NCBI RefSeq assembly: GCF_900114605.1
Contig: NZ_FOTP01000009.1
Coordinates: 124,001-188,000 of the forward strand
Direction: 5' to 3'
Source: Bradyrhizobium sp. NFR13
GTDB lineage: Bacteria; Pseudomonadota; Alphaproteobacteria; Rhizobiales; Xanthobacteraceae
DNA length: 64,000 nt
How positions within the stretch are numbered: position 1 is the stretch's first letter; each line of letters begins with the position of its first letter. Under the pieces are notes generated by a model, which saw only the letters and a program-made list of their open reading frames with translations, did not search any database and was not told the DNA's origin. A program made the position numbers and the translations under genes. Below are positions 1 through 64,000 of the stretch, piece after piece.

Positions 1-1
1 C

Positions 2-1150
2 GTGGCACTCGGCAGCGTCGCGGGTCATTCGCTTGCGGTGGCGCAGGGCTATCCCGTGGGCACGCCAAGCGGCTATTCGATCCCGGCCGATCCCAACTAT
101 CCCCCGGGCGGCTATCCGGCCAATTCGCGCGCCGATCGCGCGCTGGACGCCATGCCGGACTTTGACGCCCTTGATGAAGATGACGTGCCGCCCTCCCGCG
201 GTGGCCGGCCGATGACGGGTCTGTCTGCCCCTGGCATTGCGCCTCAGGGCCCGGTGATGTCTCCGGATGATCCGCGCTACGGCCGTCCCGCTGGTGCTGC
301 CCCGGTTTATTCCGACCGCGCCATGCCGCAGGGTCCGGTGATGTCACCTGACGATCCGCGTTATGGGCGCCCGATGGCGCCGCCGGCGGTGGTCTATTCG
401 AATCGTGGCAATGGCGATGGCGCAATGCGTCCCCCGGAAGGGATGGGCGGGCAAGGCGCTCCTGTGACCGGCTCCCTTCAGGGGCAGGATCCGGGTCGTG
501 GTGCCAATGGTGCCTCGGTGATGGTTGCCTCGCTGCCTCCGGAAGATCAGCCGGAAACCGGTCCTGCGCAGTTGCCGCCGCAGTTTCGCCGGCAGGAAGT
601 AAGTTTCGTCACCAAGGAGCCCGCGGGCACCATCGTCGTCGATACGCCGAACTACTATTTGTACTATGTGCTCGGTAACAACCGCGCGATGCGCTATGGC
701 GTCCGCGTCGGCCGCGACGGCTTCACCTGGAACGGTGTCCAGAAGATCACCCGCAAGGCGGAGTGGCCGGATTGGCATCCGCCGACCGAGATGATCGAGC
801 GCCAGCCTTATCTGCCGCGCTTCATGGCCGGCGGCGAAGGCAATCCGCTCGGCGCCCGCGCGATGTATCTCGGCTCCACCGTGTATCGTATCCACGGCAC
901 CAACCAGCCGTCGACCATTGGCAAATCGGTGTCCTCCGGCTGTTTCGGCATGCTGAACGACGACGTCTCGGATCTGTTCGAGCGCGTGAAGGTCGGTACC
1001 CGTGTGGTGGTAATGCCGGGCAAGGCTCCAGCGACGACCGCCTCCGCGCAGCCGGTGCCCGGCCCGAGCGCCAACGCTGCTCCAGCGCCGCTACCCGGTA
1101 CCCAGCCGACATCGGTTCAGCCGCTACCGGCCCCGGTCAGCATTCGTTGA
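2..1150 (+). CDS. L,D-transpeptidase (YkuD family), 5' truncated
   Basis: A YkuD-type L,D-transpeptidase, expected to act in the periplasm on peptidoglycan stem peptides (3-3 cross-links or lipoprotein anchoring). The reading frame is open to the window edge and the first residues look like the end of a signal peptide (..SLAVAQ), so the true start lies upstream. A Pro/Gly-rich linker (about residues 15-200) carries the repeat PQGPVMSPDDPRYGRP at 81-96 and 109-124. The catalytic domain spans about 205-338, with His298 in YRIHGTN and Cys314 in SSGCFGM. Most relatives read GC[IV]R[ML] after the nucleophile; here the Arg position is Gly. The C-terminus is Pro/Ala-rich. A second family member lies at 30888-31583. 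Family assignment is firm; the exact reaction is inferred. Confidence 0.9.
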   Translation: MALGSVAGHSLAVAQGYPVGTPSGYSIPADPNYPPGGYPANSRADRALDAMPDFDALDEDDVPPSRGGRPMTGLSAPGIAPQGPVMSPDDPRYGRPAGAAPVYSDRAMPQGPVMSPDDPRYGRPMAPPAVVYSNRGNGDGAMRPPEGMGGQGAPVTGSLQGQDPGRGANGASVMVASLPPEDQPETGPAQLPPQFRRQEVSFVTKEPAGTIVVDTPNYYLYYVLGNNRAMRYGVRVGRDGFTWNGVQKITRKAEWPDWHPPTEMIERQPYLPRFMAGGEGNPLGARAMYLGSTVYRIHGTNQPSTIGKSVSSGCFGMLNDDVSDLFERVKVGTRVVVMPGKAPATTASAQPVPGPSANAAPAPLPGTQPTSVQPLPAPVSIR

Positions 1151-1170
1151 TTTCTTTCAGCTGATTTCAG

Positions 1171-1208
1171 GAAAACGGGCGCTGTGTGATCACACAGCGC
1201 CCGTTTTC
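1171..1208. terminator. bidirectional intrinsic terminator
   Basis: A perfect inverted repeat with 19-nt arms (left arm GAAAACGGGCGCTGTGTGA) lies between two convergent genes. It is T-rich on its right flank and A-rich at its left arm, so it can end transcription in both directions: the L,D-transpeptidase gene from the left and the dehydrogenase gene from the right. Confidence 0.85.
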
Positions 1209-1230
1209 TTTTGCGCTATGAAAGCGTGCG

Positions 1231-2190
1231 TCAGTTGAGCTTGCGAACCGGTGCGCCATTCAACCAGCCATCGATGCCCTCGATCATCTCTGCATAGATG
1301 CGTTTGTAATTGTCAGCAGTGACGTAGCCGAGATGCGGCGTGATCACGACATTGTCGAGCTTGCGCAGTGGACTGTCGAGCGGCAGCGGTTCGTGGGAAT
1401 AGGTGTCGATGCCGGCGCCGGCAATTTTCCCGGCCTGCAAGGTCTCGAGCAGGGCGACTTCATCCACGATCGGGCCGCGTGCTGTGTTGATGAGATAGGC
1501 GGTTGGTTTCATGCGTGCGAGATCCGCCCCTGACACCAATCCGCGCGAACGATCACTCAACACGAGGTGGATCGTAATGATGTCGGCCTGGGCGAACAGT
1601 TCTTCCTTGGTCGCGTAGGTCACGCCGGCCTTTTCGCAGGCCTCGGGCGTCAGATTGGTGCTCCAGGCAATGGTCTTCATGCCCAGCGCGCGGCCGATGC
1701 CGGCGACCTGACTGCCGAGCTTGCCGAGGCCTATGATCCCAAGTGTCTTGCCTTCGATATCCTCGCCGATCGTGACCTGCCAGGGCATGCCCGCCTTCAT
1801 GCGCGCGTTTTCAAAACCGATCTTGCGGGTCAGTTCCAGCATCAGCCCGATGGTCAGGCCGGCCGTCGGATTACCCACCATCGCGGTACCGCAGACGGTG
1901 ACGTCATGAGCCTTGGCAGCCTCGAAATCGATGGCGGCATTGCGCATGCCTGAGGTGATCAGCAGCCTGAGTTTCGGCAGCGCCTCGAACACTGCGCGTG
2001 GAAAGGGCGTCCGCTCGCGCATGGCGCAGATGATCTCGAAATCCTTCAGCGCCGTGGCTGCCTCGTCTGCCGACGCGAACGGCTTGTCGAACACCGTGAC
2101 CTCGATGCGATCATCAAGCGCACGCCAGTCGCCGAGTTTCAGCGCCACGTTCTGGTAGTCGTCGAGAATTGCACAGCGCAGCCGCGTCAT
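1231..2190 (-). CDS. D-2-hydroxyacid dehydrogenase family protein
   Basis: An NAD(P)-dependent D-isomer-specific 2-hydroxyacid dehydrogenase of about 319 residues, cytoplasmic, interconverting a 2-hydroxy acid and a 2-oxo acid; the substrate cannot be read from sequence. The Rossmann motif GIIGLGKLGSQVAG is central. The catalytic set is present: Arg in NTARGPIVDE, the downstream Glu in the DTYSHEPLP region, and His in TPHLGYVT. The N-terminal LDDYQNVAL is typical of a phosphoglycerate-dehydrogenase-like subgroup. I start at MTRLRCAILDDYQ because homologues begin there; an in-frame ATG four codons upstream (2202) is possible. Neither start has a strong Shine-Dalgarno. The gene stands alone, convergent with the transpeptidase. 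Confidence 0.88.
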   Translation of the reverse strand: MTRLRCAILDDYQNVALKLGDWRALDDRIEVTVFDKPFASADEAATALKDFEIICAMRERTPFPRAVFEALPKLRLLITSGMRNAAIDFEAAKAHDVTVCGTAMVGNPTAGLTIGLMLELTRKIGFENARMKAGMPWQVTIGEDIEGKTLGIIGLGKLGSQVAGIGRALGMKTIAWSTNLTPEACEKAGVTYATKEELFAQADIITIHLVLSDRSRGLVSGADLARMKPTAYLINTARGPIVDEVALLETLQAGKIAGAGIDTYSHEPLPLDSPLRKLDNVVITPHLGYVTADNYKRIYAEMIEGIDGWLNGAPVRKLN

Positions 2191-2305
2191 GGGATCGTCC
2201 ATCCGGTGTGATGATGACGGCTGTTGAGGCCGTCAGGGAATGGACACATTGCGCGCCTCGCGGGCGTGCGCAAGCGCCGGCATCGTCGGCAGCAGTTCGA
2301 TCAGC

Positions 2306-2512
2306 TTAATGTGACGGTGAGGCCGGTTTGGACGAGTCTTTGGCGCGACAGGCAGGGCCGGGACCGCGCATGTAGTGCTGCTCGGGCCGGTAAGGATCGA
2401 AGGCAGCGACGAAGAACAGCTGCCAGAACGTCCGGATTTCGTGGAGGAGGCCTAGGCGTGCCGCGCGGGTTTCGTCGGCGGCTGGAGAGGGGACTGATGT
2501 AATGGTTGCCAT
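2306..2512 (-). CDS. hypothetical small protein (68 aa)
   Basis: A small ORF starting MATITSVPSP with a GGAG-type ribosome binding site 8-10 nt upstream of its ATG. The predicted protein has a central aromatic/hydrophobic stretch (IRTFWQLFFVAAFDPYRPEQ) and a basic, Pro/Ser-rich tail. It has no signal peptide and no motif I recognise. It lies upstream of and divergent from ettA, in a stretch that otherwise holds no gene. Codon use resembles the neighbours, but at this length a chance ORF is possible. Other ORFs across the same bases on both strands have lower-quality composition (Arg-rich), which is why this frame was chosen. Confidence 0.45.
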   Translation of the reverse strand: MATITSVPSPAADETRAARLGLLHEIRTFWQLFFVAAFDPYRPEQHYMRGPGPACRAKDSSKPASPSH

Positions 2513-2743
2513 GACGAGGCTCCGCCTGTCTGCCCGCGACTTCAGTCGCGAGGGGCATGATTGATCGCCCTGCGACCACTCTTGGCGGAAGTCGTTAAAA
2601 AGCGGTTTTAATTGTCACAATGGCTGCCTCGAAGAAGTGCAGAGTTACCAAATCCTTAAGAACCCCGGTTGCCCTTTCGGGGCCACGCCGCTACATCAGC
2701 CACAACCCATTTTCCACGCTAGCTGCGGTTTTCAAGGATCACG

Positions 2744-4393
2744 ATGGCTCGCCAATTCGTCTACTTCATGCAGGGTCTGACCAAGGCCTATCCGACCCGC
2801 AAGGTGCTGGATAATGTCCATTTGTCGTTTTACCCGGACGCCAAGATAGGCGTGCTCGGTGTCAACGGCGCCGGTAAGTCGACGCTGCTCAAGATCATGG
2901 CCGGCCTCGACAAGGAATACACCGGCGAGGCCTGGGTCGCGCAGGGCGCGCGCGTCGGCTATCTCGAACAGGAACCGCAGCTCGACGCCGCTCTGACCGT
3001 GCGCGAGAACGTCATGCTCGGCGTCGCCAAGCAGAAGGCTGTTCTCGATCGCTACAACGAGCTGGCGATGAACTACTCGGAAGAGACCGCCGACGAGATG
3101 ACCAAGCTGCAGGACGAGATCGAGGCCCAGGGCCTCTGGGATCTCGACAGCAAGGTCGACCAGGCGATGGACGCGCTGCGCTGTCCGCCTGACGATGCTG
3201 ACGTCACCAAGCTCTCCGGTGGTGAACGCCGCCGCGTCGCGCTCTGCAAGCTGCTGCTCGATGCACCCGAACTGCTGCTGCTCGACGAACCGACCAACCA
3301 TCTCGACGCCGAATCCGTGTCGTGGTTGGAAGGCCATCTGCGCAACTATCCTGGCGCGATCCTGATCGTGACCCACGATCGCTACTTCCTCGACAATGTG
3401 ACGTCCTGGATTCTCGAACTCGATCGCGGTCGTGGCATTCCCTATGAGGGCAACTACTCGTCCTGGCTGGTGCAGAAGCAGAAGCGTCTGGCGCAGGAAG
3501 GCCGTGAGGACGCCGCGCATCAGAAGACGTTGGAACGCGAGCAGGAATGGATCGCCTCGTCGCCCAAGGCTCGTCAGGCCAAGTCGAAGGCGCGCTACCA
3601 GCGCTATGAAGATCTGCTCAAGAAAGCCAGCGAGAAGCAGACCCAGACCGCGCAGATCACCATTCCGGTGGCCGAGCGTCTCGGCGACAACGTCGTCGAT
3701 TTCGAAGGGCTCACCAAGGCCTATGGCGATCGCGTGCTGATCGACAATCTGACCTTCAAGCTGCCGCCCGGCGGTATCGTCGGCGTCATCGGCGCCAACG
3801 GCGCCGGCAAGACCACACTGTTCAAGATGATCACTGGCCAGGAGAAGCCCGATAGCGGCACGATCACCGTCGGCGAGACCGTTCATCTCGGTTATGTCGA
3901 CCAGTCGCGCGATGCGCTCGATGGCAAGAAGACCGTCTGGGAAGAAATCTCGGGCAATAACGAACTGATCCTGCTCGGCAAGAAGGAAGTGAATTCGCGC
4001 GGCTACTGCTCGTCGTTCAACTTCAAGGGCGGCGACCAGCAGAAGAAGGTCGGTTCACTGTCAGGCGGTGAACGCAACCGCGTGCATCTCGCCAAGATGC
4101 TGAAGTCCGGCGCCAACGTCCTCCTGCTCGACGAACCGACCAACGACCTCGACGTCGATACGCTGCGTGCGCTGGAAGAGGCGCTGGAAGACTTCGCCGG
4201 TTGCGCTGTGATCATCAGCCATGACCGCTGGTTCCTCGACCGTATCGCGACGCATATGCTCGCTTTCGAAGGCGACAGCCATGTCGAATGGTTTGAAGGC
4301 AACTTCCAGGACTACGAGAAAGACAAGATGCGTCGTCTCGGGCAGGATTCGATCATCCCGCATCGCGTGAAATACAAGAAACTGACGCGCTGA
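2744..4393 (+). CDS. ettA: energy-dependent translational throttle protein EttA (ABC-F)
   Basis: A 549-residue soluble ABC-F protein with two nucleotide-binding domains and no membrane segments. EttA binds the ribosomal E site and gates entry into the elongation cycle according to ATP/ADP level. First domain: Walker [10 protein letters not shown] (about residue 40), signature LSGGERRR, Walker [14 protein letters not shown] linker with basic helical stretch ([15 protein letters not shown]) follows. Second domain: Walker [10 protein letters not shown], signature LSGGERNR, Walker [12 protein letters not shown]. The length and the C-terminal end ([13 protein letters not shown]) match the EttA group rather than Uup or the resistance ABC-Fs. 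Start ATG follows CAAGGAT. The tam gene follows 13 nt later on the same strand. Confidence 0.96.
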
Positions 4394-4406
4394 GGAGAAC
4401 TCTCAA

Positions 4407-5177
4407 ATGGCCGACTGGAGCGCGCAGCAGTATCTGAAGTTCGAGGACGAGCGAACCAGGCCGGCACGGGATCTGCTCGCGCAGATTCCGCTCGTTGATG
4501 CCCGCAAGGTCGTCGACATCGGCTGCGGTCCCGGCAACTCGACGGAGCTTCTGGTCAATCGCTGGCCCGAAGCATCGGTCATCGGTGTCGATACGTCGGC
4601 CGATATGCTGCGGCAGGCGCGGGAACGTTTGCCCGCGCAGACCTTCATCGAAGCCAATATCGCCCATTGGGTGGCGCCGGCCGGCACCGAGGTGCTGTTT
4701 GCCAATGCCGTCTTTCAGTGGGTGCCGGATCACATCAAGCAGCTGAAGCGTCTGGTCGGTGCGTTGCCGCCGGGCGGCGTGCTGGCCGTGCAGATGCCGG
4801 ACAATCTCGATGAGCCCTCGCACATCCTGATGCGCGAAGTCGCCCATCTCGAACCATGGCGCAAGCAGCTCTCGAAAGCCGCAGAGCTGCGCGACTCGCT
4901 GCCGAAGCCCGGTGCGTATTACGATGCATTGCAGCCGCTGTGCTCGCGGATCGAGATCTGGCACACGGTCTATAATCACGCACTCGCCGATGCCGCCGCG
5001 ATCGTGGAATGGGTGAAGGGCACCGGTCTGCGTCCGTTCGTCGATCCGCTGGAGCCGCCGGAGCGCAAGGCTTACCTCGCTGAGTATACCGCCCGCATCG
5101 CCGCCAGCTATCTGCCGCAGGCGGATGGCAAGGTGCTGCTGAAGTTCCCGCGGATATTCATCGTCGCGGTCAAATAG
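4407..5177 (+). CDS. tam: trans-aconitate 2-methyltransferase
   Basis: A 256-residue SAM-dependent methyltransferase. Tam methylates trans-aconitate, a spontaneous by-product of cis-aconitate that inhibits aconitase; it is cytoplasmic. The SAM-binding motif I is [12 protein letters not shown] (about residues 36-47), the acidic end of strand 2 is [11 protein letters not shown], and motif IV is [10 protein letters not shown]. The N-terminal [20 protein letters not shown] is characteristic of the Tam subfamily, and the length matches. GAGGAG lies upstream of the ATG, 13 nt after the ettA stop, so the two genes may be co-transcribed. Confidence 0.93.
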
Positions 5178-5285
5178 CTGATGCGGCCAGTTGCCGCGCT
5201 TGCACGACATCATCGCGCCCAGCACGCGCCGCTATAAGGTCGGCGCTTTCACCGCACTCCGATTCGACCCATAGCGAGCCCCGAT

Positions 5286-5912
5286 ATGTCCATGACGCCC
5301 GAAACGCCGTTGCCGCCCCTCGGAAAAGGCCGCGCGATGCAACCGATTCCGGCGCTGATCTTCGGCTCGCGCTGGCTGCAGTTGCCGCTCTATCTCGGCC
5401 TGATCGTGGCGCAGTGCGTTTATGTCGTACTGTTCCTGAAAGAGCTCTGGCATCTGATCGCGCACTCGTTCGACTTCAGCGAGCAGCAGATCATGCTGGT
5501 CGTGCTGGGCCTGATCGACGTGGTGATGATCTCCAACCTGCTGGTGATGGTGATCGTCGGCGGTTACGAGACCTTCGTATCGCGGCTCAATCTGAACGGC
5601 CACCCGGACGAGCCGGAATGGCTCAGCCACGTCAATGCGAGCGTGCTGAAGATCAAGCTAGCGATGGCGATCATCGGCATCTCGTCCATCCATCTGCTGC
5701 GCACCTTCATCGAGGCCGGCAATCTCGGCAGCACCAGCGCGCGGACGACGAACTACACCGAGACCGGCGTGATGTGGCAGACCATCATCCATATCGTGTT
5801 CATTCTCTCGGCCATCGGTATCGCCTATGTGGACAAGCTCTCGAATGGAATTACTCCGCATCCGGCAGAGAATGGTCACGGCAAGCAGGGCCACGGAGGC
5901 CACGCGCATTGA
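5286..5912 (+). CDS. YqhA/UPF0114 family membrane protein with His-rich tail
   Basis: An inner-membrane protein of 208 residues in the TIGR00645/UPF0114 (YqhA) family, function unknown. Hydrophobic segments lie at about 32-52, 71-93, 122-140 and 165-183. The signature region [24 protein letters not shown] is intact. An N-terminal extension (about 20 residues) and a C-terminal tail rich in His and Gly ([11 protein letters not shown]) could bind metal; the tail is seen directly, metal binding is inference. The stop codon overlaps the next gene's start (TGATG), suggesting translational coupling with the lytic transglycosylase. Confidence 0.88.
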
Positions 5913-7162
5913 TGGTGAGGCCCGGCATGGGGACACTGTTGCGATCGCTTTCACTCGTCGTTGTCCTGTGCCTGCTGACCAAGCCGGTTCCATCCCTCGC
6001 TGCGACGGACGGAAACTTCACGAGCTTCATCGCCTCGCTCTGGCCCGAAGCGCAAAAGGCGGGCGTCTCGCGGCGGGTTTTTGACGACGCGACGCGCGGG
6101 CTGGAGCCTGACTACAAGCTGCCCGATCTCATCCTGCCGGGCCGTCCCGCCACCGGTGCGCCCTCGCAGGCAGAATTCGTGCAGGTGCCCGCCGACTATC
6201 TGAAGGAAGCCAGCATCATCAGGCTCGCGGCCGAGGGGCGACGCCTCTATGAGCAGCATCGCAAGACGCTGCAGACCATCGAGCAGCAGACCGGCGTGCC
6301 GGGCACCATCATCCTGGCGATCTGGGGCCGTGAGACTGATTTCGGTCGTCACCGCTTGCCTTACGACGGCATTCGTACGCTGGCGACACAGGCTTATGTC
6401 GGGCGGCGCAAGGAGCAGTATCGCGGCGAGTTCATCGCGGCGCTAAAACTGATCGAGAGTGGCGTGGTCTCGCGTCAGGACCTGCGCGTGTCCTGGGGCG
6501 GCGCGACAGGTCTTACCCAATTCCTGCCGTCCGAGCTCGAAAAGCACGGCGTCGATTTCGACGGCGATGGCCGCGTGGATATCTGGAAGTCGGTGCCGGA
6601 TGCACTCGCGTCGGCCGCGCAGCAACTCGTCAACAAAGGCTGGCAGCGCGGTCTGCGTTGGGCCTATGAAGTGCGCGCGCCAGCCAATGCCGACTGCACC
6701 ATGGGCGTGCCGGAGGTGACAAAGCCGATCGGCGAGTGGATCCGCGCAGGTTTTGTGCCGGTGCGCGGCGAGAAGCTCAGTAGCGCTGAACAGGCGCAGC
6801 CGGCCTCACTGCTGCAGCCCGAAGGCATCTATGGGCCGGCCTTTCTGACCACGAAGAACTACTTCGTCATCAAAGAATACAATTTCTCCGACCTCTATGT
6901 GCTGTTTGTCGGTCATGTCGCCGATCGCATTGCCAATAGTCAGCCATTCGCGACGCCATGGTCCGCGACGAAGCAATTGCGCAGCACCGATGTGGAAGCG
7001 ATGCAGCGCCATCTGACGTCGCTCGGCCTCTATAGCGACAAGCTCGATGGCAAAGCCGGTATGAAGACCCGTGCGGCGCTCGGTGCGTTCCAGAAGTCCG
7101 CGGGTCTCAAACTCGATTGCTGGCCGAGTGAGGCCGTGCTGCGTGCGATGAACGCGCGATAG
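5912..7162 (+). CDS. lytic murein transglycosylase (MltB/SLT_2 type) with peptidoglycan-binding domain
   Basis: A periplasmic lytic transglycosylase of about 416 residues that cleaves the MurNAc-GlcNAc bond to give 1,6-anhydro ends. The N-terminal hydrophobic segment (LLRSLSLVVVLCLLTKPVPSLAA) is a signal peptide. The SLT_2/MltB domain follows; the catalytic Glu is in ILAIWGRETDFG and the conserved VSWGGATGLTQFLPSE is present. A PG_binding_1 domain (STDVEAMQRHLTSLGLYSD to the end) completes the usual rhizobial architecture. I start at the ATG overlapping the yqhA-like stop, with GGAGG 11 nt upstream; the ATG at 5927 is an alternative. The frame is open further upstream, but that part is antisense-like and lies inside the previous gene. 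Confidence 0.92.
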   Translation: MVRPGMGTLLRSLSLVVVLCLLTKPVPSLAATDGNFTSFIASLWPEAQKAGVSRRVFDDATRGLEPDYKLPDLILPGRPATGAPSQAEFVQVPADYLKEASIIRLAAEGRRLYEQHRKTLQTIEQQTGVPGTIILAIWGRETDFGRHRLPYDGIRTLATQAYVGRRKEQYRGEFIAALKLIESGVVSRQDLRVSWGGATGLTQFLPSELEKHGVDFDGDGRVDIWKSVPDALASAAQQLVNKGWQRGLRWAYEVRAPANADCTMGVPEVTKPIGEWIRAGFVPVRGEKLSSAEQAQPASLLQPEGIYGPAFLTTKNYFVIKEYNFSDLYVLFVGHVADRIANSQPFATPWSATKQLRSTDVEAMQRHLTSLGLYSDKLDGKAGMKTRAALGAFQKSAGLKLDCWPSEAVLRAMNAR

Positions 7163-7188
7163 ACACCGATAAAAACATTCGCAAATGA

Positions 7189-7216
7189 AAAAGCCCGGCC
7201 ATGAGGCCGGGCTTTT
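7189..7216. terminator. bidirectional intrinsic terminator
   Basis: A 12-bp perfect stem (AAAAGCCCGGCC / GGCCGGGCTTTT) with an ATGA loop sits between the lytic transglycosylase gene and the convergent small secreted protein gene. It has A-rich and T-rich flanks, so it probably serves both. Confidence 0.88.
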
Positions 7217-7243
7217 GAATTTTGGATCGAGAGGTCGTTGCGA

Positions 7244-7540
7244 TTAGTCGCAAACCTCGACCGGGCGCGAACGCCAGATGCCGCGATATTCGTCCCAGAC
7301 GCGCTGACGGACAATGCGGCAAGCCGGTTCGACATAAACCGGAGCGGGGGCGTAGCCATAGCCATAGGCCGGAGCCGGACGGCTGGCTGCAATGGCGCCA
7401 CCGAGGAGAGCGCCGCCGATCAGGCCACCGGCAACGCCAGCGGCGATGCGGCCACCATCGGCCTTTGCGGCAGGCGCAACAGCAACCAGCGAACCGGCAA
7501 CCGTCGCGGCGGCGAGCAAGGCGGAAATCGTCTTCTTCAT
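7244..7540 (-). CDS. small secreted glycine-zipper protein (paralogue 1)
   Basis: A 98-residue exported protein of unknown function. A clear signal peptide ends near AAKADGG. It is followed by a glycine-zipper stretch (AAGVAGGLIGGALLGGAIA) that may insert in or associate with a membrane. Next come a Tyr/Pro/Ala-rich spacer and a C-terminal module of the form C-x3-RQR-x-WD-x-Y-x4-R-x-R-x-V-x-VC, whose two Cys could form a disulfide. The next gene leftwards in transcription order, at 7797-8123, has the same organisation, so the pair arose by duplication. An AGAGACCTGAG Shine-Dalgarno precedes the ATG. Confidence 0.8.
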   Translation of the reverse strand: MKKTISALLAAATVAGSLVAVAPAAKADGGRIAAGVAGGLIGGALLGGAIAASRPAPAYGYGYAPAPVYVEPACRIVRQRVWDEYRGIWRSRPVEVCD

Positions 7541-7667
7541 CTCAGGTCTCTCCAGAAGGGCGCCACAAGCGACGCGCGGTTAAAGGTCTACTCACGCTGC
7601 AATTCGAATCGGCGGTCTCACTTAGAAAAGCGCCCAACCGTCAATTCGATGTAAACGTTAGCCAGTC

Positions 7668-7700
7668 AATGGCCCGAAAAAGCGGTTTTTTCGGGCCATT
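7668..7700. repeat. palindromic hairpin between the two paralogous genes
   Basis: An inverted repeat with 14-nt arms (AATGGCCCGAAAAA / TTTTTCGGGCCATT) and a 5-nt loop. It lies 3' of the 7797-8123 gene on the minus strand. The A/T tract is inside the stem, not after it, so it may be a terminator for the upstream paralogue or a processing or stability hairpin. Confidence 0.6.
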
Positions 7701-7747
7701 GCAAGCATCACGCACTGGAAATGTCGTAGGTTTCCGATGCGTGAATA

Positions 7748-7798
7748 GAGATCAGAGTGATCTCGGCGATCACATGATCCCGGAGATCGTACGATCTC
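7748..7798. repeat. nested GATC-containing palindromes
   Basis: Six GATC tetramers fall within 47 nt. They are arranged as nested dyads: GAGATC-N5-GATCTC, then GATCACATGATC, then the 16-bp perfect palindrome GAGATCGTACGATCTC, which overlaps the stop codon of the 7797-8123 gene. Function is unknown; it may form a termination or mRNA-end structure. Confidence 0.6.
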
Positions 7799-8123
7799 AT
7801 CCGCACACGCGGACGCGGCGAATGCGCCAGCCATAACCGTCCCAGAAGCGCTGACGTTGCCAGAAACAGTCGCCGTAATAGCCCGGGCCAGCCACATAGG
7901 CGGGGCGGCCGTAATAGCCGTAGCCAGGACCGTAATAGCCGGGACCATAGTATCCCGAACCGGCAGCGATCGCGCCGCCAAGCAGGGCGCCGCCAATCAG
8001 ACCTGCAGCCACCGCGCCACCGCCGCCGTGTCCGTGCCAGTGCTGCGCGCTTGCCGAGGTAGGGGCCATGGCGGAAACGGCCAGGGTGGCAACAGCGGCA
8101 ATGGCCATCAGAGTTTTCTTCAT
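7797..8123 (-). CDS. small secreted glycine-zipper protein (paralogue 2)
   Basis: A 108-residue exported protein of unknown function, paralogous to the 98-residue product next to it. The signal peptide runs MKKTLMAIAAVATLAVSAMA to about ASAQ. A His/Gly segment (HWHGHGGGGA) leads into the glycine zipper VAAGLIGGALLGGAIAAGSG. A YGPGYYGPGYGYYG-like tract and the terminal C-x3-RQR-x-WDGYGW-R-x-RR-V-x-VC module follow. The Tyr/Gly tract is longer than in the paralogue. An AGAAAGGGAATGCC leader provides the ribosome binding site. Export is well supported; any role in the envelope is inference. Confidence 0.82.
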   Translation of the reverse strand: MKKTLMAIAAVATLAVSAMAPTSASAQHWHGHGGGGAVAAGLIGGALLGGAIAAGSGYYGPGYYGPGYGYYGRPAYVAGPGYYGDCFWQRQRFWDGYGWRIRRVRVCG

Positions 8124-8256
8124 GGCATTCCCTTTCTCAATCGGCTTCGCTCACAAATAGCGCTGCCTGCCGCGAAAAGTTTCATACTTCACTTGAATGA
8201 TCAATGAACGGGACCGCGCGATCCAGGTTACATCTTGATCTTAAAGCATTCGGGAC

Positions 8257-8273
8257 GGAGGTCCTTGACCTCC
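8257..8273. repeat. small hairpin in the 8124-8498 intergenic stretch
   Basis: GGAGGTC-CTT-GACCTCC forms a perfect 7-bp stem with no T tract. The 375-nt stretch around it holds no convincing gene. Apart from this hairpin and the Irr box at 8365, it should carry the promoters of the divergent 8123 gene and bfd. Confidence 0.4.
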
Positions 8274-8364
8274 ACAGGACATGCCGCGTTGCAGGCGGTT
8301 GCCGGATAGGGGCATTTAGTGGCTAGCCGCCTTCTGGTCACGGCGTTTGAGAGGCCTGGACATA

Positions 8365-8381
8365 TTTTAGATTCGTTCCAA
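8365..8381 (+). promoter_or_regulatory. probable Irr iron control element (ICE) upstream of bfd
   Basis: The bases TTTTAGATTCGTTCCAA match the rhizobial ICE pattern TTTAGAA-N3-TTCTAA with two mismatches. The element is about 118 nt before the bfd ATG. A better copy precedes bfr. In Bradyrhizobium Irr binds such elements and controls iron and haem genes. Binding here is inferred from sequence only. Confidence 0.65.
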
Positions 8382-8498
8382 TTTCTCCCATGGGATCAGT
8401 AGTTTGGAATAGCTTCAAAATCGGTGTTTTCCTTTTGCATCGGGTCGGCCTCTTACATATCCAAGAGGGGTCCTGACCTGCGAGTTCGCCTTCATCTC

Positions 8499-8786
8499 AT
8501 GATCGTTTGTTCCTGCAACGTCTTTTCCGACCATGATGTCCGTAGTGCCGTTGCCGGAGCGCGTCCGCCGCGTACGCCGGGGCAGGTCTATGGATGCCTC
8601 GGTTGCAGCGCTCAGTGCGGTCGGTGCGTACGGACGATCAAGAAAATCATGGACGAGGCGCTGGGCGCCTGTGCCAAGTCCTGCTGTGCCGGCTGCCCGC
8701 ATACGGCGGCCCATGGACAGTCTCACACCGAGACGCATGCGCATGTCGAACTGGCAGATATTGCCTCGATCGAAGCGGCAGCCTAA
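8499..8786 (+). CDS. bfd: bacterioferritin-associated ferredoxin, extended form
   Basis: Bfd is a [2Fe-2S] protein that reduces bacterioferritin to release stored iron. The 95-residue product begins MIVCSCNVFSDHDV and carries the canonical ligands Cys4, Cys6, Cys40 and Cys43 (..QCGRC). Two extra Cys (33 and 36, GCLGC) precede the second pair. Beyond the usual Bfd end there is a tail with four more Cys and several His (ACAKSCCAGCPH ... HGQSHTETHAH). Classical Bfds are about 64-70 residues, so this one is enlarged. The start was chosen by family alignment; the frame is open 25 codons upstream. bfr follows 148 nt downstream on the same strand. Confidence 0.9.
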   Translation: MIVCSCNVFSDHDVRSAVAGARPPRTPGQVYGCLGCSAQCGRCVRTIKKIMDEALGACAKSCCAGCPHTAAHGQSHTETHAHVELADIASIEAAA

Positions 8787-8870
8787 GCCCTTATAAATTC
8801 AACAGCTTCCCTGCTTTTCCACGCTCCTTGCCGAATTGGGCGAAGGGGGTTGTCCTGTTGCTGAATCTGA

Positions 8871-8887
8871 TTTAGAAGGATTCTAAG
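8871..8887 (+). promoter_or_regulatory. Irr iron control element (ICE) upstream of bfr
   Basis: TTAGAA-GGA-TTCTAA at 8872-8886 is a perfect inverted repeat within TTTAGAAGGATTCTAAG and agrees with the ICE consensus bound by Irr in rhizobia. It lies about 48 nt before the bfr start, a position suited to repression when iron is low. Confidence 0.8.
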
Positions 8888-8934
8888 TTTAGATGGGGCC
8901 TGTTTCGGACGGGTTCGGCAGACAGGAGAACATC

Positions 8935-9420
8935 ATGAAGGGCGACCCGAAGGTCATCGAATTCCTCAATAAGGGCCTGCGCAGTGAGCTCACAGCGATC
9001 AGCCAGTATTGGCTGCACTTCCGGCTCCTGAATCACTGGGGCTTGGTCGACATGGCAAAGATGTGGCGCAAGGAATCCATTGAAGAGATGAATCACGCGG
9101 ATCGTTTTACTGACCGCATTCTCTTCCTGGACGGCTTCCCCAACATGCAGGTTCTCGATCCGTTGCGCATCGGCCAGACGGTCAAGGAAATCATCGAATG
9201 CGATCTGGCCGCCGAAATCGGCGCCCGCACGCTTTATGAAGAAGCCGCCACCTATTGCCACGGCGTCAAGGATTACGTCTCGCGCGACCTGTTCGAGCAG
9301 CTGATGAAGGACGAGGAAGGTCACATCGACTTCCTCGAAACCCAGCTCGATCTGATCGAGCGGATCGGCATCGATCTCTACACCCAGAAGCACATGGGCG
9401 GTCTCGAGAGCGAGTTCTAA
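8935..9420 (+). CDS. bfr: bacterioferritin
   Basis: A 161-residue haem-binding ferritin that forms a 24-subunit cage, oxidising Fe(II) and storing it as a ferric mineral core in the cytoplasm. Ferroxidase ligands Glu18, Glu51 and His54 and the haem ligand Met52 are in place (EEMNHADR), and the second half carries the matching E-x2-H pair ([13 protein letters not shown]). The start [12 protein letters not shown] is the family start, with CAGGAGA 5-6 nt upstream; a longer frame starts at 8893 but would overlap the operator region. It works with the upstream bfd; both have Irr boxes. Confidence 0.96.
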
Positions 9421-9442
9421 GCCCGCATTCTCTGCGGCGGCG

Positions 9443-10033
9443 TCAATAGATGCCAGACAATGTCGTCCGCCCCTGTTCCGGCAGGGGCGGTTTAGGCATG
9501 TCGCATTTGGAGAATGCCGCGCGGATCGCCGCAGCGGATCCCTCCAGCGGATATTCGACGGCCGTTCGGCCTCCGTTGATCGACCTGATCCGGACGTACA
9601 ATGTCTTTGAAGCGGCAAGCTCGCCCACGAAGGTTGCGATCTCTGCCCTGTCTTCAATGACGATGATCTGGTCTCCCCGCACGACCCGCGAGCCGACGTC
9701 ATCGTGACCTGGCTTGCTGTCGAAACGATAGCCCAGCACCGTGTTGCGGTTGCTGCCGATCTTGAAATCAAAGGCGAAGCGGATCAGCGGCGCGCCGTCG
9801 ATGCATGTCAGCAGCAATGACGAGACGCGCGGGAAATCCAAATTGCTGTTTGACGCTTCGGCAAAGACATAGGCGCTCGGTAGTTCGGCCCCGGTAATGC
9901 GGTCGATCTGGTGCGGGATCAGCCATTCGCCTGCAGAGGTTTCGTCCCGTTCCGTCACGAATGGATCGCGCATGCAGCCGCCAAGGATGAGGCTCGCGAC
10001 CGTCATCAGCTGGATCAACGCAACGCCACGCAC
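9443..10033 (-). CDS. hypothetical lipoprotein
   Basis: A 196-residue envelope protein of unknown function. The N-terminus MRGVALIQLMTVASLILGGC is a lipoprotein signal peptide with lipobox LGGC, so Cys20 should be lipidated. The mature part is mixed alpha/beta-like with conserved-looking segments (SAYVFAEASNSNLDFPRVSSL, KTLYVRIRSINGGRTAVEYPLEG) and two further Cys (TCIDG and SKCDMP) that might pair. The TLYVRI...GRT...L-x-G-x3-AI pattern resembles small exported proteins of Rhizobiales, but I cannot name a family. It is convergent with bfr and has no obvious operon partner. Confidence 0.78.
   Translation of the reverse strand: MRGVALIQLMTVASLILGGCMRDPFVTERDETSAGEWLIPHQIDRITGAELPSAYVFAEASNSNLDFPRVSSLLLTCIDGAPLIRFAFDFKIGSNRNTVLGYRFDSKPGHDDVGSRVVRGDQIIVIEDRAEIATFVGELAASKTLYVRIRSINGGRTAVEYPLEGSAAAIRAAFSKCDMPKPPLPEQGRTTLSGIY
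9467..9495 (+). terminator. intrinsic terminator of bfr, inside the convergent gene's 3' end
   Basis: A 9-bp perfect stem CCGCCCCTG / CAGGGGCGG with a TTCCGG loop is followed by TTTAGG. It lies 47 nt after the bfr stop and within the last codons of the opposite-strand lipoprotein gene. Confidence 0.65.
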
Positions 10034-10153
10034 AACGCTCTCCCCAAGCGTTGTTATTATACAACCTTACGATGAATATTTCAACGGCGGTTGTTGGCGG
10101 GCCGCTGGCGGCCTTGTGGTCCGTATCCTTTGATCGGATGGCGGATCCTGCAA

Positions 10154-10759
10154 CTACAGTTGCTGGCGATAGGCGACGTCGATCTGTTCCTGCGTCATCG
10201 GCTCACCGAGCTTGGTCTGGTCATGCACCATCTCGGAGATGCTCGGCATCACCGAGCGCTTCACTTGTACTTCCGGCGACCACAGCTTCGAGCGCATCAG
10301 TGCCTTGCCGCAATGGAAATAGGCCTCGGTCACTGTGATGCTCAACACCGCGCGCGGGAGCTTGCCGAATTCTTCCATCGACGCCATCAGTTCCGGGTCC
10401 TTAATCAGCTTGGCGACGCCACTGACACGCAGGGTGTCGTCGATGCCCGGAACGAAGAAGATCAGCTGCACATGGCCGCTGCCAGCCATCAGATTCTGGA
10501 ACGTATCGATGCGGTTGTTGCCAGGACGATCCGGCATCTGCAGCTCGGTCGGCGAGGCAATCCGAACGAAGCCGACGCCGCCACCGCGCGGAGATGCATC
10601 CACGGTGCCGTCAGGCCCCGACGAGGCCAGCACGCAGAACGGGGACAGCGAGATGAATTTGCTGGAATGCATGTCGAGCGTCGGTCGCGCCTTGGCGATC
10701 ACGCGCGGATGCGGTGTTGGATAAATGGTGCGGAGTTCGTCTGCTGCGACGTCGGTCAC
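10154..10759 (-). CDS. pyridoxamine 5'-phosphate oxidase-like FMN-binding protein
   Basis: A cytoplasmic PPOX-type split-barrel flavoprotein of about 201 residues, similar to the MSMEG_1061-type group, with unknown substrate. The core SKFISLSPFCVLASSGPDGTVDASPRGG is the typical FMN-binding strand pair. RPGNNRIDTFQNLM and the dimer-barrel segment HVQLIFFVPGIDDTLRVSG follow. The C-terminal AYFHCGKALMRSKLW is typical of this subgroup. I prefer the GTG start at 10759 because GGGAGAG lies 5 nt upstream; ATG starts further out (10810, 10840) lack a ribosome site. The gene has no evident operon partner. Confidence 0.87.
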   Translation of the reverse strand: MTDVAADELRTIYPTPHPRVIAKARPTLDMHSSKFISLSPFCVLASSGPDGTVDASPRGGGVGFVRIASPTELQMPDRPGNNRIDTFQNLMAGSGHVQLIFFVPGIDDTLRVSGVAKLIKDPELMASMEEFGKLPRAVLSITVTEAYFHCGKALMRSKLWSPEVQVKRSVMPSISEMVHDQTKLGEPMTQEQIDVAYRQQL

Positions 10760-11087
10760 GTCTGCTCTCCCGATATGATCTGATAATGCAAAACTAGCAT
10801 GGTGGCGCATTGCGGAACAGTCGCGCAGGCAGCACCGCAACCGACGTCGGAGTCACCACGTGACTCTGCAGCGAATGTTGTTTGCCGACTTGGCCCGTTC
10901 GCGATGAGGTCGCGGCGTTTTTGTTTCGCCAAGGCCAGTTGATGGTACCTTCAAAGACGCCGGTGGCGATGACGAGTTCACGCGCGAAGGGCAAGCGGGT
11001 ATGATGAGCAGCAACTTCTCCGGCATTGCGGGATACGCACTGCCGGCTCATTGCACGCGTTGACGTCAGTTGGATCACTCTTCGCGA
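10760..11087. other. intergenic stretch without a convincing gene
   Basis: These 328 nt hold no ORF that I believe; the longest has weak, mixed composition. At 10850-10866 there is a perfect hairpin GAGTCAC-CAC-GTGACTC whose two arms each contain a GANTC site, the CcrM methylation motif of alphaproteobacteria. Confidence 0.5.
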
Positions 11088-11333
11088 TCAGGCCTTGTCG
11101 ATGATGTGGGTATTGGGACGATCACTGCCCGAGGCGGTTTCCTCGTGCCACTGCCCTTTTTCGTCCTCATAGGAAATCACCTCGGTGCGTCCTGGCACCC
11201 TCTGCTCGGCAGCGGCGCGTTTGGCGGCTGCGGTGGCGAGAGCGTGCGTCGCATACGGCTCGGAGAAGACGGCGCCAACCTTATAGGCCCAACCGCCATC
11301 ATGCTCGACGATCACATAGGTCACTTCCGTCAT
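11088..11333 (-). CDS. small DUF2188-like protein
   Basis: An 81-residue cytoplasmic protein. The N-terminal pattern TYVIVEHDGGWAYKVGAVFSEPYATHALATAAAKRAA resembles DUF2188, a short alpha/beta fold reading incoming text as H-x-DGGW..K..G...S..F-x-T...A...A. Function is unknown. AAAGAGAG before the ATG is a reasonable ribosome binding site. It stands alone between two intergenic stretches, with the next genes on the same strand but well separated. Confidence 0.75.
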   Translation of the reverse strand: MTEVTYVIVEHDGGWAYKVGAVFSEPYATHALATAAAKRAAAEQRVPGRTEVISYEDEKGQWHEETASGSDRPNTHIIDKA

Positions 11334-11481
11334 ATCAGTCTCTCTTTATCCTGTAGTGCTCGCGGCGAGGTGACGGCGAGGCCAGAGTGACCTAACCCGC
11401 CGCGCGCAGAATTAGCCTCAAATTGGGCCCGATTGCCTGTGGATTGCAAGGCCGCACCCTGGCACCGTTTCGTGATCGTTA

Positions 11482-11835
11482 TCACACGGCGTCAGCCGGA
11501 ACGAAACAGCTGATGATGATCTCGCCGCGATGGCGCACATACCAGACGACGGCTTCGCCGACCGGATTGCCACGATCGCGGATCACGGCACGTGTTGGCA
11601 CTTCCGTCCATACGCCCTCAATCGGCACCCAATAGGTGCCGTTGCGGACATCATATTCGGTGCGATGACCGTCCGAGATATCGCAGCACGGCACGCCATT
11701 GGGACTGATGACGCTCTTGAACCAGGCCCGGATATCGTCGGGTACATCGTTGAACTGTCCGCGATCGATGGCGTGAGCGGTCGTCGCCATCACGGTGAGC
11801 GCTGCCAGCAGCGCCATCTGCATCAATCCCCGCAT
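11482..11835 (-). CDS. hypothetical exported protein
   Basis: A 117-residue secreted or periplasmic protein of unknown function. The signal peptide MRGLMQMALLAALTVMATTAHA is clear. The mature protein starts IDRGQFNDVPDDIRAWFKSV and contains a CC pair (GVPCCDISDGHRTEYD), two Trp-rich strands (TYWVPIEGVWTEVP and VVWYVRHRG) and a third Cys near the end. The start was chosen because GTGAGG lies 5 nt upstream and the signal peptide begins there; the frame stays open far upstream in Arg-rich, non-credible sequence. It is divergent from the MetX-like hydrolase gene. Confidence 0.8.
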   Translation of the reverse strand: MRGLMQMALLAALTVMATTAHAIDRGQFNDVPDDIRAWFKSVISPNGVPCCDISDGHRTEYDVRNGTYWVPIEGVWTEVPTRAVIRDRGNPVGEAVVWYVRHRGEIIISCFVPADAV

Positions 11836-12075
11836 GCGAACCTCACAACGGTTTTGCATCACGCGCGGACGCCAGGTGCCGCACGGGACGACTCGGATTC
11901 TTGCGACGATTAAGCCCGAGCTATGGCGGGGATGCCTGCTCAAAAAATATGCCCGGAGCGACGAACTGGGGATCGCTGCGCTGCAGTATCGATCCGATCG
12001 TCTCCTGGCCCGTGCCGCCGTGCTAGCATTTGTACCAAGCGGCCCGATCAAATGGCTGCGCCAGGGAGGATGACG

Positions 12076-13155
12076 ATGCCCAGCCGTTCGATGCGCGCAT
12101 TATGCGCTGCTGCCGTTGTGACATGTGCTTCGCTTGCTGCCGTTACCGCGTTCGCCGCCGATTATCCTGCGCCAAAGCAGGGCGATTGGATCGCGAAGGA
12201 TTTCAAGTTTCACACCGGCCATGTGATGCCGGAGTTGAAGCTGCATTACACGACGGTGGGTGAGCCGAGCGGCCAGCCGGTGCTGGTGCTGCATGGCACC
12301 GGCGGTTCGGCGCTCAATATGTTGACGCCTGCTTTTGCGGGCGAGTTGTTCGGCGCGGGCCAGCCGCTCGATGCCACGAAATACTACATCATCATTCCCG
12401 ATGCGCTCGGCCACGGCAAATCGTCGAAACCCTCTGACGGAATGAAGACCGCATTTCCGAAATACAATTACGACGACATGGTCGATGCCCAGCACCGGCT
12501 GCTGATTGAAGGACTCGATATCAAGCATGTGCGGATGGTGATCGGCAATTCCATGGGCGGCATGCATGCCTGGATCTGGGGCACCAAATATCCTGATGTG
12601 ATGGACATCCTGGTGCCGATGGCGTCGCAACCGACAGAAATGAGCGCGCGCAACTGGATGATGCGGCGGATGATGATCGAGACCGTGCGCGCCGATCCGG
12701 ATTACAAGGCCGGCAACTACACATCGCAGCCCGGCATGATCAAATATGCCAGCGTGATGTATGGCATCGCGACAGCCGGCGGCACGCTAGCCTATCAAAT
12801 GCTGGCGCCGACCGGCGAGACTGCCGACAGGAATGTCGATGACCGGCTCAAGGCGCCGTTTGTCGCCGATGCAAATGATTTCATCTATCAGTGGGAATCG
12901 TCGCGCGACTACAATCCATCGGCAGGCCTGGAGAGGATCGCGTCCGTCGTGCTCGCGATCAACGCTGCTGATGACGAGCGCAATCCGCCGGAGACCGGAT
13001 TGATGGGTGCCGCGCTGAAGCGGATCAAAAATGCGAAACTGCTGCTGATTCCGGCGAGCACCGAGACCCGCGGTCATCTCACCACGGGTGGTGCGAAATT
13101 CTACAAGCAGCAACTGCAAGAGTTACTGCAGACCGCGCCGCAGCGGACCATGTAG
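12076..13155 (+). CDS. exported alpha/beta hydrolase, MetX-like
   Basis: An alpha/beta-fold hydrolase of about 359 residues related to homoserine O-acetyltransferases, but with a signal peptide (MRALCAAAVVTCASLAAVTAFA), so probably periplasmic and not a methionine enzyme. The oxyanion segment is LVLHGTGGSA, the nucleophile elbow is GNSMGG, and the acid and base are in NAADDERNPPE and ETRGHLTTG. ATG at 12076 is 6 nt after GGGAGG; the ATG at 12070 is too close to that site. The substrate is unknown. It is convergent with the collagen-like gene. Confidence 0.87.
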   Translation: MPSRSMRALCAAAVVTCASLAAVTAFAADYPAPKQGDWIAKDFKFHTGHVMPELKLHYTTVGEPSGQPVLVLHGTGGSALNMLTPAFAGELFGAGQPLDATKYYIIIPDALGHGKSSKPSDGMKTAFPKYNYDDMVDAQHRLLIEGLDIKHVRMVIGNSMGGMHAWIWGTKYPDVMDILVPMASQPTEMSARNWMMRRMMIETVRADPDYKAGNYTSQPGMIKYASVMYGIATAGGTLAYQMLAPTGETADRNVDDRLKAPFVADANDFIYQWESSRDYNPSAGLERIASVVLAINAADDERNPPETGLMGAALKRIKNAKLLLIPASTETRGHLTTGGAKFYKQQLQELLQTAPQRTM

Positions 13156-13167
13156 GCGAGGGCAGGA

Positions 13168-13190
13168 CGGCACGGACCATGTCCGTGCCG
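13168..13190. terminator. hairpin between convergent genes, probable terminator
   Basis: A perfect 10-bp stem CGGCACGGAC / GTCCGTGCCG with a CAT loop lies 13 nt after the hydrolase stop and 17 nt before the end of the opposite-strand collagen-like gene. The T tract is weak (CTTC). Confidence 0.55.
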
Positions 13191-13206
13191 CTTCAACGAC
13201 GATGGG

Positions 13207-13812
13207 TCAGTCGTCCTTGTTCTTGTGTTTGCGCTTCTTCTTTTTCTTCTCGCCGTCATTGTCGTCGGCCGGCTCGTCGGTTGCAGCGGTGTCGGCTTCG
13301 ATCAGCGCAGCGACGCGCTCGACAACTTCCTGCTGCTGCTCAAGCCGCAGGGCTTCCTCGCGCTCCTGCGCTTCGCGTGCGCGCATCTGGCGGTGGTCTT
13401 CCCAGGCATCGAACACCATGTGCAGCCACGGCATGATCTGCTCGAGGGTCGGGAGCGTGCCGGGAGGGCCTTGCTCGCCGCGCGGCCCGGCTTCACCCTG
13501 CATACCGGGCTTGCCCTGAAGGCCCTGTTCACCTCGTAGTCCCTGCGGCCCGGCCTTACCCTGCGGTCCGATTGGACCCGGCTTGCCGTCGGCGCCAGCC
13601 TTTCCGTTGACGCCAACCTTGCCCTGCGGCCCGGCTTCGCCGCGCTTGCCTTGCGGTCCCGGTTTGCCATTGGCGCCGGCCTTGCCGGCCACGCCCGGCT
13701 TGCCCTGTGCGCCTTCCGGCCCCGGACGTCCGGGGTGGCCCTGCGGTCCGGGAAGCCCCGGTTCGCCGCGGGGGCCGCGTAATCCGGTTTGGCTGATCGT
13801 ATCTTTTGCCAC
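13207..13812 (-). CDS. collagen-like triple-helix repeat protein
   Basis: A 201-residue protein with 36 uninterrupted Gly-X-Y triplets from residue 10 to about 117, rich in GPQ, GKP, GEA and GKA, the hallmark of a collagen triple helix. A short hydrophobic link (LPTLEQIMPWLHMVFDAW) follows. A charged, Glu/Arg/Gln-rich segment predicted to be coiled coil (REAQEREEALRLEQQQEVVERVA) may act as a trimerisation domain. The tail is acidic, then very Lys-rich (KKKKKRKHKNKDD). There is no signal peptide, transmembrane segment or LPXTG-like anchor, unlike surface bacterial collagens. Function and location are unknown. Confidence 0.9.
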   Translation of the reverse strand: MAKDTISQTGLRGPRGEPGLPGPQGHPGRPGPEGAQGKPGVAGKAGANGKPGPQGKRGEAGPQGKVGVNGKAGADGKPGPIGPQGKAGPQGLRGEQGLQGKPGMQGEAGPRGEQGPPGTLPTLEQIMPWLHMVFDAWEDHRQMRAREAQEREEALRLEQQQEVVERVAALIEADTAATDEPADDNDGEKKKKKRKHKNKDD

Positions 13813-14011
13813 GCCTCACACTCCGTATTGATTCTGTCCGGCCGCTTTTAACAGGGGATGGATGACGGCTTCAATTCACCGCTGCAGCCACGCCACCACG
13901 GACATTCTCCGTTGCGCTTCACCACATGCGGACTAGCATCGGCTGTCGCTTGACCTGCGGGTATTCGCGGCAGTCTGGTGTGGCGGCGAACAGAAGATCA
14001 GGGAGGAGAAT

Positions 14012-14515
14012 ATGCGGAGAGGGCAGATCCTGTGGTTGCTGTGCGGCGCTGCGGCGTTGCTGGGGACACCTGCGCCGGCAGCGGCTGCCGGACAGCTCGC
14101 GGTCGCAGTCGCCGATTTCGACTATAGCGACACCTCCGGCGAGGAGGCCGACCAGTCCGCGCAGCATCGTGACCGCATGACCATCTTCGCTGCACTGCTG
14201 CGCGACGGGTTGGCGCAGCGCGACTACCGCGTGGTGCGCCCGGCCTGTCCGCAGCCCGCCTGCACGGCCGTCAGCATGGCGCCCGACGATCTCGTCGCCG
14301 CAGCGCGCCGCGGCGGGGCGCGTTATCTGGTCTATGGCGGCATCCGCAAGATGAGTACGCTGGTGCAATGGGGTGAGGTGCAGTTGTTCGATGTCGAGCG
14401 CGAGCAGCTGGTGATGCGCCGCGCCGTCACCTTCCGCGGCGATACTGACACAGCGTTCCGCCGCGCCGCCGATTTCGTCAGCGAGACGGTGAAGGATGCG
14501 ATGGCCGGCCGATGA
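14012..14515 (+). CDS. DUF2380 family exported protein
   Basis: A 167-residue periplasmic protein of the DUF2380 type, function unknown. The signal peptide MRRGQILWLLCGAAALLGTPAPAAAA is followed by LAVAVADFDYSDTSGE, the family signature. A helical segment (QHRDRMTIFAALLRDGLAQR), the strand YRVV, and VYGGIRKMSTLVQWGEVQLFDVER then follow. GGGAGGAGA lies directly upstream of the ATG. The fold resembles periplasmic proteins that contain a D-x-D-T-S-G loop. The neighbouring RidA gene is convergent and unrelated. Confidence 0.82.
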   Translation: MRRGQILWLLCGAAALLGTPAPAAAAGQLAVAVADFDYSDTSGEEADQSAQHRDRMTIFAALLRDGLAQRDYRVVRPACPQPACTAVSMAPDDLVAAARRGGARYLVYGGIRKMSTLVQWGEVQLFDVEREQLVMRRAVTFRGDTDTAFRRAADFVSETVKDAMAGR

Positions 14516-14583
14516 GCGCCGTCAGAACCTGCAGGATCGGGTTCAATGCGCCGCGGGACGCGTCGCGCAGCCCGCGGGCTATC

Positions 14584-14967
14584 TCACGCCAGTAGTGAAG
14601 CTACACACTCGATCTCGATCAGCATCGCCGGATTGGGCAGGGCCTGAACCACGCAGGTGGTGCGGGCCGGATAGGGCGGTGGCCCGAAGGCTTCGGCGTA
14701 AAGAGCATTCATCGGAGCCACGTCGGACGCGCGCGTCAGAAGAACGTTGACCTTGACGAGGTGCGAGATGTCAGTGCCGGCATCCTTCAGCACCCGTTTG
14801 ATCGTGCGCACCACAAATCCGAACTGCGCCTCGAATTGTTCCGGCAATTGACCATCGGCGTCGAAGCCGGGAATGCCGGAGACGAACAGGAGATCGCCGA
14901 CCCGCGCCGCATAGGACAGCGGCGGCGCCTTGATTCCGGGAGGGGGCGGGAAGTGCTGGATGGGCAT
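14584..14967 (-). CDS. RidA family protein (enamine/imine deaminase-like)
   Basis: A 127-residue RidA/YjgF/UK114 family member. RidA proteins form trimers and hydrolyse reactive 2-aminoacrylate-type enamines. The conserved catalytic Arg is in PARTTCVV, the terminal EIECVA Glu is present, and the N-terminal hydrophobic strand LLFVSGIPGFDADG is typical. The start MPIQHFPPPPG is preceded by a weak ribosome site. It is a stand-alone gene; several subfamilies of RidA have other or unknown substrates, so deaminase activity is inferred. Confidence 0.9.
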   Translation of the reverse strand: MPIQHFPPPPGIKAPPLSYAARVGDLLFVSGIPGFDADGQLPEQFEAQFGFVVRTIKRVLKDAGTDISHLVKVNVLLTRASDVAPMNALYAEAFGPPPYPARTTCVVQALPNPAMLIEIECVASLLA

Positions 14968-15105
14968 GATCAGGCCTCGCGCTCATGTGTGACGGGCCAG
15001 CGTAGCAGGTCTACGCAAGGTGCGCCCGCGAATTGCCGAGCCCTGTCGAACCGGAAGGGGATCCGCGGCGACTTACGCTCTCATCAGGGCGACGGGCGAC
15101 GACAT

Positions 15106-15456
15106 ATGGAATCAGTTCTGGCGCTGCTGACCTTGTTGGCCCTCACGAGCGCAACGCATGCCGGCGAGATACGCCTAGGGGCGTCCATGCAGGTGAAACC
15201 GGATTCGATCTGGTTCGGGGATCGCGCGAAGCTGGCGCGGTGGCAGGCACTGAAGAAGGGCGGCGATTCAAAAGCGCTGGCGTCGTATCAGGACGGCCTG
15301 CTGCACGCGCGCGAGGCATGGCAATTCGCCAGGCCGCTCACTGTCAAAATCCGCGGCTTTGAGCCGAAGGCGCATCTGGTCGATGTCGAGATGCAGACCG
15401 AAGGCCGGTTGCAGGGCTCCACATGGGTGCTGGATACCAGCGCGCTCCTGCGATAG
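15106..15456 (+). CDS. hypothetical exported protein
   Basis: A 116-residue protein with signal peptide MESVLALLTLLALTSATHA, then a mature domain starting GEIRLGASMQVKPDSIWFGD. It is rich in Ala, Lys and Trp (KLARWQALKKGGDSKALASYQD), with a C-terminal beta-like part (LVDVEMQTEGRLQGSTWVLDTSALL). No family is recognised. The frame continues upstream, but the signal peptide fixes the start at 15106; no strong Shine-Dalgarno is seen. It is convergent with the Fis-type regulator, with only 7 nt between stops. Confidence 0.7.
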   Translation: MESVLALLTLLALTSATHAGEIRLGASMQVKPDSIWFGDRAKLARWQALKKGGDSKALASYQDGLLHAREAWQFARPLTVKIRGFEPKAHLVDVEMQTEGRLQGSTWVLDTSALLR

Positions 15457-15463
15457 CCATCAG

Positions 15464-15745
15464 CTATCCATGCGCCGGCACGTCGGCCCCATCCGCTGAA
15501 TACTGTTTGATCTTGTTACGCATGGTACGAACCGACACGCCAAGCACGCGGGCGGCATGGGTGCGATTGCCGTCGCAGCGCGCCAGCGTCTGCAGCATCA
15601 GTTCGCGTTCGACCTCATGAACGGTCGCGCCGATCAGCATCGTCACCACCTCGCTGGGGTCGGATGCAGGCGCGAGCACATCGGATGCCCTGGAAGCGTC
15701 GTCGCGCGGGTCATCGAGGTAATCGTGAATGAACTGGTCTGACAT
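15464..15745 (-). CDS. Fis-type helix-turn-helix regulator
   Basis: A 93-residue protein whose C-terminal half is a HTH_8/Fis DNA-binding domain: VERELMLQTLARCDGNRTHAARVLGVSVRTMRNKIKQY. This is the same domain that ends NtrC- and FlbD-type activators, but here it has no receiver or AAA+ domain. The N-terminus MSDQFIHDYLDDPRDD is acidic. GGGAG lies about 8 nt upstream of the chosen ATG; a longer frame from 15862 is less credible. Targets are unknown. Such free-standing Fis domains can act as nucleoid or flagellar/nitrogen regulators; here this is only a possibility. Confidence 0.82.
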   Translation of the reverse strand: MSDQFIHDYLDDPRDDASRASDVLAPASDPSEVVTMLIGATVHEVERELMLQTLARCDGNRTHAARVLGVSVRTMRNKIKQYSADGADVPAHG

Positions 15746-15965
15746 CGGTATCTCCCGATCAACGCCTGCCTCGTCATGCGAAGCAACAACATCGAGAACG
15801 AACAGCCCCAGCCGTTGCGTTGCGGCAGGGTGGGCGCGATTGGTTAATGAAAGGTTAATCAATGGGTACCATTGGGTGTACCGCCGGAAATTTGCAACAA
15901 AGAAACTCGCTTTGTCTGCCCTGGCGCCTTGGAACCCGGCATTTCGATAAGCGCACAGGGGCGCG

Positions 15966-16898
15966 CTAGATCCTGGAGCCCCGGTTATAGGCGTCGATCA
16001 GGTGGTTATAGTCCCGCAAGAGCCGTTGCGGTGAGCCCTCGACCATCCAGCCGCTATTGGCATTGATCATCATCTTGTCGCCGGTGGTGTAAGGTACCTT
16101 GTCGCGGATGCGGCGCATCAACTGCTTGCCGGTGACGAGCACCGACTTTGCACTGCTGACATACATCGACCCGACCTTTGCGTCGGCGTCAGCGCTGGCC
16201 GCTTCTTCGAGGGATTTCACGGTGGCCTCATAGGCTGCGAGCGCTTTGGTAATCGCCTCGATATCGGGCCTGTCGGTGTCTTGCGCGCGGAACAGGCGCT
16301 GCGCATCGATCATGACTGCCTCGACATAATAGCGCGCCTTTCGGCCCTCCCTGGCCTCGATGGCGGCGAGCTCTTCCACCTTGCGTTTGTCGTTGATCGC
16401 TTCGGTCGCGGCGCGCAGGGTCTTGTCGGCGGCTGCGAATGCTTCCCAGGCGGCGGCGAGGCGCGGATGCAGCGCCCGGCCCTTGGCCATCCTGTCGTCC
16501 TTGTAGTTCTCCTGTGTGTAGTACTCGTCCGCTTCCTTCAGCAGCGGCTCCAGCGCGCTCGCCGCGCTCGCATAGGCCGAGGCCGCAGCCTCCAGAGCCG
16601 CATCATGCGGCTCCATCGCATTGGCCGCCTCGACATTCTTCCTGCAGTCCGCACTGCCGGAGATCTTGTAGACCCCGTAGACGATCCGCTCCTTGCCGGT
16701 CGGGCCGGATTTGGGCGCCCAGCTGAAGTAGCGCGTCCGCGAGTCGAGTGCGCGCTCCGAAAGACTGTTGATGCAGCCGACATAGGCGTTGAGCTTTTCG
16801 GTGGCGGTGGAGGATTGCGCGGAGGCGGGGGTGGTGCCTGCCGAGATCATGACGAATGCCGCGCCGGCGGCTGCAGTGAATGCGCGATAAGAAATCAT
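15966..16898 (-). CDS. DUF3829 (YiiG-like) exported protein
   Basis: A 310-residue helical periplasmic protein of the DUF3829/YiiG family, function unknown. The signal peptide runs to about ASAQ (MISYRAFTAAAGAAFVMISAGTTPASAQ). The mature part starts KLNAYVGCINSLS, is Ala/Glu-rich with several long helices, and ends with the family's YNHLIDAYNR motif. A Cys pair (GCINSLS and SADCRKN) may form a disulfide. GGAGA precedes the ATG. Unlike E. coli YiiG, it has no lipobox. It is monocistronic as far as can be seen. Confidence 0.85.
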   Translation of the reverse strand: MISYRAFTAAAGAAFVMISAGTTPASAQSSTATEKLNAYVGCINSLSERALDSRTRYFSWAPKSGPTGKERIVYGVYKISGSADCRKNVEAANAMEPHDAALEAAASAYASAASALEPLLKEADEYYTQENYKDDRMAKGRALHPRLAAAWEAFAAADKTLRAATEAINDKRKVEELAAIEAREGRKARYYVEAVMIDAQRLFRAQDTDRPDIEAITKALAAYEATVKSLEEAASADADAKVGSMYVSSAKSVLVTGKQLMRRIRDKVPYTTGDKMMINANSGWMVEGSPQRLLRDYNHLIDAYNRGSRI

Positions 16899-17056
16899 CG
16901 ATCAGGTCTCCAACGCATGAAATGGCATGCCTTGTGATGTCGGTGAGGATAGGGGAGTGGTGCGAACACAGCCAGTGACCGCCGCCCATAGTGCCATGCC
17001 GCGGGTACTGCATTGGTCGCTTTCAAGGTTACGGTTGGTTCAGGCCGTTACTCAAT

Positions 17057-17500
17057 CTACGCTTTCTCGATCTGCCGCATGGGGGAGCGACGCGCGCTCC
17101 ATGCATCGTAACCGAGCATGCCCACTGCCATTGCGACGACGAACACAATCACCGGAAGGCCGAGCCCCGCGAGGTTGACCAGCGCGGGGCCAGGACAGAG
17201 CCCTACGAGGCCCCAGCCGATCCCGAACAGCGTGGCCCCCATGACGAGCGGCGCGTCGACGTCCCTGCGCGTCGGCCACAGACTCTCCGCGGCAAGGACA
17301 GGTGTGCCACGCCGCCGCGCCAGCGCGAAGCCAAGACCGGTGACCGCGACTGCGCCGGCCATCACAAAAGCCAGCGTCGCGTCCCAAGCCCCGAAGATAT
17401 CGAGGAAGCCGAGCACTTTCCCGGTGTCTGTCATGCCCGAGATCAGGAGGCCGATGCCGAACACAAGGCCGCAAGCAAAGCTGACGAAAACAAGTGGCAT
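17057..17500 (-). CDS. YeeE/YedE family transporter subunit (second half)
   Basis: A 147-residue integral membrane protein, the C-terminal half-type of the YeeE/YedE (DUF6691) family, with about four hydrophobic segments. The motif GIGWGLVGLCPGPALVNLAG contains the conserved Cys thought to handle thiosulfate, sulfite or persulfide sulfur. It starts 4 nt after the stop of the companion half-transporter, so the two form a two-gene unit like pmpA-pmpB. The start MPLVFVSFACGLVFG agrees with homologues; a longer frame overlaps the partner gene. Sulfur transport is inferred from the family. Confidence 0.88.
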   Translation of the reverse strand: MPLVFVSFACGLVFGIGLLISGMTDTGKVLGFLDIFGAWDATLAFVMAGAVAVTGLGFALARRRGTPVLAAESLWPTRRDVDAPLVMGATLFGIGWGLVGLCPGPALVNLAGLGLPVIVFVVAMAVGMLGYDAWSARRSPMRQIEKA

Positions 17501-17504
17501 TGCA

Positions 17505-17930
17505 TCAGCCTCCGATACCGTGACGCACGACGGCGACCGTGGCGATCGCTGCGGCCATGAAGATCGCTGTGGCGACGATTGAACGTGCTGACAGGCGTGC
17601 GATACCGCATACGCCATGGCCGGATGTGCAGCCGCCGCCCATGCGGCTGCCGAAACCGACCAGAAGCCCGGCAATAACGATGACGATCAGGCTCGCCGGC
17701 ATCGCCGGTGCTGGCAATGGTGTGCCCGAAAGCGAAGCGAGCAGGGGCGCTGCCAGAAGTCCGACGACGAAGGCGATGCGCCAGCCGCGATCGCCGGCAC
17801 CGGGCTGGAGTAGCCCCCCGAAAATGCCGCTGATCCCGGCGATGCGTCCGGTCAGCAGCATCAGCATGGAGGCAGCGAGTCCGATCAGCGCGCCGCCGAC
17901 GATTCCAGAAAGAGGCGTAAGGTGATGCAT
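17505..17930 (-). CDS. YeeE/YedE family transporter subunit (first half)
   Basis: A 141-residue inner-membrane protein with about four hydrophobic segments, the first half of a split YeeE/YedE sulfur-compound transporter. It carries GSRMGGGCTSGHGVCGIARLS, the family's two-Cys motif, in which the thiol relays sulfur. GGAGG lies 8 nt before the MHHLTPLSG start; an ATG five codons upstream overlaps that site and is less likely. It is co-transcribed with the 17057-17500 gene. In other proteobacteria such pairs export sulfite or import thiosulfate and are controlled by BigR/SqrR; no such regulator gene is in the window. Confidence 0.88.
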   Translation of the reverse strand: MHHLTPLSGIVGGALIGLAASMLMLLTGRIAGISGIFGGLLQPGAGDRGWRIAFVVGLLAAPLLASLSGTPLPAPAMPASLIVIVIAGLLVGFGSRMGGGCTSGHGVCGIARLSARSIVATAIFMAAAIATVAVVRHGIGG

Positions 17931-18099
17931 GGTTCTGGCCTCCACTGATCGTGTTCTTATTCAGCGATGGACGTTATCATAGCACGCGATTGCTCTGCAT
18001 CGGCATGAAACAAAATGCGGAGCTCCCGTGTCAATTTGCGAGAAGCAAGGATACGCCGCGCTTGAACCGGGCCGGTTTTGCAACGTTTGGATACGAGAA

Positions 18100-18123
18100 A
18101 AGGCCGGGCAGATGCCCGGCCTT
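18100..18123 (-). terminator. intrinsic terminator downstream of thiC
   Basis: An 11-bp stem AAGGCCGGGCA / TGCCCGGCCTT with a 2-nt centre. On the minus strand it is followed by TTCTCG after a T-rich arm end. It lies about 60 nt past the thiC stop and probably ends the thi operon. Confidence 0.75.
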
Positions 18124-18137
18124 CTTTGAAGTAGTGG

Positions 18138-18160
18138 ATGCCCGGATCAAACTCGGGCAT
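18138..18160. repeat. ATGCCCG...CGGGCAT palindromic intergenic repeat
   Basis: A short dyad ATGCCCG-N9-CGGGCAT lies between thiC and its terminator. The sequence resembles the CCGGG/CCCGG repeats scattered through Bradyrhizobiaceae intergenic DNA (compare 60184). Confidence 0.5.
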
Positions 18161-18183
18161 GACAGTGTAAGCGGCAAAATACG

Positions 18184-20736
<2,553 letters not shown>

Positions 20737-20750
<14 letters not shown>

Positions 20751-21519
20751 GCCAGAACGGTGTCCCGATGACTGGAGTGGAAGGAGAAGCGAAATCACGC
20801 GCGCCCATCAGGCCGGCCTCGAAGCCGGTGCGGCCGGCCTCGACGGCGAGGCGGAAGGCATTGGCCATGGCGACGGGATCGGCGGCCTTGGCGACGGCGG
20901 TGTTGAGCAGCACGGCGTCATAGCCGAGCTCAAGCGCTTCGGCGGCGTGTGACGGCGCGCCCAAACCGGCATCGACCACCAGCGTGATGTCAGGCAGGCG
21001 GTCGCGCATCAGCTTCAACGCGTCTGCATTGATGATGCCGCGCGCCGAGCCGATCGGCGCGGCCCATGGCATCACCACCTTGCAGCCGGCATCCACCAGA
21101 CGCATCGCGACGCTCAAGTCCTCGGTGCAATAGGGGAACACCTCGAAGCCGTCCTTGATCAGGATATCGGCAGCTTCGACGAGGCCAATTACATCCGGCT
21201 GCAGCGTGTCATTGTCGGCGATCACTTCCAGCTTGATCCAGGACGTGCCGAACAATTCGCGTGCGAGCTTCGCCGTGGTCACCGCTTCGCGCACGCTGCG
21301 GCAGCCTGCGGTGTTCGGCAGCACGGTGACGTCGAGTTCGCGGATCAGCGACCAGAATGCATCGCCGGTCTTGCCGCCGGCGGATTCACGCCGCAGCGAC
21401 ACGGTGACGATGCCAGCGCCGGAGGCGCGGATGGCGTCCTGCATGATCGCGGGCGACGGATAGAGCGCCGAGCCGATGAGCAGGCGGGATTTAAACTCTT
21501 TGCCGTAGAAATTCACCAT
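20737..21519 (-). CDS. thiG: thiazole synthase ThiG
   Basis: A 260-residue TIM-barrel enzyme that builds the thiazole ring from deoxyxylulose phosphate, dehydroglycine and ThiS thiocarboxylate. The Schiff-base Lys is in [10 protein letters not shown]. The phosphate-binding [19 protein letters not shown] and [16 protein letters not shown] segments are intact. It begins [16 protein letters not shown], 6 nt after thiS, which supplies its sulfur carrier. Glycine oxidase ThiO, encoded at the operon head, supplies dehydroglycine, so this is the aerobic route. Confidence 0.96.
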
Positions 21520-21525
21520 CAGGAA

Positions 21526-21723
21526 TTAGCCTCCCTGCCGTGGCGTGATGATTTCGATCTCGTCACCGGGTTTCAGCGGCGTTTGCGCCCAGGCGCTGCG
21601 CGGCACGACGTCGAAATTCACAGCGATGGCGCAATGCGTGCCTTCGTAATCCAGTTCCTGAAGCAGCGCGCCGACATGCGACGCCTCGATCTCGCGGTGC
21701 TCGCCATTGACGATCACTTGCAT
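21526..21723 (-). CDS. thiS: sulfur carrier protein ThiS
   Basis: A 65-residue ubiquitin-like protein ending in the required Gly-Gly (ITPRQGG). It is adenylated and then thiocarboxylated at that end to donate sulfur to ThiG. The beta-grasp pattern MQVIVNGEHREIEA and LKPGDEIEIITP is clear. Its ATG overlaps the end of thiO by 10 nt and thiG follows directly. No thiF is in the window, so the activating enzyme must be encoded elsewhere. Confidence 0.95.
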   Translation of the reverse strand: MQVIVNGEHREIEASHVGALLQELDYEGTHCAIAVNFDVVPRSAWAQTPLKPGDEIEIITPRQGG

Positions 21724-22751
21724 TGCATCACCTCATTATCGATCATGCCACGCTTGACATAGTTGAGCGTCAGTTCCGCCAGCGCAGGCGCCAGCAGGAA
21801 GCCGTGGCGATAGAGGCCGTTCACCGCGATCGTGTTCTTCTCGATCGCAATCCGCGGCAGGTTGTCAGGGAAAGCCGGGCGCAGGCCCGAACCGAATTCA
21901 AGGATGCGCGCTTCGGCAAAGGCCGGATGCACCGCATAGGCGGCGCCGAGCAACTCCAGCGCCGAGCGAACGCTGACGCCCGAGCCTTCGTTCTCGATCG
22001 ACGTCGCGCCGAGCATGAAGCGATTGTTCGCGCGCGGGATCACATAAAGCGGCCAGCGCGGATGCATCAGGCGGATCGGACGCGACAGTTGCACCTCATC
22101 GGTCTCGATGATGATGATCTCGCCCTTGACGCCGCGCAGCTTCGAGGTCTCGTCCTGCTCGCGCGCATAAAGGCCGCGGCAGTCGATCACCAGACCGTCG
22201 AGGTCTTCGGCCTTCGCCTCGCAATTGTATTTGATGATACCGCCGGCCGCGGTGATGCGCCGATGCAGTTCGGGCAGAACGAGCCGCGGCTCGACATGGC
22301 CTTCGCCGGGATAGAACAGCCCGTCGCGAAACCGGCCTTCGAGCGACGGCTCGATCTCGGCGACGCCCGCCGCATCGAGCCGCGTATGGCCGGAGGTCAT
22401 TTTCGCGAAACGCTCGAAATCGGCGCGGTCGCGCGCATGCGCGATCACTAGTGAGCCGTTGAACGGCGTATCGGGCAATTCCTCGCGCCACAAATCGAGC
22501 GCGCGCAGGCCCAATCGCGACACCACGGGCTCGGAGACTTCGGCCTCGCACCACGGCGCCAGCATGCCGCCGCCCCAATGTGTGGTGGATTCGCGCATCT
22601 CGGCATTGTCGCGCTCATAGAGCGTGACGGCGTGACCGGCCTTGGCCAGCATCAACGCCTGCCAAGCGCCGGCAATGCCAGCGCCAATGATTGATATCGG
22701 TTGATCCGCCACGGGAGAGTCCCCGCGCGAAGATTGCGTAGTCTGAAACAT
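21714..22751 (-). CDS. thiO: glycine oxidase ThiO
   Basis: A FAD-dependent oxidase of about 345 residues that converts glycine to iminoglycine for thiazole synthesis. The FAD dinucleotide motif is ISIIGAGIAGAWQALMLAKAG. The C-terminal RPAFPDNLPRIAIE and NGLYRHGFLLAPALAE blocks are typical of DAO-family ThiO. I use the ATG at 22751, which follows AAGGGA with 5-nt spacing, a Shine-Dalgarno lying inside the riboswitch's conserved 3' strand. A GTG at 22709 (VADQPISIIGAG) is a plausible alternative closer to the family start. It heads the thiOSGEC operon. Confidence 0.92.
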   Translation of the reverse strand: MFQTTQSSRGDSPVADQPISIIGAGIAGAWQALMLAKAGHAVTLYERDNAEMRESTTHWGGGMLAPWCEAEVSEPVVSRLGLRALDLWREELPDTPFNGSLVIAHARDRADFERFAKMTSGHTRLDAAGVAEIEPSLEGRFRDGLFYPGEGHVEPRLVLPELHRRITAAGGIIKYNCEAKAEDLDGLVIDCRGLYAREQDETSKLRGVKGEIIIIETDEVQLSRPIRLMHPRWPLYVIPRANNRFMLGATSIENEGSGVSVRSALELLGAAYAVHPAFAEARILEFGSGLRPAFPDNLPRIAIEKNTIAVNGLYRHGFLLAPALAELTLNYVKRGMIDNEVMQCK

Positions 22752-22754
22752 CCC

Positions 22755-22876
22755 TGTCCCTTCGCCGGCATGACCCGGATCAGGTTCAAAGGGTCACCGC
22801 GGTCTCGCGCGTCTCTTCAGGATGAAGAGTGCAAGCTTGCGGTATCTCAGCTCCTCGTCGGAGCCCCCCTCGGAAC
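22755..22876 (-). ncRNA. TPP riboswitch (THI element)
   Basis: Read on the minus strand, this leader contains the two invariant THI-box halves: CTGAGATACC (complement at 22841-22850) and ACCTGATCCGGGTCATGCCG followed by GCGAAGGGA (complement at 22757-22785). A variable P3-type arm lies between them. The 3' half ends 6 nt before the thiO ATG and includes its AAGGGA Shine-Dalgarno, so TPP binding probably blocks ribosome access. It controls the five-gene thi operon. Confidence 0.97.
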
Positions 22877-22942
22877 GACTCTAATGTAAACCTATGGGTG
22901 GGCGTGTCAACGCGCCCCGGGAAATCACCGGATCACGCACAA

Positions 22943-23449
22943 TTATGGCTTCGGAGCCTGCGCGTTGGCATCGGCCGCGTTCTGCAGATGCAGGCGCTCG
23001 GCATCCTTGGCGAAGATCGGCTGATGCGGCGGTGCGGAAATTTCACGGCGCTGGCGCTTGGCGGCATAGTAGTAGCCACCGGCATAGTAGGACACTGCGC
23101 GGTTGTGATTGCCATTCGCGGCACGATAGGCACCAGCGAGATATTTCACTGCGTAAGTGAGATTGGTGTTGGGATCGCGGAGGCCTTCGGCGGTGCCGGT
23201 GTAGCCAACGCCGCGCGCGGTCGCGAGCTTGATCTGCATCAGGCCGATGGTGCCGCCGCGGCCGATCAGGTTGGGGTGATACTTGCTCTCGCGCACGATC
23301 ACGCGATGTACCAGCGCTTCAGGCACGCCATTGGCTTGAGCATGGGTGGCGACCATGGCGTCGTAGTCGGCGCGCTGCTGCGCGGATGCCAGTTGCGGAA
23401 GCGCGGCAACAGCCAGAATCGTCGCCAGGGACAGAGAAATGCGTTTCAT
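22943..23449 (-). CDS. lytic transglycosylase (SLT domain), small
   Basis: A 168-residue periplasmic lytic transglycosylase. The signal peptide MKRISLSLATILAVAALPQLASA is followed by a compact SLT/lysozyme-like domain. The catalytic Glu lies in VHRVIVRESKYHPN, followed by GTIGLMQIKLATARGVGYTG, NLTYAVKYLAGAYRAANG and the AVSYYAGGYY block. A short polar tail (ISAPPHQPIFAKDAERL) follows. It is divergent from the polytopic membrane protein gene. It could be a housekeeping or secretion-associated glycan hydrolase; no secretion genes lie nearby. Confidence 0.9.
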   Translation of the reverse strand: MKRISLSLATILAVAALPQLASAQQRADYDAMVATHAQANGVPEALVHRVIVRESKYHPNLIGRGGTIGLMQIKLATARGVGYTGTAEGLRDPNTNLTYAVKYLAGAYRAANGNHNRAVSYYAGGYYYAAKRQRREISAPPHQPIFAKDAERLHLQNAADANAQAPKP

Positions 23450-23658
23450 GAATGGTCTCGAAAACTTCGTTCTCCGCCAGTAGCGGAGGCAGGCTTTCAG
23501 ACGGCCTAAACCATCCGATTCAATTATCCGGGATTAGGGCTCGAATTGCGTCTTTCTGTAGGCCAGATTCGCCAGTTCCGCCCGATATTTACCCCAAATT
23601 ATGCCCTGTTGTGATTTGCTGCGGTATTCCAGCGCTTTTCTTGCGGTTTTCCAGGGGC

Positions 23659-25155
23659 ATGCCGAGCATGACGATGTCCGCCACCCATCCCGTCGTAACC
23701 CGCAAGACGATGCACGGGCTGCTCCCGCTCTGGGCGGGAATCGCGGTCTATGCGTTGCTGCTGGCGGCTGGCAACATGCTGCTCAATGATCCCGACACCT
23801 ATTGGCAGATCGCAATAGGGCAGTCGATTCTCGATCACCACGCGGTGCCGCAGACCGACATCTATTCCTTCACGATGCGAGGCCAGCCATGGATCTCCAC
23901 GCAGTGGCTGGCGCAGGTGCTCTATGCGCTGGCCTATGGTGTGGCCGGCTGGGCCGGCCCCGTGGTGCTTGGCGCGGGCGCTGTCGCCGTGACCATTGCG
24001 ATGCTGACACGGTTTCTCGACAAACGGCTGCCGACCACGGCAACGCTGATACTGGTTGCCACGGCGCTGGCGCTGATGGTGGGACATCTGGTGGCCCGGC
24101 CGCATGTGCTGGCGATGCCGGTGATGGTGGCCTGGGTCGCCGGCCTCGTGAATGCGATGGATCGCAGGAGCGTGCCATCCTTCTGGCTGCTGCCGCTGAT
24201 GGCGCTATGGGCCAACCTTCACGGCGGCTTCATTCTCGGTTTGGCGCTGATCGGTCCGATCGGCATCGATGCGATCTGGCATGCACCGAAGACGATGCAG
24301 CGCGCGTTGCTGTTGCGCTGGGTGCTGTTCGGCATCGCCGCGCTGGCCGCAAGTTGCGTGACGCCTTACGGTTGGGACTCGCTGCTGGCGTCGCGTCGCA
24401 TTCTCAATCTCGGTGAAGCGCTGGCGCTGATTGGCGAGTGGCGGCCTGCGAATTTCAATCATGCCGGGCCTCTGGAACTGACCGTGCTGGTAGCATTCGC
24501 GCTGGCGCTGTGGCGCGGCATCACGCTGCCGCCGATGCGCATCGTGCTCGTGATCGGCTTCGTGTTCATGGCCCTCAGCCATATGCGCAATGCCGAAGTG
24601 CTGGCGCTGCTGGCGCCGCTGGTCCTGGCGACGCCGCTTGGCTTGCAGATCGGCGGACCGCAGCGGCCAGAGGCCGATCATGTATCGCCACAGCGTGGCT
24701 TGTTGTTCGCGGGGATCACGATCTGTCTGATCGCCGGGACATTCGTGTTGGCGTCCATGCAGTGCTACATGCCGCGCGAAGGCGCAGCACCTGCCAAGGC
24801 CGTGACCGAACTGCAGAAACTCAATCTCAGCCGTGTGTTCAACGACTACGACTTCGGCGGCTATCTGATCGCACGGGGTGTACCGACCTTCATCGATGGC
24901 CGTACCGAATTGTTCGGGACGAAGCTGATGGTCGACCACAACAATGCCAGCGGCCTGATCGAGCCTGACAATCTGTTCCGGCTGCTGAAGGATTACGATA
25001 TCGAAGCGACCTTGCTGCGAACCCAGAGCGCAGCAACCAAGCTACTCGATCGCGTGGATGGCTGGGAGAAGGTCTATAGCGATGACATCGCCACGATCCA
25101 TCTGCGCAAGCCGGGTGTGGTCCACAGCATCGCGCCCGCGGTGAAGGCGAATTGA
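23659..25155 (+). CDS. polytopic membrane protein, glycosyltransferase-like
   Basis: An integral membrane protein of about 498 residues with roughly ten hydrophobic segments. The first periplasmic loop, NDPDTYWQIAIGQSILDHHAVPQTDIYSF, resembles the acidic loop of GT-C type enzymes and related uncharacterised membrane proteins. The soluble C-terminus (NDYDFGGYLIARGVPTFIDGRTELFG) is conserved in many bacterial proteins of unknown role. ATGs at 23659, 23668 and 23674 are close together after AGGGG, so the exact start is unsure. It is convergent with the histidine kinase gene, with a 3-nt gap. A sugar-transfer role is inference. Confidence 0.8.
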   Translation: MPSMTMSATHPVVTRKTMHGLLPLWAGIAVYALLLAAGNMLLNDPDTYWQIAIGQSILDHHAVPQTDIYSFTMRGQPWISTQWLAQVLYALAYGVAGWAGPVVLGAGAVAVTIAMLTRFLDKRLPTTATLILVATALALMVGHLVARPHVLAMPVMVAWVAGLVNAMDRRSVPSFWLLPLMALWANLHGGFILGLALIGPIGIDAIWHAPKTMQRALLLRWVLFGIAALAASCVTPYGWDSLLASRRILNLGEALALIGEWRPANFNHAGPLELTVLVAFALALWRGITLPPMRIVLVIGFVFMALSHMRNAEVLALLAPLVLATPLGLQIGGPQRPEADHVSPQRGLLFAGITICLIAGTFVLASMQCYMPREGAAPAKAVTELQKLNLSRVFNDYDFGGYLIARGVPTFIDGRTELFGTKLMVDHNNASGLIEPDNLFRLLKDYDIEATLLRTQSAATKLLDRVDGWEKVYSDDIATIHLRKPGVVHSIAPAVKAN

Positions 25156-25158
25156 GCG

Positions 25159-26481
25159 CTACGCTGCGGCTCTGTCCGTATCGCGTGCCGGCAGCGTGAT
25201 GCGGACGATCAGGCCCCGCGGCTGACGATCAAGCAATGTCAATTCGCCGCCATGGGCCAGTGTTACGGCGCGGGCGATCGACAGGCCGAGGCCGAAGCCG
25301 GCAGCTTCGTGATCCATGTTGCGGGCGTCGTCGCCGCGTACGAAGGGCTGCAGCATCGCGCTCTTTTGTGCGTCCGAAATGCCGGGACCGTCATCGGCGA
25401 CGTCGATGACGGCGCCGCCCTCGGACATCGTCAGAGAGATATTCGCTTCCGAGCCGAACTTTACGGCGTTCTCGACCAGGTTGGTCACAGCGCGATGCAG
25501 ATCGTCGGGTCTTGCCATCGCCATGGCATGGGACGGGCCCTGGTAGGTCACCATATGGCCGATGTCGGCAAACTGGTCGGCGATCAGCTGCAGGGTTGTG
25601 GCGATATCCGTCAGCGTCATCTCTTCCAGCCGGCGATCATTGCGCAGGAACGATAGCACCGCTTCCAGCATCGATCGCATCTGGTCGAGGTCGCGCAGCA
25701 TGTGACGGCGATGGCCGTCGTCCTCGATGAATTCCGAGCGCAGCCGCAGCCGGGTGATCGGCGTGCGCAGGTCGTGGCTGATCGCAGCCAGCATCTTGGT
25801 GCGGTCGTCGATCAACGTGCCGATGCGCTCGCGCATCCGGTTCAGCGCGCGTGCCACGGAACGAATCTCTTCGGGACCGCGTTCCGGAAGAGGCTCGGCC
25901 GAGCCGTTCAGGCTGAACTCTTCCGCTGCCTTGGCAAAGGCCGAAAGCGGCGCGGACAGCATGCGGGCCGCCCACAGGCCCAGAAGCGTCAGGCTGATCA
26001 CCACGAATAGAAACGTCAGAACCCAGGGACCGCCCAGAAAGAAGCCTGGTCGCCGCTCCGGCAGGCTACTGAAGGAGAACATTTCGCCGTCCGGGAGGGT
26101 GATTCCGATCCGGTCCGGCGCGCCATCGATCGTCAGCAGCCGCGCGTCGGAGCCGAGCAGCCGGCGTAAGCTGTGACGCGGATAGTCGGGGCCATCGTCG
26201 GTCGTGATCGTCACATCCCGAGGGACCGGCCGGATGTCGAATTTGGGAAAGGCGTTTTTCAGATTGACCAGAAGTTGCGGGCGGTCGGCGATCGGTGTCG
26301 TCTTCAGCAAGCGAACGATCGCGGTCAATTCGCCGTGGCCACGGTCCCGCTGCGGGTCGTTCGGGTCCGGCCGCAGTAGCGTGAAGATGATCGAAAGAAC
26401 GATGTGGATAGCGACGATCGACATCACCACCAGCGCGGTGATCTGGCCACTGATCCGACGCAGATTGAAGACGTTGAACAT
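25159..26481 (-). CDS. sensor histidine kinase (EnvZ-like)
   Basis: A 440-residue inner-membrane histidine kinase. Transmembrane segments are at about 15-37 and 165-185, flanking a periplasmic sensor region. A HAMP linker follows, then HisKA with phospho-acceptor His in AAISHDLRTPITRLRLRSEF, then HATPase_c with N box NLVENAVKFG, G1 DVADDGPGIS and G2 GFGLGLSIA. It lies 10 nt after its response regulator and is surely its partner. The stimulus is unknown. The divergent Ser/Gly-rich protein gene is a candidate target. Confidence 0.93.
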   Translation of the reverse strand: MFNVFNLRRISGQITALVVMSIVAIHIVLSIIFTLLRPDPNDPQRDRGHGELTAIVRLLKTTPIADRPQLLVNLKNAFPKFDIRPVPRDVTITTDDGPDYPRHSLRRLLGSDARLLTIDGAPDRIGITLPDGEMFSFSSLPERRPGFFLGGPWVLTFLFVVISLTLLGLWAARMLSAPLSAFAKAAEEFSLNGSAEPLPERGPEEIRSVARALNRMRERIGTLIDDRTKMLAAISHDLRTPITRLRLRSEFIEDDGHRRHMLRDLDQMRSMLEAVLSFLRNDRRLEEMTLTDIATTLQLIADQFADIGHMVTYQGPSHAMAMARPDDLHRAVTNLVENAVKFGSEANISLTMSEGGAVIDVADDGPGISDAQKSAMLQPFVRGDDARNMDHEAAGFGLGLSIARAVTLAHGGELTLLDRQPRGLIVRITLPARDTDRAAA

Positions 26482-26490
26482 CCCTGTCGA

Positions 26491-27228
26491 CTAGTTGGGA
26501 GTTGCCGTCGCGACCGCCTCGACTGTCGGCGTGAACATGTAGCCGCCTGAGCGCACCGTCTTGATCAATTGCGCGTCCTGCGGATCGACCTCGATTTTGC
26601 GACGGATCCGGCTGACCAGCACGTCGATGCTGCGTTCGAACGATCCGGCGCTGCGGCCTTGCGTGAGATCGAGCAGGCTGTCGCGCGACAGCACCCGACC
26701 GGCACGCTCGACAAAGGCGCGCAGCAGATCGAATTCGGCCGAGGTCATGGCGACGCGCGCGCCTTCGGGATTGCGCAATTCGCGGAGGCGGACGTCGATC
26801 TGCCAGCCGGCAAATGACATTGCCGTTGCGTTCGGCGTGGCGCTGGCATTGAGCGCTGTGGCCTGCCGGCGGAGCACCGCATTGATGCGTGCGAGCAGTT
26901 CGCGTGGATTGAAGGGCTTCGGCAGATAATCGTCGGCGCCCATTTCTAGGCCGAGGATGCGGTCCACGTCTTCGCCGCGTGCCGTCAGCATGATGATCGG
27001 CAATTGCGACTCGGCGCGGACCTTGCGGCACAGGCTGAGGCCGTCTTCGCCGGGCAGCATCACGTCGAGGATCAGGAGGTCGACGCGCGTGTCGGCCATC
27101 ACCTTTTCCATCTCGCGCCCGTCGGCGGCGGTGGTGACGTTGCAGGAATTGGTACGCAGATACTTTGCGATCAGCGTACGGGTTTCGCGGTCGTCTTCTA
27201 CGACCAGGATGTTCGGTACGTTTGCCAT
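26491..27228 (-). CDS. OmpR-family response regulator
   Basis: A 245-residue two-component regulator. The receiver domain has the acidic pair in LVVEDD, the phospho-acceptor Asp in LLILDVMLPGEDG, Thr/Ala in IIMLTARGEDVD and Lys in DDYLPKPFNPREL. The C-terminal winged helix is clear (SAEFDLLRAFVERAGRVLSRDSLL ... RSIDVLVSRIRRKIE ... IKTVRSGGYMF). The start MANVPNILVVEDD is fixed by the domain; a frame upstream to 27381 is not credible. It is transcribed first in the RR-HK unit, divergent from the 27399 gene across 170 nt. Confidence 0.95.
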   Translation of the reverse strand: MANVPNILVVEDDRETRTLIAKYLRTNSCNVTTAADGREMEKVMADTRVDLLILDVMLPGEDGLSLCRKVRAESQLPIIMLTARGEDVDRILGLEMGADDYLPKPFNPRELLARINAVLRRQATALNASATPNATAMSFAGWQIDVRLRELRNPEGARVAMTSAEFDLLRAFVERAGRVLSRDSLLDLTQGRSAGSFERSIDVLVSRIRRKIEVDPQDAQLIKTVRSGGYMFTPTVEAVATATPN

Positions 27229-27398
27229 GCGAACTCTTTTGGCCGGGATCGGCGCGGGCTGCAGAAGTTTTTTGTTTCGGACTATTGCTGGTCTCTGGGG
27301 TGCAACAAACCGCAACATGTCAGCAAGGCGATAACAAGACCTCGTTAAGAAGGTTAACCGCAAGTTGCGAGCACTAAGCAAGCACCTTGGAGCAGATC

Positions 27399-28001
27399 AT
27401 GACCTCTATCTCGGCTGCGTCCAGCAGTTCCTACCAGTCCCCCCTTCAAAAACTGCAGCAGGAGCTGCAGGCCGAGCTTTCCTCCGGAAAGATCAGCAGC
27501 GGCGATCAGGATGCGCTGTCCTCTGCTTTAACCGATATCGATGCGTCGTTGCAGGCCGACCGTTCGAGCCAGAGCCGCGGCAGCCGGCCCTCGCCGGACG
27601 ATATGAAATCGAAGATCGACGACCTCATCAGTGCCCAGGTTTCCAGCGGCAAGCTGACCTCGGACCAAGCCACCGAATTGCAGGGCGTGTTCCAGTCGGC
27701 CTTCGCCGATGGCGGTCCGGGTGGAGCAGGCGGCGCTCGCGGTGCCGGTGGTCCACCTCCTGGCGGTGGACCCGGCGGCCCACCTCCGTCGGATAGCGCC
27801 GATAGTACCGACAGTACCGACAGTACCGATGATACGGACAGTGCGACCAGTATCTCCGATATCATGAAGCAGTTCCTGGACTCGCTGAAGCAATCGCTGG
27901 AGGCCTCGTCTTCAAGCTCCTACAGCGCGAGCGGCACCAGCGCTACAGCATCCAGCAGCAAGGCGTCATTCACGGCCCTGCTGATCGACTACCAGACCTG
28001 A
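27399..28001 (+). CDS. Ser/Gly/Asp-rich low-complexity protein
   Basis: A 200-residue protein of unknown function with no signal peptide. Residues 1-100 hold two related helical units (AELSSGKISSGDQDALSSAL and ISAQVSSGKLTSDQATELQG) suggesting internal duplication. A Gly/Pro-rich segment (GGPGGAGGARGAGGPPPGG) and a tandem DST repeat (DSTDSTDSTDD) follow, then a Ser-rich C-terminus ending TALLIDYQT. GGAGCAG lies before the ATG at 27399. Its promoter region faces the two-component operon and contains GTTAAGAAGGTTAACC, which could be a regulator site. I cannot assign a family. Confidence 0.78.
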   Translation: MTSISAASSSSYQSPLQKLQQELQAELSSGKISSGDQDALSSALTDIDASLQADRSSQSRGSRPSPDDMKSKIDDLISAQVSSGKLTSDQATELQGVFQSAFADGGPGGAGGARGAGGPPPGGGPGGPPPSDSADSTDSTDSTDDTDSATSISDIMKQFLDSLKQSLEASSSSSYSASGTSATASSSKASFTALLIDYQT

Positions 28002-28035
28002 TACGAAGACCGCGACGCTTACGACCAGGCTGACG

Positions 28036-28075
28036 CCACCATCTTTCCCGCAAGGGAAAGGTGGTGGTTTCTTTT
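28036..28075 (+). terminator. intrinsic terminator
   Basis: A 14-bp stem CCACCATCTTTCCC / GGGAAAGGTGGTGG (one G-U wobble), GCAA loop and a TTTCTTTT tail lie 35 nt after the stop of the 27399-28001 gene. Confidence 0.9.
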
Positions 28076-28158
28076 GTCTACGTCACTTTCGCGCTATTGC
28101 CGGAACAAGGAATACGTCCGGGAATTGTTATTCCTTCAATTGATTTATGGAGGCGACA

Positions 28159-28536
28159 ATGGCTCCCGACGTCATGACGAAGTCGCATTGCCTGATTGCA
28201 AGCGACCGGATCGAGGGAACAGCCGTGCGGCGTCCGAACGGCGAACGCATTGGCCATATCGAGCGGCTGATGATCGATAAGATCAGCGGCAAAGTGTCCT
28301 ACGCCATCCTCAGCTTCGGCGGTTTTCTCGGCCTCGGTTCGAACCTGCTGCCACTGCCTTGGGCCCGATTGACCTTTGATCGCGAGCTTGATGCGTATCA
28401 ACTTGATATCAGTGAAGAGGAATTACGCAGCGCGCCGGCATTCACCGAGAAGCGCGAATTCGACTGGGGCGACAGGTCGCAGGAAGAAGCGCTGCATCGC
28501 CACTACGGCGTCGCCCCTTATTGGGCCGAATTCTAA
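28159..28536 (+). CDS. PRC-barrel domain protein
   Basis: A 125-residue cytoplasmic PRC-barrel protein. The barrel core is GTAVRRPNGERIGHIERLMIDKISGKVSYAILSFGGFLG followed by LLPLPWARLTFD. It has a charged helical C-terminus ending HYGVAPYWAEF. PRC barrels occur in RimM, photosynthetic reaction centre H subunits and many small stress proteins; the role here is unknown. GGAGG is 5 nt before the ATG at 28159. The next gene, also a PRC-barrel protein but exported, lies downstream behind a stress promoter. Confidence 0.86.
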   Translation: MAPDVMTKSHCLIASDRIEGTAVRRPNGERIGHIERLMIDKISGKVSYAILSFGGFLGLGSNLLPLPWARLTFDRELDAYQLDISEEELRSAPAFTEKREFDWGDRSQEEALHRHYGVAPYWAEF

Positions 28537-28556
28537 CGACCAATTTAGGTGGAACC

Positions 28557-28581
28557 GGAACAGTCATTGTACCTCCGCGTT
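28557..28581 (+). promoter_or_regulatory. EcfG-type general stress promoter
   Basis: GGAAC at 28557-28561, a spacer of exactly 16 nt, then CGTT at 28578-28581 match the promoter consensus of the alphaproteobacterial general stress sigma factor EcfG. The -10 element is 34 nt before the PRC-barrel gene ATG. Confidence 0.75.
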
Positions 28582-28615
28582 GTTTTTGGACGATCCACAA
28601 CGACAGGAGGAACAG

Positions 28616-29164
28616 ATGTTCAAGAAATACATGACGGCTGGCATCGTTGGTTCGGCGCTGTTGGCAACCGCAGCTCTTGCGCAGAGCCCGAGCGCAACGA
28701 CGACAACAGCCCCGGCGGCTGCGCCGGTCACTGCCTCTGATATGACGTTCAATGGCAATTGGCGTACATCGAAGGTGGTTGGTCTGAGCGTATATAACGA
28801 GGCCAATGAGAGTCTCGGTTCGATCAACGATCTGTTGACCGACAAGCAGGGGAACATCAAGGCGGTGGTGATCGGCGTTGGTGGTTTCCTCGGTGTCGGC
28901 GAACGCCTGATCGCCGTGCCTTTTGACAAGATCAAATTCGTGAATGAGCCGGTCGCCACAGCGGCGTCCTCAACCGGCGGTTCGTCGGGCATGAAGTCGA
29001 CCTCGACCCCAAGCGGCATGACCACGGGCGCTGCCACCACGGGTGCTGCACCGGCGGCCGCGACGCCTGCCAAGGCGAATCCCTGGTACCCCGACCATGC
29101 TGTGCTCAGCGGCGCCAGCAAGGATCAATTGAAGGCGATGCCTGAGTTCAAGTATGCGACTTAA
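28616..29164 (+). CDS. exported PRC-barrel protein, probable stress-inducible
   Basis: A 182-residue exported protein. The signal peptide MFKKYMTAGIVGSALLATAALA precedes a Thr/Ala/Pro linker. A PRC-barrel domain follows (SKVVGLSVYNEANESLGSINDLLTDKQGNIKAVVIGVGGFLGVGE), then a low-complexity Ser/Thr/Ala stretch and a C-terminal YPDHAVLSGASKDQLKAMPEFKY motif common to rhizobial PRC proteins. AGGAGG is 5 nt before the ATG. An EcfG-type promoter lies directly upstream, so expression under general stress or starvation is expected. The function is unknown; envelope protection is a guess. Confidence 0.88.
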   Translation: MFKKYMTAGIVGSALLATAALAQSPSATTTTAPAAAPVTASDMTFNGNWRTSKVVGLSVYNEANESLGSINDLLTDKQGNIKAVVIGVGGFLGVGERLIAVPFDKIKFVNEPVATAASSTGGSSGMKSTSTPSGMTTGAATTGAAPAAATPAKANPWYPDHAVLSGASKDQLKAMPEFKYAT

Positions 29165-29211
29165 GGCCGTTTTGGCGTCGCGTCGTGATAACGCGGGCTA
29201 GAGACCAGTAA

Positions 29212-29248
29212 GCCAAGAGCGCGCCCGTTCTTCGGGTGCGCTCTTGGC
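29212..29248. terminator. hairpin between convergent genes
   Basis: An 11-bp outer stem GCCAAGAGCGC / GCGCTCTTGGC with an inner CCCG/CGGG pair lies between the PRC-barrel gene and the convergent DUF4403 gene. It has no T tract on the plus strand, so termination strength is uncertain. Confidence 0.6.
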
Positions 29249-29263
29249 CGTGCGTCCATCGAT

Positions 29264-30814
29264 TTACAGCCCCGGCAACGCCGTCACGTTTACATTGATG
29301 GCGCCATCGGCCTCCGCGATCACCCGGAGTGTTTTGGAATCGAAGGCGATCCCGCCAAGGCGGAGGCTGCTGATCTCGGCGCCGACGCGGATCCCGTTTT
29401 CGTTCTTCTGGAAGTCCGCGATGACGGCGGCGATCTTCTTTTGTGCGTTCGAGGCAAAGGGCTTCAGATCGATGGTCGCACGTTCGGCCAGCGTCTTCTG
29501 TAGCAATGGCATGGCTGCACGAGCTGCCGCGCCGAGCAGGCCGAAGGCCGCTTCTGATTCAACGGCAAGTTCCAGATCGGTGAAGCGCAGCGTCTGTGCC
29601 GCCTGATCGAGCGCAGGCTTGCCCCAGACATGGACAGTCGCTTCGCCGCCAAGGCCGAACCAGCTCTGCTTCTCCTTGGCATTCACCAGCAACGAGATGA
29701 GCAGGCGGTCGCCGGAGGCGGAGACCGTTGCCTTCTTCACCGTCACTGCGACCGCGCCGGAATTGTCTTCCGGGAATGTCTTGCCGGCGAGCTGCGCCTC
29801 GATGATCTTGTTCAGTTCAGTGAAGGGCATGTCCACGGGCACACCGATGCTGAGCTTGCCCGGGCCGGGCGGCACGATGGCGAGTGTGGCAGGGAACGGA
29901 CAATTCGGCTGCGTCTGCGTTGAGGTCACGCGTGTTTCGGCCTCGACGCCGAGTGTCAGCGTCATATTGCTGGCATCGATGCGCGGCTGGGCGGCGACTG
30001 CACGCGTCGGCTTCAGTTCGATGAACAGGTTCTGCAATGCACTCGCCCCTTGCAGCGGGATCGATCGGCAGAGTTTGGCCCATTCACGCCGGGCACTCTG
30101 CTCGAAGGCGGGATCGTTGCGCAGGCGCTGCTGCAAGGCGATGATCTGCTCGTTGACTGCATTGTCGATCATCGGCTTGACCTGCGCCGGCACATTGATG
30201 CGGGCGCCGGCGACCGCGACATTGGTATCGCCGAGCGTCACCTGAGCGGCCAGGTTCGGGTCGATCCGCCAGTTCGGGGTCAGCCGCGGCTGCGCCGAGA
30301 CCACCACATTGCCGCGGATTTCCGCATTGGCATTGACGTTCTTGATGTTGATGTTGCCGAGCTGCTTGGCCACATTGCCGCCGAGCAGGTTGCCGAGCGC
30401 GCCGCCCAGCGCATCGCGCACATTGGTGGAGATCGCGCCGGTGACATTGAGTGCACCGGTCAGGGGCGCGGACATGGTCAGCGTGTCCTGCGCGCCGGTC
30501 GCCGCGATCGGACCGCGTGCGGCCGTCCACTTGATATCGGCATCCTGCAGCAATTGCTGCACAGGATTGTCAGCCGTGCCGTTGAAGCTGCGCGGCGCGC
30601 CGCGGTCGGCGGCATCGCGGATCGCGGTGAGTGCAATAGCGATCGGCGCGATGATGCTGGAGCTGCGAGCGGGTGAGGCCGGCAGCGGCGGCAATTCGAC
30701 CAGCACTGGCGCCGAGCCAGTGCCGCGCGGCGCCACATAGTCCATCACCTTGAGTGCGACCACGAAAAAGACGGCGACCAGCACGGCGCCGATCAGTATG
30801 GGTTTAAGACGCAT
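29264..30814 (-). CDS. DUF4403 family protein, membrane-anchored
   Basis: A 516-residue protein with one N-terminal hydrophobic anchor (LKPILIGAVLVAVFFVVALKV) and a large periplasmic domain of the DUF4403 family, whose function is not known. The interior is beta-rich, with repeated lipid-binding-protein-like strands (IRGNVVVSAQPRLTPNWRIDPNLAAQVTLGD, LSIGVPVDMPFTELNKIIEAQLAGK). The C-terminal half repeats the general pattern, so it may be a tandem tubular lipid-binding fold; that is inference. A perfect hairpin covers the ribosome binding site just upstream of its ATG (30816-30842). Confidence 0.85.
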   Translation of the reverse strand: MRLKPILIGAVLVAVFFVVALKVMDYVAPRGTGSAPVLVELPPLPASPARSSSIIAPIAIALTAIRDAADRGAPRSFNGTADNPVQQLLQDADIKWTAARGPIAATGAQDTLTMSAPLTGALNVTGAISTNVRDALGGALGNLLGGNVAKQLGNINIKNVNANAEIRGNVVVSAQPRLTPNWRIDPNLAAQVTLGDTNVAVAGARINVPAQVKPMIDNAVNEQIIALQQRLRNDPAFEQSARREWAKLCRSIPLQGASALQNLFIELKPTRAVAAQPRIDASNMTLTLGVEAETRVTSTQTQPNCPFPATLAIVPPGPGKLSIGVPVDMPFTELNKIIEAQLAGKTFPEDNSGAVAVTVKKATVSASGDRLLISLLVNAKEKQSWFGLGGEATVHVWGKPALDQAAQTLRFTDLELAVESEAAFGLLGAAARAAMPLLQKTLAERATIDLKPFASNAQKKIAAVIADFQKNENGIRVGAEISSLRLGGIAFDSKTLRVIAEADGAINVNVTALPGL

Positions 30815-30815
30815 G

Positions 30816-30842
30816 ATGTCCCCGCTCGAAACGCGGGGACAT
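30816..30842 (-). promoter_or_regulatory. hairpin sequestering the ribosome binding site of the DUF4403 gene
   Basis: On the minus strand ATGTCCCCGC, a 7-nt loop, then GCGGGGACAT form a perfect 10-bp stem that ends one base before the ATG. The only Shine-Dalgarno candidate, GGGGA, lies in the 3' arm, so the folded form should block initiation. Confidence 0.6.
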
Positions 30843-30887
30843 TACAATGCCAGGGTCATGCGCGCCAGTTACGAGCCGCGCCTCAGA

Positions 30888-31583
30888 TTAGCCGCGTTTG
30901 CCACTTGCGCTGTCTGCACGGCGGTCCATCGGCAACACGATGACCTTGGTGCCGACAGTGACGCGGGAATACAGATCAGATACGTCCTGATTGGTAAGAC
31001 GGATGCAGCCGGACGACACCTGCGTGCCGATGGTCTCCGGCATATTGGTGCCGTGGATGCGATAGATGGTGCCGCCGAGATACATGGCACGCGCGCCGAG
31101 CGGGTTGCCGGGGCCGCCGGCCATGTGGCGCGGCAGATAGGGCTGGCGTGCGATCATTTCAGCGGGCGGGGTCCACGCCGGCCATTCGGCCTTGCGGGTC
31201 ACGGTTTGCACACCGGACCAGGTGAAGCCATCGCGGCCGACGCCGATGCCATAGCGGATCGCCTGACCATGACCGAGCACGTAATAGAGATAGGTGTTGG
31301 GCGTATCGACGATGATCGTGCCGGGAGCCTCGCGGGTCGGATAGTTGACGATCTGCCGCTTGAAGCGCGCAGGCTGTTCGATAGCCAGGCGTTCGTCATC
31401 CACCTGCGGAGACTGCACATAGGGCGAAGGCTCGCTCTGTACAGGCGGCGCCATGAAAAACGGAAACAGCGGCAGCGGCGCTGCAACGGCCGAATGCGAG
31501 AAGGAAAATGCACCGGCGATAAGCGCGCCGATGGCGACGGCAGCGCGGCGAATTTTTCGTTCGAAGGAAGCGAGGGTGATCAT
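30888..31583 (-). CDS. L,D-transpeptidase (YkuD family)
   Basis: A 231-residue periplasmic L,D-transpeptidase. The signal peptide (RRAAVAIGALIAGAFSFSHSAVAA) precedes a short linker, then the YkuD domain from about residue 85: TIIVDTPNTYLYYVLGHGQAIRYGIGVGRDGF, His in YRIHGTN, catalytic Cys in SSGCIRL. This copy keeps the Arg after the Cys that the 2-1150 paralogue lacks. The start at 31583 has GGAGA 6 nt upstream; the frame runs further up without a start signal. It forms 3-3 cross-links or links lipoproteins to peptidoglycan. Confidence 0.93.
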   Translation of the reverse strand: MITLASFERKIRRAAVAIGALIAGAFSFSHSAVAAPLPLFPFFMAPPVQSEPSPYVQSPQVDDERLAIEQPARFKRQIVNYPTREAPGTIIVDTPNTYLYYVLGHGQAIRYGIGVGRDGFTWSGVQTVTRKAEWPAWTPPAEMIARQPYLPRHMAGGPGNPLGARAMYLGGTIYRIHGTNMPETIGTQVSSGCIRLTNQDVSDLYSRVTVGTKVIVLPMDRRADSASGKRG

Positions 31584-31800
31584 GGGAATCTCCGTTTGAG
31601 CGCCTGTGAATGAGCGCCCGTTCGGCGTCTCGTTGGCAGGAGATCTACCCAGCGGCCGTTTCAGGAGATTTGCGTCAATTCTGCAAAACGGTTTCGTCGC
31701 GGCGGAGAAATGTGTCGTCGCGGGGGATAGGGGCAACATTGTTGTGACAGAAGTGACTGTCGGCGCGCCGATTTGAATCAAGCGCGCCGGGCTTCAGTGG

Positions 31801-32655
31801 TCACTCGTTAACGGTGGTATCGGGGCGCCAGGTCAGCAGCCGGTTCTCGATCACGGTCAAAATCCATTCGGCCAGCAGCGCCACGATCGCAATGACGATC
31901 ATCGCCGCGAACACGCCGTTGGAATCGAACGAGCCTTGTGCGGTCGCGATCAGCAGGCCCATGCCTTCGCGAGCGCCGAGGAATTCGCCGACGATGGCGC
32001 CGACCAGCGCGAAGCCGAACGACACATGGAGGCTAGCGAGAATCCAGGACAGTGCCGAGGGCAGCACCACCGCGCGCGTCATCTGCCAATTGCTGGCGCC
32101 GAGGATGCGCGCATTCGCGATCAGGTTCTTGTCGGCTTCGCGCACGCCCTGGAAGGCGTTGGCGAATACCACGAAGAACACCATCACGACGGCAAGCGCG
32201 ATCTTCGATGCCGCGCCGAGGCCGAGGGCCACGATGAAGATCGAGCCGAGCACGACGCGGGGGATCGAGTTTGCGACCTTGATGTAGATCGAGAACACGT
32301 CTGACAGGAGCTGGTTACGGCCCAGCGCGATGCCGCACAGGATGCCCATGGCCGAGCCGATCAGGAAGCCGGCGCCGGCCTCATAGATCGTCACCCAGAT
32401 CTGCATCCATAGCGGCCCGATCGAGGTGCCATTCTCGGTCCAGTCAATCAGCTTGGTGACGATGCCGGACGGCTGGCCAAAGAAGAACGGATCGATCGCG
32501 CCGAGACGGACGCCGAATTCCCAGCCGCCGATCAGGACCACGAGAACGGCAAGCCGCAGTGCCAGCACGAGGCGCTGATGGCGGCGCATGCGCTGCACGG
32601 CGGTTTCGATACGGCCATCGGCGGCGAGGGGGGCGGAGACGGTTGTTTCGGTCAT
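31801..32655 (-). CDS. ABC transporter permease (TauC/SsuC type)
   Basis: A 284-residue inner-membrane permease of the nitrate/sulfonate/taurine importer family, with about six hydrophobic segments. The EAA-type loop contacting the ATPase reads EADKNLIANARILGASNWQMTRAVVLPSAL. The ATG follows the ATPase stop by 1 nt, so translation is coupled. It is the last gene of the SBP-ATPase-permease operon. Substrate cannot be told from sequence; sulfonates, aromatics or pyrimidine precursors are known for this family. Confidence 0.92.
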   Translation of the reverse strand: MTETTVSAPLAADGRIETAVQRMRRHQRLVLALRLAVLVVLIGGWEFGVRLGAIDPFFFGQPSGIVTKLIDWTENGTSIGPLWMQIWVTIYEAGAGFLIGSAMGILCGIALGRNQLLSDVFSIYIKVANSIPRVVLGSIFIVALGLGAASKIALAVVMVFFVVFANAFQGVREADKNLIANARILGASNWQMTRAVVLPSALSWILASLHVSFGFALVGAIVGEFLGAREGMGLLIATAQGSFDSNGVFAAMIVIAIVALLAEWILTVIENRLLTWRPDTTVNE

Positions 32656-32656
32656 T

Positions 32657-33460
32657 TTAGTGTCCCGCTCGCGCGCGCAACACTTCCTCGCGCAGGTCGT
32701 CGGAGATCTTTCGCGCAATCGCGATGAAACGTTCGTCGTAGCGCAACGTCGCGACATCTCGCGGACGCGGCAGGTCGATCGTGTGGACGGACTTTACCCG
32801 TGCCGGGCGCGTGGTCAGCACGGCAACGCGATCGGCGAGCAGGATCGCTTCGTCGAGATCATGCGTCACGAATAGCACCGCGGATTTCGCCTGCGCCCAC
32901 AGTTGCAGCAATTCTTCCTGCATCAACTCCCTGGTCTGCACGTCGAGCGCGGAGAACGGCTCGTCCATCAGGAGCACCTGGGGATTGTTGATGAAGGTCT
33001 GCGCCAGCGCCACGCGCTTGCGCATGCCGCCGGAGAGCTGATGCGGATGGTGATGTTCGAAGCCCTTGAGGCCAACACGCGTGATCCAGTCGCGCGCCTC
33101 GGTTTCCGCCTTGTCTTTCGGGACACCGCGAAACAACGGCCCGGCCATGACATTGCCGAGCACGTCGCGCCACGGAAACACCGCGTCCTGCTGGAACACG
33201 AAGCCGACGCGGCGATCGACGCCGGTGACCGGCGCGTCGAACAATGTGACCTCGCCGCCTTGCGGACGGGCGAGGCCGGCGATCAGCCCCAGGGTCGTCG
33301 ACTTGCCGCAGCCCGTCGGGCCCACCACGGCCATGAATTCACCGGGCGCGATGGTGAGGTCGAAATCCTCCAGCGCGGAGAGAACGTCACCCGAAGGCGT
33401 GACGAAGCGGCGCGCGACGTTCTTCAGCGCGACGGCGGAGGGCGATGCAATTGCTGACAT
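32657..33460 (-). CDS. ABC transporter ATP-binding protein (TauB/SsuB type)
   Basis: A 267-residue importer ATPase. Walker A is VVGPTGCGKSTT, the Q loop is FVFQQDAVFPWRDV, the signature is QLSGGMRKRVALAQ, Walker B is VLLMDEPFSALD, and the switch His is in LFVTHDLDEA. Length and the AVFPWR-x-V motif place it in the TauB/SsuB group. It lies 2 nt after the substrate-binding protein gene and 1 nt before the permease gene, which makes a compact operon. Confidence 0.95.
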   Translation of the reverse strand: MSAIASPSAVALKNVARRFVTPSGDVLSALEDFDLTIAPGEFMAVVGPTGCGKSTTLGLIAGLARPQGGEVTLFDAPVTGVDRRVGFVFQQDAVFPWRDVLGNVMAGPLFRGVPKDKAETEARDWITRVGLKGFEHHHPHQLSGGMRKRVALAQTFINNPQVLLMDEPFSALDVQTRELMQEELLQLWAQAKSAVLFVTHDLDEAILLADRVAVLTTRPARVKSVHTIDLPRPRDVATLRYDERFIAIARKISDDLREEVLRARAGH

Positions 33461-33462
33461 GC

Positions 33463-34473
33463 TCAGTTCGTCGCGTTGGCTTTGACCACGAAATCCGTGG
33501 TGTAGGTCTTGGCGAGGTCAATGGTCTTGCCCTTGAGGTTGGGCGAGAAGCTGTTCAGCACACTCAGCACCGACTCCGGTGCACCAGCAGGCATCATGCC
33601 GTCCACGGAGTATTGCGGCTTGCCTTCTTTCAGGCCCTGCACATAGAGGTCGAGTTCGCCGGCATAATAGTCCTTCGGCATCTGCGCAGCGATTTCTTCC
33701 GGCGAGTGGCTGTTCATCCACTTCAACGTCTTCACGAAGGCATTGACGACCTTCTGTGCCGTCTCCTTGTTCGCTTCCATCCAGGCGCGGTCCATATAGA
33801 GACACGCAGCCGGATAATCGCCGCCAAGCGCAGCGCGGGTGCTTTCCGGCGTCCGCAAATCGATGCCGACTTTTGCCGTGCCGTTCTTGACCGCGCGTGC
33901 CACTGTTGGCTCCGTGGTCATGCCGGAGACGATCTTGCCCTGCTGCATGGAAGCCAGGAACGTATCGCCGGCACCGACCGGCACCAACGTGTAGTCCTGC
34001 ATCTTCAGTCCGGCCTTGGCGGCGAGCGCGCGGGTCAGGAAGTCCGTGGCAGAGCCGAGGCCGGTGACGCCGAGCGCCTGACCCTTCCAGTTGGCGGGAT
34101 CCTTCAGTCTGTCCGCATCGGCGGCTTTCACCAGCACGACTTCGCCAGGCGCGACGGCGAATTGCACCACCGAGGTAATGAACTTGCCCTTGGACTGCAG
34201 GTCGATGGTGTGATCGTAGAAGCCGACCACGCCTTGCACTTCGCGCGCGAGCAGGGCGGTCGCCGCCTGCGAGCCGGAGGTCGAGTTGAAGAGTTCGACG
34301 TCGAGCCCCTGTTCCTTGAAGAAGCCGAGCTGCGCCGCGAGTTTCGCCGGCAGATAGATCTGCTTGTCGATACCGCCAACCATGATCTTGATCGGTGTTT
34401 GCGCCGCAGCGGGGGCTGCAAGTGCAGCGGCGAGTGATACAGCCGCAATGGCTGCGGCGAAGAATTTGCGCAT
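33463..34473 (-). CDS. ABC transporter substrate-binding protein (NMT1/SsuA-like)
   Basis: A 336-residue periplasmic binding protein. The signal peptide MRKFFAAAIAAVSLAAALAAPAAA ends at AQTPIKIMVGG. The domain is NMT1/THI5-like (KQIYLPAKLAAQLGFFKEQGLDVELFNSTSGSQAATALLAREVQ), the class that binds sulfonates, taurine, nitrate or thiamine precursors. CAGGAAA precedes the ATG. First gene of the importer operon. The proximity of the thi operon is about 11 kb and is not evidence for pyrimidine uptake. Confidence 0.92.
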   Translation of the reverse strand: MRKFFAAAIAAVSLAAALAAPAAAQTPIKIMVGGIDKQIYLPAKLAAQLGFFKEQGLDVELFNSTSGSQAATALLAREVQGVVGFYDHTIDLQSKGKFITSVVQFAVAPGEVVLVKAADADRLKDPANWKGQALGVTGLGSATDFLTRALAAKAGLKMQDYTLVPVGAGDTFLASMQQGKIVSGMTTEPTVARAVKNGTAKVGIDLRTPESTRAALGGDYPAACLYMDRAWMEANKETAQKVVNAFVKTLKWMNSHSPEEIAAQMPKDYYAGELDLYVQGLKEGKPQYSVDGMMPAGAPESVLSVLNSFSPNLKGKTIDLAKTYTTDFVVKANATN

Positions 34474-34614
34474 TGGCGTTTCCTGACTTCTAAATTCGGC
34501 GCTGGTCTACTGCGCGGGGCGGTTGTCCCGGCCGATGCGCAAGCGCTCGCAACGGGGGCATCAGGCCCCGGCCTGCGTCAAACTGTCAATCGGCTATTGG
34601 AAGGTCACAACAGC

Positions 34615-34643
34615 AAAAAGCGCCCGCTCGGGAGAGCGGACGC
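34615..34643 (-). terminator. intrinsic terminator of the 27-residue peptide gene
   Basis: Read on the minus strand, GCGTCCGCTC, a TCCC loop, GAGCGGGCGC and then TTTTTGCTG make a strong terminator. It ends 28 nt after the peptide's stop codon. Confidence 0.88.
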
Positions 34644-34670
34644 CGTGCGAAAGCTTCATGGGTTGAGTCT

Positions 34671-34754
34671 CTACAGCACGCCCAATACGATAGCGCCGAC
34701 GAAGGCGATTGCCGCATAGGCGATCACAACGCTCAGTTGACCGGACATGGTCAT
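34671..34754 (-). CDS. 27-residue predicted membrane peptide with stress promoter
   Basis: A micro-ORF of 27 codons starting MTMSGQLSVVIAYA and ending VGAIVLGVL. After a short polar N-terminus it is one continuous hydrophobic segment, so a single-pass membrane peptide is likely. A perfect Shine-Dalgarno (GGGAGG, 6 nt before the ATG), an EcfG-type promoter 34 nt upstream and a strong terminator downstream frame it as a complete transcription unit. It is too short for routine ORF calling. Function is unknown; stress-induced single-pass peptides often regulate membrane enzymes or transporters. A second in-frame ATG (34748) could also be used. Confidence 0.7.
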   Translation of the reverse strand: MTMSGQLSVVIAYAAIAFVGAIVLGVL

Positions 34755-34787
34755 GGGAACCCTCCCTTTGACGTTGTCGCGCGGAGT

Positions 34788-34812
34788 AACGCGAAAGCCG
34801 GCGGTCCGTTCC
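34788..34812 (-). promoter_or_regulatory. EcfG-type general stress promoter
   Basis: On the minus strand GGAAC (34812-34808), exactly 16 nt, then CGTT (34791-34788) match the EcfG consensus. The expected start of transcription leaves a leader of about 25 nt before the 27-codon ORF. Confidence 0.75.
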
Positions 34813-34936
34813 CGCAGAAAAGAGAATGAGGCCGATCAATTGCTGCCATAGCGGTACGGGCGTCGGCAACATGGTAAATCAAACGTGAATTCAATGCGTT
34901 GAAGAGTCTTTAAAACATTTCGACCACCTTGCGCGA

Positions 34937-36178
34937 ATGACGCGCAGAGTTCGTTTGTATCTCGTCGGCTCCGTCGTCCTTGTATCGCTTGCGGGTTGCG
35001 GACGCGGTCTGTTTCAGACCCAGGAACGTGAGCCATGGCGTGCCGAGGCAGAAGTCGCATGTCTCAAATCCGGCACGGTGAAAGAGGGCGCTGATCTCGT
35101 TCGGATCAACCCGATTTCCGGGCCCGGTGTCTGCGGCGCAGAATTTCCCTTGAAGGTGGCGGCGCTCGGCGAGGCCAGCATCAGCTACGGTTTTGCCGAT
35201 GAAAGTTTGCGGCCACCTGGCGGCATCGGCGGTGCAAGCCAGCCGCGTTGGCCGGTCCAGCAGCAGCCACAGACCATGGCGCGCCCCGCCAGCAGCTATC
35301 CGAATTCGTATCCGCAAGCCGCGCCGCAGCAGCCGTCCTATGGCGGCTCATCTTACGGCGGCGCTGCCAATAACGGGCCGATCTCGCTGAACGCGCCGGG
35401 CGTGCCGCCGGACAATGAAGACGAAATCGAATTGCCGCCGGAAGGCTCGCCGCAGGCGATACCGGCACAGCAGCCGCAGCCGCGCGCGCCTTACGGACGC
35501 TATAGTTCAGGTGTGCAGCAGAGCCAGCCGCCGCAGGATTATGCGCCGCAGCGTCTTGGCCCCGGGCCAGGTAATGTTACGGGCTCGGTCGGCCCGGTCG
35601 CCGTGAAGCCGGTGGCGACGCTGGCTTGTCCGATCGTCTCGGCACTCGACAAGTGGCTCGCTGAGTCCGTGCAGCCGGCGGCGATGCGCTGGTTCGGCGT
35701 CCGTGTCGCCGAGATCAAGCAGATCTCCGCTTATTCGTGCCGCGGCATGAACGGCAATTCGCGCGCGCATATCTCCGAACATGCATTCGGTAACGCGCTC
35801 GATATCTCCGCCTTCGTCCTCGCCGATGGTCGCAGCGTCTCGGTGAAGGCAGGCTGGAAGGGCATGCCGGAAGAGCAGGGCTTTCTGCGCGACATCCAGG
35901 GCGGCGCGTGCCAGGTCTTCAACACCGTGCTGGCGCCGGGCTCGAACGTCTATCACTACGATCACATTCACGTGGATCTGATGCGCCGGCCGAAACGCCC
36001 GGTGATCTGCCAGCCGGCTGCCGTGTCGGGCGAGGAGATTGCCGCGCGCGCGCAGAGCCGCAATCCCTATGCCAGCCGCAATAATGACTATGGCGGCGTG
36101 ACCGGCTCGATCGGCCGCACGGCGAAGAAGTCCACGCGCAAATCGCCTGACGACGAGGACTTCTACGAGAACGAATAA
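34937..36178 (+). CDS. extensin-like family lipoprotein (M15-like C-terminal domain)
   Basis: A 413-residue envelope protein. The N-terminus MTRRVRLYLVGSVVLVSLAGC ends in a lipobox, so it is probably a lipoprotein. A long Pro/Gln/Gly/Tyr-rich linker (about 95-215) precedes the extensin-like C-terminal domain. That domain contains AYSCRGMNGNSRAHISEHAFGNALDISAF and YHYDHIHVDLM, a His/Asp/His set resembling the zinc site of M15/LAS peptidases. It may therefore cut or bind peptidoglycan; that is inference. Conserved Cys occur on both sides of the domain. Its stop lies 10 nt from the convergent TetR gene. Confidence 0.9.
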   Translation: MTRRVRLYLVGSVVLVSLAGCGRGLFQTQEREPWRAEAEVACLKSGTVKEGADLVRINPISGPGVCGAEFPLKVAALGEASISYGFADESLRPPGGIGGASQPRWPVQQQPQTMARPASSYPNSYPQAAPQQPSYGGSSYGGAANNGPISLNAPGVPPDNEDEIELPPEGSPQAIPAQQPQPRAPYGRYSSGVQQSQPPQDYAPQRLGPGPGNVTGSVGPVAVKPVATLACPIVSALDKWLAESVQPAAMRWFGVRVAEIKQISAYSCRGMNGNSRAHISEHAFGNALDISAFVLADGRSVSVKAGWKGMPEEQGFLRDIQGGACQVFNTVLAPGSNVYHYDHIHVDLMRRPKRPVICQPAAVSGEEIAARAQSRNPYASRNNDYGGVTGSIGRTAKKSTRKSPDDEDFYENE

Positions 36179-36187
36179 GCGAGTGCG

Positions 36188-36820
36188 TCAGATGCGGTAG
36201 GCGGCAAGGAACATCCGCACCGCGCTGTCGACGACCTTGTCGATCTCTGCGCGCGTCGGCGTCGGCTTGGCCTGGAAGATGAAGGGCTGAAACAGCGTCG
36301 CCTGGCACGACATCATGAACTGCGCCGCCGCCAGCTCCGTATCCTCGATTTTCAGTTCCCTGGCTTTGACGCGCGCATCGAGATAGGCGGCGACCTGCCG
36401 GATCGCATGTGCCAGCACCGCTTCGTAAAAGCGCTTGCCGACATCGGGCATGCGCTCCGCGATCGCCATCACCGTGCGGATCGCGGAGCCGCCGCCGGGC
36501 CGGCACAGCAACTGAATATAGGCCCGGCCGAACTCACCGAGGGTGGTCACCGCATCGCGTTCCGGATCGAGATTGAAGACGGCCTTGCCTTGTTCGAGCT
36601 TCTCCTGCTCGACGATCGACTCGAACAGCGCGCTCTTGTCGGTGAAATAGACATAGAGCGTCCCCTTGGAGACGCCGGCCGCACGCGCGATCTCGCCCAT
36701 GCTGGCGCCGTCAAAGCCCAGATCCAGAAAGACTTTTCGCGCGCCGTCGAGAATCTGGCGGCGCTTGGCGCTGTCTTCCTCGCCGACGGGCGAGAGGGGG
36801 GCAGGTTGGGAGGCAACCAT
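36188..36820 (-). CDS. TetR family repressor of the adjacent efflux pump
   Basis: A 210-residue TetR regulator. The HTH is RRQILDGARKVFLDLGFDGASMGEIARAAGVSKGTLYVYFTDKSALF. The C-terminal ligand domain is of the AcrR/TetR_C type. It is divergent from an EmrAB-type pump, and a perfect 21-bp palindrome in the shared region is the expected operator. By analogy it should repress the pump and itself until an inducer binds. The inducer is unknown. Confidence 0.93.
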   Translation of the reverse strand: MVASQPAPLSPVGEEDSAKRRQILDGARKVFLDLGFDGASMGEIARAAGVSKGTLYVYFTDKSALFESIVEQEKLEQGKAVFNLDPERDAVTTLGEFGRAYIQLLCRPGGGSAIRTVMAIAERMPDVGKRFYEAVLAHAIRQVAAYLDARVKARELKIEDTELAAAQFMMSCQATLFQPFIFQAKPTPTRAEIDKVVDSAVRMFLAAYRI

Positions 36821-36910
36821 TCATTCAGCCTGTTCGATGAATCACCGGGGGACCGCCCCGGGATGAAACTGGAATACCGCTAAATCGTGATGAACTGGTC
36901 AAACTGTATC

Positions 36911-36931
36911 TTGACCGAACCGTTCGGTCAA
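36911..36931. promoter_or_regulatory. TetR operator (perfect 21-bp palindrome)
   Basis: Two perfect 10-nt arms, TTGACCGAAC and GTTCGGTCAA, flank one central C. The site lies between the TetR gene (start 36820) and the HlyD-family gene (start 37007). The GACCGAAC/GTTCGGTC half-sites are typical TetR operators. Confidence 0.85.
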
Positions 36932-37006
36932 TTTACATATTGTCACAGCAAGCGGGGACCCGGCCTGTCGGCAGGTTTCCGCATTTACATGCTTGAGGAG
37001 GCCGGA

Positions 37007-38239
37007 ATGGCCGGACCACGCGACCAGGCTGCCCGTATCATTCGCCCGGAGGGCGAGGCTGACAGTGCGCCGGTGCGCGTCGTGCCGCCTGTCGCCGACG
37101 AGCCTGCTGCCCGCGGTCCCGCGGATGCCCCCGCGCCCGAACAGCCCGCGGCTGCAGCGCCGCCAGCTGCCGCACAGGTCGCCGCTCCAAAGTCCGGCAA
37201 GAAGAAAAGGGTGCTGCTCGGCGTTGGCGCATTGCTCGCGGCTGCGGCCATCTATTATGGCGTGAACTATTATCTGGTCGGCCGCTTCATCGTCTCGACC
37301 GACGACGCCTATGTGCGCGCCAACAACACCACGCTCGGCGCGCGCGTCTCCGGCCATATCGCGCAGATCCTGCCCGGCGACAACGTACTGGTGAAGGCCG
37401 GTGACGTGATCTTCAGGATCGACGACGGCGACTACCGGATCGCGGTCGATGCCGCCAAGCGCAAGATCGAAACCCAGAAGGCGACCATCGATCGCATAGG
37501 CCGTCAGGTCGGAGCACAGGAAAGCGCCGTGGAACAGGCGCAGGCGCAACTCGCGTCCGCAGATGCCGCCGCCAATCGCGCCTCGCTCGAATTCGACCGT
37601 CAGGAAACGCTGAGCAAGCAAGGCTTCGCCTCGCGCTCGGTCTACGAGACCTCGCAATCGAACCGCGACCAGACCTCGGCAGCCGTCAAGGCCGCGAAGG
37701 CCTCGGTCGATTCCGCCAGGAGTGCCGTTGAAGTCACCAGGGCACAGCAGAACGAAGCCCGCGCGCAGCTCGCCGAATTGCAGAGCGCGCTGGACAAGGC
37801 TGAGCGCGACCTCGATTTCACCACCGTGAAGTCGCCGGTGGATGGCATCTTCTCCAATCGTCTGGTCTCGACCGGTGATTTCGTGAGCATGGGACAGCGT
37901 CTCGGCAATGTCGTGCCGCTCAATGACGTCTATATCGACGCCAACTTCAAGGAGACGCAGCTCCGCCGCCTGAAGCCGGGCCAGCCGGTCTCGATCGAGC
38001 TCGATGCCGATAGCAGCCGCGCCATCGAAGGCACGGTGGAAAGCCTCGCGCCTGCTGCCGGCTCGGTGTTCACGCTGCTGCCGCCTGACAACGCAACCGG
38101 CAACTTCACCAAGATCGTGCAGCGCGTGCCCGTGCGCGTCCGCGTGCCGGCGGATATCGCGAAGCAGCACATCCTGCGTGCCGGCATGTCGGTCTATGTC
38201 CGTGTCAACACCAAGCCGGGTGCCTCGCCCGCGCAGTAA
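37007..38239 (+). CDS. HlyD/EmrA-type membrane fusion protein
   Basis: A 410-residue periplasmic adaptor for a drug efflux pump. A cytoplasmic Pro/Ala-rich N-terminus precedes one transmembrane segment (RVLLGVGALLAAAAIYYGVNYYLV). The lipoyl half-motif (VSTDDAYVRANNTTLGARVSGHIAQILPGDNVLVKAGDVIFRID) follows, then a long alpha-hairpin of coiled coil, then the second half-motif (FTTVKSPVDGIFSNRLVSTGDFVSMGQ) and the beta-barrel. GAGGAGG is 5 nt before the ATG at 37007. The EmrB-type permease gene follows 12 nt later. Confidence 0.92.
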   Translation: MAGPRDQAARIIRPEGEADSAPVRVVPPVADEPAARGPADAPAPEQPAAAAPPAAAQVAAPKSGKKKRVLLGVGALLAAAAIYYGVNYYLVGRFIVSTDDAYVRANNTTLGARVSGHIAQILPGDNVLVKAGDVIFRIDDGDYRIAVDAAKRKIETQKATIDRIGRQVGAQESAVEQAQAQLASADAAANRASLEFDRQETLSKQGFASRSVYETSQSNRDQTSAAVKAAKASVDSARSAVEVTRAQQNEARAQLAELQSALDKAERDLDFTTVKSPVDGIFSNRLVSTGDFVSMGQRLGNVVPLNDVYIDANFKETQLRRLKPGQPVSIELDADSSRAIEGTVESLAPAAGSVFTLLPPDNATGNFTKIVQRVPVRVRVPADIAKQHILRAGMSVYVRVNTKPGASPAQ

Positions 38240-38251
38240 CGGATCACGCTG

Positions 38252-39844
38252 ATGTCGTCAGCATCGACAACCCTGTCAGGAACACTGCCGGCCGCGCCGG
38301 TGGATGCGGACCGGATTGCGCCGAAGCGCCTGTTCGCGTTCCTGATCATGGTGTTCGGCATGTTCATGTCGATCCTGGACATCCAGATCGTTTCGGCCTC
38401 GCTGTCGGAAATCCAGGCCGGCCTGTCCGCATCCTCCAATGAAGTCTCGTGGGTGCAGACCGCCTATCTGATCGCGGAAGTGATCGCGATCCCGCTATCC
38501 GGCTTCCTGTCGCGCGCGTTCGGCACGCGTCTGCTATTCGCGATCTCTGCGGCAGGCTTCACCTTCGCCAGCCTGATGTGCGGCTTCACCTCATCCATCG
38601 AGCAGATGATCCTGTGGCGCGCGATCCAGGGCTTCCTTGGCGCCGGCATGATCCCGACCGTGTTCGCCTCGGCCTATACGGTCTTCCCGCGCTCCAAATT
38701 CCACATCGTCGCGCCGATCATCGGCCTTGTCGCAACGCTGGCGCCGACCATCGGCCCGACGGTGGGCGGCTATATCACCGACGTGATGTCGTGGCACTGG
38801 CTGTTCTTCATCAATGTGGTGCCGGGCATCGGCATCACCATCGGCGTGCTTGCGCTGGTGGATTTCGACGAGCCGCATTTCGAATTGCTCGATCACTTCG
38901 ACTGGTGGGGCCTCGGCTTCATGGCCGGCTTCCTCGGCTCGCTCGAATATGTGCTGGAGGAGGGGCCGCGCAACGACTGGTTCGCGGACGAATCCATCGC
39001 GACTTTCGCCGTGATCTGTGCGTTTTCGGCGATCGCATTCTTCTGGCGCGTGCTGACGGCAAAGGAGCCGATCGTCGACCTGCGCGCCTTTACCAATCGC
39101 AACTTTGCGCTCGGCTCGACCTTTTCCTTCTGCATCGGCATCGGTCTGTACGGCCTGACCTACATCTATCCGCGTTATCTCGCCGAGGTCCGCGGCTATA
39201 GCGCGATGATGATCGGCGAGACCATGTTCGTCTCCGGCATCGCCATGTTCCTGATGGCCCCCATCGTAGGCCGCCTGATGACCAAGGTCGACTTGCGCAT
39301 CCTGATCGGCATCGGCCTCGTGCTGTTCGCTTCGGGCACCTGGCAAATGACCTGGATCACCCGCGATTTCGACTTCTATGAACTGCTGGTGCCGCAGATC
39401 CTGCGTGGCATGGGCATGATGCTGGCCATGGTGCCGATCAACAATATCGCGCTCGGCACGCTGGCGCCGCAGATGCTGAAGAACGCTTCCGGCCTGTTCA
39501 ATCTCACGCGTAACCTCGGCGGCGCGCTCGGGCTCGCGATGATCAATACCGTGCTCGACCACCGCACCGATTTCCACATCACGCGGCTGCACGACAAGGT
39601 CACCTGGGGCAACGCCAAGGCCGTCGAGACGCTCAACATGTTCACCCAGAAATTCCAGGGCATGGGCGACGCCTCGCGCATGGCCATGAAGCAGTTGTCG
39701 CAGATCGTCCACCGCCAGGCCGTGGTGATGGGCTTCGGCGATGCGTTCTTCATGCTGTCGGTGTTTTATGTCGGTCTCAGCGTGATGGTGATACTGCTCG
39801 ACAAGCCCAGCAATCCCGCCAATGCGGGCGGTGGCGGGCACTAG
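38252..39844 (+). CDS. DHA2 family MFS multidrug efflux permease (EmrB-type)
   Basis: A 530-residue inner-membrane permease of the 14-segment DHA2 drug:proton antiporter family. Early motif SILDIQIVSASLSEIQAGLS matches the DHA2 motif in TM1, and VQTAYLIAEVIAIPLSGFLSRAFGTR is the loop 2-3 signature. The motif C-like region GLVATLAPTIGPTVGGYI is present. It is co-transcribed with the EmrA-like adaptor and probably repressed by the divergent TetR. An outer-membrane TolC partner is not encoded in the window. Substrates are unknown. Confidence 0.93.
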   Translation: MSSASTTLSGTLPAAPVDADRIAPKRLFAFLIMVFGMFMSILDIQIVSASLSEIQAGLSASSNEVSWVQTAYLIAEVIAIPLSGFLSRAFGTRLLFAISAAGFTFASLMCGFTSSIEQMILWRAIQGFLGAGMIPTVFASAYTVFPRSKFHIVAPIIGLVATLAPTIGPTVGGYITDVMSWHWLFFINVVPGIGITIGVLALVDFDEPHFELLDHFDWWGLGFMAGFLGSLEYVLEEGPRNDWFADESIATFAVICAFSAIAFFWRVLTAKEPIVDLRAFTNRNFALGSTFSFCIGIGLYGLTYIYPRYLAEVRGYSAMMIGETMFVSGIAMFLMAPIVGRLMTKVDLRILIGIGLVLFASGTWQMTWITRDFDFYELLVPQILRGMGMMLAMVPINNIALGTLAPQMLKNASGLFNLTRNLGGALGLAMINTVLDHRTDFHITRLHDKVTWGNAKAVETLNMFTQKFQGMGDASRMAMKQLSQIVHRQAVVMGFGDAFFMLSVFYVGLSVMVILLDKPSNPANAGGGGH

Positions 39845-39963
39845 GCCGCCGCTGGAGCGGTTCTATCGCCGATCCGCGATTGAAGCTCGCCATCATGTTG
39901 CCAAAAGCCGACGGCACATCTATAAAACTACCTTCCATTGCTCGAACCCGAGGGAGAGTCTGC

Positions 39964-40035
39964 ATGAAGTCGATTGATCTGCTCTCCGGAATTCTCGGTT
40001 CGGTGCGCGCATGCGGATTTATGCGGGCTCATTGA
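39964..40035 (+). CDS. possible 23-codon micro-ORF
   Basis: A short ORF starting MKSIDLLSGIL with GGGAGAG a few nt upstream of its ATG. It ends just before a small hairpin GGGCTC-ATT-GAGCCC that overlaps its stop region. It lies in the 301-nt stretch between the EmrB-type gene and the ABC exporter gene, which otherwise holds no gene. It might be a remnant or a leader; evidence is limited to the ribosome binding site. Confidence 0.25.
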   Translation: MKSIDLLSGILGSVRACGFMRAH

Positions 40036-40145
40036 GCCCCGGTTCCGCCTCTGCCGGTCGGGCCTGATGTCCCGATCATCCTGATCTTTCCCGTTTCTGT
40101 ACTTTTAGGACGCTCGCGCTCGGCCTGGCCGTTGCGCGTCAAACC

Positions 40146-41987
40146 ATGGAGCCGGTTGGCGCAGGGGCGCTGCCGGATGATGTCATGACTCTGAAATCCA
40201 AAGACCGCGCTGCCGCCATCCGTGTGGTGATTCCTTTCGTGATCCGGCACTGGCTCCGGCAACCCGGGCGCGCTGCGACAGTTTCCATCGGTTTGCTCGG
40301 CGCAACGGTGGCCGACCTGTTCATGCCGCTGTTCTCCGGCCAGCTGGTCGATGCCGTCACCAAAGGCGGAACTGACCCGGCGGCGCGGCAGGCGGCGTTC
40401 ATTGCGTTCGGCGCCATCGTCGCACTCGGTGCGTCGTCGATGCTGCTGCGGCTGCTCGGCATCCACGCCATCGTTCCGTTCACGCTGCGCATCATGTCGG
40501 ATCTGTCGCGCGAGGCTTTCGCGCGCGTGCAACGTTTCTCGACCGACTGGCACGCCAACAGCTTTGCGGGCTCCACGGTGCGCAAGGTCACGCGCGGCAT
40601 GTGGGCAGTCGACCTGCTCAACGACACGCTGCTGATGGCGCTGCTGCCGTCGCTGGTGGTGTTGCTCGGCTCGATGCTGCTGCTCGGCTGGCACTGGCCG
40701 GCGCTGGGCGGCGTGATCGCCGTCGGCACGGTCGCCTATATCGCGATGACCGTGTGGTTCTCCACGCGCTACATCGCGCCCGCGGCGCGCGTGTCGAATG
40801 CATGGGACACCAAGGTCGGCGGCACGCTGGCGGATGCGCTGACCTGCAACGCCGTGGTGAAGTCCTTCGGCGCGGAACGGCGCGAGGACGATCGGCTGGG
40901 GCAGGTCGTCGGCCGCTGGCGCGTGCGCGTGGCGCGGACATGGTTTCGCTACAACACGACGAGCACGGTGCAGCTCGCGGTGCTGCTCTGCGTGCGCACG
41001 GCGGTGATCGGCGGCGCCTTGTGGCTGTGGCTGCAAGGTCAGGCGACGGCGGGCGATGTCACCTATGTGCTGACGAGCTATGTCGTGATCCACGGCTATC
41101 TGCGCGATGTCGGCATGCACATCAACAACCTGCAGCGTTCGGTGAACGACATGGAGGAGCTTGTCGCGATTCATGATGTCGCACTCGGCATTGCCGATGC
41201 ACCCGATGCCCAGCCGATTGCCATCACCGGCGGTCGCATCCTGTTCGATGACGTGACGTTCCACTATGGCGGTCATGCGACGCCGCTCTATCACGGGCTG
41301 TCGGTGGACATCCGTGCCGGCGAACGCGTCGGTCTGGTCGGGCGTTCTGGCTCGGGCAAGACGACCTTCGTGAAGCTGATCCAGCGACTCTACGATGTCT
41401 CTGGTGGCGGCATCATGATTGACGGTCAGAATATCGCCGACGTCACGCAGGAGTCGCTGCGCAGCCGGATTGCGATCGTGCAGCAGGATCCGATCCTGTT
41501 TCACCGTTCGCTGGCCGACAACATCGCCTATGGCCGGCCCGGCGCCAGCATGGCGGCGATTGAACAGGCGGCGCGGCTGGCGAATGCGCATGACTTCATC
41601 ACCCGGCTGCCAAAAGGTTACGGCACGCTGGTCGGTGAGCGCGGTGTCAAACTGTCGGGTGGCGAGCGGCAGCGTGTCGCGCTGGCGCGCGCATTCCTGG
41701 CGGATGCACCGGTGCTGATTCTGGACGAGGCGACATCGAGCCTCGATTCAGAGTCGGAGGCGCTGATCCAGGAGGCGATGGAGCGGTTGATGAAAGGCCG
41801 CACCTCGATCGTGATCGCGCATCGCCTGTCGACGGTGCGCAGCCTCGATCGCATTCTGGTGTTCGATCACGGGCGCATCGCGGAAGAGGGCACCCATGCC
41901 ACGCTCACGGCGCGACCGGGTGGCATCTATCGCGGCCTGTTCGAGCGTCAGGTGCTCGATCTCGATCGCACCAGTGCGGCCGGTTGA
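40146..41987 (+). CDS. ABC exporter, fused permease and ATPase
   Basis: A 613-residue half-transporter of the MsbA/MDR type. The N-terminal membrane domain has about six segments (residues 30-320). The ATPase domain follows: Walker A LVGRSGSGKTTFVKL, Q loop VQQDPILFH, signature KLSGGERQRVALARAFL, Walker B PVLILDEATSSLD, and switch His in IVIAHRLSTV. It probably homodimerises and exports a lipid or drug. ATG at 40146 or 40185 (MTLKSKDR) could be the start; neither has a clear ribosome site. It stands alone; a terminator-like hairpin follows. Confidence 0.92.
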   Translation: MEPVGAGALPDDVMTLKSKDRAAAIRVVIPFVIRHWLRQPGRAATVSIGLLGATVADLFMPLFSGQLVDAVTKGGTDPAARQAAFIAFGAIVALGASSMLLRLLGIHAIVPFTLRIMSDLSREAFARVQRFSTDWHANSFAGSTVRKVTRGMWAVDLLNDTLLMALLPSLVVLLGSMLLLGWHWPALGGVIAVGTVAYIAMTVWFSTRYIAPAARVSNAWDTKVGGTLADALTCNAVVKSFGAERREDDRLGQVVGRWRVRVARTWFRYNTTSTVQLAVLLCVRTAVIGGALWLWLQGQATAGDVTYVLTSYVVIHGYLRDVGMHINNLQRSVNDMEELVAIHDVALGIADAPDAQPIAITGGRILFDDVTFHYGGHATPLYHGLSVDIRAGERVGLVGRSGSGKTTFVKLIQRLYDVSGGGIMIDGQNIADVTQESLRSRIAIVQQDPILFHRSLADNIAYGRPGASMAAIEQAARLANAHDFITRLPKGYGTLVGERGVKLSGGERQRVALARAFLADAPVLILDEATSSLDSESEALIQEAMERLMKGRTSIVIAHRLSTVRSLDRILVFDHGRIAEEGTHATLTARPGGIYRGLFERQVLDLDRTSAAG

Positions 41988-42013
41988 TCGAAGACCGCCG
42001 ACTGATCCAAAAA

Positions 42014-42045
42014 CGCGCGACCGCGATGACTATCGCGGCCGCGCG
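42014..42045 (+). terminator. probable terminator hairpin of the ABC exporter gene
   Basis: A 14-bp GC-rich stem (CGCGCGACCGCGAT / ATCGCGGCCGCGCG, one mismatch) with a GACT loop lies 26 nt after the stop. It is followed only by GTTCT, so the T tract is weak. Confidence 0.55.
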
Positions 42046-42225
42046 GTTCTGCACATGCCGCAGTGTTTGCTGGCGCATCCTGTCCGACGGCTGCACGAAT
42101 GGACTTGTACATGCAGTAAATCGCGTCGTGGCGCTCTCCGACTCTTGATCATGAGCGGCATAATCAAGCCATCATGCCGGCGTGTTGCTAGTCCGGTAAT
42201 GCCATGGAGGCATTTGGAGGGATGA

Positions 42226-42954
42226 ATGGCAGATCTATACGTTCTGGTTCACGGCGCCTGGCATACGGGCAAGGAGATGGACGCGGTTGCTGGTCATCTG
42301 CGTGCGAGCGGGCATGTCGTTCATTGCCCGACGATCGCCGGCAACAACGCTGGTGATGACCGCAGTACTGTTGGGCTTGCGCAGGCCATCGCTTCGATTG
42401 CCGACTACATCGAGAAAGAAAATCTGCGGGACATACGGTTGGTCGGGCACAGCTATGGCGGCATGGTGATTTCGGGCGTTGCCGATCGTATGGCGGAGCG
42501 CATCAAGCGGCTGGTCTACATCAACGCCTTTGTCCCGCTGGACGGGCAGTCGCTCAACGATATGGTGCCGCCGCACTACCTCGGAATGTTCGACGCGATT
42601 GCTGCCGCCAACAACAATACTGTGACGCTGCCGTTCGAAATCTGGCGCGATGCGTTCATCAACGATGCCGATTTCGCTTTGGCGACGTCAGCCTATGAGC
42701 AACTCAACCCGCATCCCTACAAGACGTTCACCGACAAGATTTCGTTGAGCAGGCCGCTTGCCGAACTGGCGATCGGGAAATCCTATGTGAATTGCCAGCA
42801 GGACATCGCGATGCCGCACAGTCTGCCATGGCATCCGCGACTATCCGAACGTCTCGGTCTGTTTCGATTGGTCGAATGTCCGGGCAGCCATGAAATGTTC
42901 TTTACCAACCCCGCGCGTCTGGCAGAGGCAATCATCCAGGCTGGGCGAGACTGA
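42226..42954 (+). CDS. alpha/beta hydrolase (esterase-like)
   Basis: A 242-residue alpha/beta hydrolase of the MES/SABP2-like (plant methyl esterase-like) group. The N-terminal oxyanion region is LYVLVHGAWHTGKEMD, the nucleophile elbow is LVGHSYGGMV, and the catalytic His is in PGSHEMFF; the acid is probably in the DIAMPHSLPW region or nearby. GGAGGG lies just upstream of the ATG. It is cytoplasmic, with no signal peptide. The substrate is unknown. It is convergent with rnpB. Confidence 0.88.
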   Translation: MADLYVLVHGAWHTGKEMDAVAGHLRASGHVVHCPTIAGNNAGDDRSTVGLAQAIASIADYIEKENLRDIRLVGHSYGGMVISGVADRMAERIKRLVYINAFVPLDGQSLNDMVPPHYLGMFDAIAAANNNTVTLPFEIWRDAFINDADFALATSAYEQLNPHPYKTFTDKISLSRPLAELAIGKSYVNCQQDIAMPHSLPWHPRLSERLGLFRLVECPGSHEMFFTNPARLAEAIIQAGRD

Positions 42955-42972
42955 CGCGGCCTTCAAAACTGG

Positions 42973-43005
42973 CGAGGGGCCCGGCGTGTTGCGCCGGGCC
43001 CCTCG
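42973..43005. terminator. bidirectional terminator between hydrolase gene and rnpB
   Basis: A perfect 14-bp stem CGAGGGGCCCGGCG / CGCCGGGCCCCTCG with a 5-nt loop. It is followed by TTGTT on the plus strand and, on the minus strand, by CCAGTTTTG, so it can end both transcripts. Confidence 0.85.
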
Positions 43006-43021
43006 TTGTTCAGAAAGATAT

Positions 43022-43449
43022 CAGCCGGCCTGTAAGCCGGGTTCTGTAGGGCATCGCCGATTTGCATCGGCGATACGTGACGGCCATTCCTCTGGGACCA
43101 TAGTTGCCTATGGCCTCAAGCAACCTACCCGGACAGCGAGCGAGACATCACCCTGCAGTGTTATCGCTCAAGAGCGAACTAACTGCGTTGCCGTCCCTAT
43201 TCGGTTTTGCTCCCGGTGTGGTTTGCCATGCCGTTTCCGTTGCCGGATACGCGGTGCGCTCTTACCGCACCTTTTCACCCTTACCGCGCCAGCTCCTTGC
43301 GGAGGGAGGCGAGGCGGTTCGTTCTCTGTGGCACTTTCCCTGGGGTCACCCCCGCCGGACGTTATCCGGCACCGTATGTCGATGGAGCCCGGACTTTCCT
43401 CTCCCGCAGCCTTTCGACCGTAGCGGGAGCGGCCGTCCAGCCGACTGAC
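43022..43449 (-). ncRNA. rnpB: RNase P RNA
   Basis: The catalytic RNA of ribonuclease P, which trims tRNA 5' ends. On the minus strand the 5' P4 strand GAGGAAAGTCCGGGC lies close to the start and the 3' universal block ACAGAACCCGGCTTA near the end. The internal AGGGTGAAAAGGTGCGGTAAGAGCGCACCG block is the class A specificity region, and the J-P segment GGGTGACCCCAGGGAAAGTGCCACAGAGA is also typical. Ends are placed at the P1 pairing (AGTCGGC / GCCGGCT). Length is about 428 nt, slightly long. Any ORF across this stretch is a shadow. Confidence 0.97.
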
Positions 43450-43561
43450 CAGCAAGCCATGGGGGTTGCCGGCGCCGACGTCAAGCACTGACCGGCGGCG
43501 CAAGCCGCCAAAATAAATTATCCTGAAGATGTCGTTCTGCTGCCGGTTCGTTCGACTGACC

Positions 43562-43606
43562 GCATGATCCCGGAAAGTGGAAACCGGTTTTCGGACCCGA
43601 TCATGC
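43562..43606. repeat. rhizobial GCATGATC palindromic intergenic repeat
   Basis: GCATGATC at the left and GATCATGC at the right enclose CCCGGAAAGTGGAAACCGG and TTTTCGGACCC, matching the dispersed repeat of the form GCATGATC-CGGAAAAGTGG-(A/T)ACCGG-TTTTCCG...-GATCATGC known from Rhizobiales intergenic DNA. It lies upstream of the DGPF/ECF pair and may be in its leader. Confidence 0.8.
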
Positions 43607-43648
43607 CCATGTCACGGCGAATGGCGCCGCTCAAGAGGAGACAACACC

Positions 43649-43999
43649 ATGCAGTATCTGCTGATGATCTACCAGAACGAAGCCGAATACGCGAAAATGG
43701 ACGCCGCCACAGGCAAGAAGATGCTTGAGGAATATGGCGCGTTCACCCAGTCCATCGTCCAGAGCGGCAATTTCAAGGCTGGCGACCGGCTGCAGCCGAC
43801 GACCACAGCGACCACGGTGCGGGTGCGCGACGGCAAAATGCTCACCATCGACGGTCCGTTCGCCGAAACGCGCGAACAGCTCGCTGGCTACTATCTGATC
43901 GACGCGAAGGATCTCGATGCTGCACTGGCGATTGCGGCGCGGATTCCCGGCGCGCGGGTCGGTTCAATCGAGGTACGGCCGATCTGGGTCTATAACTGA
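43649..43999 (+). CDS. YciI/DGPF family protein
   Basis: A 116-residue YCII-related protein. It begins [14 protein letters not shown] and carries the [28 protein letters not shown] motif for which DGPF proteins are named. The fold is a ferredoxin-like alpha/beta dimer of unknown activity. AAGAGGAGA precedes the ATG. The ECF sigma factor gene starts 4 nt after its stop. This YCII-sigma pairing is the standard ECF42 arrangement. DGPF proteins are usually the sigma factor's own targets or partners; no anti-sigma factor is needed in this group. Confidence 0.93.
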
Positions 44000-44003
44000 C
44001 ACC

Positions 44004-45263
44004 ATGACGCCGGCCGAAATCGACAAGATCTTTCGCAACGAGGCGGGTCGCACGCTGGCGACGCTGATCCGCCTCGTTGGCGATTTCGATTTGGCCGAGG
44101 ATGCGTTGCAGGATGCCTTCGCGGTTGCGCTTGAAAGATGGCCGGCGGCTGAGCCGCCGGCCAATCCGCGTGCCTGGCTTGTCAATGTCGGCCGCAACAA
44201 GGCGATCGACCGTGTCAGGCGTCTGGTATCGTTTCGCAGCAAGCAGGAACAGGTGACGCACGAGCTGTTGCTGAACGCCTGCGCAAATGACGATCACTGT
44301 GACGCCGCTATTCTCGACGACGACATGCTGCGGCTGATCTTCATCTGCTGCCATCCGGCTTTCGCGCTGGAGGTTCAGGTAGCGCTGACGCTGCGGACCG
44401 TCTGTGGATTAAGCACCGCTCAGGTGGCACGGGCGTTTCTGATCGGCGAAGACGCCATGGCGCAGCGCCTGGTCCGAGCCAAACAGAAGATCCGCATCGC
44501 AGGAATTCCCTATGAAGTGCCAGCACTAGACGCGCTCGAACAGCGCCTGCGCGGCGTGTTGGCCGTGATCTATCTGGTTTTCACCGAAGGCTACGTCGCC
44601 ACGTCAGGTGACGATCTGATGCGGCCAGACCTGGCGCGGGAAGCAATCCGGCTAGCTCGTTTGCTTGATGCGCTGATGCCGCGGCGCGGTGAAATCAAGG
44701 GACTGCTGGCGCTGATGTTGTTGCACGACGCACGCCGTGCCGGCCGGCAGACCGCCGGCGGCGACATTATCTTGCTGGAGGAGCAGGATCGCGGACTATG
44801 GGACCGGCCGCAAATTCTCGAAGGGCTGGCGCTTGTCGAAGAAGCTTTGCGTCTGCCGGGGCGCCCTGAATTCTATGCGGTGCAGGCCGCGATCGCGGCA
44901 CTGCATGCGCGGGCGCCAAGCTATCAAGCAACAGACTGGCCGCAGATCGCCGGGCTGTACGAAGTCCTGCTGCGGATCAGGCCATCGCCGGTGATCGAGC
45001 TCAACCATGCCGCTGCGGTGGCGATGGTCGATGGTCCGCTGCGTGCGTTGAATCTGATCGATGCACTGGAGGCGCGGGGCGGACTCGGCGACTACGATCT
45101 GCTGCCGGCGGTGCGCGCCGATCTGCTGCGCCGTCTCGGCCGGCGCGATGCCGCCCGCGATGCGTATCACCGGGCCAGTGCGGCCACACAACTGGCGCCG
45201 CTGCGCCGGCTTTACGCGCGCCGGCTGGCCGAACTGGATCGGCAGGAGCCTCCGGAGGACTAG
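44004..45263 (+). CDS. ECF42-type RNA polymerase sigma factor with C-terminal extension
   Basis: A 419-residue extracytoplasmic-function sigma factor. Region sigma2 ([33 protein letters not shown]) and sigma4 ([37 protein letters not shown]) are clear. The long C-terminal domain ([53 protein letters not shown] ... TPR-like helices) is DUF6596, characteristic of ECF42. The C-terminal extension is thought to control activity in place of an anti-sigma factor. It is in an operon with the DGPF protein gene. Its stop and that of the opposite amidase gene share the bases CTAG. Confidence 0.95.
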
Positions 45264-46120
45264 CGCGCGGCGGTCGTCGTCTCCGCCGGCAGGCTGGCGA
45301 GCAGGGCCTGCAGCGTCGTGAGCGTCGAGTGATCCACGAGACCGTCGACGCGCTCGGGACGGAAATGGCGCTGGAAGGCAGTAACCACTTCCATGGTCGG
45401 GGCATTGTACTGGCCATCGGTCTCGATGCCGTAGCCATAGCGCGCCAAAGCATGTTGCAGCGCCAGCACGTCGTCGCCTGCAGTGCCGAGTTTCATGGTT
45501 TCGCCGCGCACGATCGGCGCCGGCATCACCCAGTGGCCGACGCCGGAATTGGCGAGCGAGTGCCACGGGAATTTTTCGCCGGGATCCTTCTTGCGCGAGG
45601 GCGAGACGTCGGAATGACCGAGCACGCGATGCGGCTGCAGATCGTGACGCAGCATGATGCCGCGGCACAGCGCGGTGACGGCGGCGATCTGCCGGCTCGG
45701 AAAATCCGGATAGCCCCAGTCATGACCGCGATTGATGATCTCGATGCCGATCGAGCAGGAATTGATGTCCTCTTCGCCGGCCCAGAAACCGACGCCGGCA
45801 TGCCAGGCCCGCTTGGCTTCCGGCACCGTCTGCACGATGCGACCGTCTTCGAGCACGATGTAATGCGCCGAGACATCGGTGCCCGCGGTGCACAGGCGCG
45901 TGATAGCGCCTTCCGGATCGGGCATGCCGGTATAGTGCAGCACGATCATGTCGGGCACGAGGCCCTTGTTACGCTCACCGAAATTCGGCGACGGGATCAC
46001 GTCGGAAACGACGGATGAATCCGGGGTAAAGGTCGGCATGTCCGCGGCGCCCTTGGGAATCGGGAGGGCGCGTTGACGCTTGGAGTCGGATCCAGCGGGT
46101 GCGGACGTAGGTGAAGCCAT
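45260..46120 (-). CDS. N-acetylmuramoyl-L-alanine amidase with peptidoglycan-binding domain
   Basis: An amidase_2 (AmpD/AmiD-like) zinc amidase of about 286 residues. Zinc and catalytic residues are in [23 protein letters not shown] and [21 protein letters not shown]-terminal PG_binding_1 domain follows ([40 protein letters not shown]). The N-terminus lacks a clear signal peptide, so it may act on recycled anhydro-muropeptides in the cytoplasm like AmpD. The ATG at 46120 is preferred to 46141; neither has a strong ribosome site. It is divergent from the dcw cluster. Confidence 0.92.
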
Positions 46121-46499
46121 CAGAAAACTCAGATCAGTCACGAGAACAGCGACACATATCGGTTGCGCCGCAGGCGCGTACTATCCTCGACCGGCACCTT
46201 GCTATGCAACGACTGCATGACAGTTTTGCCCCATTTTTATCCACTGTGGGCTTAAGGCATCAGCACTACGATGAAACCGCCACTTGTAATTGATCGATTG
46301 CTCTCCAACCCATCAACGCTTTCTTAACGCTAAGTGCCGTTACTGAGTGGTGAAGAGCCAACCTGAAAAGGGCGGCCAAAGTTCCATTTTGACGCTCAGA
46401 TCCCCATGGCAATCCCGAAAAATCCATGCGGACATCAGGCCTTTCCTGCGCAAAACGCGGGCGGCGCGTCGAATGGAACCCGCAATCGCGCGGCAATCG

Positions 46500-46520
46500 G
46501 GCTTTTCGGTCGGAAAAGCC
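46500..46520 (+). promoter_or_regulatory. hairpin in the leader region of rsmH (46121-46633)
   Basis: The 513 nt between the amidase gene and rsmH hold no convincing gene and no mraZ. They should contain the dcw promoter. GGCTTTTC / GAAAAGCC form a perfect 8-bp stem with a 5-nt loop about 115 nt before rsmH; there is no T tract, so this is a leader structure of unknown role. Confidence 0.4.
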
Positions 46521-46633
46521 GGGCGTCGCGCCGACAGTTGAGGCGACATGGGCCTGTTCGTGTCCAGTTTGATTTTGCGCCTCGATGCGAAGGAATGGAA
46601 CGCGCCGTCTGCGTGCTTCAGGCAGGCGCGCGC

Positions 46634-47629
46634 ATGAGCACGCCCGATACAAGACATATCTCCGTTCTCGGCGTTGAAGCCGTCGACATGCTGAGCCCGC
46701 GCGCCGGTGGTATTTATGTCGACGCCACGTTCGGCGCCGGCGGCTACTCCCGCGCGATCCTCGCGACGGAAGGAACCCGCGTCATCGCCATCGATCGCGA
46801 CCGGACGGCGATTGCCGGCGGTTTCGATCTCGTCGACGCGTCTGACGGCCGCCTCACGCTGGTCGAAGATCGCTTCTCCAATCTCGCCGATGTGTGTGCT
46901 GCGCAGGGCGCGCCACTGGTTGACGGCATCGTGATGGATGTCGGCGTGTCGTCGATGCAGCTCGATCAGGCCGAACGCGGTTTCTCCTTCCGTTTCGACG
47001 GCCCGCTCGACATGCGCATGAGCCAGCATGGGCCGACCGCGGCCGATGTGGTGGCGAAGGCGTCCGAGGCTGATCTCGCCAATATCATCTACATCTTCGG
47101 CGAGGAGCGGCATTCCCGTGCCGTTGCGCGCGCGATCGTCGCGGCACGCAAGGAAGCTGACATCGAGACGACGAAGCAGCTCGTCGATATCGTGCAGAAA
47201 GTCGTGTGGGCCAAGCCCGGCGAAATCCATCCGGCGACGCGCACCTTCCAGGCGCTGCGCATCTTCGTCAATGCAGAGCTCGACGAACTCCATACCGCGC
47301 TTGCCGCTGCCGAGCGCGTGCTAAAGCCGGGCGGCCGGCTGTCGGTGGTCTCATTCCATTCGCTGGAAGACCGTATCGTCAAGAATTTCATGACCGAGCG
47401 CAGCAAGACTGGCGGTGGATCGCGGCATCTACCGGAGGTCGCGCAGTCGAAGCCGCGTTTCTCGCTCGTCAACAAGCGCCCGATCATCGCGGGCGATGAA
47501 GAGCTCAAGGCCAATCCGCGCGCACGGTCCGCGAAACTGCGCGGCGCCGAACGCACCGATGCGCCGGCGCAGGATGCCGGCCCGTTGCCGGGCTGGCCGA
47601 CGCTCGCTTCCGTGATGAAGGGAGGCTGA
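46634..47629 (+). CDS. rsmH: 16S rRNA (cytosine(1402)-N(4))-methyltransferase RsmH
   Basis: A 331-residue SAM-dependent methyltransferase (MraW) that methylates N4 of C1402 in 16S rRNA. It begins [36 protein letters not shown], with the SAM motif [10 protein letters not shown], then [29 protein letters not shown] and the family block [11 protein letters not shown]. It is the first gene of the dcw cluster and 2 nt before ftsL. I use the ATG at 46634; the frame is open 76 codons upstream, where no homologous sequence is expected, and an ATG at 46595 is a weaker option. Confidence 0.95.
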
Positions 47630-47631
47630 CC

Positions 47632-48012
47632 ATGCGGATCATCCACCTTCTCGTCATCGCCGTTCTCGTCTTCGCCGCTGCCTATGTCTATCGCATCAAG
47701 ATGGAATCCACGGTGCGCACCGAGGCTGTGCTGCGTCTGCATGCAGATATTCGCGAGCAGCGCGACGCCATCGCCGGGCTGCGTGCGGAATGGGCCAAGC
47801 TCGACGCGCCGATGCGGCTGCAGGGTCTGGCCGAGCGACATCTCAAATTGCAGCCGATGACAGCGCAGCAATTCGATACGTTGAAGAACCTGCCGGATCG
47901 GCCGCCGAATTTCGCCAAACCGGGTGAGCCCGATCCGATCGGCGCGATGATCCACACCATCGATCCGGATATCGTGACCGGTTCGCTGCCGGCGCCGGAG
48001 GATCCGCAGTGA
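47632..48012 (+). CDS. ftsL: cell division protein FtsL
   Basis: A 126-residue bitopic divisome protein. A short cytoplasmic stub and TM segment (IIHLLVIAVLVFAAAYVY) precede a periplasmic coiled-coil region (RTEAVLRLHADIREQRDAIAGLRAEWAKL). The PMRLQGLAERHLKLQPMTAQQFDTL segment is typical of alphaproteobacterial FtsL. FtsL joins FtsB and FtsQ to activate FtsW/FtsI at the septum. Position between rsmH and ftsI confirms the call; sequence alone is poorly conserved. It overlaps ftsI by 4 nt. Confidence 0.93.
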   Translation: MRIIHLLVIAVLVFAAAYVYRIKMESTVRTEAVLRLHADIREQRDAIAGLRAEWAKLDAPMRLQGLAERHLKLQPMTAQQFDTLKNLPDRPPNFAKPGEPDPIGAMIHTIDPDIVTGSLPAPEDPQ

Positions 48013-49772
48013 CAGGTCAGCCGCTCGACCCGAACAAACCGATTGAACGGCCGCCGGAGCCCTGGCGCCAGCGTCTGATCCGCAGTCTGCTCTACGGGCG
48101 CAATGTCGATCGCGCGGCGAAGGCACGCGCGCGCGTTGGTCTTGCGATGATCGCCTTCGGCGGTGTGTACGGCATCATCGCCGTGCGCCTCGTCATGTTC
48201 GCCGTCAATGGCGACACCCATGCCGAACGTCGCGCCACCCGCGACGCCATCGCCACCGCACGTCCCGATATCGTCGACCGCAACGGCGCGATCCTCGCGA
48301 CCGACGTCAAATCACCGTCGCTGTTCTCCGAGCCACGCCGCATCATCGACAAGGACGAGGCGGTCGAATTGCTCACCGGCGCATTGCCCGATCTCGATGG
48401 CGCCGAAGTGCGCGAGCGGATCATGAGCAAGAAGGGCTTTGCCTGGCTGAAGCGCGAGATCACGCCGCAGCAGCAGCGCGACATTCATCGCCTCGGCATT
48501 CCCGGCATCGGCTTCCTGCGCGAGAACAAGCGCGTGTATCCGAGCGGAGCGGCAGTCTCACATCTGATCGGCCTGACCAATATCGACAACCAGGGCATCG
48601 CCGGCATCGAGAAATGGCTCGACAGCAACGGTCTCGCCGATCTGCATCGCGCGGGCTTCGCCTCCGATCGCCTGCAGAAGCCGGTCGAGCTCGCCGTCGA
48701 TCTGCGCGTCGAGCACGCGCTGCGTGACGAATTGCTCAAGGCCAAGGCGAAATACAGCGCCAAGGCCGCATCGGGTCTCGTGTCGAACGTGAAGACCGGC
48801 GAGATCGTCGCGATGGTCTCGCTGCCCGACTTCGATCCGAACAATCCGAAGGAAGCGCACGACCCCGACCGCATCAACCGCCTGACCACCGGCGTGTATG
48901 AAATGGGCTCGACCTTCAAGACGCTGACGCTGGCGATGGCGCTGGACTCGGGCAAGGCCAATCTCAATACGATGTATGACGCGCGCTATCCGCTGAGCTA
49001 CGGCAAGTTCAAGATCCATGACACCCATCCGGTGCCGCGTCCGATCTCGCTCGCCGAAGTCTTCACTTTCTCGTCCAACGTCGGTGCTGCGAAGATCGCG
49101 CTCGGGCAGGGCGTCGAGGCGCACAAGGCGTTCCTGAAGAAGGTCGGCCAGCTCGATCGCCTGCGCACTGAATTGCCGGAAAGCGCGATGCCGATCGTGC
49201 CGAAGCGCTGGGGCGAGCTGAACACCATCACCATCGCGTTCGGTCACGGCATGGCCGTGGCGCCGCTGCAGGCGGTGATGGGCGTCAATGCGATGATCAA
49301 TGGCGGTCTGCTCATTCCGCCGACCTTCCTGAAGCGCACCGAAGAGGAAGCGCGGGAGATCGGCAAGCGCGTCATCAAGAAAGAGACCAGCGACAAGGTG
49401 CGTTACATGATGCGCCTGAATGCCGAGACCGGCTCGGCGCGGCAGGCCGAAGCCAGAGCCAAGGGTTACTATCTCGGCGGCAAGACCGGTACGGCCGAGA
49501 AGGTCGTCAACGGCCGCTATTCGAAGAAGCAGGTGCTGAATTCCTTTACCGCCGTGCTGCCGATGGACAACCCGCAATTCCAGGTTCTGGTGATGCTGGA
49601 CGAGCCGAAGGCGCTGCCGGAAACCCATGGTTTCATCACCTCGGGCTGGAACGCGGTGCCGACGGGCGGCAACGTGATCGCCCGTATCGCGCCGCTTTTA
49701 GGGCTTGAGCCCCGCTTCGATCTGGCGCCGTCCGATCGCCTTATTCTGGCGACATCCAAGGTGACTCAGTAA
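48009..49772 (+). CDS. ftsI: septal transpeptidase FtsI (PBP3)
   Basis: A 587-residue class B penicillin-binding protein that cross-links septal peptidoglycan. The N-terminus has a cytoplasmic region and one TM segment ([24 protein letters not shown]). The active-site serine is in MGSTFKTL (SxxK), the second motif is SSN ([10 protein letters not shown]), the third is KTG (GGKTGTAEK). The pedestal block [22 protein letters not shown] is intact. The start is GTG in GTGA, overlapping the ftsL stop by 4 nt. It works with FtsW, encoded downstream. Confidence 0.96.
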
Positions 49773-49865
49773 CGCCGCATCTGCGCTTTACAGCCGGTGC
49801 AAAATGCGGTTTGCGTGGCGTTGCGGAACCTGATTTGTCACTCGATCTGGCCTGCCCGGAGCAGC

Positions 49866-51323
49866 ATGAAACTACGCGATTTGTTCAACCCTGATGCCGT
49901 GATGGAGCCGTCCGCAAAGGACCTCACCGTCACCGGACTGGCCGTGGACAGCCGCGCAGTGAAACCGGGCGATCTGTTCTTCGCACTGTCGGGCGCGAAG
50001 ACCGACGGTTCGCGTTTCATCGCGCAGGCACTGGCGTCAGGTGCCGTCGCCGTCGCCGGCGGCCACAAGCCCGACAATCTGTCCGTGCCTTTTGTGCGCA
50101 CGCCCAATCCGCGCCTTGCGCTGGCTCTCGCGGCGTCGAAATTCTATCCGCGTCAGCCAGCGGTCATTGCCGCCGTCACAGGGACATCGGGCAAGACCTC
50201 GGTCGCATCCTTTGCGCGCGTAATCTGGGGCCGTCTCGGATATGCCTCCGCCAGCATCGGCACCATCGGTCTCGTCTCGCCGAAGCGCACCGTCTATGGC
50301 TCGCTGACGACGCCGGATCCGATCTCGCTGCACCAGCAGATCGACGAGATCACCGGCGAAGGCGTCACGCATCTCGCGCTCGAAGCATCGTCGCACGGCC
50401 TCGATCAGTTCAGGCTCGACGGCGTGCGCGTCTCTGCCGCCGGCTTTACCAATCTGTCGCGCGACCACATGGATTACCATCCGGACGTCGCGCATTATCT
50501 CGGTGCCAAGCTGCGGCTGTTCCTCAATCTGGTCGTGGATGGTGGGGTCGCCGTGGTCGCGGCTGATCATGAGCATTCGCCGCAAGTGATCCATGCCGCA
50601 CAGTCGCGCCACTTGCGCCTGATGAAAGTCGGTCGCAAGGGCGACGGCGCAGGCGAGGGCATTCGCCTTGTCGACGCCGTGGTCGAGGGCTTCGCGCAGA
50701 GACTTACACTTGAGCATTGCGGGAAGACCCGCGCGATCAGGCTGCCGCTGGTCGGCGAATTCCAGATCGAGAACGCGCTGGTCGCGGCCGGTCTGGTGAT
50801 CGGTACCGGCGGTGATGTCGATGCGACCTTCGCCGCGCTCGAACATCTCGAAGGCGCCAAGGGGCGTCTCGAGCAGGTCGGCGCGCATAATGGAGCGCCG
50901 GTATTCGTCGATTACGCCCACAAGCCCGATGCTCTCGCGAAGGCGCTGCAGGCGCTGCGTCCCTATGCGAAGCGCAAGCTCGTCGTGGTATTCGGCGCCG
51001 GTGGCGATCGCGACGCGGGCAAGCGGCCGCTGATGGGCGAGATCGCCAGCGAAAATGCCGACCGCGTGATCGTCACCGATGACAATCCGCGCAGCGAGAA
51101 TCCGGCGGCCATCCGCGCTGCCATCATGGCGGCTGCAAAGGGCGCCGTTGAAATCGGCGACCGCGCCGAAGCCATTCGCGTGGCTGTCGAAGGTCTGCAG
51201 CCCGGCGATGCCCTGCTGATCGCCGGCAAGGGTCATGAGACGGGACAGATCGTCGGTACCCGCACGCTGCCTTTCAGCGATCACGAGGCCGCTGCAGCGG
51301 CGCTTGCCAAGAGGACTGCATGA
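49866..51323 (+). CDS. murE: UDP-MurNAc-L-Ala-D-Glu:meso-diaminopimelate ligase MurE
   Basis: A 485-residue cytoplasmic Mur ligase adding meso-diaminopimelate to UDP-MurNAc-dipeptide. The ATP loop is VTGTSGKTS, and the substrate motif DNPR in VTDDNPRSENPAAIRAAI is the meso-DAP-specific form. The carbamylated Lys region (LRLFLN and the preceding block HMDYHPDV) and KGHETGQ are in place. The start at 49866 has GGAGC 6 nt upstream; 93 nt separate it from ftsI, the largest gap in the rsmH-mraY block. It overlaps murF by 4 nt (ATGA). Confidence 0.96.
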   Translation: MKLRDLFNPDAVMEPSAKDLTVTGLAVDSRAVKPGDLFFALSGAKTDGSRFIAQALASGAVAVAGGHKPDNLSVPFVRTPNPRLALALAASKFYPRQPAVIAAVTGTSGKTSVASFARVIWGRLGYASASIGTIGLVSPKRTVYGSLTTPDPISLHQQIDEITGEGVTHLALEASSHGLDQFRLDGVRVSAAGFTNLSRDHMDYHPDVAHYLGAKLRLFLNLVVDGGVAVVAADHEHSPQVIHAAQSRHLRLMKVGRKGDGAGEGIRLVDAVVEGFAQRLTLEHCGKTRAIRLPLVGEFQIENALVAAGLVIGTGGDVDATFAALEHLEGAKGRLEQVGAHNGAPVFVDYAHKPDALAKALQALRPYAKRKLVVVFGAGGDRDAGKRPLMGEIASENADRVIVTDDNPRSENPAAIRAAIMAAAKGAVEIGDRAEAIRVAVEGLQPGDALLIAGKGHETGQIVGTRTLPFSDHEAAAAALAKRTA

Positions 51324-52756
51324 GCGAGTTTCTTTGGACATCGGCCGCGCTGGTCGAGGCGATGCACGCTACAGTGCAAAGCGCGCTCCCGGACGGCATC
51401 ACCGGCATCTCCATCGATACCCGCACCATCAAACCCGGCGAAGCCTATTTCGCCATCAAGGGAGATGTGCATGACGGCCATTCTTTCGTGGAGGCTGCGC
51501 TGAAGGCCGGTGCAGGCTTGGCTGTCGTCGAAGCCGCGCAGCGCGACAAGTTTCCCGCCGATGCGAGCCTGCTGGTGGTTGATGACGTGCTCGCAGCGCT
51601 CGTCGAACTCGGCATCGCCTCGCGTGCACGCCTGAAAGCGCCAATCATTGCGATCACCGGTTCAGTCGGCAAAACCTCGACCAAGGAAGCGCTGCGTCGC
51701 GTGCTGGAAGCGCAGGGCAAGACGCATGCGTCGGTGGCCTCGTTCAACAATCACTGGGGCGTGCCGCTGACGCTGGCGCGCTGCCCGGCCGATGTACGTT
51801 TTGCGATCTTCGAGATCGGCATGAACCATGCCGGCGAAATCGAGACGCTGGTGAAAATGGTGCGGCCGCATTTCGCCGTCATCACCACGGTCGAGCCGGT
51901 GCATCTCGAATTCTTCGCCGGTGTTGAAGCGATCGCGGATGCGAAAGCCGAAATCTTTTCCGGACTAGAACCCGATGGCGTGGCGATCCTCAATCGCGAC
52001 AACTCGCAATTCGCGCGGCTACAGAAGAGTGCCAAGAAGGCCGGTGTCTCGCGCATCGTCTCGTTCGGCGCGGACAACAAGGCCGACGCACGGTTGCTCG
52101 ACGTCTCACTGCATCCGACCTGTTCGGCGGTGCATGCGAACGTCCTCGGTCACGATGTCACCTACAAGCTCGGTATGCCCGGCCGTCACATGGCGATGAA
52201 CTCGCTGGCGGTGCTGGCCGCGGCATCGCTGATGGGGGCTGATCTGGCGCATGCGGCGCTGACCCTGTCGCAGGTCGTGCCTGCTGTGGGCCGCGGCGCT
52301 CGCCATGTCCTGGAAGTCGCAGGCGGTGAGGCGACGCTGATTGATGAGAGCTACAATGCCAATCCCGCCTCCATGGCAGCGGCCATCAACGTGCTCGGCG
52401 CCGCGGCTGTCGGGCCGCAAGGGCGCCGCATCGCGGTGCTCGGCGACATGCTCGAACTCGGCCCCGATGGCGCGAAACTTCATGCCGGGCTGCTGGATGC
52501 GGTCCAGTCCAATGGCATCGATCTGGTATTTTGCTGTGGTCCCCTGATGCGCAACCTTTGGGACGCCCTTTCCACGGGCAAGCGGGGCGGCTATGCCGGG
52601 GATGCGGCGGCGCTCGAATCGCAGGTGCTGGCCGCGATCCGCGCCGGTGACGCCATCATGGTCAAGGGCTCGCTCGGCTCGAAGATGAAACCGATTGTCT
52701 CCGCGCTCGAAAAGCGCTTTCCCGGCAACGCCGCGCTCGACGACGCCGCGGTATAG
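51320..52756 (+). CDS. murF: UDP-MurNAc-tripeptide:D-Ala-D-Ala ligase MurF
   Basis: A 478-residue cytoplasmic ligase that adds D-Ala-D-Ala to complete the UDP-MurNAc-pentapeptide. The ATP loop is ITGSVGKTSTKEAL. The NNHWGVPLTLAR block, EIGMNHAGEIETL, the DESYNANPASMAAAI motif and VLGDMLELG are diagnostic for MurF. Start ATG overlaps the murE stop (ATGA), which implies coupled translation. Its dipeptide substrate is made by Ddl, probably the gene cut at the window end. Confidence 0.97.
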   Translation: MSEFLWTSAALVEAMHATVQSALPDGITGISIDTRTIKPGEAYFAIKGDVHDGHSFVEAALKAGAGLAVVEAAQRDKFPADASLLVVDDVLAALVELGIASRARLKAPIIAITGSVGKTSTKEALRRVLEAQGKTHASVASFNNHWGVPLTLARCPADVRFAIFEIGMNHAGEIETLVKMVRPHFAVITTVEPVHLEFFAGVEAIADAKAEIFSGLEPDGVAILNRDNSQFARLQKSAKKAGVSRIVSFGADNKADARLLDVSLHPTCSAVHANVLGHDVTYKLGMPGRHMAMNSLAVLAAASLMGADLAHAALTLSQVVPAVGRGARHVLEVAGGEATLIDESYNANPASMAAAINVLGAAAVGPQGRRIAVLGDMLELGPDGAKLHAGLLDAVQSNGIDLVFCCGPLMRNLWDALSTGKRGGYAGDAAALESQVLAAIRAGDAIMVKGSLGSKMKPIVSALEKRFPGNAALDDAAV

Positions 52757-52766
52757 GGCGGACTGA

Positions 52767-53849
52767 ATGTTCTACTGGCTGATCGATTTTGCGGGCACCG
52801 TCCCGGTGTTCAACGTGTTCCGCTACATCACCTTCCGCACTGGCGGCGCGGTGGTCACCGGCGCACTGTTCGTGTTCCTGTTCGGGCCCTGGATCATCGA
52901 CAATCTGCGTCTGCGCCAGGGCAAGGGCCAGCCGATCCGCACCGATGGCCCGCAGTCGCATCTGGTCAAGGTGGGCACGCCGACCATGGGCGGGCTGATG
53001 ATCCTGTCCGGCCTCGTGGTCTCCACGCTGCTCTGGGCCAATCCGCGCAATCCCTATGTCTGGATCGTCCTCGCAGTCACCCTCGGCTTCGGTTTCGTTG
53101 GCTTCTATGACGACTATCTGAAAGTCACCAAGCAGAGCCATAAGGGCTTTGCCGGCCGCACGCGCCTCATGATCGAATTCATCATCGCCGCTGCCGCCTG
53201 TTTCGCCTTCGTCAAGCTCGGCCGCGATCCGCTGTCCTCCTCGCTGGTGATCCCGTTCCTCAAGGACGTGATCGTGAACTTCGGCTGGTTCTTCGTGCTG
53301 TTCGGCGCCTTCATCGTGGTCGGCGCCGGCAATGCCGTGAATCTCACCGACGGTCTCGACGGCCTCGCCATCGTGCCGGTGATGATCGCCTCCGCCTCGT
53401 TCGGCATGATCGCCTATCTCGCCGGCAATGCGGTGTTCTCGGATTATCTGCAAATCAATTACGTCGCCGGCACCGGCGAACTCGCCGTGCTCTGCGGCGC
53501 GGTGCTCGGCGCTGGTCTCGGCTTCCTCTGGTTCAACGCGCCGCCGGCCTCCATCTTCATGGGCGATACGGGTTCGCTGGCGCTGGGCGGCATGCTCGGC
53601 TCCATCGCAGTCGCCGTGAAGCACGAGATCGTGCTCGCCGTGATCGGCGGGCTGTTCGTGCTCGAAGCCGTGTCTGTCATCGTGCAGGTCACGTCGTTCA
53701 AGCTTACCGGCAAGCGTGTGTTTCGCATGGCGCCGATCCATCATCACTTCGAGCAGAAGGGCTGGACCGAGCCGCAGATCGTCATCCGCTTCTGGATCAT
53801 CTCGGTGATGCTGGCGCTCGTCGGCCTCTCCACGCTGAAGCTGCGGTGA
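52767..53849 (+). CDS. mraY: phospho-MurNAc-pentapeptide transferase MraY
   Basis: A 360-residue inner-membrane enzyme making lipid I by moving phospho-MurNAc-pentapeptide to undecaprenyl phosphate. It has about ten hydrophobic segments. Key motifs are [11 protein letters not shown], the catalytic Asp pair in [35 protein letters not shown] and the His loop [14 protein letters not shown]. It begins 10 nt after murF. It is the target of several nucleoside antibiotics. Confidence 0.98.
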
Positions 53850-53853
53850 CCGC

Positions 53854-55251
<1,398 letters not shown>

Positions 55252-55260
55252 TCCCAGGCT

Positions 55261-55390
55261 GTCATTCCGGGGCGCGCGGCACGCGCGAACCCGGAATCCC
55301 GACATGGTGGCGACTCTCGTAGAGCCAGGCGACGCTGAGGTTCCGGGTTCATGCCGTCTCGCTCCGCGATCCGGCATGCCCCGGAACGAC
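55261..55390. repeat. intergenic palindromic repeat, copy A
   Basis: It starts GTCATTCCGGGGC, contains GAACCCGGAATCCCGACATGG and GGTTCCGGGTTC, and ends GCATGCCCCGGAACGAC, so the ends are near-perfect inverted repeats. A homologous copy lies at 57758-57917 and a fragment at 62787. It occupies most of the murD-ftsW gap. Confidence 0.85.
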
Positions 55391-55495
55391 AGAGCATCCC
55401 TCCGCCCCATTCTCCACAATTTTTCACAATCTCTTAACCCTCTGGCAACCACGATGGCCCATCGATAGGAGTTCATCGACCCGCAGGACGCGCCC

Positions 55496-56644
55496 ATGAT
55501 CTCTCGCGAACAACGCACACCGCTCAGCGAATGGTGGTGGACCGTGGACCGCCTGCTGCTGGCGGCGATCATCGCGCTGATGCTGGCCGGGGTGATCCTG
55601 TCGCTGGCAGCGTCGCCGCCGGTGGCGACCCGCATCGGGCTCGATCCCTTCCACTTCTTCAACCGCCACATCCTGTTCATGGTGCCGTCGGTCATCGTGC
55701 TGATCGGCGTGTCCTTCATGTCGCCGCGGCAGATCCGCCGTTCGGCGCTCGTCGTGTTTGCGCTCTCCATGGTGCTGATCGTCGCGACCTTGCTGATCGG
55801 ACCGGAAGTGAAGGGCGCCAAGCGCTGGATCACCATTCTCGGCATCAATATCCAGGCCTCGGAATCCGCCAAGCCGGCTTTCGTCGTCATCGCTGCCTGG
55901 CTGTTCTCGGAATCCGCGCGCAAGCCGGAGATGCCCGCAACCTCGATGGCCATCGTGCTGCTGATGATGCTGGTGTCGTTGCTGGTGATGCAGCCTGACT
56001 TCGGTCAGACCATGCTGATCCTGATGGCCTGGGGTTCGCTGTTCTTCATTGCCGGCATGCGCATGGTCTGGGTGTTCGGCCTCGGTGCCACCGCGGCAGG
56101 TGGGCTATTGATGGCTTACTTCCTGGTGCCGCACGTTGCCGGCCGTATCAAACGCTTCATGGATCCCGCCTCGGGCGATACGTTTCAGGTCGATACTGCG
56201 ATGGAAGCCTTTTCGAATGGCGGCTGGTTCGGCCTTGGGCCGGGCGAGGGCATCGCCAAGCGCAGCCTGCCGGACAGCCACACCGACTTCGTCTTTGCCG
56301 TGGGCGCCGAGGAGTTCGGCATCCTGCTCTGTCTCGCGGTGCTCAGCCTGTTTGCCTTCATCGTGATCCGCGCGATGTCGCGCGCTTACGCGACCGAGGA
56401 CCTGTTCTCGCGTTTTGCCGCCTCGGGCCTCGCCATTCTGTTCGGCGTGCAGGCGGCGATCAACATGGCGGTCAATCTGCATCTGATCCCGGCTAAAGGC
56501 ATGACGCTGCCCTTCATCTCCTATGGTGGTTCGTCGATGATCTCGCTGGCTTACAGCGTCGGCATGCTGCTCGCTTTGACCCGGATGCGTCCACGTACCG
56601 AAGTCGAGGCGATCGACGCCCACGTCGCGCGCACTTACGCGTGA
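55496..56644 (+). CDS. ftsW: septal peptidoglycan glycosyltransferase FtsW
   Basis: A 382-residue SEDS family inner-membrane protein with about ten hydrophobic segments. SEDS proteins polymerise glycan strands from lipid II with a class B PBP, here FtsI. Conserved residues lie in PDFGQTMLIL, the Asp-containing large loop (SGDTFQVDTAMEAFSNGGWFGLGPGEG) and PAKGMTLPFISYGGSSM. The start ATG is 244 nt after murD, with a separate promoter likely. Its stop overlaps the murG start. Confidence 0.97.
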   Translation: MISREQRTPLSEWWWTVDRLLLAAIIALMLAGVILSLAASPPVATRIGLDPFHFFNRHILFMVPSVIVLIGVSFMSPRQIRRSALVVFALSMVLIVATLLIGPEVKGAKRWITILGINIQASESAKPAFVVIAAWLFSESARKPEMPATSMAIVLLMMLVSLLVMQPDFGQTMLILMAWGSLFFIAGMRMVWVFGLGATAAGGLLMAYFLVPHVAGRIKRFMDPASGDTFQVDTAMEAFSNGGWFGLGPGEGIAKRSLPDSHTDFVFAVGAEEFGILLCLAVLSLFAFIVIRAMSRAYATEDLFSRFAASGLAILFGVQAAINMAVNLHLIPAKGMTLPFISYGGSSMISLAYSVGMLLALTRMRPRTEVEAIDAHVARTYA

Positions 56645-57744
56645 TGAGTACCGCGCCCCTCATATTGCTCGCGGCGGGCGGCACTGGCGGACATCTGTTT
56701 CCGGCGGAGGCGCTCGGCGTCGTGCTGATGAAGCGGGGCTTGCGTGTGCGTCTGGTCACCGATCCGCGGGCGCTGAAATATAGCGGGCTGTTTTCGCGCG
56801 AGATGATCGATGTGGTGCCGAGCGAGACACTGCGCGGCCGCAATCCGATAGCGCTGGCGCGCACCGCCATCATGCTTGCCGCCGGCACCGCGATAGCGCT
56901 GAATCTCATGCGCAGCCTGAAGCCTGCGGCGGTGATCGGTTTCGGCGGCTACCCGACAGTGCCGCCGCTATTCGCTGCGCGTCTGTTCGGCATTCCCAGC
57001 CTGATCCACGATTCCAACGCCGTGATGGGCCGGGCCAATCGCATGCTGTCCGGCAAGGTCAGCGCGATCGCCACATCGCTGCCCGGCGTGCTCGACCGCG
57101 ATCCCGAATTGTTGAAGAAGACCACCACCACGGGCACGCCGATGCGCCCGGCGATCCTCGCCGCTGCGGCCGTACCCTATGTCGCGCCCGATCCCACCGG
57201 GCCGCTGCGCCTGCTCGTCGTCGGCGGCAGCCAGGGCGCGCGTATCATGGCCGATATCGTGCCGCCCGCGATCGAACGTCTCGAACCCGCGCTGTGGGAT
57301 CGTCTCATCCTCACCCAACAGGTGCGCGACGAAGATATGGCCCGCGTGCGTGCCGTCTACGACAAGCTCAAGATCAAGGCCGAACTCGGGCCGTTCTTCA
57401 GCGATCTCCCTGCGCGCCTCGCCTCAAGCCAACTGGTGATCTCGCGCTCCGGCGCGGGCACCGTCGCCGAACTTGGCGCCATCGGCCGTCCGTCCATTCT
57501 GGTGCCGCTGCCCGGCGCGCTGGATCAGGACCAGTTCGCCAATGCCGGTGTGCTCGCCGATGCCGGCGGTGCGCTCCGCATTGCACAGGCTGATTTCACG
57601 CCCGACCGTCTGGCGTCGGAAATCTCCGCGCTGGCCGGCGAGCCGGCGCAACTGACTGCAATGGCATCTGGTGCACGCAAGGTCGGCCGGCTCGATGCAG
57701 CGGATCGGCTGGCGGATTTGGTCGCGAAAGTAGCGAAGATTTAG
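56644..57744 (+). CDS. murG: UDP-GlcNAc:lipid I N-acetylglucosaminyltransferase MurG
   Basis: A peripheral inner-membrane glycosyltransferase of about 366 residues that makes lipid II. It begins ILLAAGGTGGHLFPAEALG, the lipid-I-binding G loop, then VIGFGGYPTVPPL and the GT-B C-terminal donor site SGAGTVAELGAIGRPSILVPLPGALDQDQFANA. The ATG overlaps the ftsW stop (TGATG); a GTG one codon upstream is also possible. murC, normally next, is displaced by a repeat, a LysR gene and an efflux gene. Confidence 0.97.
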   Translation: MSTAPLILLAAGGTGGHLFPAEALGVVLMKRGLRVRLVTDPRALKYSGLFSREMIDVVPSETLRGRNPIALARTAIMLAAGTAIALNLMRSLKPAAVIGFGGYPTVPPLFAARLFGIPSLIHDSNAVMGRANRMLSGKVSAIATSLPGVLDRDPELLKKTTTTGTPMRPAILAAAAVPYVAPDPTGPLRLLVVGGSQGARIMADIVPPAIERLEPALWDRLILTQQVRDEDMARVRAVYDKLKIKAELGPFFSDLPARLASSQLVISRSGAGTVAELGAIGRPSILVPLPGALDQDQFANAGVLADAGGALRIAQADFTPDRLASEISALAGEPAQLTAMASGARKVGRLDAADRLADLVAKVAKI

Positions 57745-57757
57745 TTCGCCACAACTC

Positions 57758-57917
57758 GTCATTCCGGGGCGGGACCATCGCCGAAGGCGACGGGACCGAA
57801 CCCGGAATCCCGAGATGTTCATCACCTGCTAGTACCGGGCGGCGGAGAGGTGGCCATCATTTCGGGATTCCGGGTTCACGCCGGCCCGCTTTGCGTGCCG
57901 ACATGCCCCGGAATGAC
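57758..57917. repeat. intergenic palindromic repeat, copy B
   Basis: Perfect 13-nt terminal inverted repeats GTCATTCCGGGGC / GCCCCGGAATGAC enclose about 134 nt, including GAACCCGGAATCCCGAGATG and GGGATTCCGGGTTCACGCCG. The same element as copy A at 55261. It lies between murG and the convergent LysR gene. Confidence 0.9.
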
Positions 57918-57926
57918 GAGTGTGGA

Positions 57927-58829
57927 TTAAAGCCTCACCCTTTCCACCAGATAATCCAGAAACGCGCGCACCCGTGCCGGCAATCGTCCGCCATGGCCGA
58001 CGAACACTGCGTGGATCGGCTCAATATCGCCGGGGTTGAATGCGTCGAGCACCGGCACCAGCCGGCCGGCTTTGATATCGGCCTCGACGTGAAAACGTGC
58101 GAGCCGCGCGATGCCCATGCCGGCAATGGCGAGGTGCTGCATCGCTTCGCCGTCGCTGACCAGGGCATTGCCTGATGGCATCACGGCGATTGTCTCGCCG
58201 CCGACCTTGAACGGCCAGCCGTTCTCCCACTTGGCGAAGCCGAAGCGCAGCAGATTATGGTCAGCGAGATCGTCCGGTGTCTTCGGTGTGCCGCGCTCCT
58301 TGAGATAGGCGGGCGAGGCGACCACGACCATGCGGCTTTCGCCGAGTTTGCGCGCCAGCAATCGTGACTCGCGCATCAAGCCGACGCGAATGGCGACATC
58401 GGCGCGTTCTTCCAGGAGATCCACCACGAGATCGGTCAGAACGACCTCGACCTTGATGTCGGGATAGCGCTTCGCGAAATCCGGCAGCAGCGGCAACAGC
58501 AGACGCAGGCCGAAGGGCACGCTGGTATTGACGCGCAGCAACCCGCTCGGTGTCGCGCCGATCGCGGCCTCGCGTTCGGCCGCGCTGATCTCGTCGAGAA
58601 TGCGCAGGGCGCGCTCATAGAAAGCGCTGCCTTCCGGTGTGAGCTGAAGCTTGCGCGTCGAGCGGTTGATGAGCCGCACGCCGAGCCGCGTTTCCAGCCG
58701 CGCCACCAGTTTGCTGACGGCAGAGGGGGTCATCCGGAAGGCCCGCGCCGCGGTTGAAAAACCGCCGAGCTCGACCACGCGGGTGAACACTTCCATTTCG
58801 CCGGAGCGATTGACGTCCAGTCGCGACAT
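57927..58829 (-). CDS. LysR family regulator
   Basis: A 300-residue LysR regulator. The N-terminal HTH is EVFTRVVELGGFSTAARAFRMTPSAVSKLVARLETRLGVRLINRSTRKL. The substrate-binding domain is of the CrgA/DhcR-like type (LRVNTSVPFGLRLLLPLLPDFAKRYPDIKVEVVLTD). It is divergent from an MFS efflux gene, with a palindromic site between them that fits a LysR T-N11-A box. It sits inside the dcw cluster, on the opposite strand. It probably controls the MFS gene; a link with the mur genes is not shown. Confidence 0.93.
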   Translation of the reverse strand: MSRLDVNRSGEMEVFTRVVELGGFSTAARAFRMTPSAVSKLVARLETRLGVRLINRSTRKLQLTPEGSAFYERALRILDEISAAEREAAIGATPSGLLRVNTSVPFGLRLLLPLLPDFAKRYPDIKVEVVLTDLVVDLLEERADVAIRVGLMRESRLLARKLGESRMVVVASPAYLKERGTPKTPDDLADHNLLRFGFAKWENGWPFKVGGETIAVMPSGNALVSDGEAMQHLAIAGMGIARLARFHVEADIKAGRLVPVLDAFNPGDIEPIHAVFVGHGGRLPARVRAFLDYLVERVRL

Positions 58830-58848
58830 CTGGCTTCCAGTCTATTGA

Positions 58849-58863
58849 GTGAATTCAATTCAC
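58849..58863. promoter_or_regulatory. probable LysR operator
   Basis: GTGAATT-C-AATTCAC is a perfect 15-bp palindrome with T-N11-A inside it. It is followed at once by a second dyad CACAA-ATA-TTGTG (58861-58873). Both lie between the LysR gene and the MFS gene. Confidence 0.7.
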
Positions 58864-58961
58864 AAATATTGTGCCTATGTCACGTCTATCTCATCAATTC
58901 CAGGAGGTCCACATCTCCGGTTGTCGGGCATCTGGCCCGTTTCACCCACGGGATTAGGATC

Positions 58962-60134
58962 ATGCCTCTCGCACTCTATGCGCTTACCGTCGGCGCCTTC
59001 GGAATTGGCGTCACCGAATTCGTCATCATGGGTCTTCTGATCGAGGTCGGCGGCGATCTCGGCGTGTCGATCCCGGCCGCGGGTCTGCTGATTTCGGGCT
59101 ATGCACTGGGTGTCGTGCTCGGCGCTCCGATCATGACCATCGCGACCAATCGATGGCCGCGCAAAACCGTGCTGCTGGTGCTGATGGGCATCTTCACGCT
59201 GGGCAATCTGGCTTGCGCAGTGGCGCCGGACTACTGGAGCCTGATGGCGGCACGCGTGCTGACGGCTTTCGCACATGGCACGTTCTTCGGCGTGGGCTCC
59301 GTGGTGGCGACGAGTCTTGTGCCCGAGAACAAGAAGGCATCGGCGATCTCCATCATGTTCGCCGGCTTGACGGTGGCGACCATTCTCGGTGTGCCGTTCG
59401 GCACGTGGCTTGGACAAGGCTATGGCTGGCGCGCGACCTTCTACGCGGTGACGCTAGTGGGGATGGTTGCGATGGCCGCAGTGGCGCTGCTGGTGTCTGA
59501 CGTGAAGGCTCCGGAAGAACACAGCAAGCTGTCCGAGGATCTCGCAGTGCTGGCGCGGCCTCAGGTGCTGCTCGGCCTGCTCACGACAATTCTGGGCTGG
59601 ATCGGCATCTTTGCGTTGTTCACCTATGTCGCGCCAATCCTGACGAAGATTTCTGGCTTTTCCGATGCTGCCGTGTCGCCGATCCTGCTGGTGTTCGGCG
59701 CTGGCGCCATCGTCGGCAATCTCGCCGGTGGACGTCTTGCCGATCGCTGGCCGGCGGGCAGCGTGTTCGGCAGCCTGCTGGCCTTGGCCGTGACGCTCAT
59801 GCTGATCACCTTCGCCGCGCATAATCAGGTCGCCGTCATCATCGCGATCGCGCTGCTCGGCGCCACGGCCTTCGCCACCGCGTCGCCCTTGCAGATGGCC
59901 GTGTTGCGTCAGGCTCAAGGCGCCGGCCAGAGTCTCGCATCGAGCTTCAACATCGCCGCGTTCAATCTCGGCAATGCCATCGGCGCGTGGCTTGGCGGCG
60001 CGGTCATCGCGCATGGCGGTCTGAACGCCGTGCCATGGGTCGCAGCACTGGCACCGCTGGCCGGGGTTGCCGTGGCGCTCATTGCCAATCGCGCGGATCG
60101 CGCACAAGCGCCGGTTCCAGCTCCGGCGGAGTAG
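58962..60134 (+). CDS. MFS efflux transporter (DHA1, AraJ/CmlA-like)
   Basis: A 390-residue inner-membrane permease with about twelve hydrophobic segments, DHA1 family. TM1 reads [25 protein letters not shown] and the loop-2-3 motif is [35 protein letters not shown] and [13 protein letters not shown] are further family motifs. Such proteins export arabinose, chloramphenicol or other small molecules. The start at [13 protein letters not shown] follows from family and TM1; a frame open upstream has no credible start. It is divergent from the LysR gene and lies between murG and murC. Confidence 0.92.
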
Positions 60135-60183
60135 GCGCACAGGGCGGATTCGCCTGATCCGCAAGCCAAATTTCCGTCTTTTT

Positions 60184-60254
60184 CGTCATGGCCGGGCTTG
60201 TCCCGGCCATCTGCGTCTGTTTGAAGGAGTCATCTGCCCGGCGCTGCGCCGGGC
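60184..60254. repeat. tandem palindromic repeats before murC
   Basis: ATGGCCGGGCTTGTCCCGGCCAT (60188-60210) is a near-perfect dyad of a kind common in Bradyrhizobiaceae. GCCCGGCGC-T-GCGCCGGGC (60236-60254) is a second perfect hairpin. Both lie between the MFS stop and the murC start and may act as a terminator or an mRNA stabiliser. Confidence 0.75.
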
Positions 60255-60276
60255 GTGGCGAGAGACGAGAATCCCC

Positions 60277-61680
60277 ATGAGACTGCCGCGCGAGATCGGA
60301 CCCATTCACTTTGTCGGTATCGGCGGCATCGGTATGAGCGGCATCGCCGAGGTGCTGTGCAATCTCGGCTACACCGTGCAGGGCTCGGACGCGTCCGAAA
60401 GCGCCAACGTCAACCGTCTGCGTGAAAAAGGCATCACCATTCATATCGGCCATAAGGCCGACAACGTGTCCGGCGCCGATGTGCTCGTGGTCTCCACCGC
60501 GATCAAGCGCGACAATCCAGAACTGATGGCTGCGCGCGCGCAACGTATTCCTGTGGTGCGCCGCGCCGAGATGCTCGCCGAGCTGATGCGCCTCAAGTCC
60601 TGCGTCGCCATCGCCGGCACCCATGGCAAGACCACGACCACGTCGATGGTCGCAGCATTGCTCGATGCCGGCGAGCTCGATCCCACCGTCATCAATGGCG
60701 GCATCATCAATGCCTATGGCACCAATGCGCGACTTGGCGCCGGCGAGTGGATGGTCGTCGAAGCCGACGAGAGTGACGGCACCTTCCTGAAACTGCCTGC
60801 GGATGTCGCGATCGTCACCAATGTCGATCCCGAACATCTCGATCACTTCAAGACCTTCGACGCCGTACAGGACGCGTTCCGCCACTTTGTCGAGAACGTG
60901 CCATTCTACGGCTTCGCTGTCATGTGCATCGATCACCCCGTGGTACAGAGCATCGTCGGCAAGATCGAGGATCGCCGCATCATCACCTACGGGCAGAACC
61001 CGCAGGCCGATGCGCGGCTGGTCGATCTGAAACCTGCCAATGGCGGCTCAAGCTTCAAGGTCGCGTTCCGCGATCGCAAGGCCGGCACCTCGCATGAGAT
61101 CGACAACCTGTTGCTGCCGATGCCGGGTCGTCACAACGCACTCAATGCCACGGCCGCGATTGCCGTCGCGCATGAACTCGGCATGTCCGATGAGGCCATC
61201 CGCAAGGCCATCGCGGGCTTCGGCGGCGTCAAGCGTCGCTTCACCAAGACCGGCGAGTGGAACGGCGTCACCATCATCGACGACTACGGCCATCACCCCG
61301 TGGAGATTTCCGCCGTGCTGCGCGCCGCGCGTGAAAGCACCGCCGGCAAGGTGATCGCCGTGGTGCAGCCGCATCGCTATACGCGCCTGCAGTCGCTGTT
61401 CGAGGAATTCTGCACCTGCTTCAACGACGCCGACACCGTGATCGTTGCCGATGTCTACGCCGCCGGCGAAGCGCCGATCGAGGGCATCGACCGCGACAAT
61501 TTCGTGCTCGGCCTGCGCGCCCACGGCCATCGCGAGGTGATCCCGCTGCAGGAGTCGGCTGCGCTTGCGGGTCTGGTTGCGGGTGTCGCGAAGTCAGGCG
61601 ACACGGTCGTCTGCCTCGGCGCCGGCAACATCACGCAATGGGCTTATGCATTGCCGGGCGAATTGAAGGCGCTGGGGTAG
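60277..61680 (+). CDS. murC: UDP-MurNAc:L-alanine ligase MurC
   Basis: A 467-residue cytoplasmic Mur ligase that adds the first amino acid, L-Ala. It begins [18 protein letters not shown], with ATP loop [18 protein letters not shown], then [21 protein letters not shown] and [15 protein letters not shown], all MurC-specific. The start ATG is in line with family length; an upstream open frame overlaps the MFS gene. murB follows after a palindromic repeat. Confidence 0.97.
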
Positions 61681-61721
61681 TTCGATGCGGTACGTCTCTC
61701 TTTCCGCGCACACCGCTGTGC

Positions 61722-61834
61722 TCCCTCCCCCCAATGGGGGGAGGGTTGGGGAGAGGGGGCGCCACACGCACCGGCGCCCGCGGCGCCCCCTCTCCCGGCG
61801 CTTCGCGCCACCCTCTCCCCAATGGGGAGAGGGG
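61722..61834. repeat. CCCTCTCCCCAATGGGGAGAGGG-type palindromic repeat
   Basis: Two C-rich/G-rich palindromes, CCCTCCCCCCAATGGGGGGA and CCCTCTCCCCAATGGGGAGA, lie head to tail around GGCGCC-rich sequence (GGCGCCACACGCACCGGCGCC). This is the dispersed repeat common in Bradyrhizobium-type genomes. It fills most of the murC-murB gap and ends about 33 nt before the murB ATG. Confidence 0.85.
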
Positions 61835-61866
61835 ACGTTCCACCTCTTTCCGCGCTATATGCATCC

Positions 61867-62784
61867 ATGACCTTCCCCGACATCACCCCCGATCTCACAT
61901 CCGCGATGCCGGAGCTCCGCGGGCGTCTGCTCGCGAATGAATCCCTCGCGCCGCTGACATGGTTTCGCGTCGGAGGTCCCGCGCAGGTGCTGTTCACGCC
62001 GGCCGATGAGGACGATCTCGCTTACTTCCTGTCGAAGCTGCCCGGCGACATTCCCGTCACCGTCGTCGGCGTCGGCTCCAATCTCATCGTGCGCGATGGT
62101 GGCATTGCAGGCGTCGTCATTCGGCTGAGCCCGCGCGGCTTCGGTGCAACATCGGCTGAAGGCGATATCGTAAGTGCCGGCACGGCCGCTCTCGACAAGC
62201 GCGTGGCGGAGACGGCAGCAGCGGCTGGTGTTGGCGGGCTCGAATTCTATTTCGGCATTCCGGGCTCCATCGGCGGCGCGCTGCGGATGAATGCCGGCGC
62301 CAATGGCGACGAGACCAAGGATGTGCTGATCGAGGCCACAGGCATCGGCCGTGATGGCACGAAGCACGTCTTCGACAATGCCGGCATGCAATTCGTCTAT
62401 CGCAATTCCGGCGTTTCACCGTCGATCATTTTCACATCAGCAAAGTTTCGCGGGACGATCACCGATTCCGCCGCGATCCGCGCGCGGATGGAAGACGTGC
62501 AGACGCATCGCGAGACCGCGCAGCCGATCCGCGAAAAGACCGGCGGCTCGACATTCAAGAATCCGCCGGGACATTCTGCCTGGAAACTGGTCGATGCCGC
62601 AGGCTGCCGCGGCCTGCGCGTCGGCGGCGCGCAGGTGTCGGAGATGCACTGCAATTTCCTGATCAATACCGGCGATGCCACGGCGAGCGACATCGAAACG
62701 CTCGGCGAGACCGTGCGTGCACGCGTGCTGGCGCAGTCGGGCATCGAGCTGCATTGGGAAATCAAACGAATCGGAAACGCTTAG
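61867..62784 (+). CDS. murB: UDP-N-acetylenolpyruvoylglucosamine reductase MurB
   Basis: A 305-residue FAD/NADPH enzyme that reduces UDP-GlcNAc-enolpyruvate to UDP-MurNAc. FAD-binding blocks are [18 protein letters not shown] and [37 protein letters not shown] is diagnostic. The proton donor Ser is in [12 protein letters not shown], and the C-terminal Glu in HWEIKRIG. This is the short, type II-like form. I use the ATG at 61867; an upstream ATG at 61822 lies within the palindromic repeat and would add non-homologous residues. Confidence 0.96.
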
Positions 62785-62786
62785 CA

Positions 62787-62799
62787 GTCATTCCGGGGC
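62787..62799. repeat. fragment of the GTCATTCCGGGGC repeat
   Basis: The 13-nt terminus of the copy A/B element occurs 2 nt after the murB stop. No matching right end is found before the convergent gene, so it is a remnant or a half-element. Confidence 0.6.
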
Positions 62800-62855
62800 G
62801 AGCGCAGCGTCAGCGGGCACACCCCTTGAACGACAGCCTGTTGCATCCGCAAGAA

Positions 62856-63692
62856 TTATTTGCCGGGCGGTGTCGGCAGCGCGGGCAATGCCGAATTCGG
62901 TCCGCTGTCGCTAAGCGTCAGCAATCGTTCCAGCGGCGCCGGCGACACCCGGAATGCACCTTCGAACGGATGTTCCTGCAGCGCGATCAGGCCGAGCGCG
63001 ACAATGGCGCCGCTGCCGAACACCGACAATGCCAGCAGCATCGCGCGCGGTTTTCCGAGATGCACAAGACACAATGCGAGCTGCGTGATCAGTCCCAGCA
63101 ACAGTACCGACGTCCATTTCAGATCGTTGGTGTGATCGGTCGACAGACTCAGCCGGTCGTTGCGCGCGGTGCCGGCGCGGACGGTTGCAGCCAGCAGAGC
63201 GGCATGTACCGTGCTGCTCGCATCGCGCGTGATCGTGGGATCGCTGATCTCGCGCAGCAGGTCGTCATAGGCTGCGCGCGTGCGCGGCGATCGTTCGCCA
63301 TTGAGCATCGCCGGCCACTCTTCGTTCACTTCCGATGTGATGAAAGCCTTCAGCGCGATTCGGATTGCGGCCATGTCGGATGCCGATGCCACGCTCAACG
63401 CGTGGACGTTGCGGAGTTCGCCGGCTTCGGTTTGCACGGCACGCACCGCCTGGCGGTTGCGGTCGCCGACATCGTTGGCGAGAAAGCCGGTCAACAGGCC
63501 GAACAGGATCGCCACCGACGAGAAGAACGGCGCGACGACGCCGTCGAACGGTTTCAGTCGCCTCGCCAGCCAGGGCATCGAGGTCAGTCCCACAAGCACC
63601 ACCGCTGCCCCGTAATACAGCAGCGCCAATGTCGCGAAGGTGCCGAAAGTGTTCAGTTCGAGCCAGGCTCTGATCATCCAAGGTCTATCCAT
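62856..63692 (-). CDS. DUF4239 (bestrophin-like) membrane protein
   Basis: A 278-residue inner-membrane protein of the DUF4239 type. Hydrophobic segments are at about 17-38, 55-75, 193-212 and 220-242. The conserved FFSSVAILFGLLTGFLANDV and the following soluble helical domain (RAVQTEAGELRNVHAL) are the family pattern. DUF4239 proteins are related to bestrophin-like channels; ion transport is inference. It is antisense to the dcw cluster between murB and ddl. Alternative ATG at 63677. Confidence 0.85.
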   Translation of the reverse strand: MDRPWMIRAWLELNTFGTFATLALLYYGAAVVLVGLTSMPWLARRLKPFDGVVAPFFSSVAILFGLLTGFLANDVGDRNRQAVRAVQTEAGELRNVHALSVASASDMAAIRIALKAFITSEVNEEWPAMLNGERSPRTRAAYDDLLREISDPTITRDASSTVHAALLAATVRAGTARNDRLSLSTDHTNDLKWTSVLLLGLITQLALCLVHLGKPRAMLLALSVFGSGAIVALGLIALQEHPFEGAFRVSPAPLERLLTLSDSGPNSALPALPTPPGK

Positions 63693-63811
63693 CGAATCGC
63701 AGGGCGGGCTCGCGCAACGGCCCCTGACAGGGCATTATATGACTCGTATGACGTGATGCTATTGCCTTGTCGGCAGCGGTGCGATTCGCGGATGGGTTCG
63801 GAGACGACACG

Positions 63812-64000
63812 ATGACAGAGCAGGCGAGACCTCAGCGGATCACCATCATGTTCGGTGGCCTGAACAAGGAGCGTCTGGTGTCGGTGGCCTCCGCACAGGC
63901 GCTGCATAGCGCGCTGCCCGATGCGGATCTGTGGTTCTGGGATGCCGATGACCGTGTCTACGAGACGTTGGGCACGGTGCTGCTCGCGCATGCGCGGCCT
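63812..64000 (+). CDS. D-alanine--D-alanine ligase-like protein, 3' truncated
   Basis: The window ends inside this gene; 63 codons are visible. The N-terminus reads RITIMFGGLNKERLVSVASAQ, then ALPDADLWFWDADDRVYE. This matches the start of ATP-grasp D-Ala-D-Ala ligases, in particular an alphaproteobacterial subgroup with FGG-x-NKERLVSVASAQ. Position after murB in the dcw cluster also suggests ddl. The ATP-grasp catalytic core is outside the window, so activity cannot be checked. A second, canonical ddlB may follow. Confidence 0.7.
   Translation, partial: MTEQARPQRITIMFGGLNKERLVSVASAQALHSALPDADLWFWDADDRVYETLGTVLLAHARP

Follow-up and report, generated by a model that had tools for sequence, protein, structure and literature searches.

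KdpF, CydX and MgtS are small single-pass membrane regulators. To our knowledge, few membrane micropeptides with a known function have been described in the Alphaproteobacteria. The peptide family described here resembles KdpF, CydX and MgtS in size and in having one hydrophobic helix, and it differs from them in that it gave no convincing match and does not lie beside a membrane-complex operon. According to the excerpts of PMC10117765 that were available, SEP6 of S. meliloti has <30 aa and a predicted transmembrane helix, all or most of the tagged SEP6 was detected in the P100 pellet, which holds ribosomes and membranes, and its sORF is conserved in Hyphomicrobiales. By description and not by sequence, SEP6 would thus fit the family in size, pellet fraction and conservation.

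The window, by which we mean the whole stretch of 64,000 nucleotides that was analysed, belongs to a 6.2 Mb genome whose genus we call Tardiphaga-type by inference. Of the named relatives scanned, Tardiphaga robiniae was the closest, with a peptide 93% identical to that of the window. The earlier note had claimed a complete unit of promoter, Shine-Dalgarno, ORF and terminator, in that order on the minus strand of 34615..34812. Its coordinates were right, and GGAAC-N16-CGTT, the Shine-Dalgarno, the 27-codon ORF and the terminator can all be read on the minus strand from 34812 to 34609, as listed here together with the neighbouring genes.

34808..34812, minus strand: EcfG-type −35 element GGAAC, exact in 16/17 genus loci at a near-constant position
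34788..34791, minus strand: EcfG-type −10 element CGTT, spacer 16, from the sequence and conservation in the genus
34755..34781, minus strand: predicted 5′ untranslated leader, its putative start about 7 nt after CGTT
34761..34766, minus strand: Shine-Dalgarno GGGAGG, 6 nt before the ATG, from the sequence
34671..34754, minus strand: 27-codon ORF MTMSGQLSVVIAYAAIAFVGAIVLGVL plus TAG, predicted single-pass membrane micropeptide, ATG at 34754
34619..34644, minus strand: intrinsic terminator stem-loop of 11 pairs, 8 of them G-C, followed by TTTTGCTGTT
34609..34618, minus strand: T-rich terminator tail, from the sequence
34937..36178, plus strand: extensin-like gene (PF06904), divergent neighbour, context only
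31801-34473, same strand as the unit and downstream of it: operon of NMT1-type substrate-binding protein, ABC ATPase and permease

With these parts the gene would be transcribed as its own short mRNA, running from the predicted promoter through the Shine-Dalgarno and the ORF to the terminator. The peptide MTMSGQLSVVIAYAAIAFVGAIVLGVL had been overlooked by gene callers. It has 27 aa, a GRAVY of 1.97 and a best 19-residue hydropathy of 2.73, and would form mostly one hydrophobic helix, as in single-pass membrane micropeptides. Database searches gave it no name. The window peptide had no match above the cut-off in Pfam and none in NCBIfam. With 55 family members the best E in Pfam was 0.036, and with 50 members the best E in NCBIfam was 0.0066, in both cases among scattered weak matches to unrelated families; the NCBIfam matches included Psb35 (8/50 members, best 0.016) and MgtS (1/50 members, E 0.33). 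No PDB chain was matched by the family profile. A tblastn search of plasmid and phage collections with a hand-made consensus found nothing, although a peptide of this kind may be masked by the low-complexity filter of BLAST. None of four fragments of family sequence was printed anywhere in the full-text literature searched. As judged from the listing, the matches listed for PhaR with small proteins held nothing relevant, and those for alphaproteobacterial small proteins were all unrelated. The search for SEP6 returned only PMC10117765.

The earlier note had named conservation of the reading frame across relatives as the check on its ORF, and the frame turned out to be kept throughout the order and beyond. 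The ORF was present in 17/18 genomes of the window's genus, and in 15 of these 17 there was a single match per genome. A second match in the window's own genome, G000:C16:143066-143134 (L209, L242), falls within a longer reading frame and was excluded from the count; that frame ends in a similar hydrophobic stretch and is probably unrelated. In 61 mixed relatives the window peptide was matched in 31 genomes at E ≤ 1, and in 24 of these E was below 0.19. The reversed peptide reached E ≤ 1 in four genomes, with a best value of 0.19 and always within frames of at least 173 aa. A 27-member profile then matched 163/297 genomes of the order at E ≤ 0.1, the threshold by which these genomes are counted, in 70/117 genera; a subset of the loci was read individually. 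Among 96 order loci that were read, 94 had 25–31 codons and 74 had exactly 27, the exceptions being L192 (17 codons) and L022 (32). A Shine-Dalgarno-like site precedes the chosen starts in these 96 loci, under a start rule that favours such sites. The peptide was also found patchily in other alphaproteobacterial orders (nine peptides, six genera), and one weak match outside the Alphaproteobacteria (G701) is a search score only. The class matches L204, L208 and L238 were dropped, since they were read as parts of longer proteins.

The codon pattern points the same way. In 78 mostly Bradyrhizobium loci the frame of the ORF had a pN/pS of 0.27, and the two alternative frames gave 1.14 and 3.8. Four further groups outside the window's genus gave 0.07, 0.19, 0.20 and 0.34, and in three of them, the ones computed, the other two frames exceeded 1. 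The pattern was weaker in the window's genus, with 0.56 and 0.50 in the ORF frame, the only one computed there. For the upstream and downstream signals we used 67 representatives, one per genus and with at least 200 nt upstream, drawn from the 96 order loci; the window's genus is outside the 67 and was counted apart. Terminators lay within 120 nt in 22/67 representatives against 0.4 expected from shuffles. The spread and the codon pattern take the ORF beyond chance, and the unit is almost certainly a real protein gene.

GGAAC-N16-CGTT was exact in 16/17 loci of the window's genus, always between −56 and −61 although the spacers have diverged, and the remaining locus had one mismatch at −66. 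These 17 loci represent 16 genomes, and two of the loci, L013 and L014, are nearly identical; L005, in which the upstream region was cut off, and L019, which was spurious, were left out of the count. Genome-wide, GGAAC-N16/17-CGTT occurred 118 times compared to 119 for a backward control, and because the motif alone is at chance density, the weight of the promoter rests on its conservation. In the same genome NepR is encoded ahead of a sigma-70 region 2 protein that is probably EcfG, as read from its place and a PhyR_sigma2-like match. A search for GGAA-N-YGTT before this NepR/sigma operon found no site, and by eye GGAAC-N16-CATT is present there. Conservation in the genus and the NepR-EcfG operon support the EcfG-type promoter of the earlier note. 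The exact motif was present in 11/80 named loci (a Bradyrhizobium-rich set) and absent in 69/80. It was found in 5/67 representatives, with ~0.1 expected from shuffles. The genus loci resemble the EcfG general-stress regulon of Alphaproteobacteria by carrying GGAAC-N16-CGTT at a near-constant place, in contrast to the 62/67 representatives outside the genus that lack the exact site.

An alternative is that GGAAC-N16-CGTT is not a promoter in use and that another sigma factor transcribes the gene. The chance density of the motif and the 69 named loci without it would fit this explanation, but both elements are kept near-fixed in 16 of the 17 genus loci while the spacer between them changes, and we consider it unlikely. 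EcfG control in the window's genus is, as read from this conservation, the likely state of affairs, and with such a promoter the gene should be under the PhyR-NepR-EcfG cascade. Control of the EcfG type seems confined to part of the family, and the commoner upstream site is of PhaR type.

The PhaR consensus of Bradyrhizobium diazoefficiens is TGCRNYGCASMA, as given in an excerpt of PMC6201568. In the 150 nt before the start, 21/67 representatives had this sequence in exact form and 42/67 (~3 expected) had it with at most one mismatch, spanning 24/29 families. Over all 96 order loci it was present at ≤1 mismatch in 56. The controls were low throughout, with 0.1% exact and 4.4% at ≤1 mismatch in dinucleotide shuffles, 0.2% and 5.2% in 3,483 flank windows, and 1.1% and 5% in 180 regions upstream of other ORFs. 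A second motif, that of S. meliloti PhaR as given in an excerpt of PMC12542648, had 5 exact and 9 one-mismatch occurrences among the 67, compared to 0.1% and 0.8%. When words upstream of the ORF were ranked de novo, GCACTGC and GCAGTGCA came first among the 7- and 8-mers, and the −10-like AGTCTA and A/T-rich words came first among the 6-mers.

Of the 42 boxes, only 28 were at −78 to −91, and the others were further upstream. When the 42 loci were aligned on the box, taking the one near −87 if a locus had several candidates, two further elements emerged that had not been selected for: CTT at +21 to +23 (26, 33 and 38 of 42), and, less strictly kept, TANNNT at +45 to +50 (26, 22 and 26 of 42). 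They look like a −35 and a −10 element at a fixed distance from the box. The box had been spotted by eye in the order loci before testing, and the peptides of other orders served as a later test. In that set 8/9 peptides, in 5/6 genera, had the box. The sole exception was L200, and in L202 the best-scoring box was at −147, with another near −85 by eye.

The box is not universal. It was missing in 25/67 representatives, and in 20 further order loci, apart from the 67, it was present at ≤1 mismatch in four, once at −142. The named, mostly Bradyrhizobium loci had it at ≤1 mismatch in 6/79, no more than chance, and these Bradyrhizobium-rich loci mostly have neither an EcfG-type nor a PhaR-type motif. 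In the same set (L033-L112), CTGACTTT was present upstream in 62/79 and TGTTAAC in 62/79, which we read as a promoter of unassigned type. No PhaR site was found in the window's own copy, where the best match had three mismatches, and in the genus only L016 (−121) and L017 (−95) of the 17 loci carried a box. The family is like the PhaR (AniA) regulon in having a PhaR-type site upstream in 42 of the 67 representatives, and the window copy differs in being without such a site. In the relatives that bear the box, PhaR control is quite probable, and a PhaR-type site upstream should make the gene responsive, via PhaR, to polyhydroxybutyrate. With the box upstream of the −35 element, either repression or activation is possible.

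A relative's transcript appears to have been catalogued as an sRNA, with its coding reading overlooked. The Atu_C9 RNA was reportedly detected by Wilms et al. 2012. At L188:2522-2710, the Rfam family RF02503, "Rhizobiales sRNA Atu_C9", covers the transcript of the micropeptide gene with 139.6 bits, the gathering score being 40. L188 is probably Rhizobiaceae-type, and genus g82 is of the same family; of four g82 loci, three matched RF02503 below the gathering score and one not at all. RF02503 also lay over the micropeptide transcript at L194, L163 and L164. The RF02503 consensus itself contains a Shine-Dalgarno-like AGGAGG followed by 25 codons for MGLTQSLNALLVSAAFAFVLSMLFI, a family member, and then a terminator hairpin. 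Compared with a family profile that excluded the L188 sequence and included one g82 member, MGLTQSLNALLVSAAFAFVLSMLFI matched with a probability of 96% and an E of 5e-9. In L188 the 5′ end of the Atu_C9 model is 21 nt before the ATG and 5 nt after TATTAT; this is an alignment end and not a mapped start. Despite these likenesses, RF02503 differs in being filed as a Rhizobiales sRNA and in that its model misses the window copy. An excerpt of PMC5471319 cites Wilms et al. 2012 for Atu_C9, and three Agrobacterium papers lacked the C9 phrases tried.

The transcript might have a dual function, with the short RNA base-pairing as an sRNA, the role under which RF02503 is catalogued, while encoding the peptide. 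This explanation draws on the L188 match and on the three g82 loci below gathering. However, RF02503 had no match in the window region at E ≤ 1, and in 16 additional loci it did not match at the position of the peptide at E ≤ 0.5, though the peptide was recognisable there; the base pairs of the model belong to the terminator and to the region where the ORF begins. A second role as an sRNA is rather improbable.

The occurrence of the peptide was next compared to that of the PHB regulator and synthase families. PhaR (PF07879) was present in 257/297 order genomes, in 162/163 with the peptide and in 95/134 without it, and 39 genomes had neither. PhaC (PF07167) was present in 249 order genomes and in 154/163 with the peptide; the nine peptide genomes without PhaC belong to two genera. 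The one peptide genome without a PhaR match, G202:C65:77-157 (L211), also lacked a PhaC match. These counts are not independent because the genomes are related, and the co-occurrence of PhaR and the peptide could have arisen through shared ancestry. In seven PhaC-less g112 genomes the box was missing from its usual place, while the peptide was kept and was identical in all seven; in one of them, L212, a one-mismatch match to the box was at −142. Where the box was expected, these seven genomes (L212-L218) have in common a different conserved stretch, GGTTGAAACGTWCTGTTT. The box was also absent from L166, a PhaC-positive g112 locus, and from 10/13 PhaC-positive loci of other genera in the 20-locus set, and its absence in g112 is not proof that loss of PhaC caused it.

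These observations bear on the proposal that the peptide acts at the PHB granule, or between granule and membrane, as a phasin-like helper. The PhaR-type box in 42 of 67 genera, PhaC in 154 of the 163 peptide genomes and the absence of the box from its usual place in the seven PhaC-less genomes would agree with such a role. In contrast, these same genomes keep an identical peptide, they are not the only ones to have lost the box, and the sequence resembles a membrane-spanning helix and not an amphipathic one. We regard a granule peptide as improbable and retain the reading of an inner-membrane micropeptide.

The neighbourhood of the gene has been partly maintained. An extensin-like gene is upstream on the opposite strand in 20/67 genera (10 families), as in the window. 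When downstream genes on the opposite strand were clustered, one cluster (cobalamin-dependent methionine synthase) covered 25 genera of 11 families and another (methylenetetrahydrofolate reductase) 10 genera of six families. The eight genes listed for each cluster were all downstream and convergent, and one protein per cluster was identified with Pfam. The window has the NMT1-type ABC operon at this downstream place instead. Synteny common to many loci, together with flanks that differ at others, points to a single self-contained gene of old origin. No membrane-complex operon adjoins it that would name a partner. A sul1 riboswitch match (RF03058) was present near one locus, at L165:1017-1072 on the minus strand.

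Type I toxins are short hydrophobic peptides of similar length, and the window peptide resembles them in both length and hydrophobicity. A toxin-like peptide is nevertheless very unlikely, as most ORF-bearing genomes of the genus had one match (15 of 17), the neighbours are syntenic across families and the Shine-Dalgarno is of an ordinary strong type; in addition, no Rfam RNA was found at the window locus, a search limited to described families, from which an undescribed antisense RNA would escape. A purely regulatory RNA with an incidental ORF, as the sRNA catalogue entry and the short, terminator-ended transcript might suggest, is hardly credible given the mainly synonymous change in the ORF frame in five groups and the maintained ORF length.

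The reading that we favour, with moderate confidence, is a single-pass inner-membrane micropeptide of the carbon-storage and stress state, whose control was switched from PhaR to EcfG in the window's lineage. The gene would be vertically inherited and encode a peptide of 25–31 residues in the order of rhizobia and relatives, with a patchy presence in other orders. In most sampled genera a PhaR-type site lies just upstream of a housekeeping-type promoter, and in the window's genus, where the PhaR-type site is nearly always missing, an EcfG-type general-stress promoter is found instead. Either control would place synthesis of the peptide at times of limited growth, with carbon going into storage or stress setting in.

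Insertion of the peptide into the membrane is very likely. Across 55 members residues A15, F16, F18, A21, I22 and G25 were strongly conserved, a K or R was present at residue 5 in 30 and at residue 6 in 25, and an N at residue 8 in 33. Given that many relatives have a K or R at position 5 or 6, the peptide would insert as one helix with its N-terminus inside; the window peptide is without any K/R, and for this reason its own topology is not predicted by charge. The conserved small-residue face (A14/A15, F18, A21, G25) may pack against a membrane protein or another copy of the peptide and thereby tune the partner. Helix-face periodicity was weak and not significant (permutation p 0.10), and action through a membrane partner is a tentative proposal.

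The results add a conserved membrane micropeptide family that sequence evidence links with two named global regulators. They also suggest that what is catalogued as an sRNA is an mRNA. A broader view, which we put forward as a possibility short of an even chance, is that unnamed PHB-responsive micropeptides across the class connect the carbon state sensed by PhaR to a membrane complex, that promoter replacement rewired some lineages to general stress, and that one Rfam sRNA is a misfiled mRNA. The family also offers a case of promoter switching, with a PhaR-type site in many lineages and an EcfG-type site in one. In two family-level loci, L024 and L027, an exact GGAAC-N16/17-CGTT at about −90 to −65 has a PhaR-type box within its spacer, an arrangement that would let PhaR block the use of the EcfG promoter.
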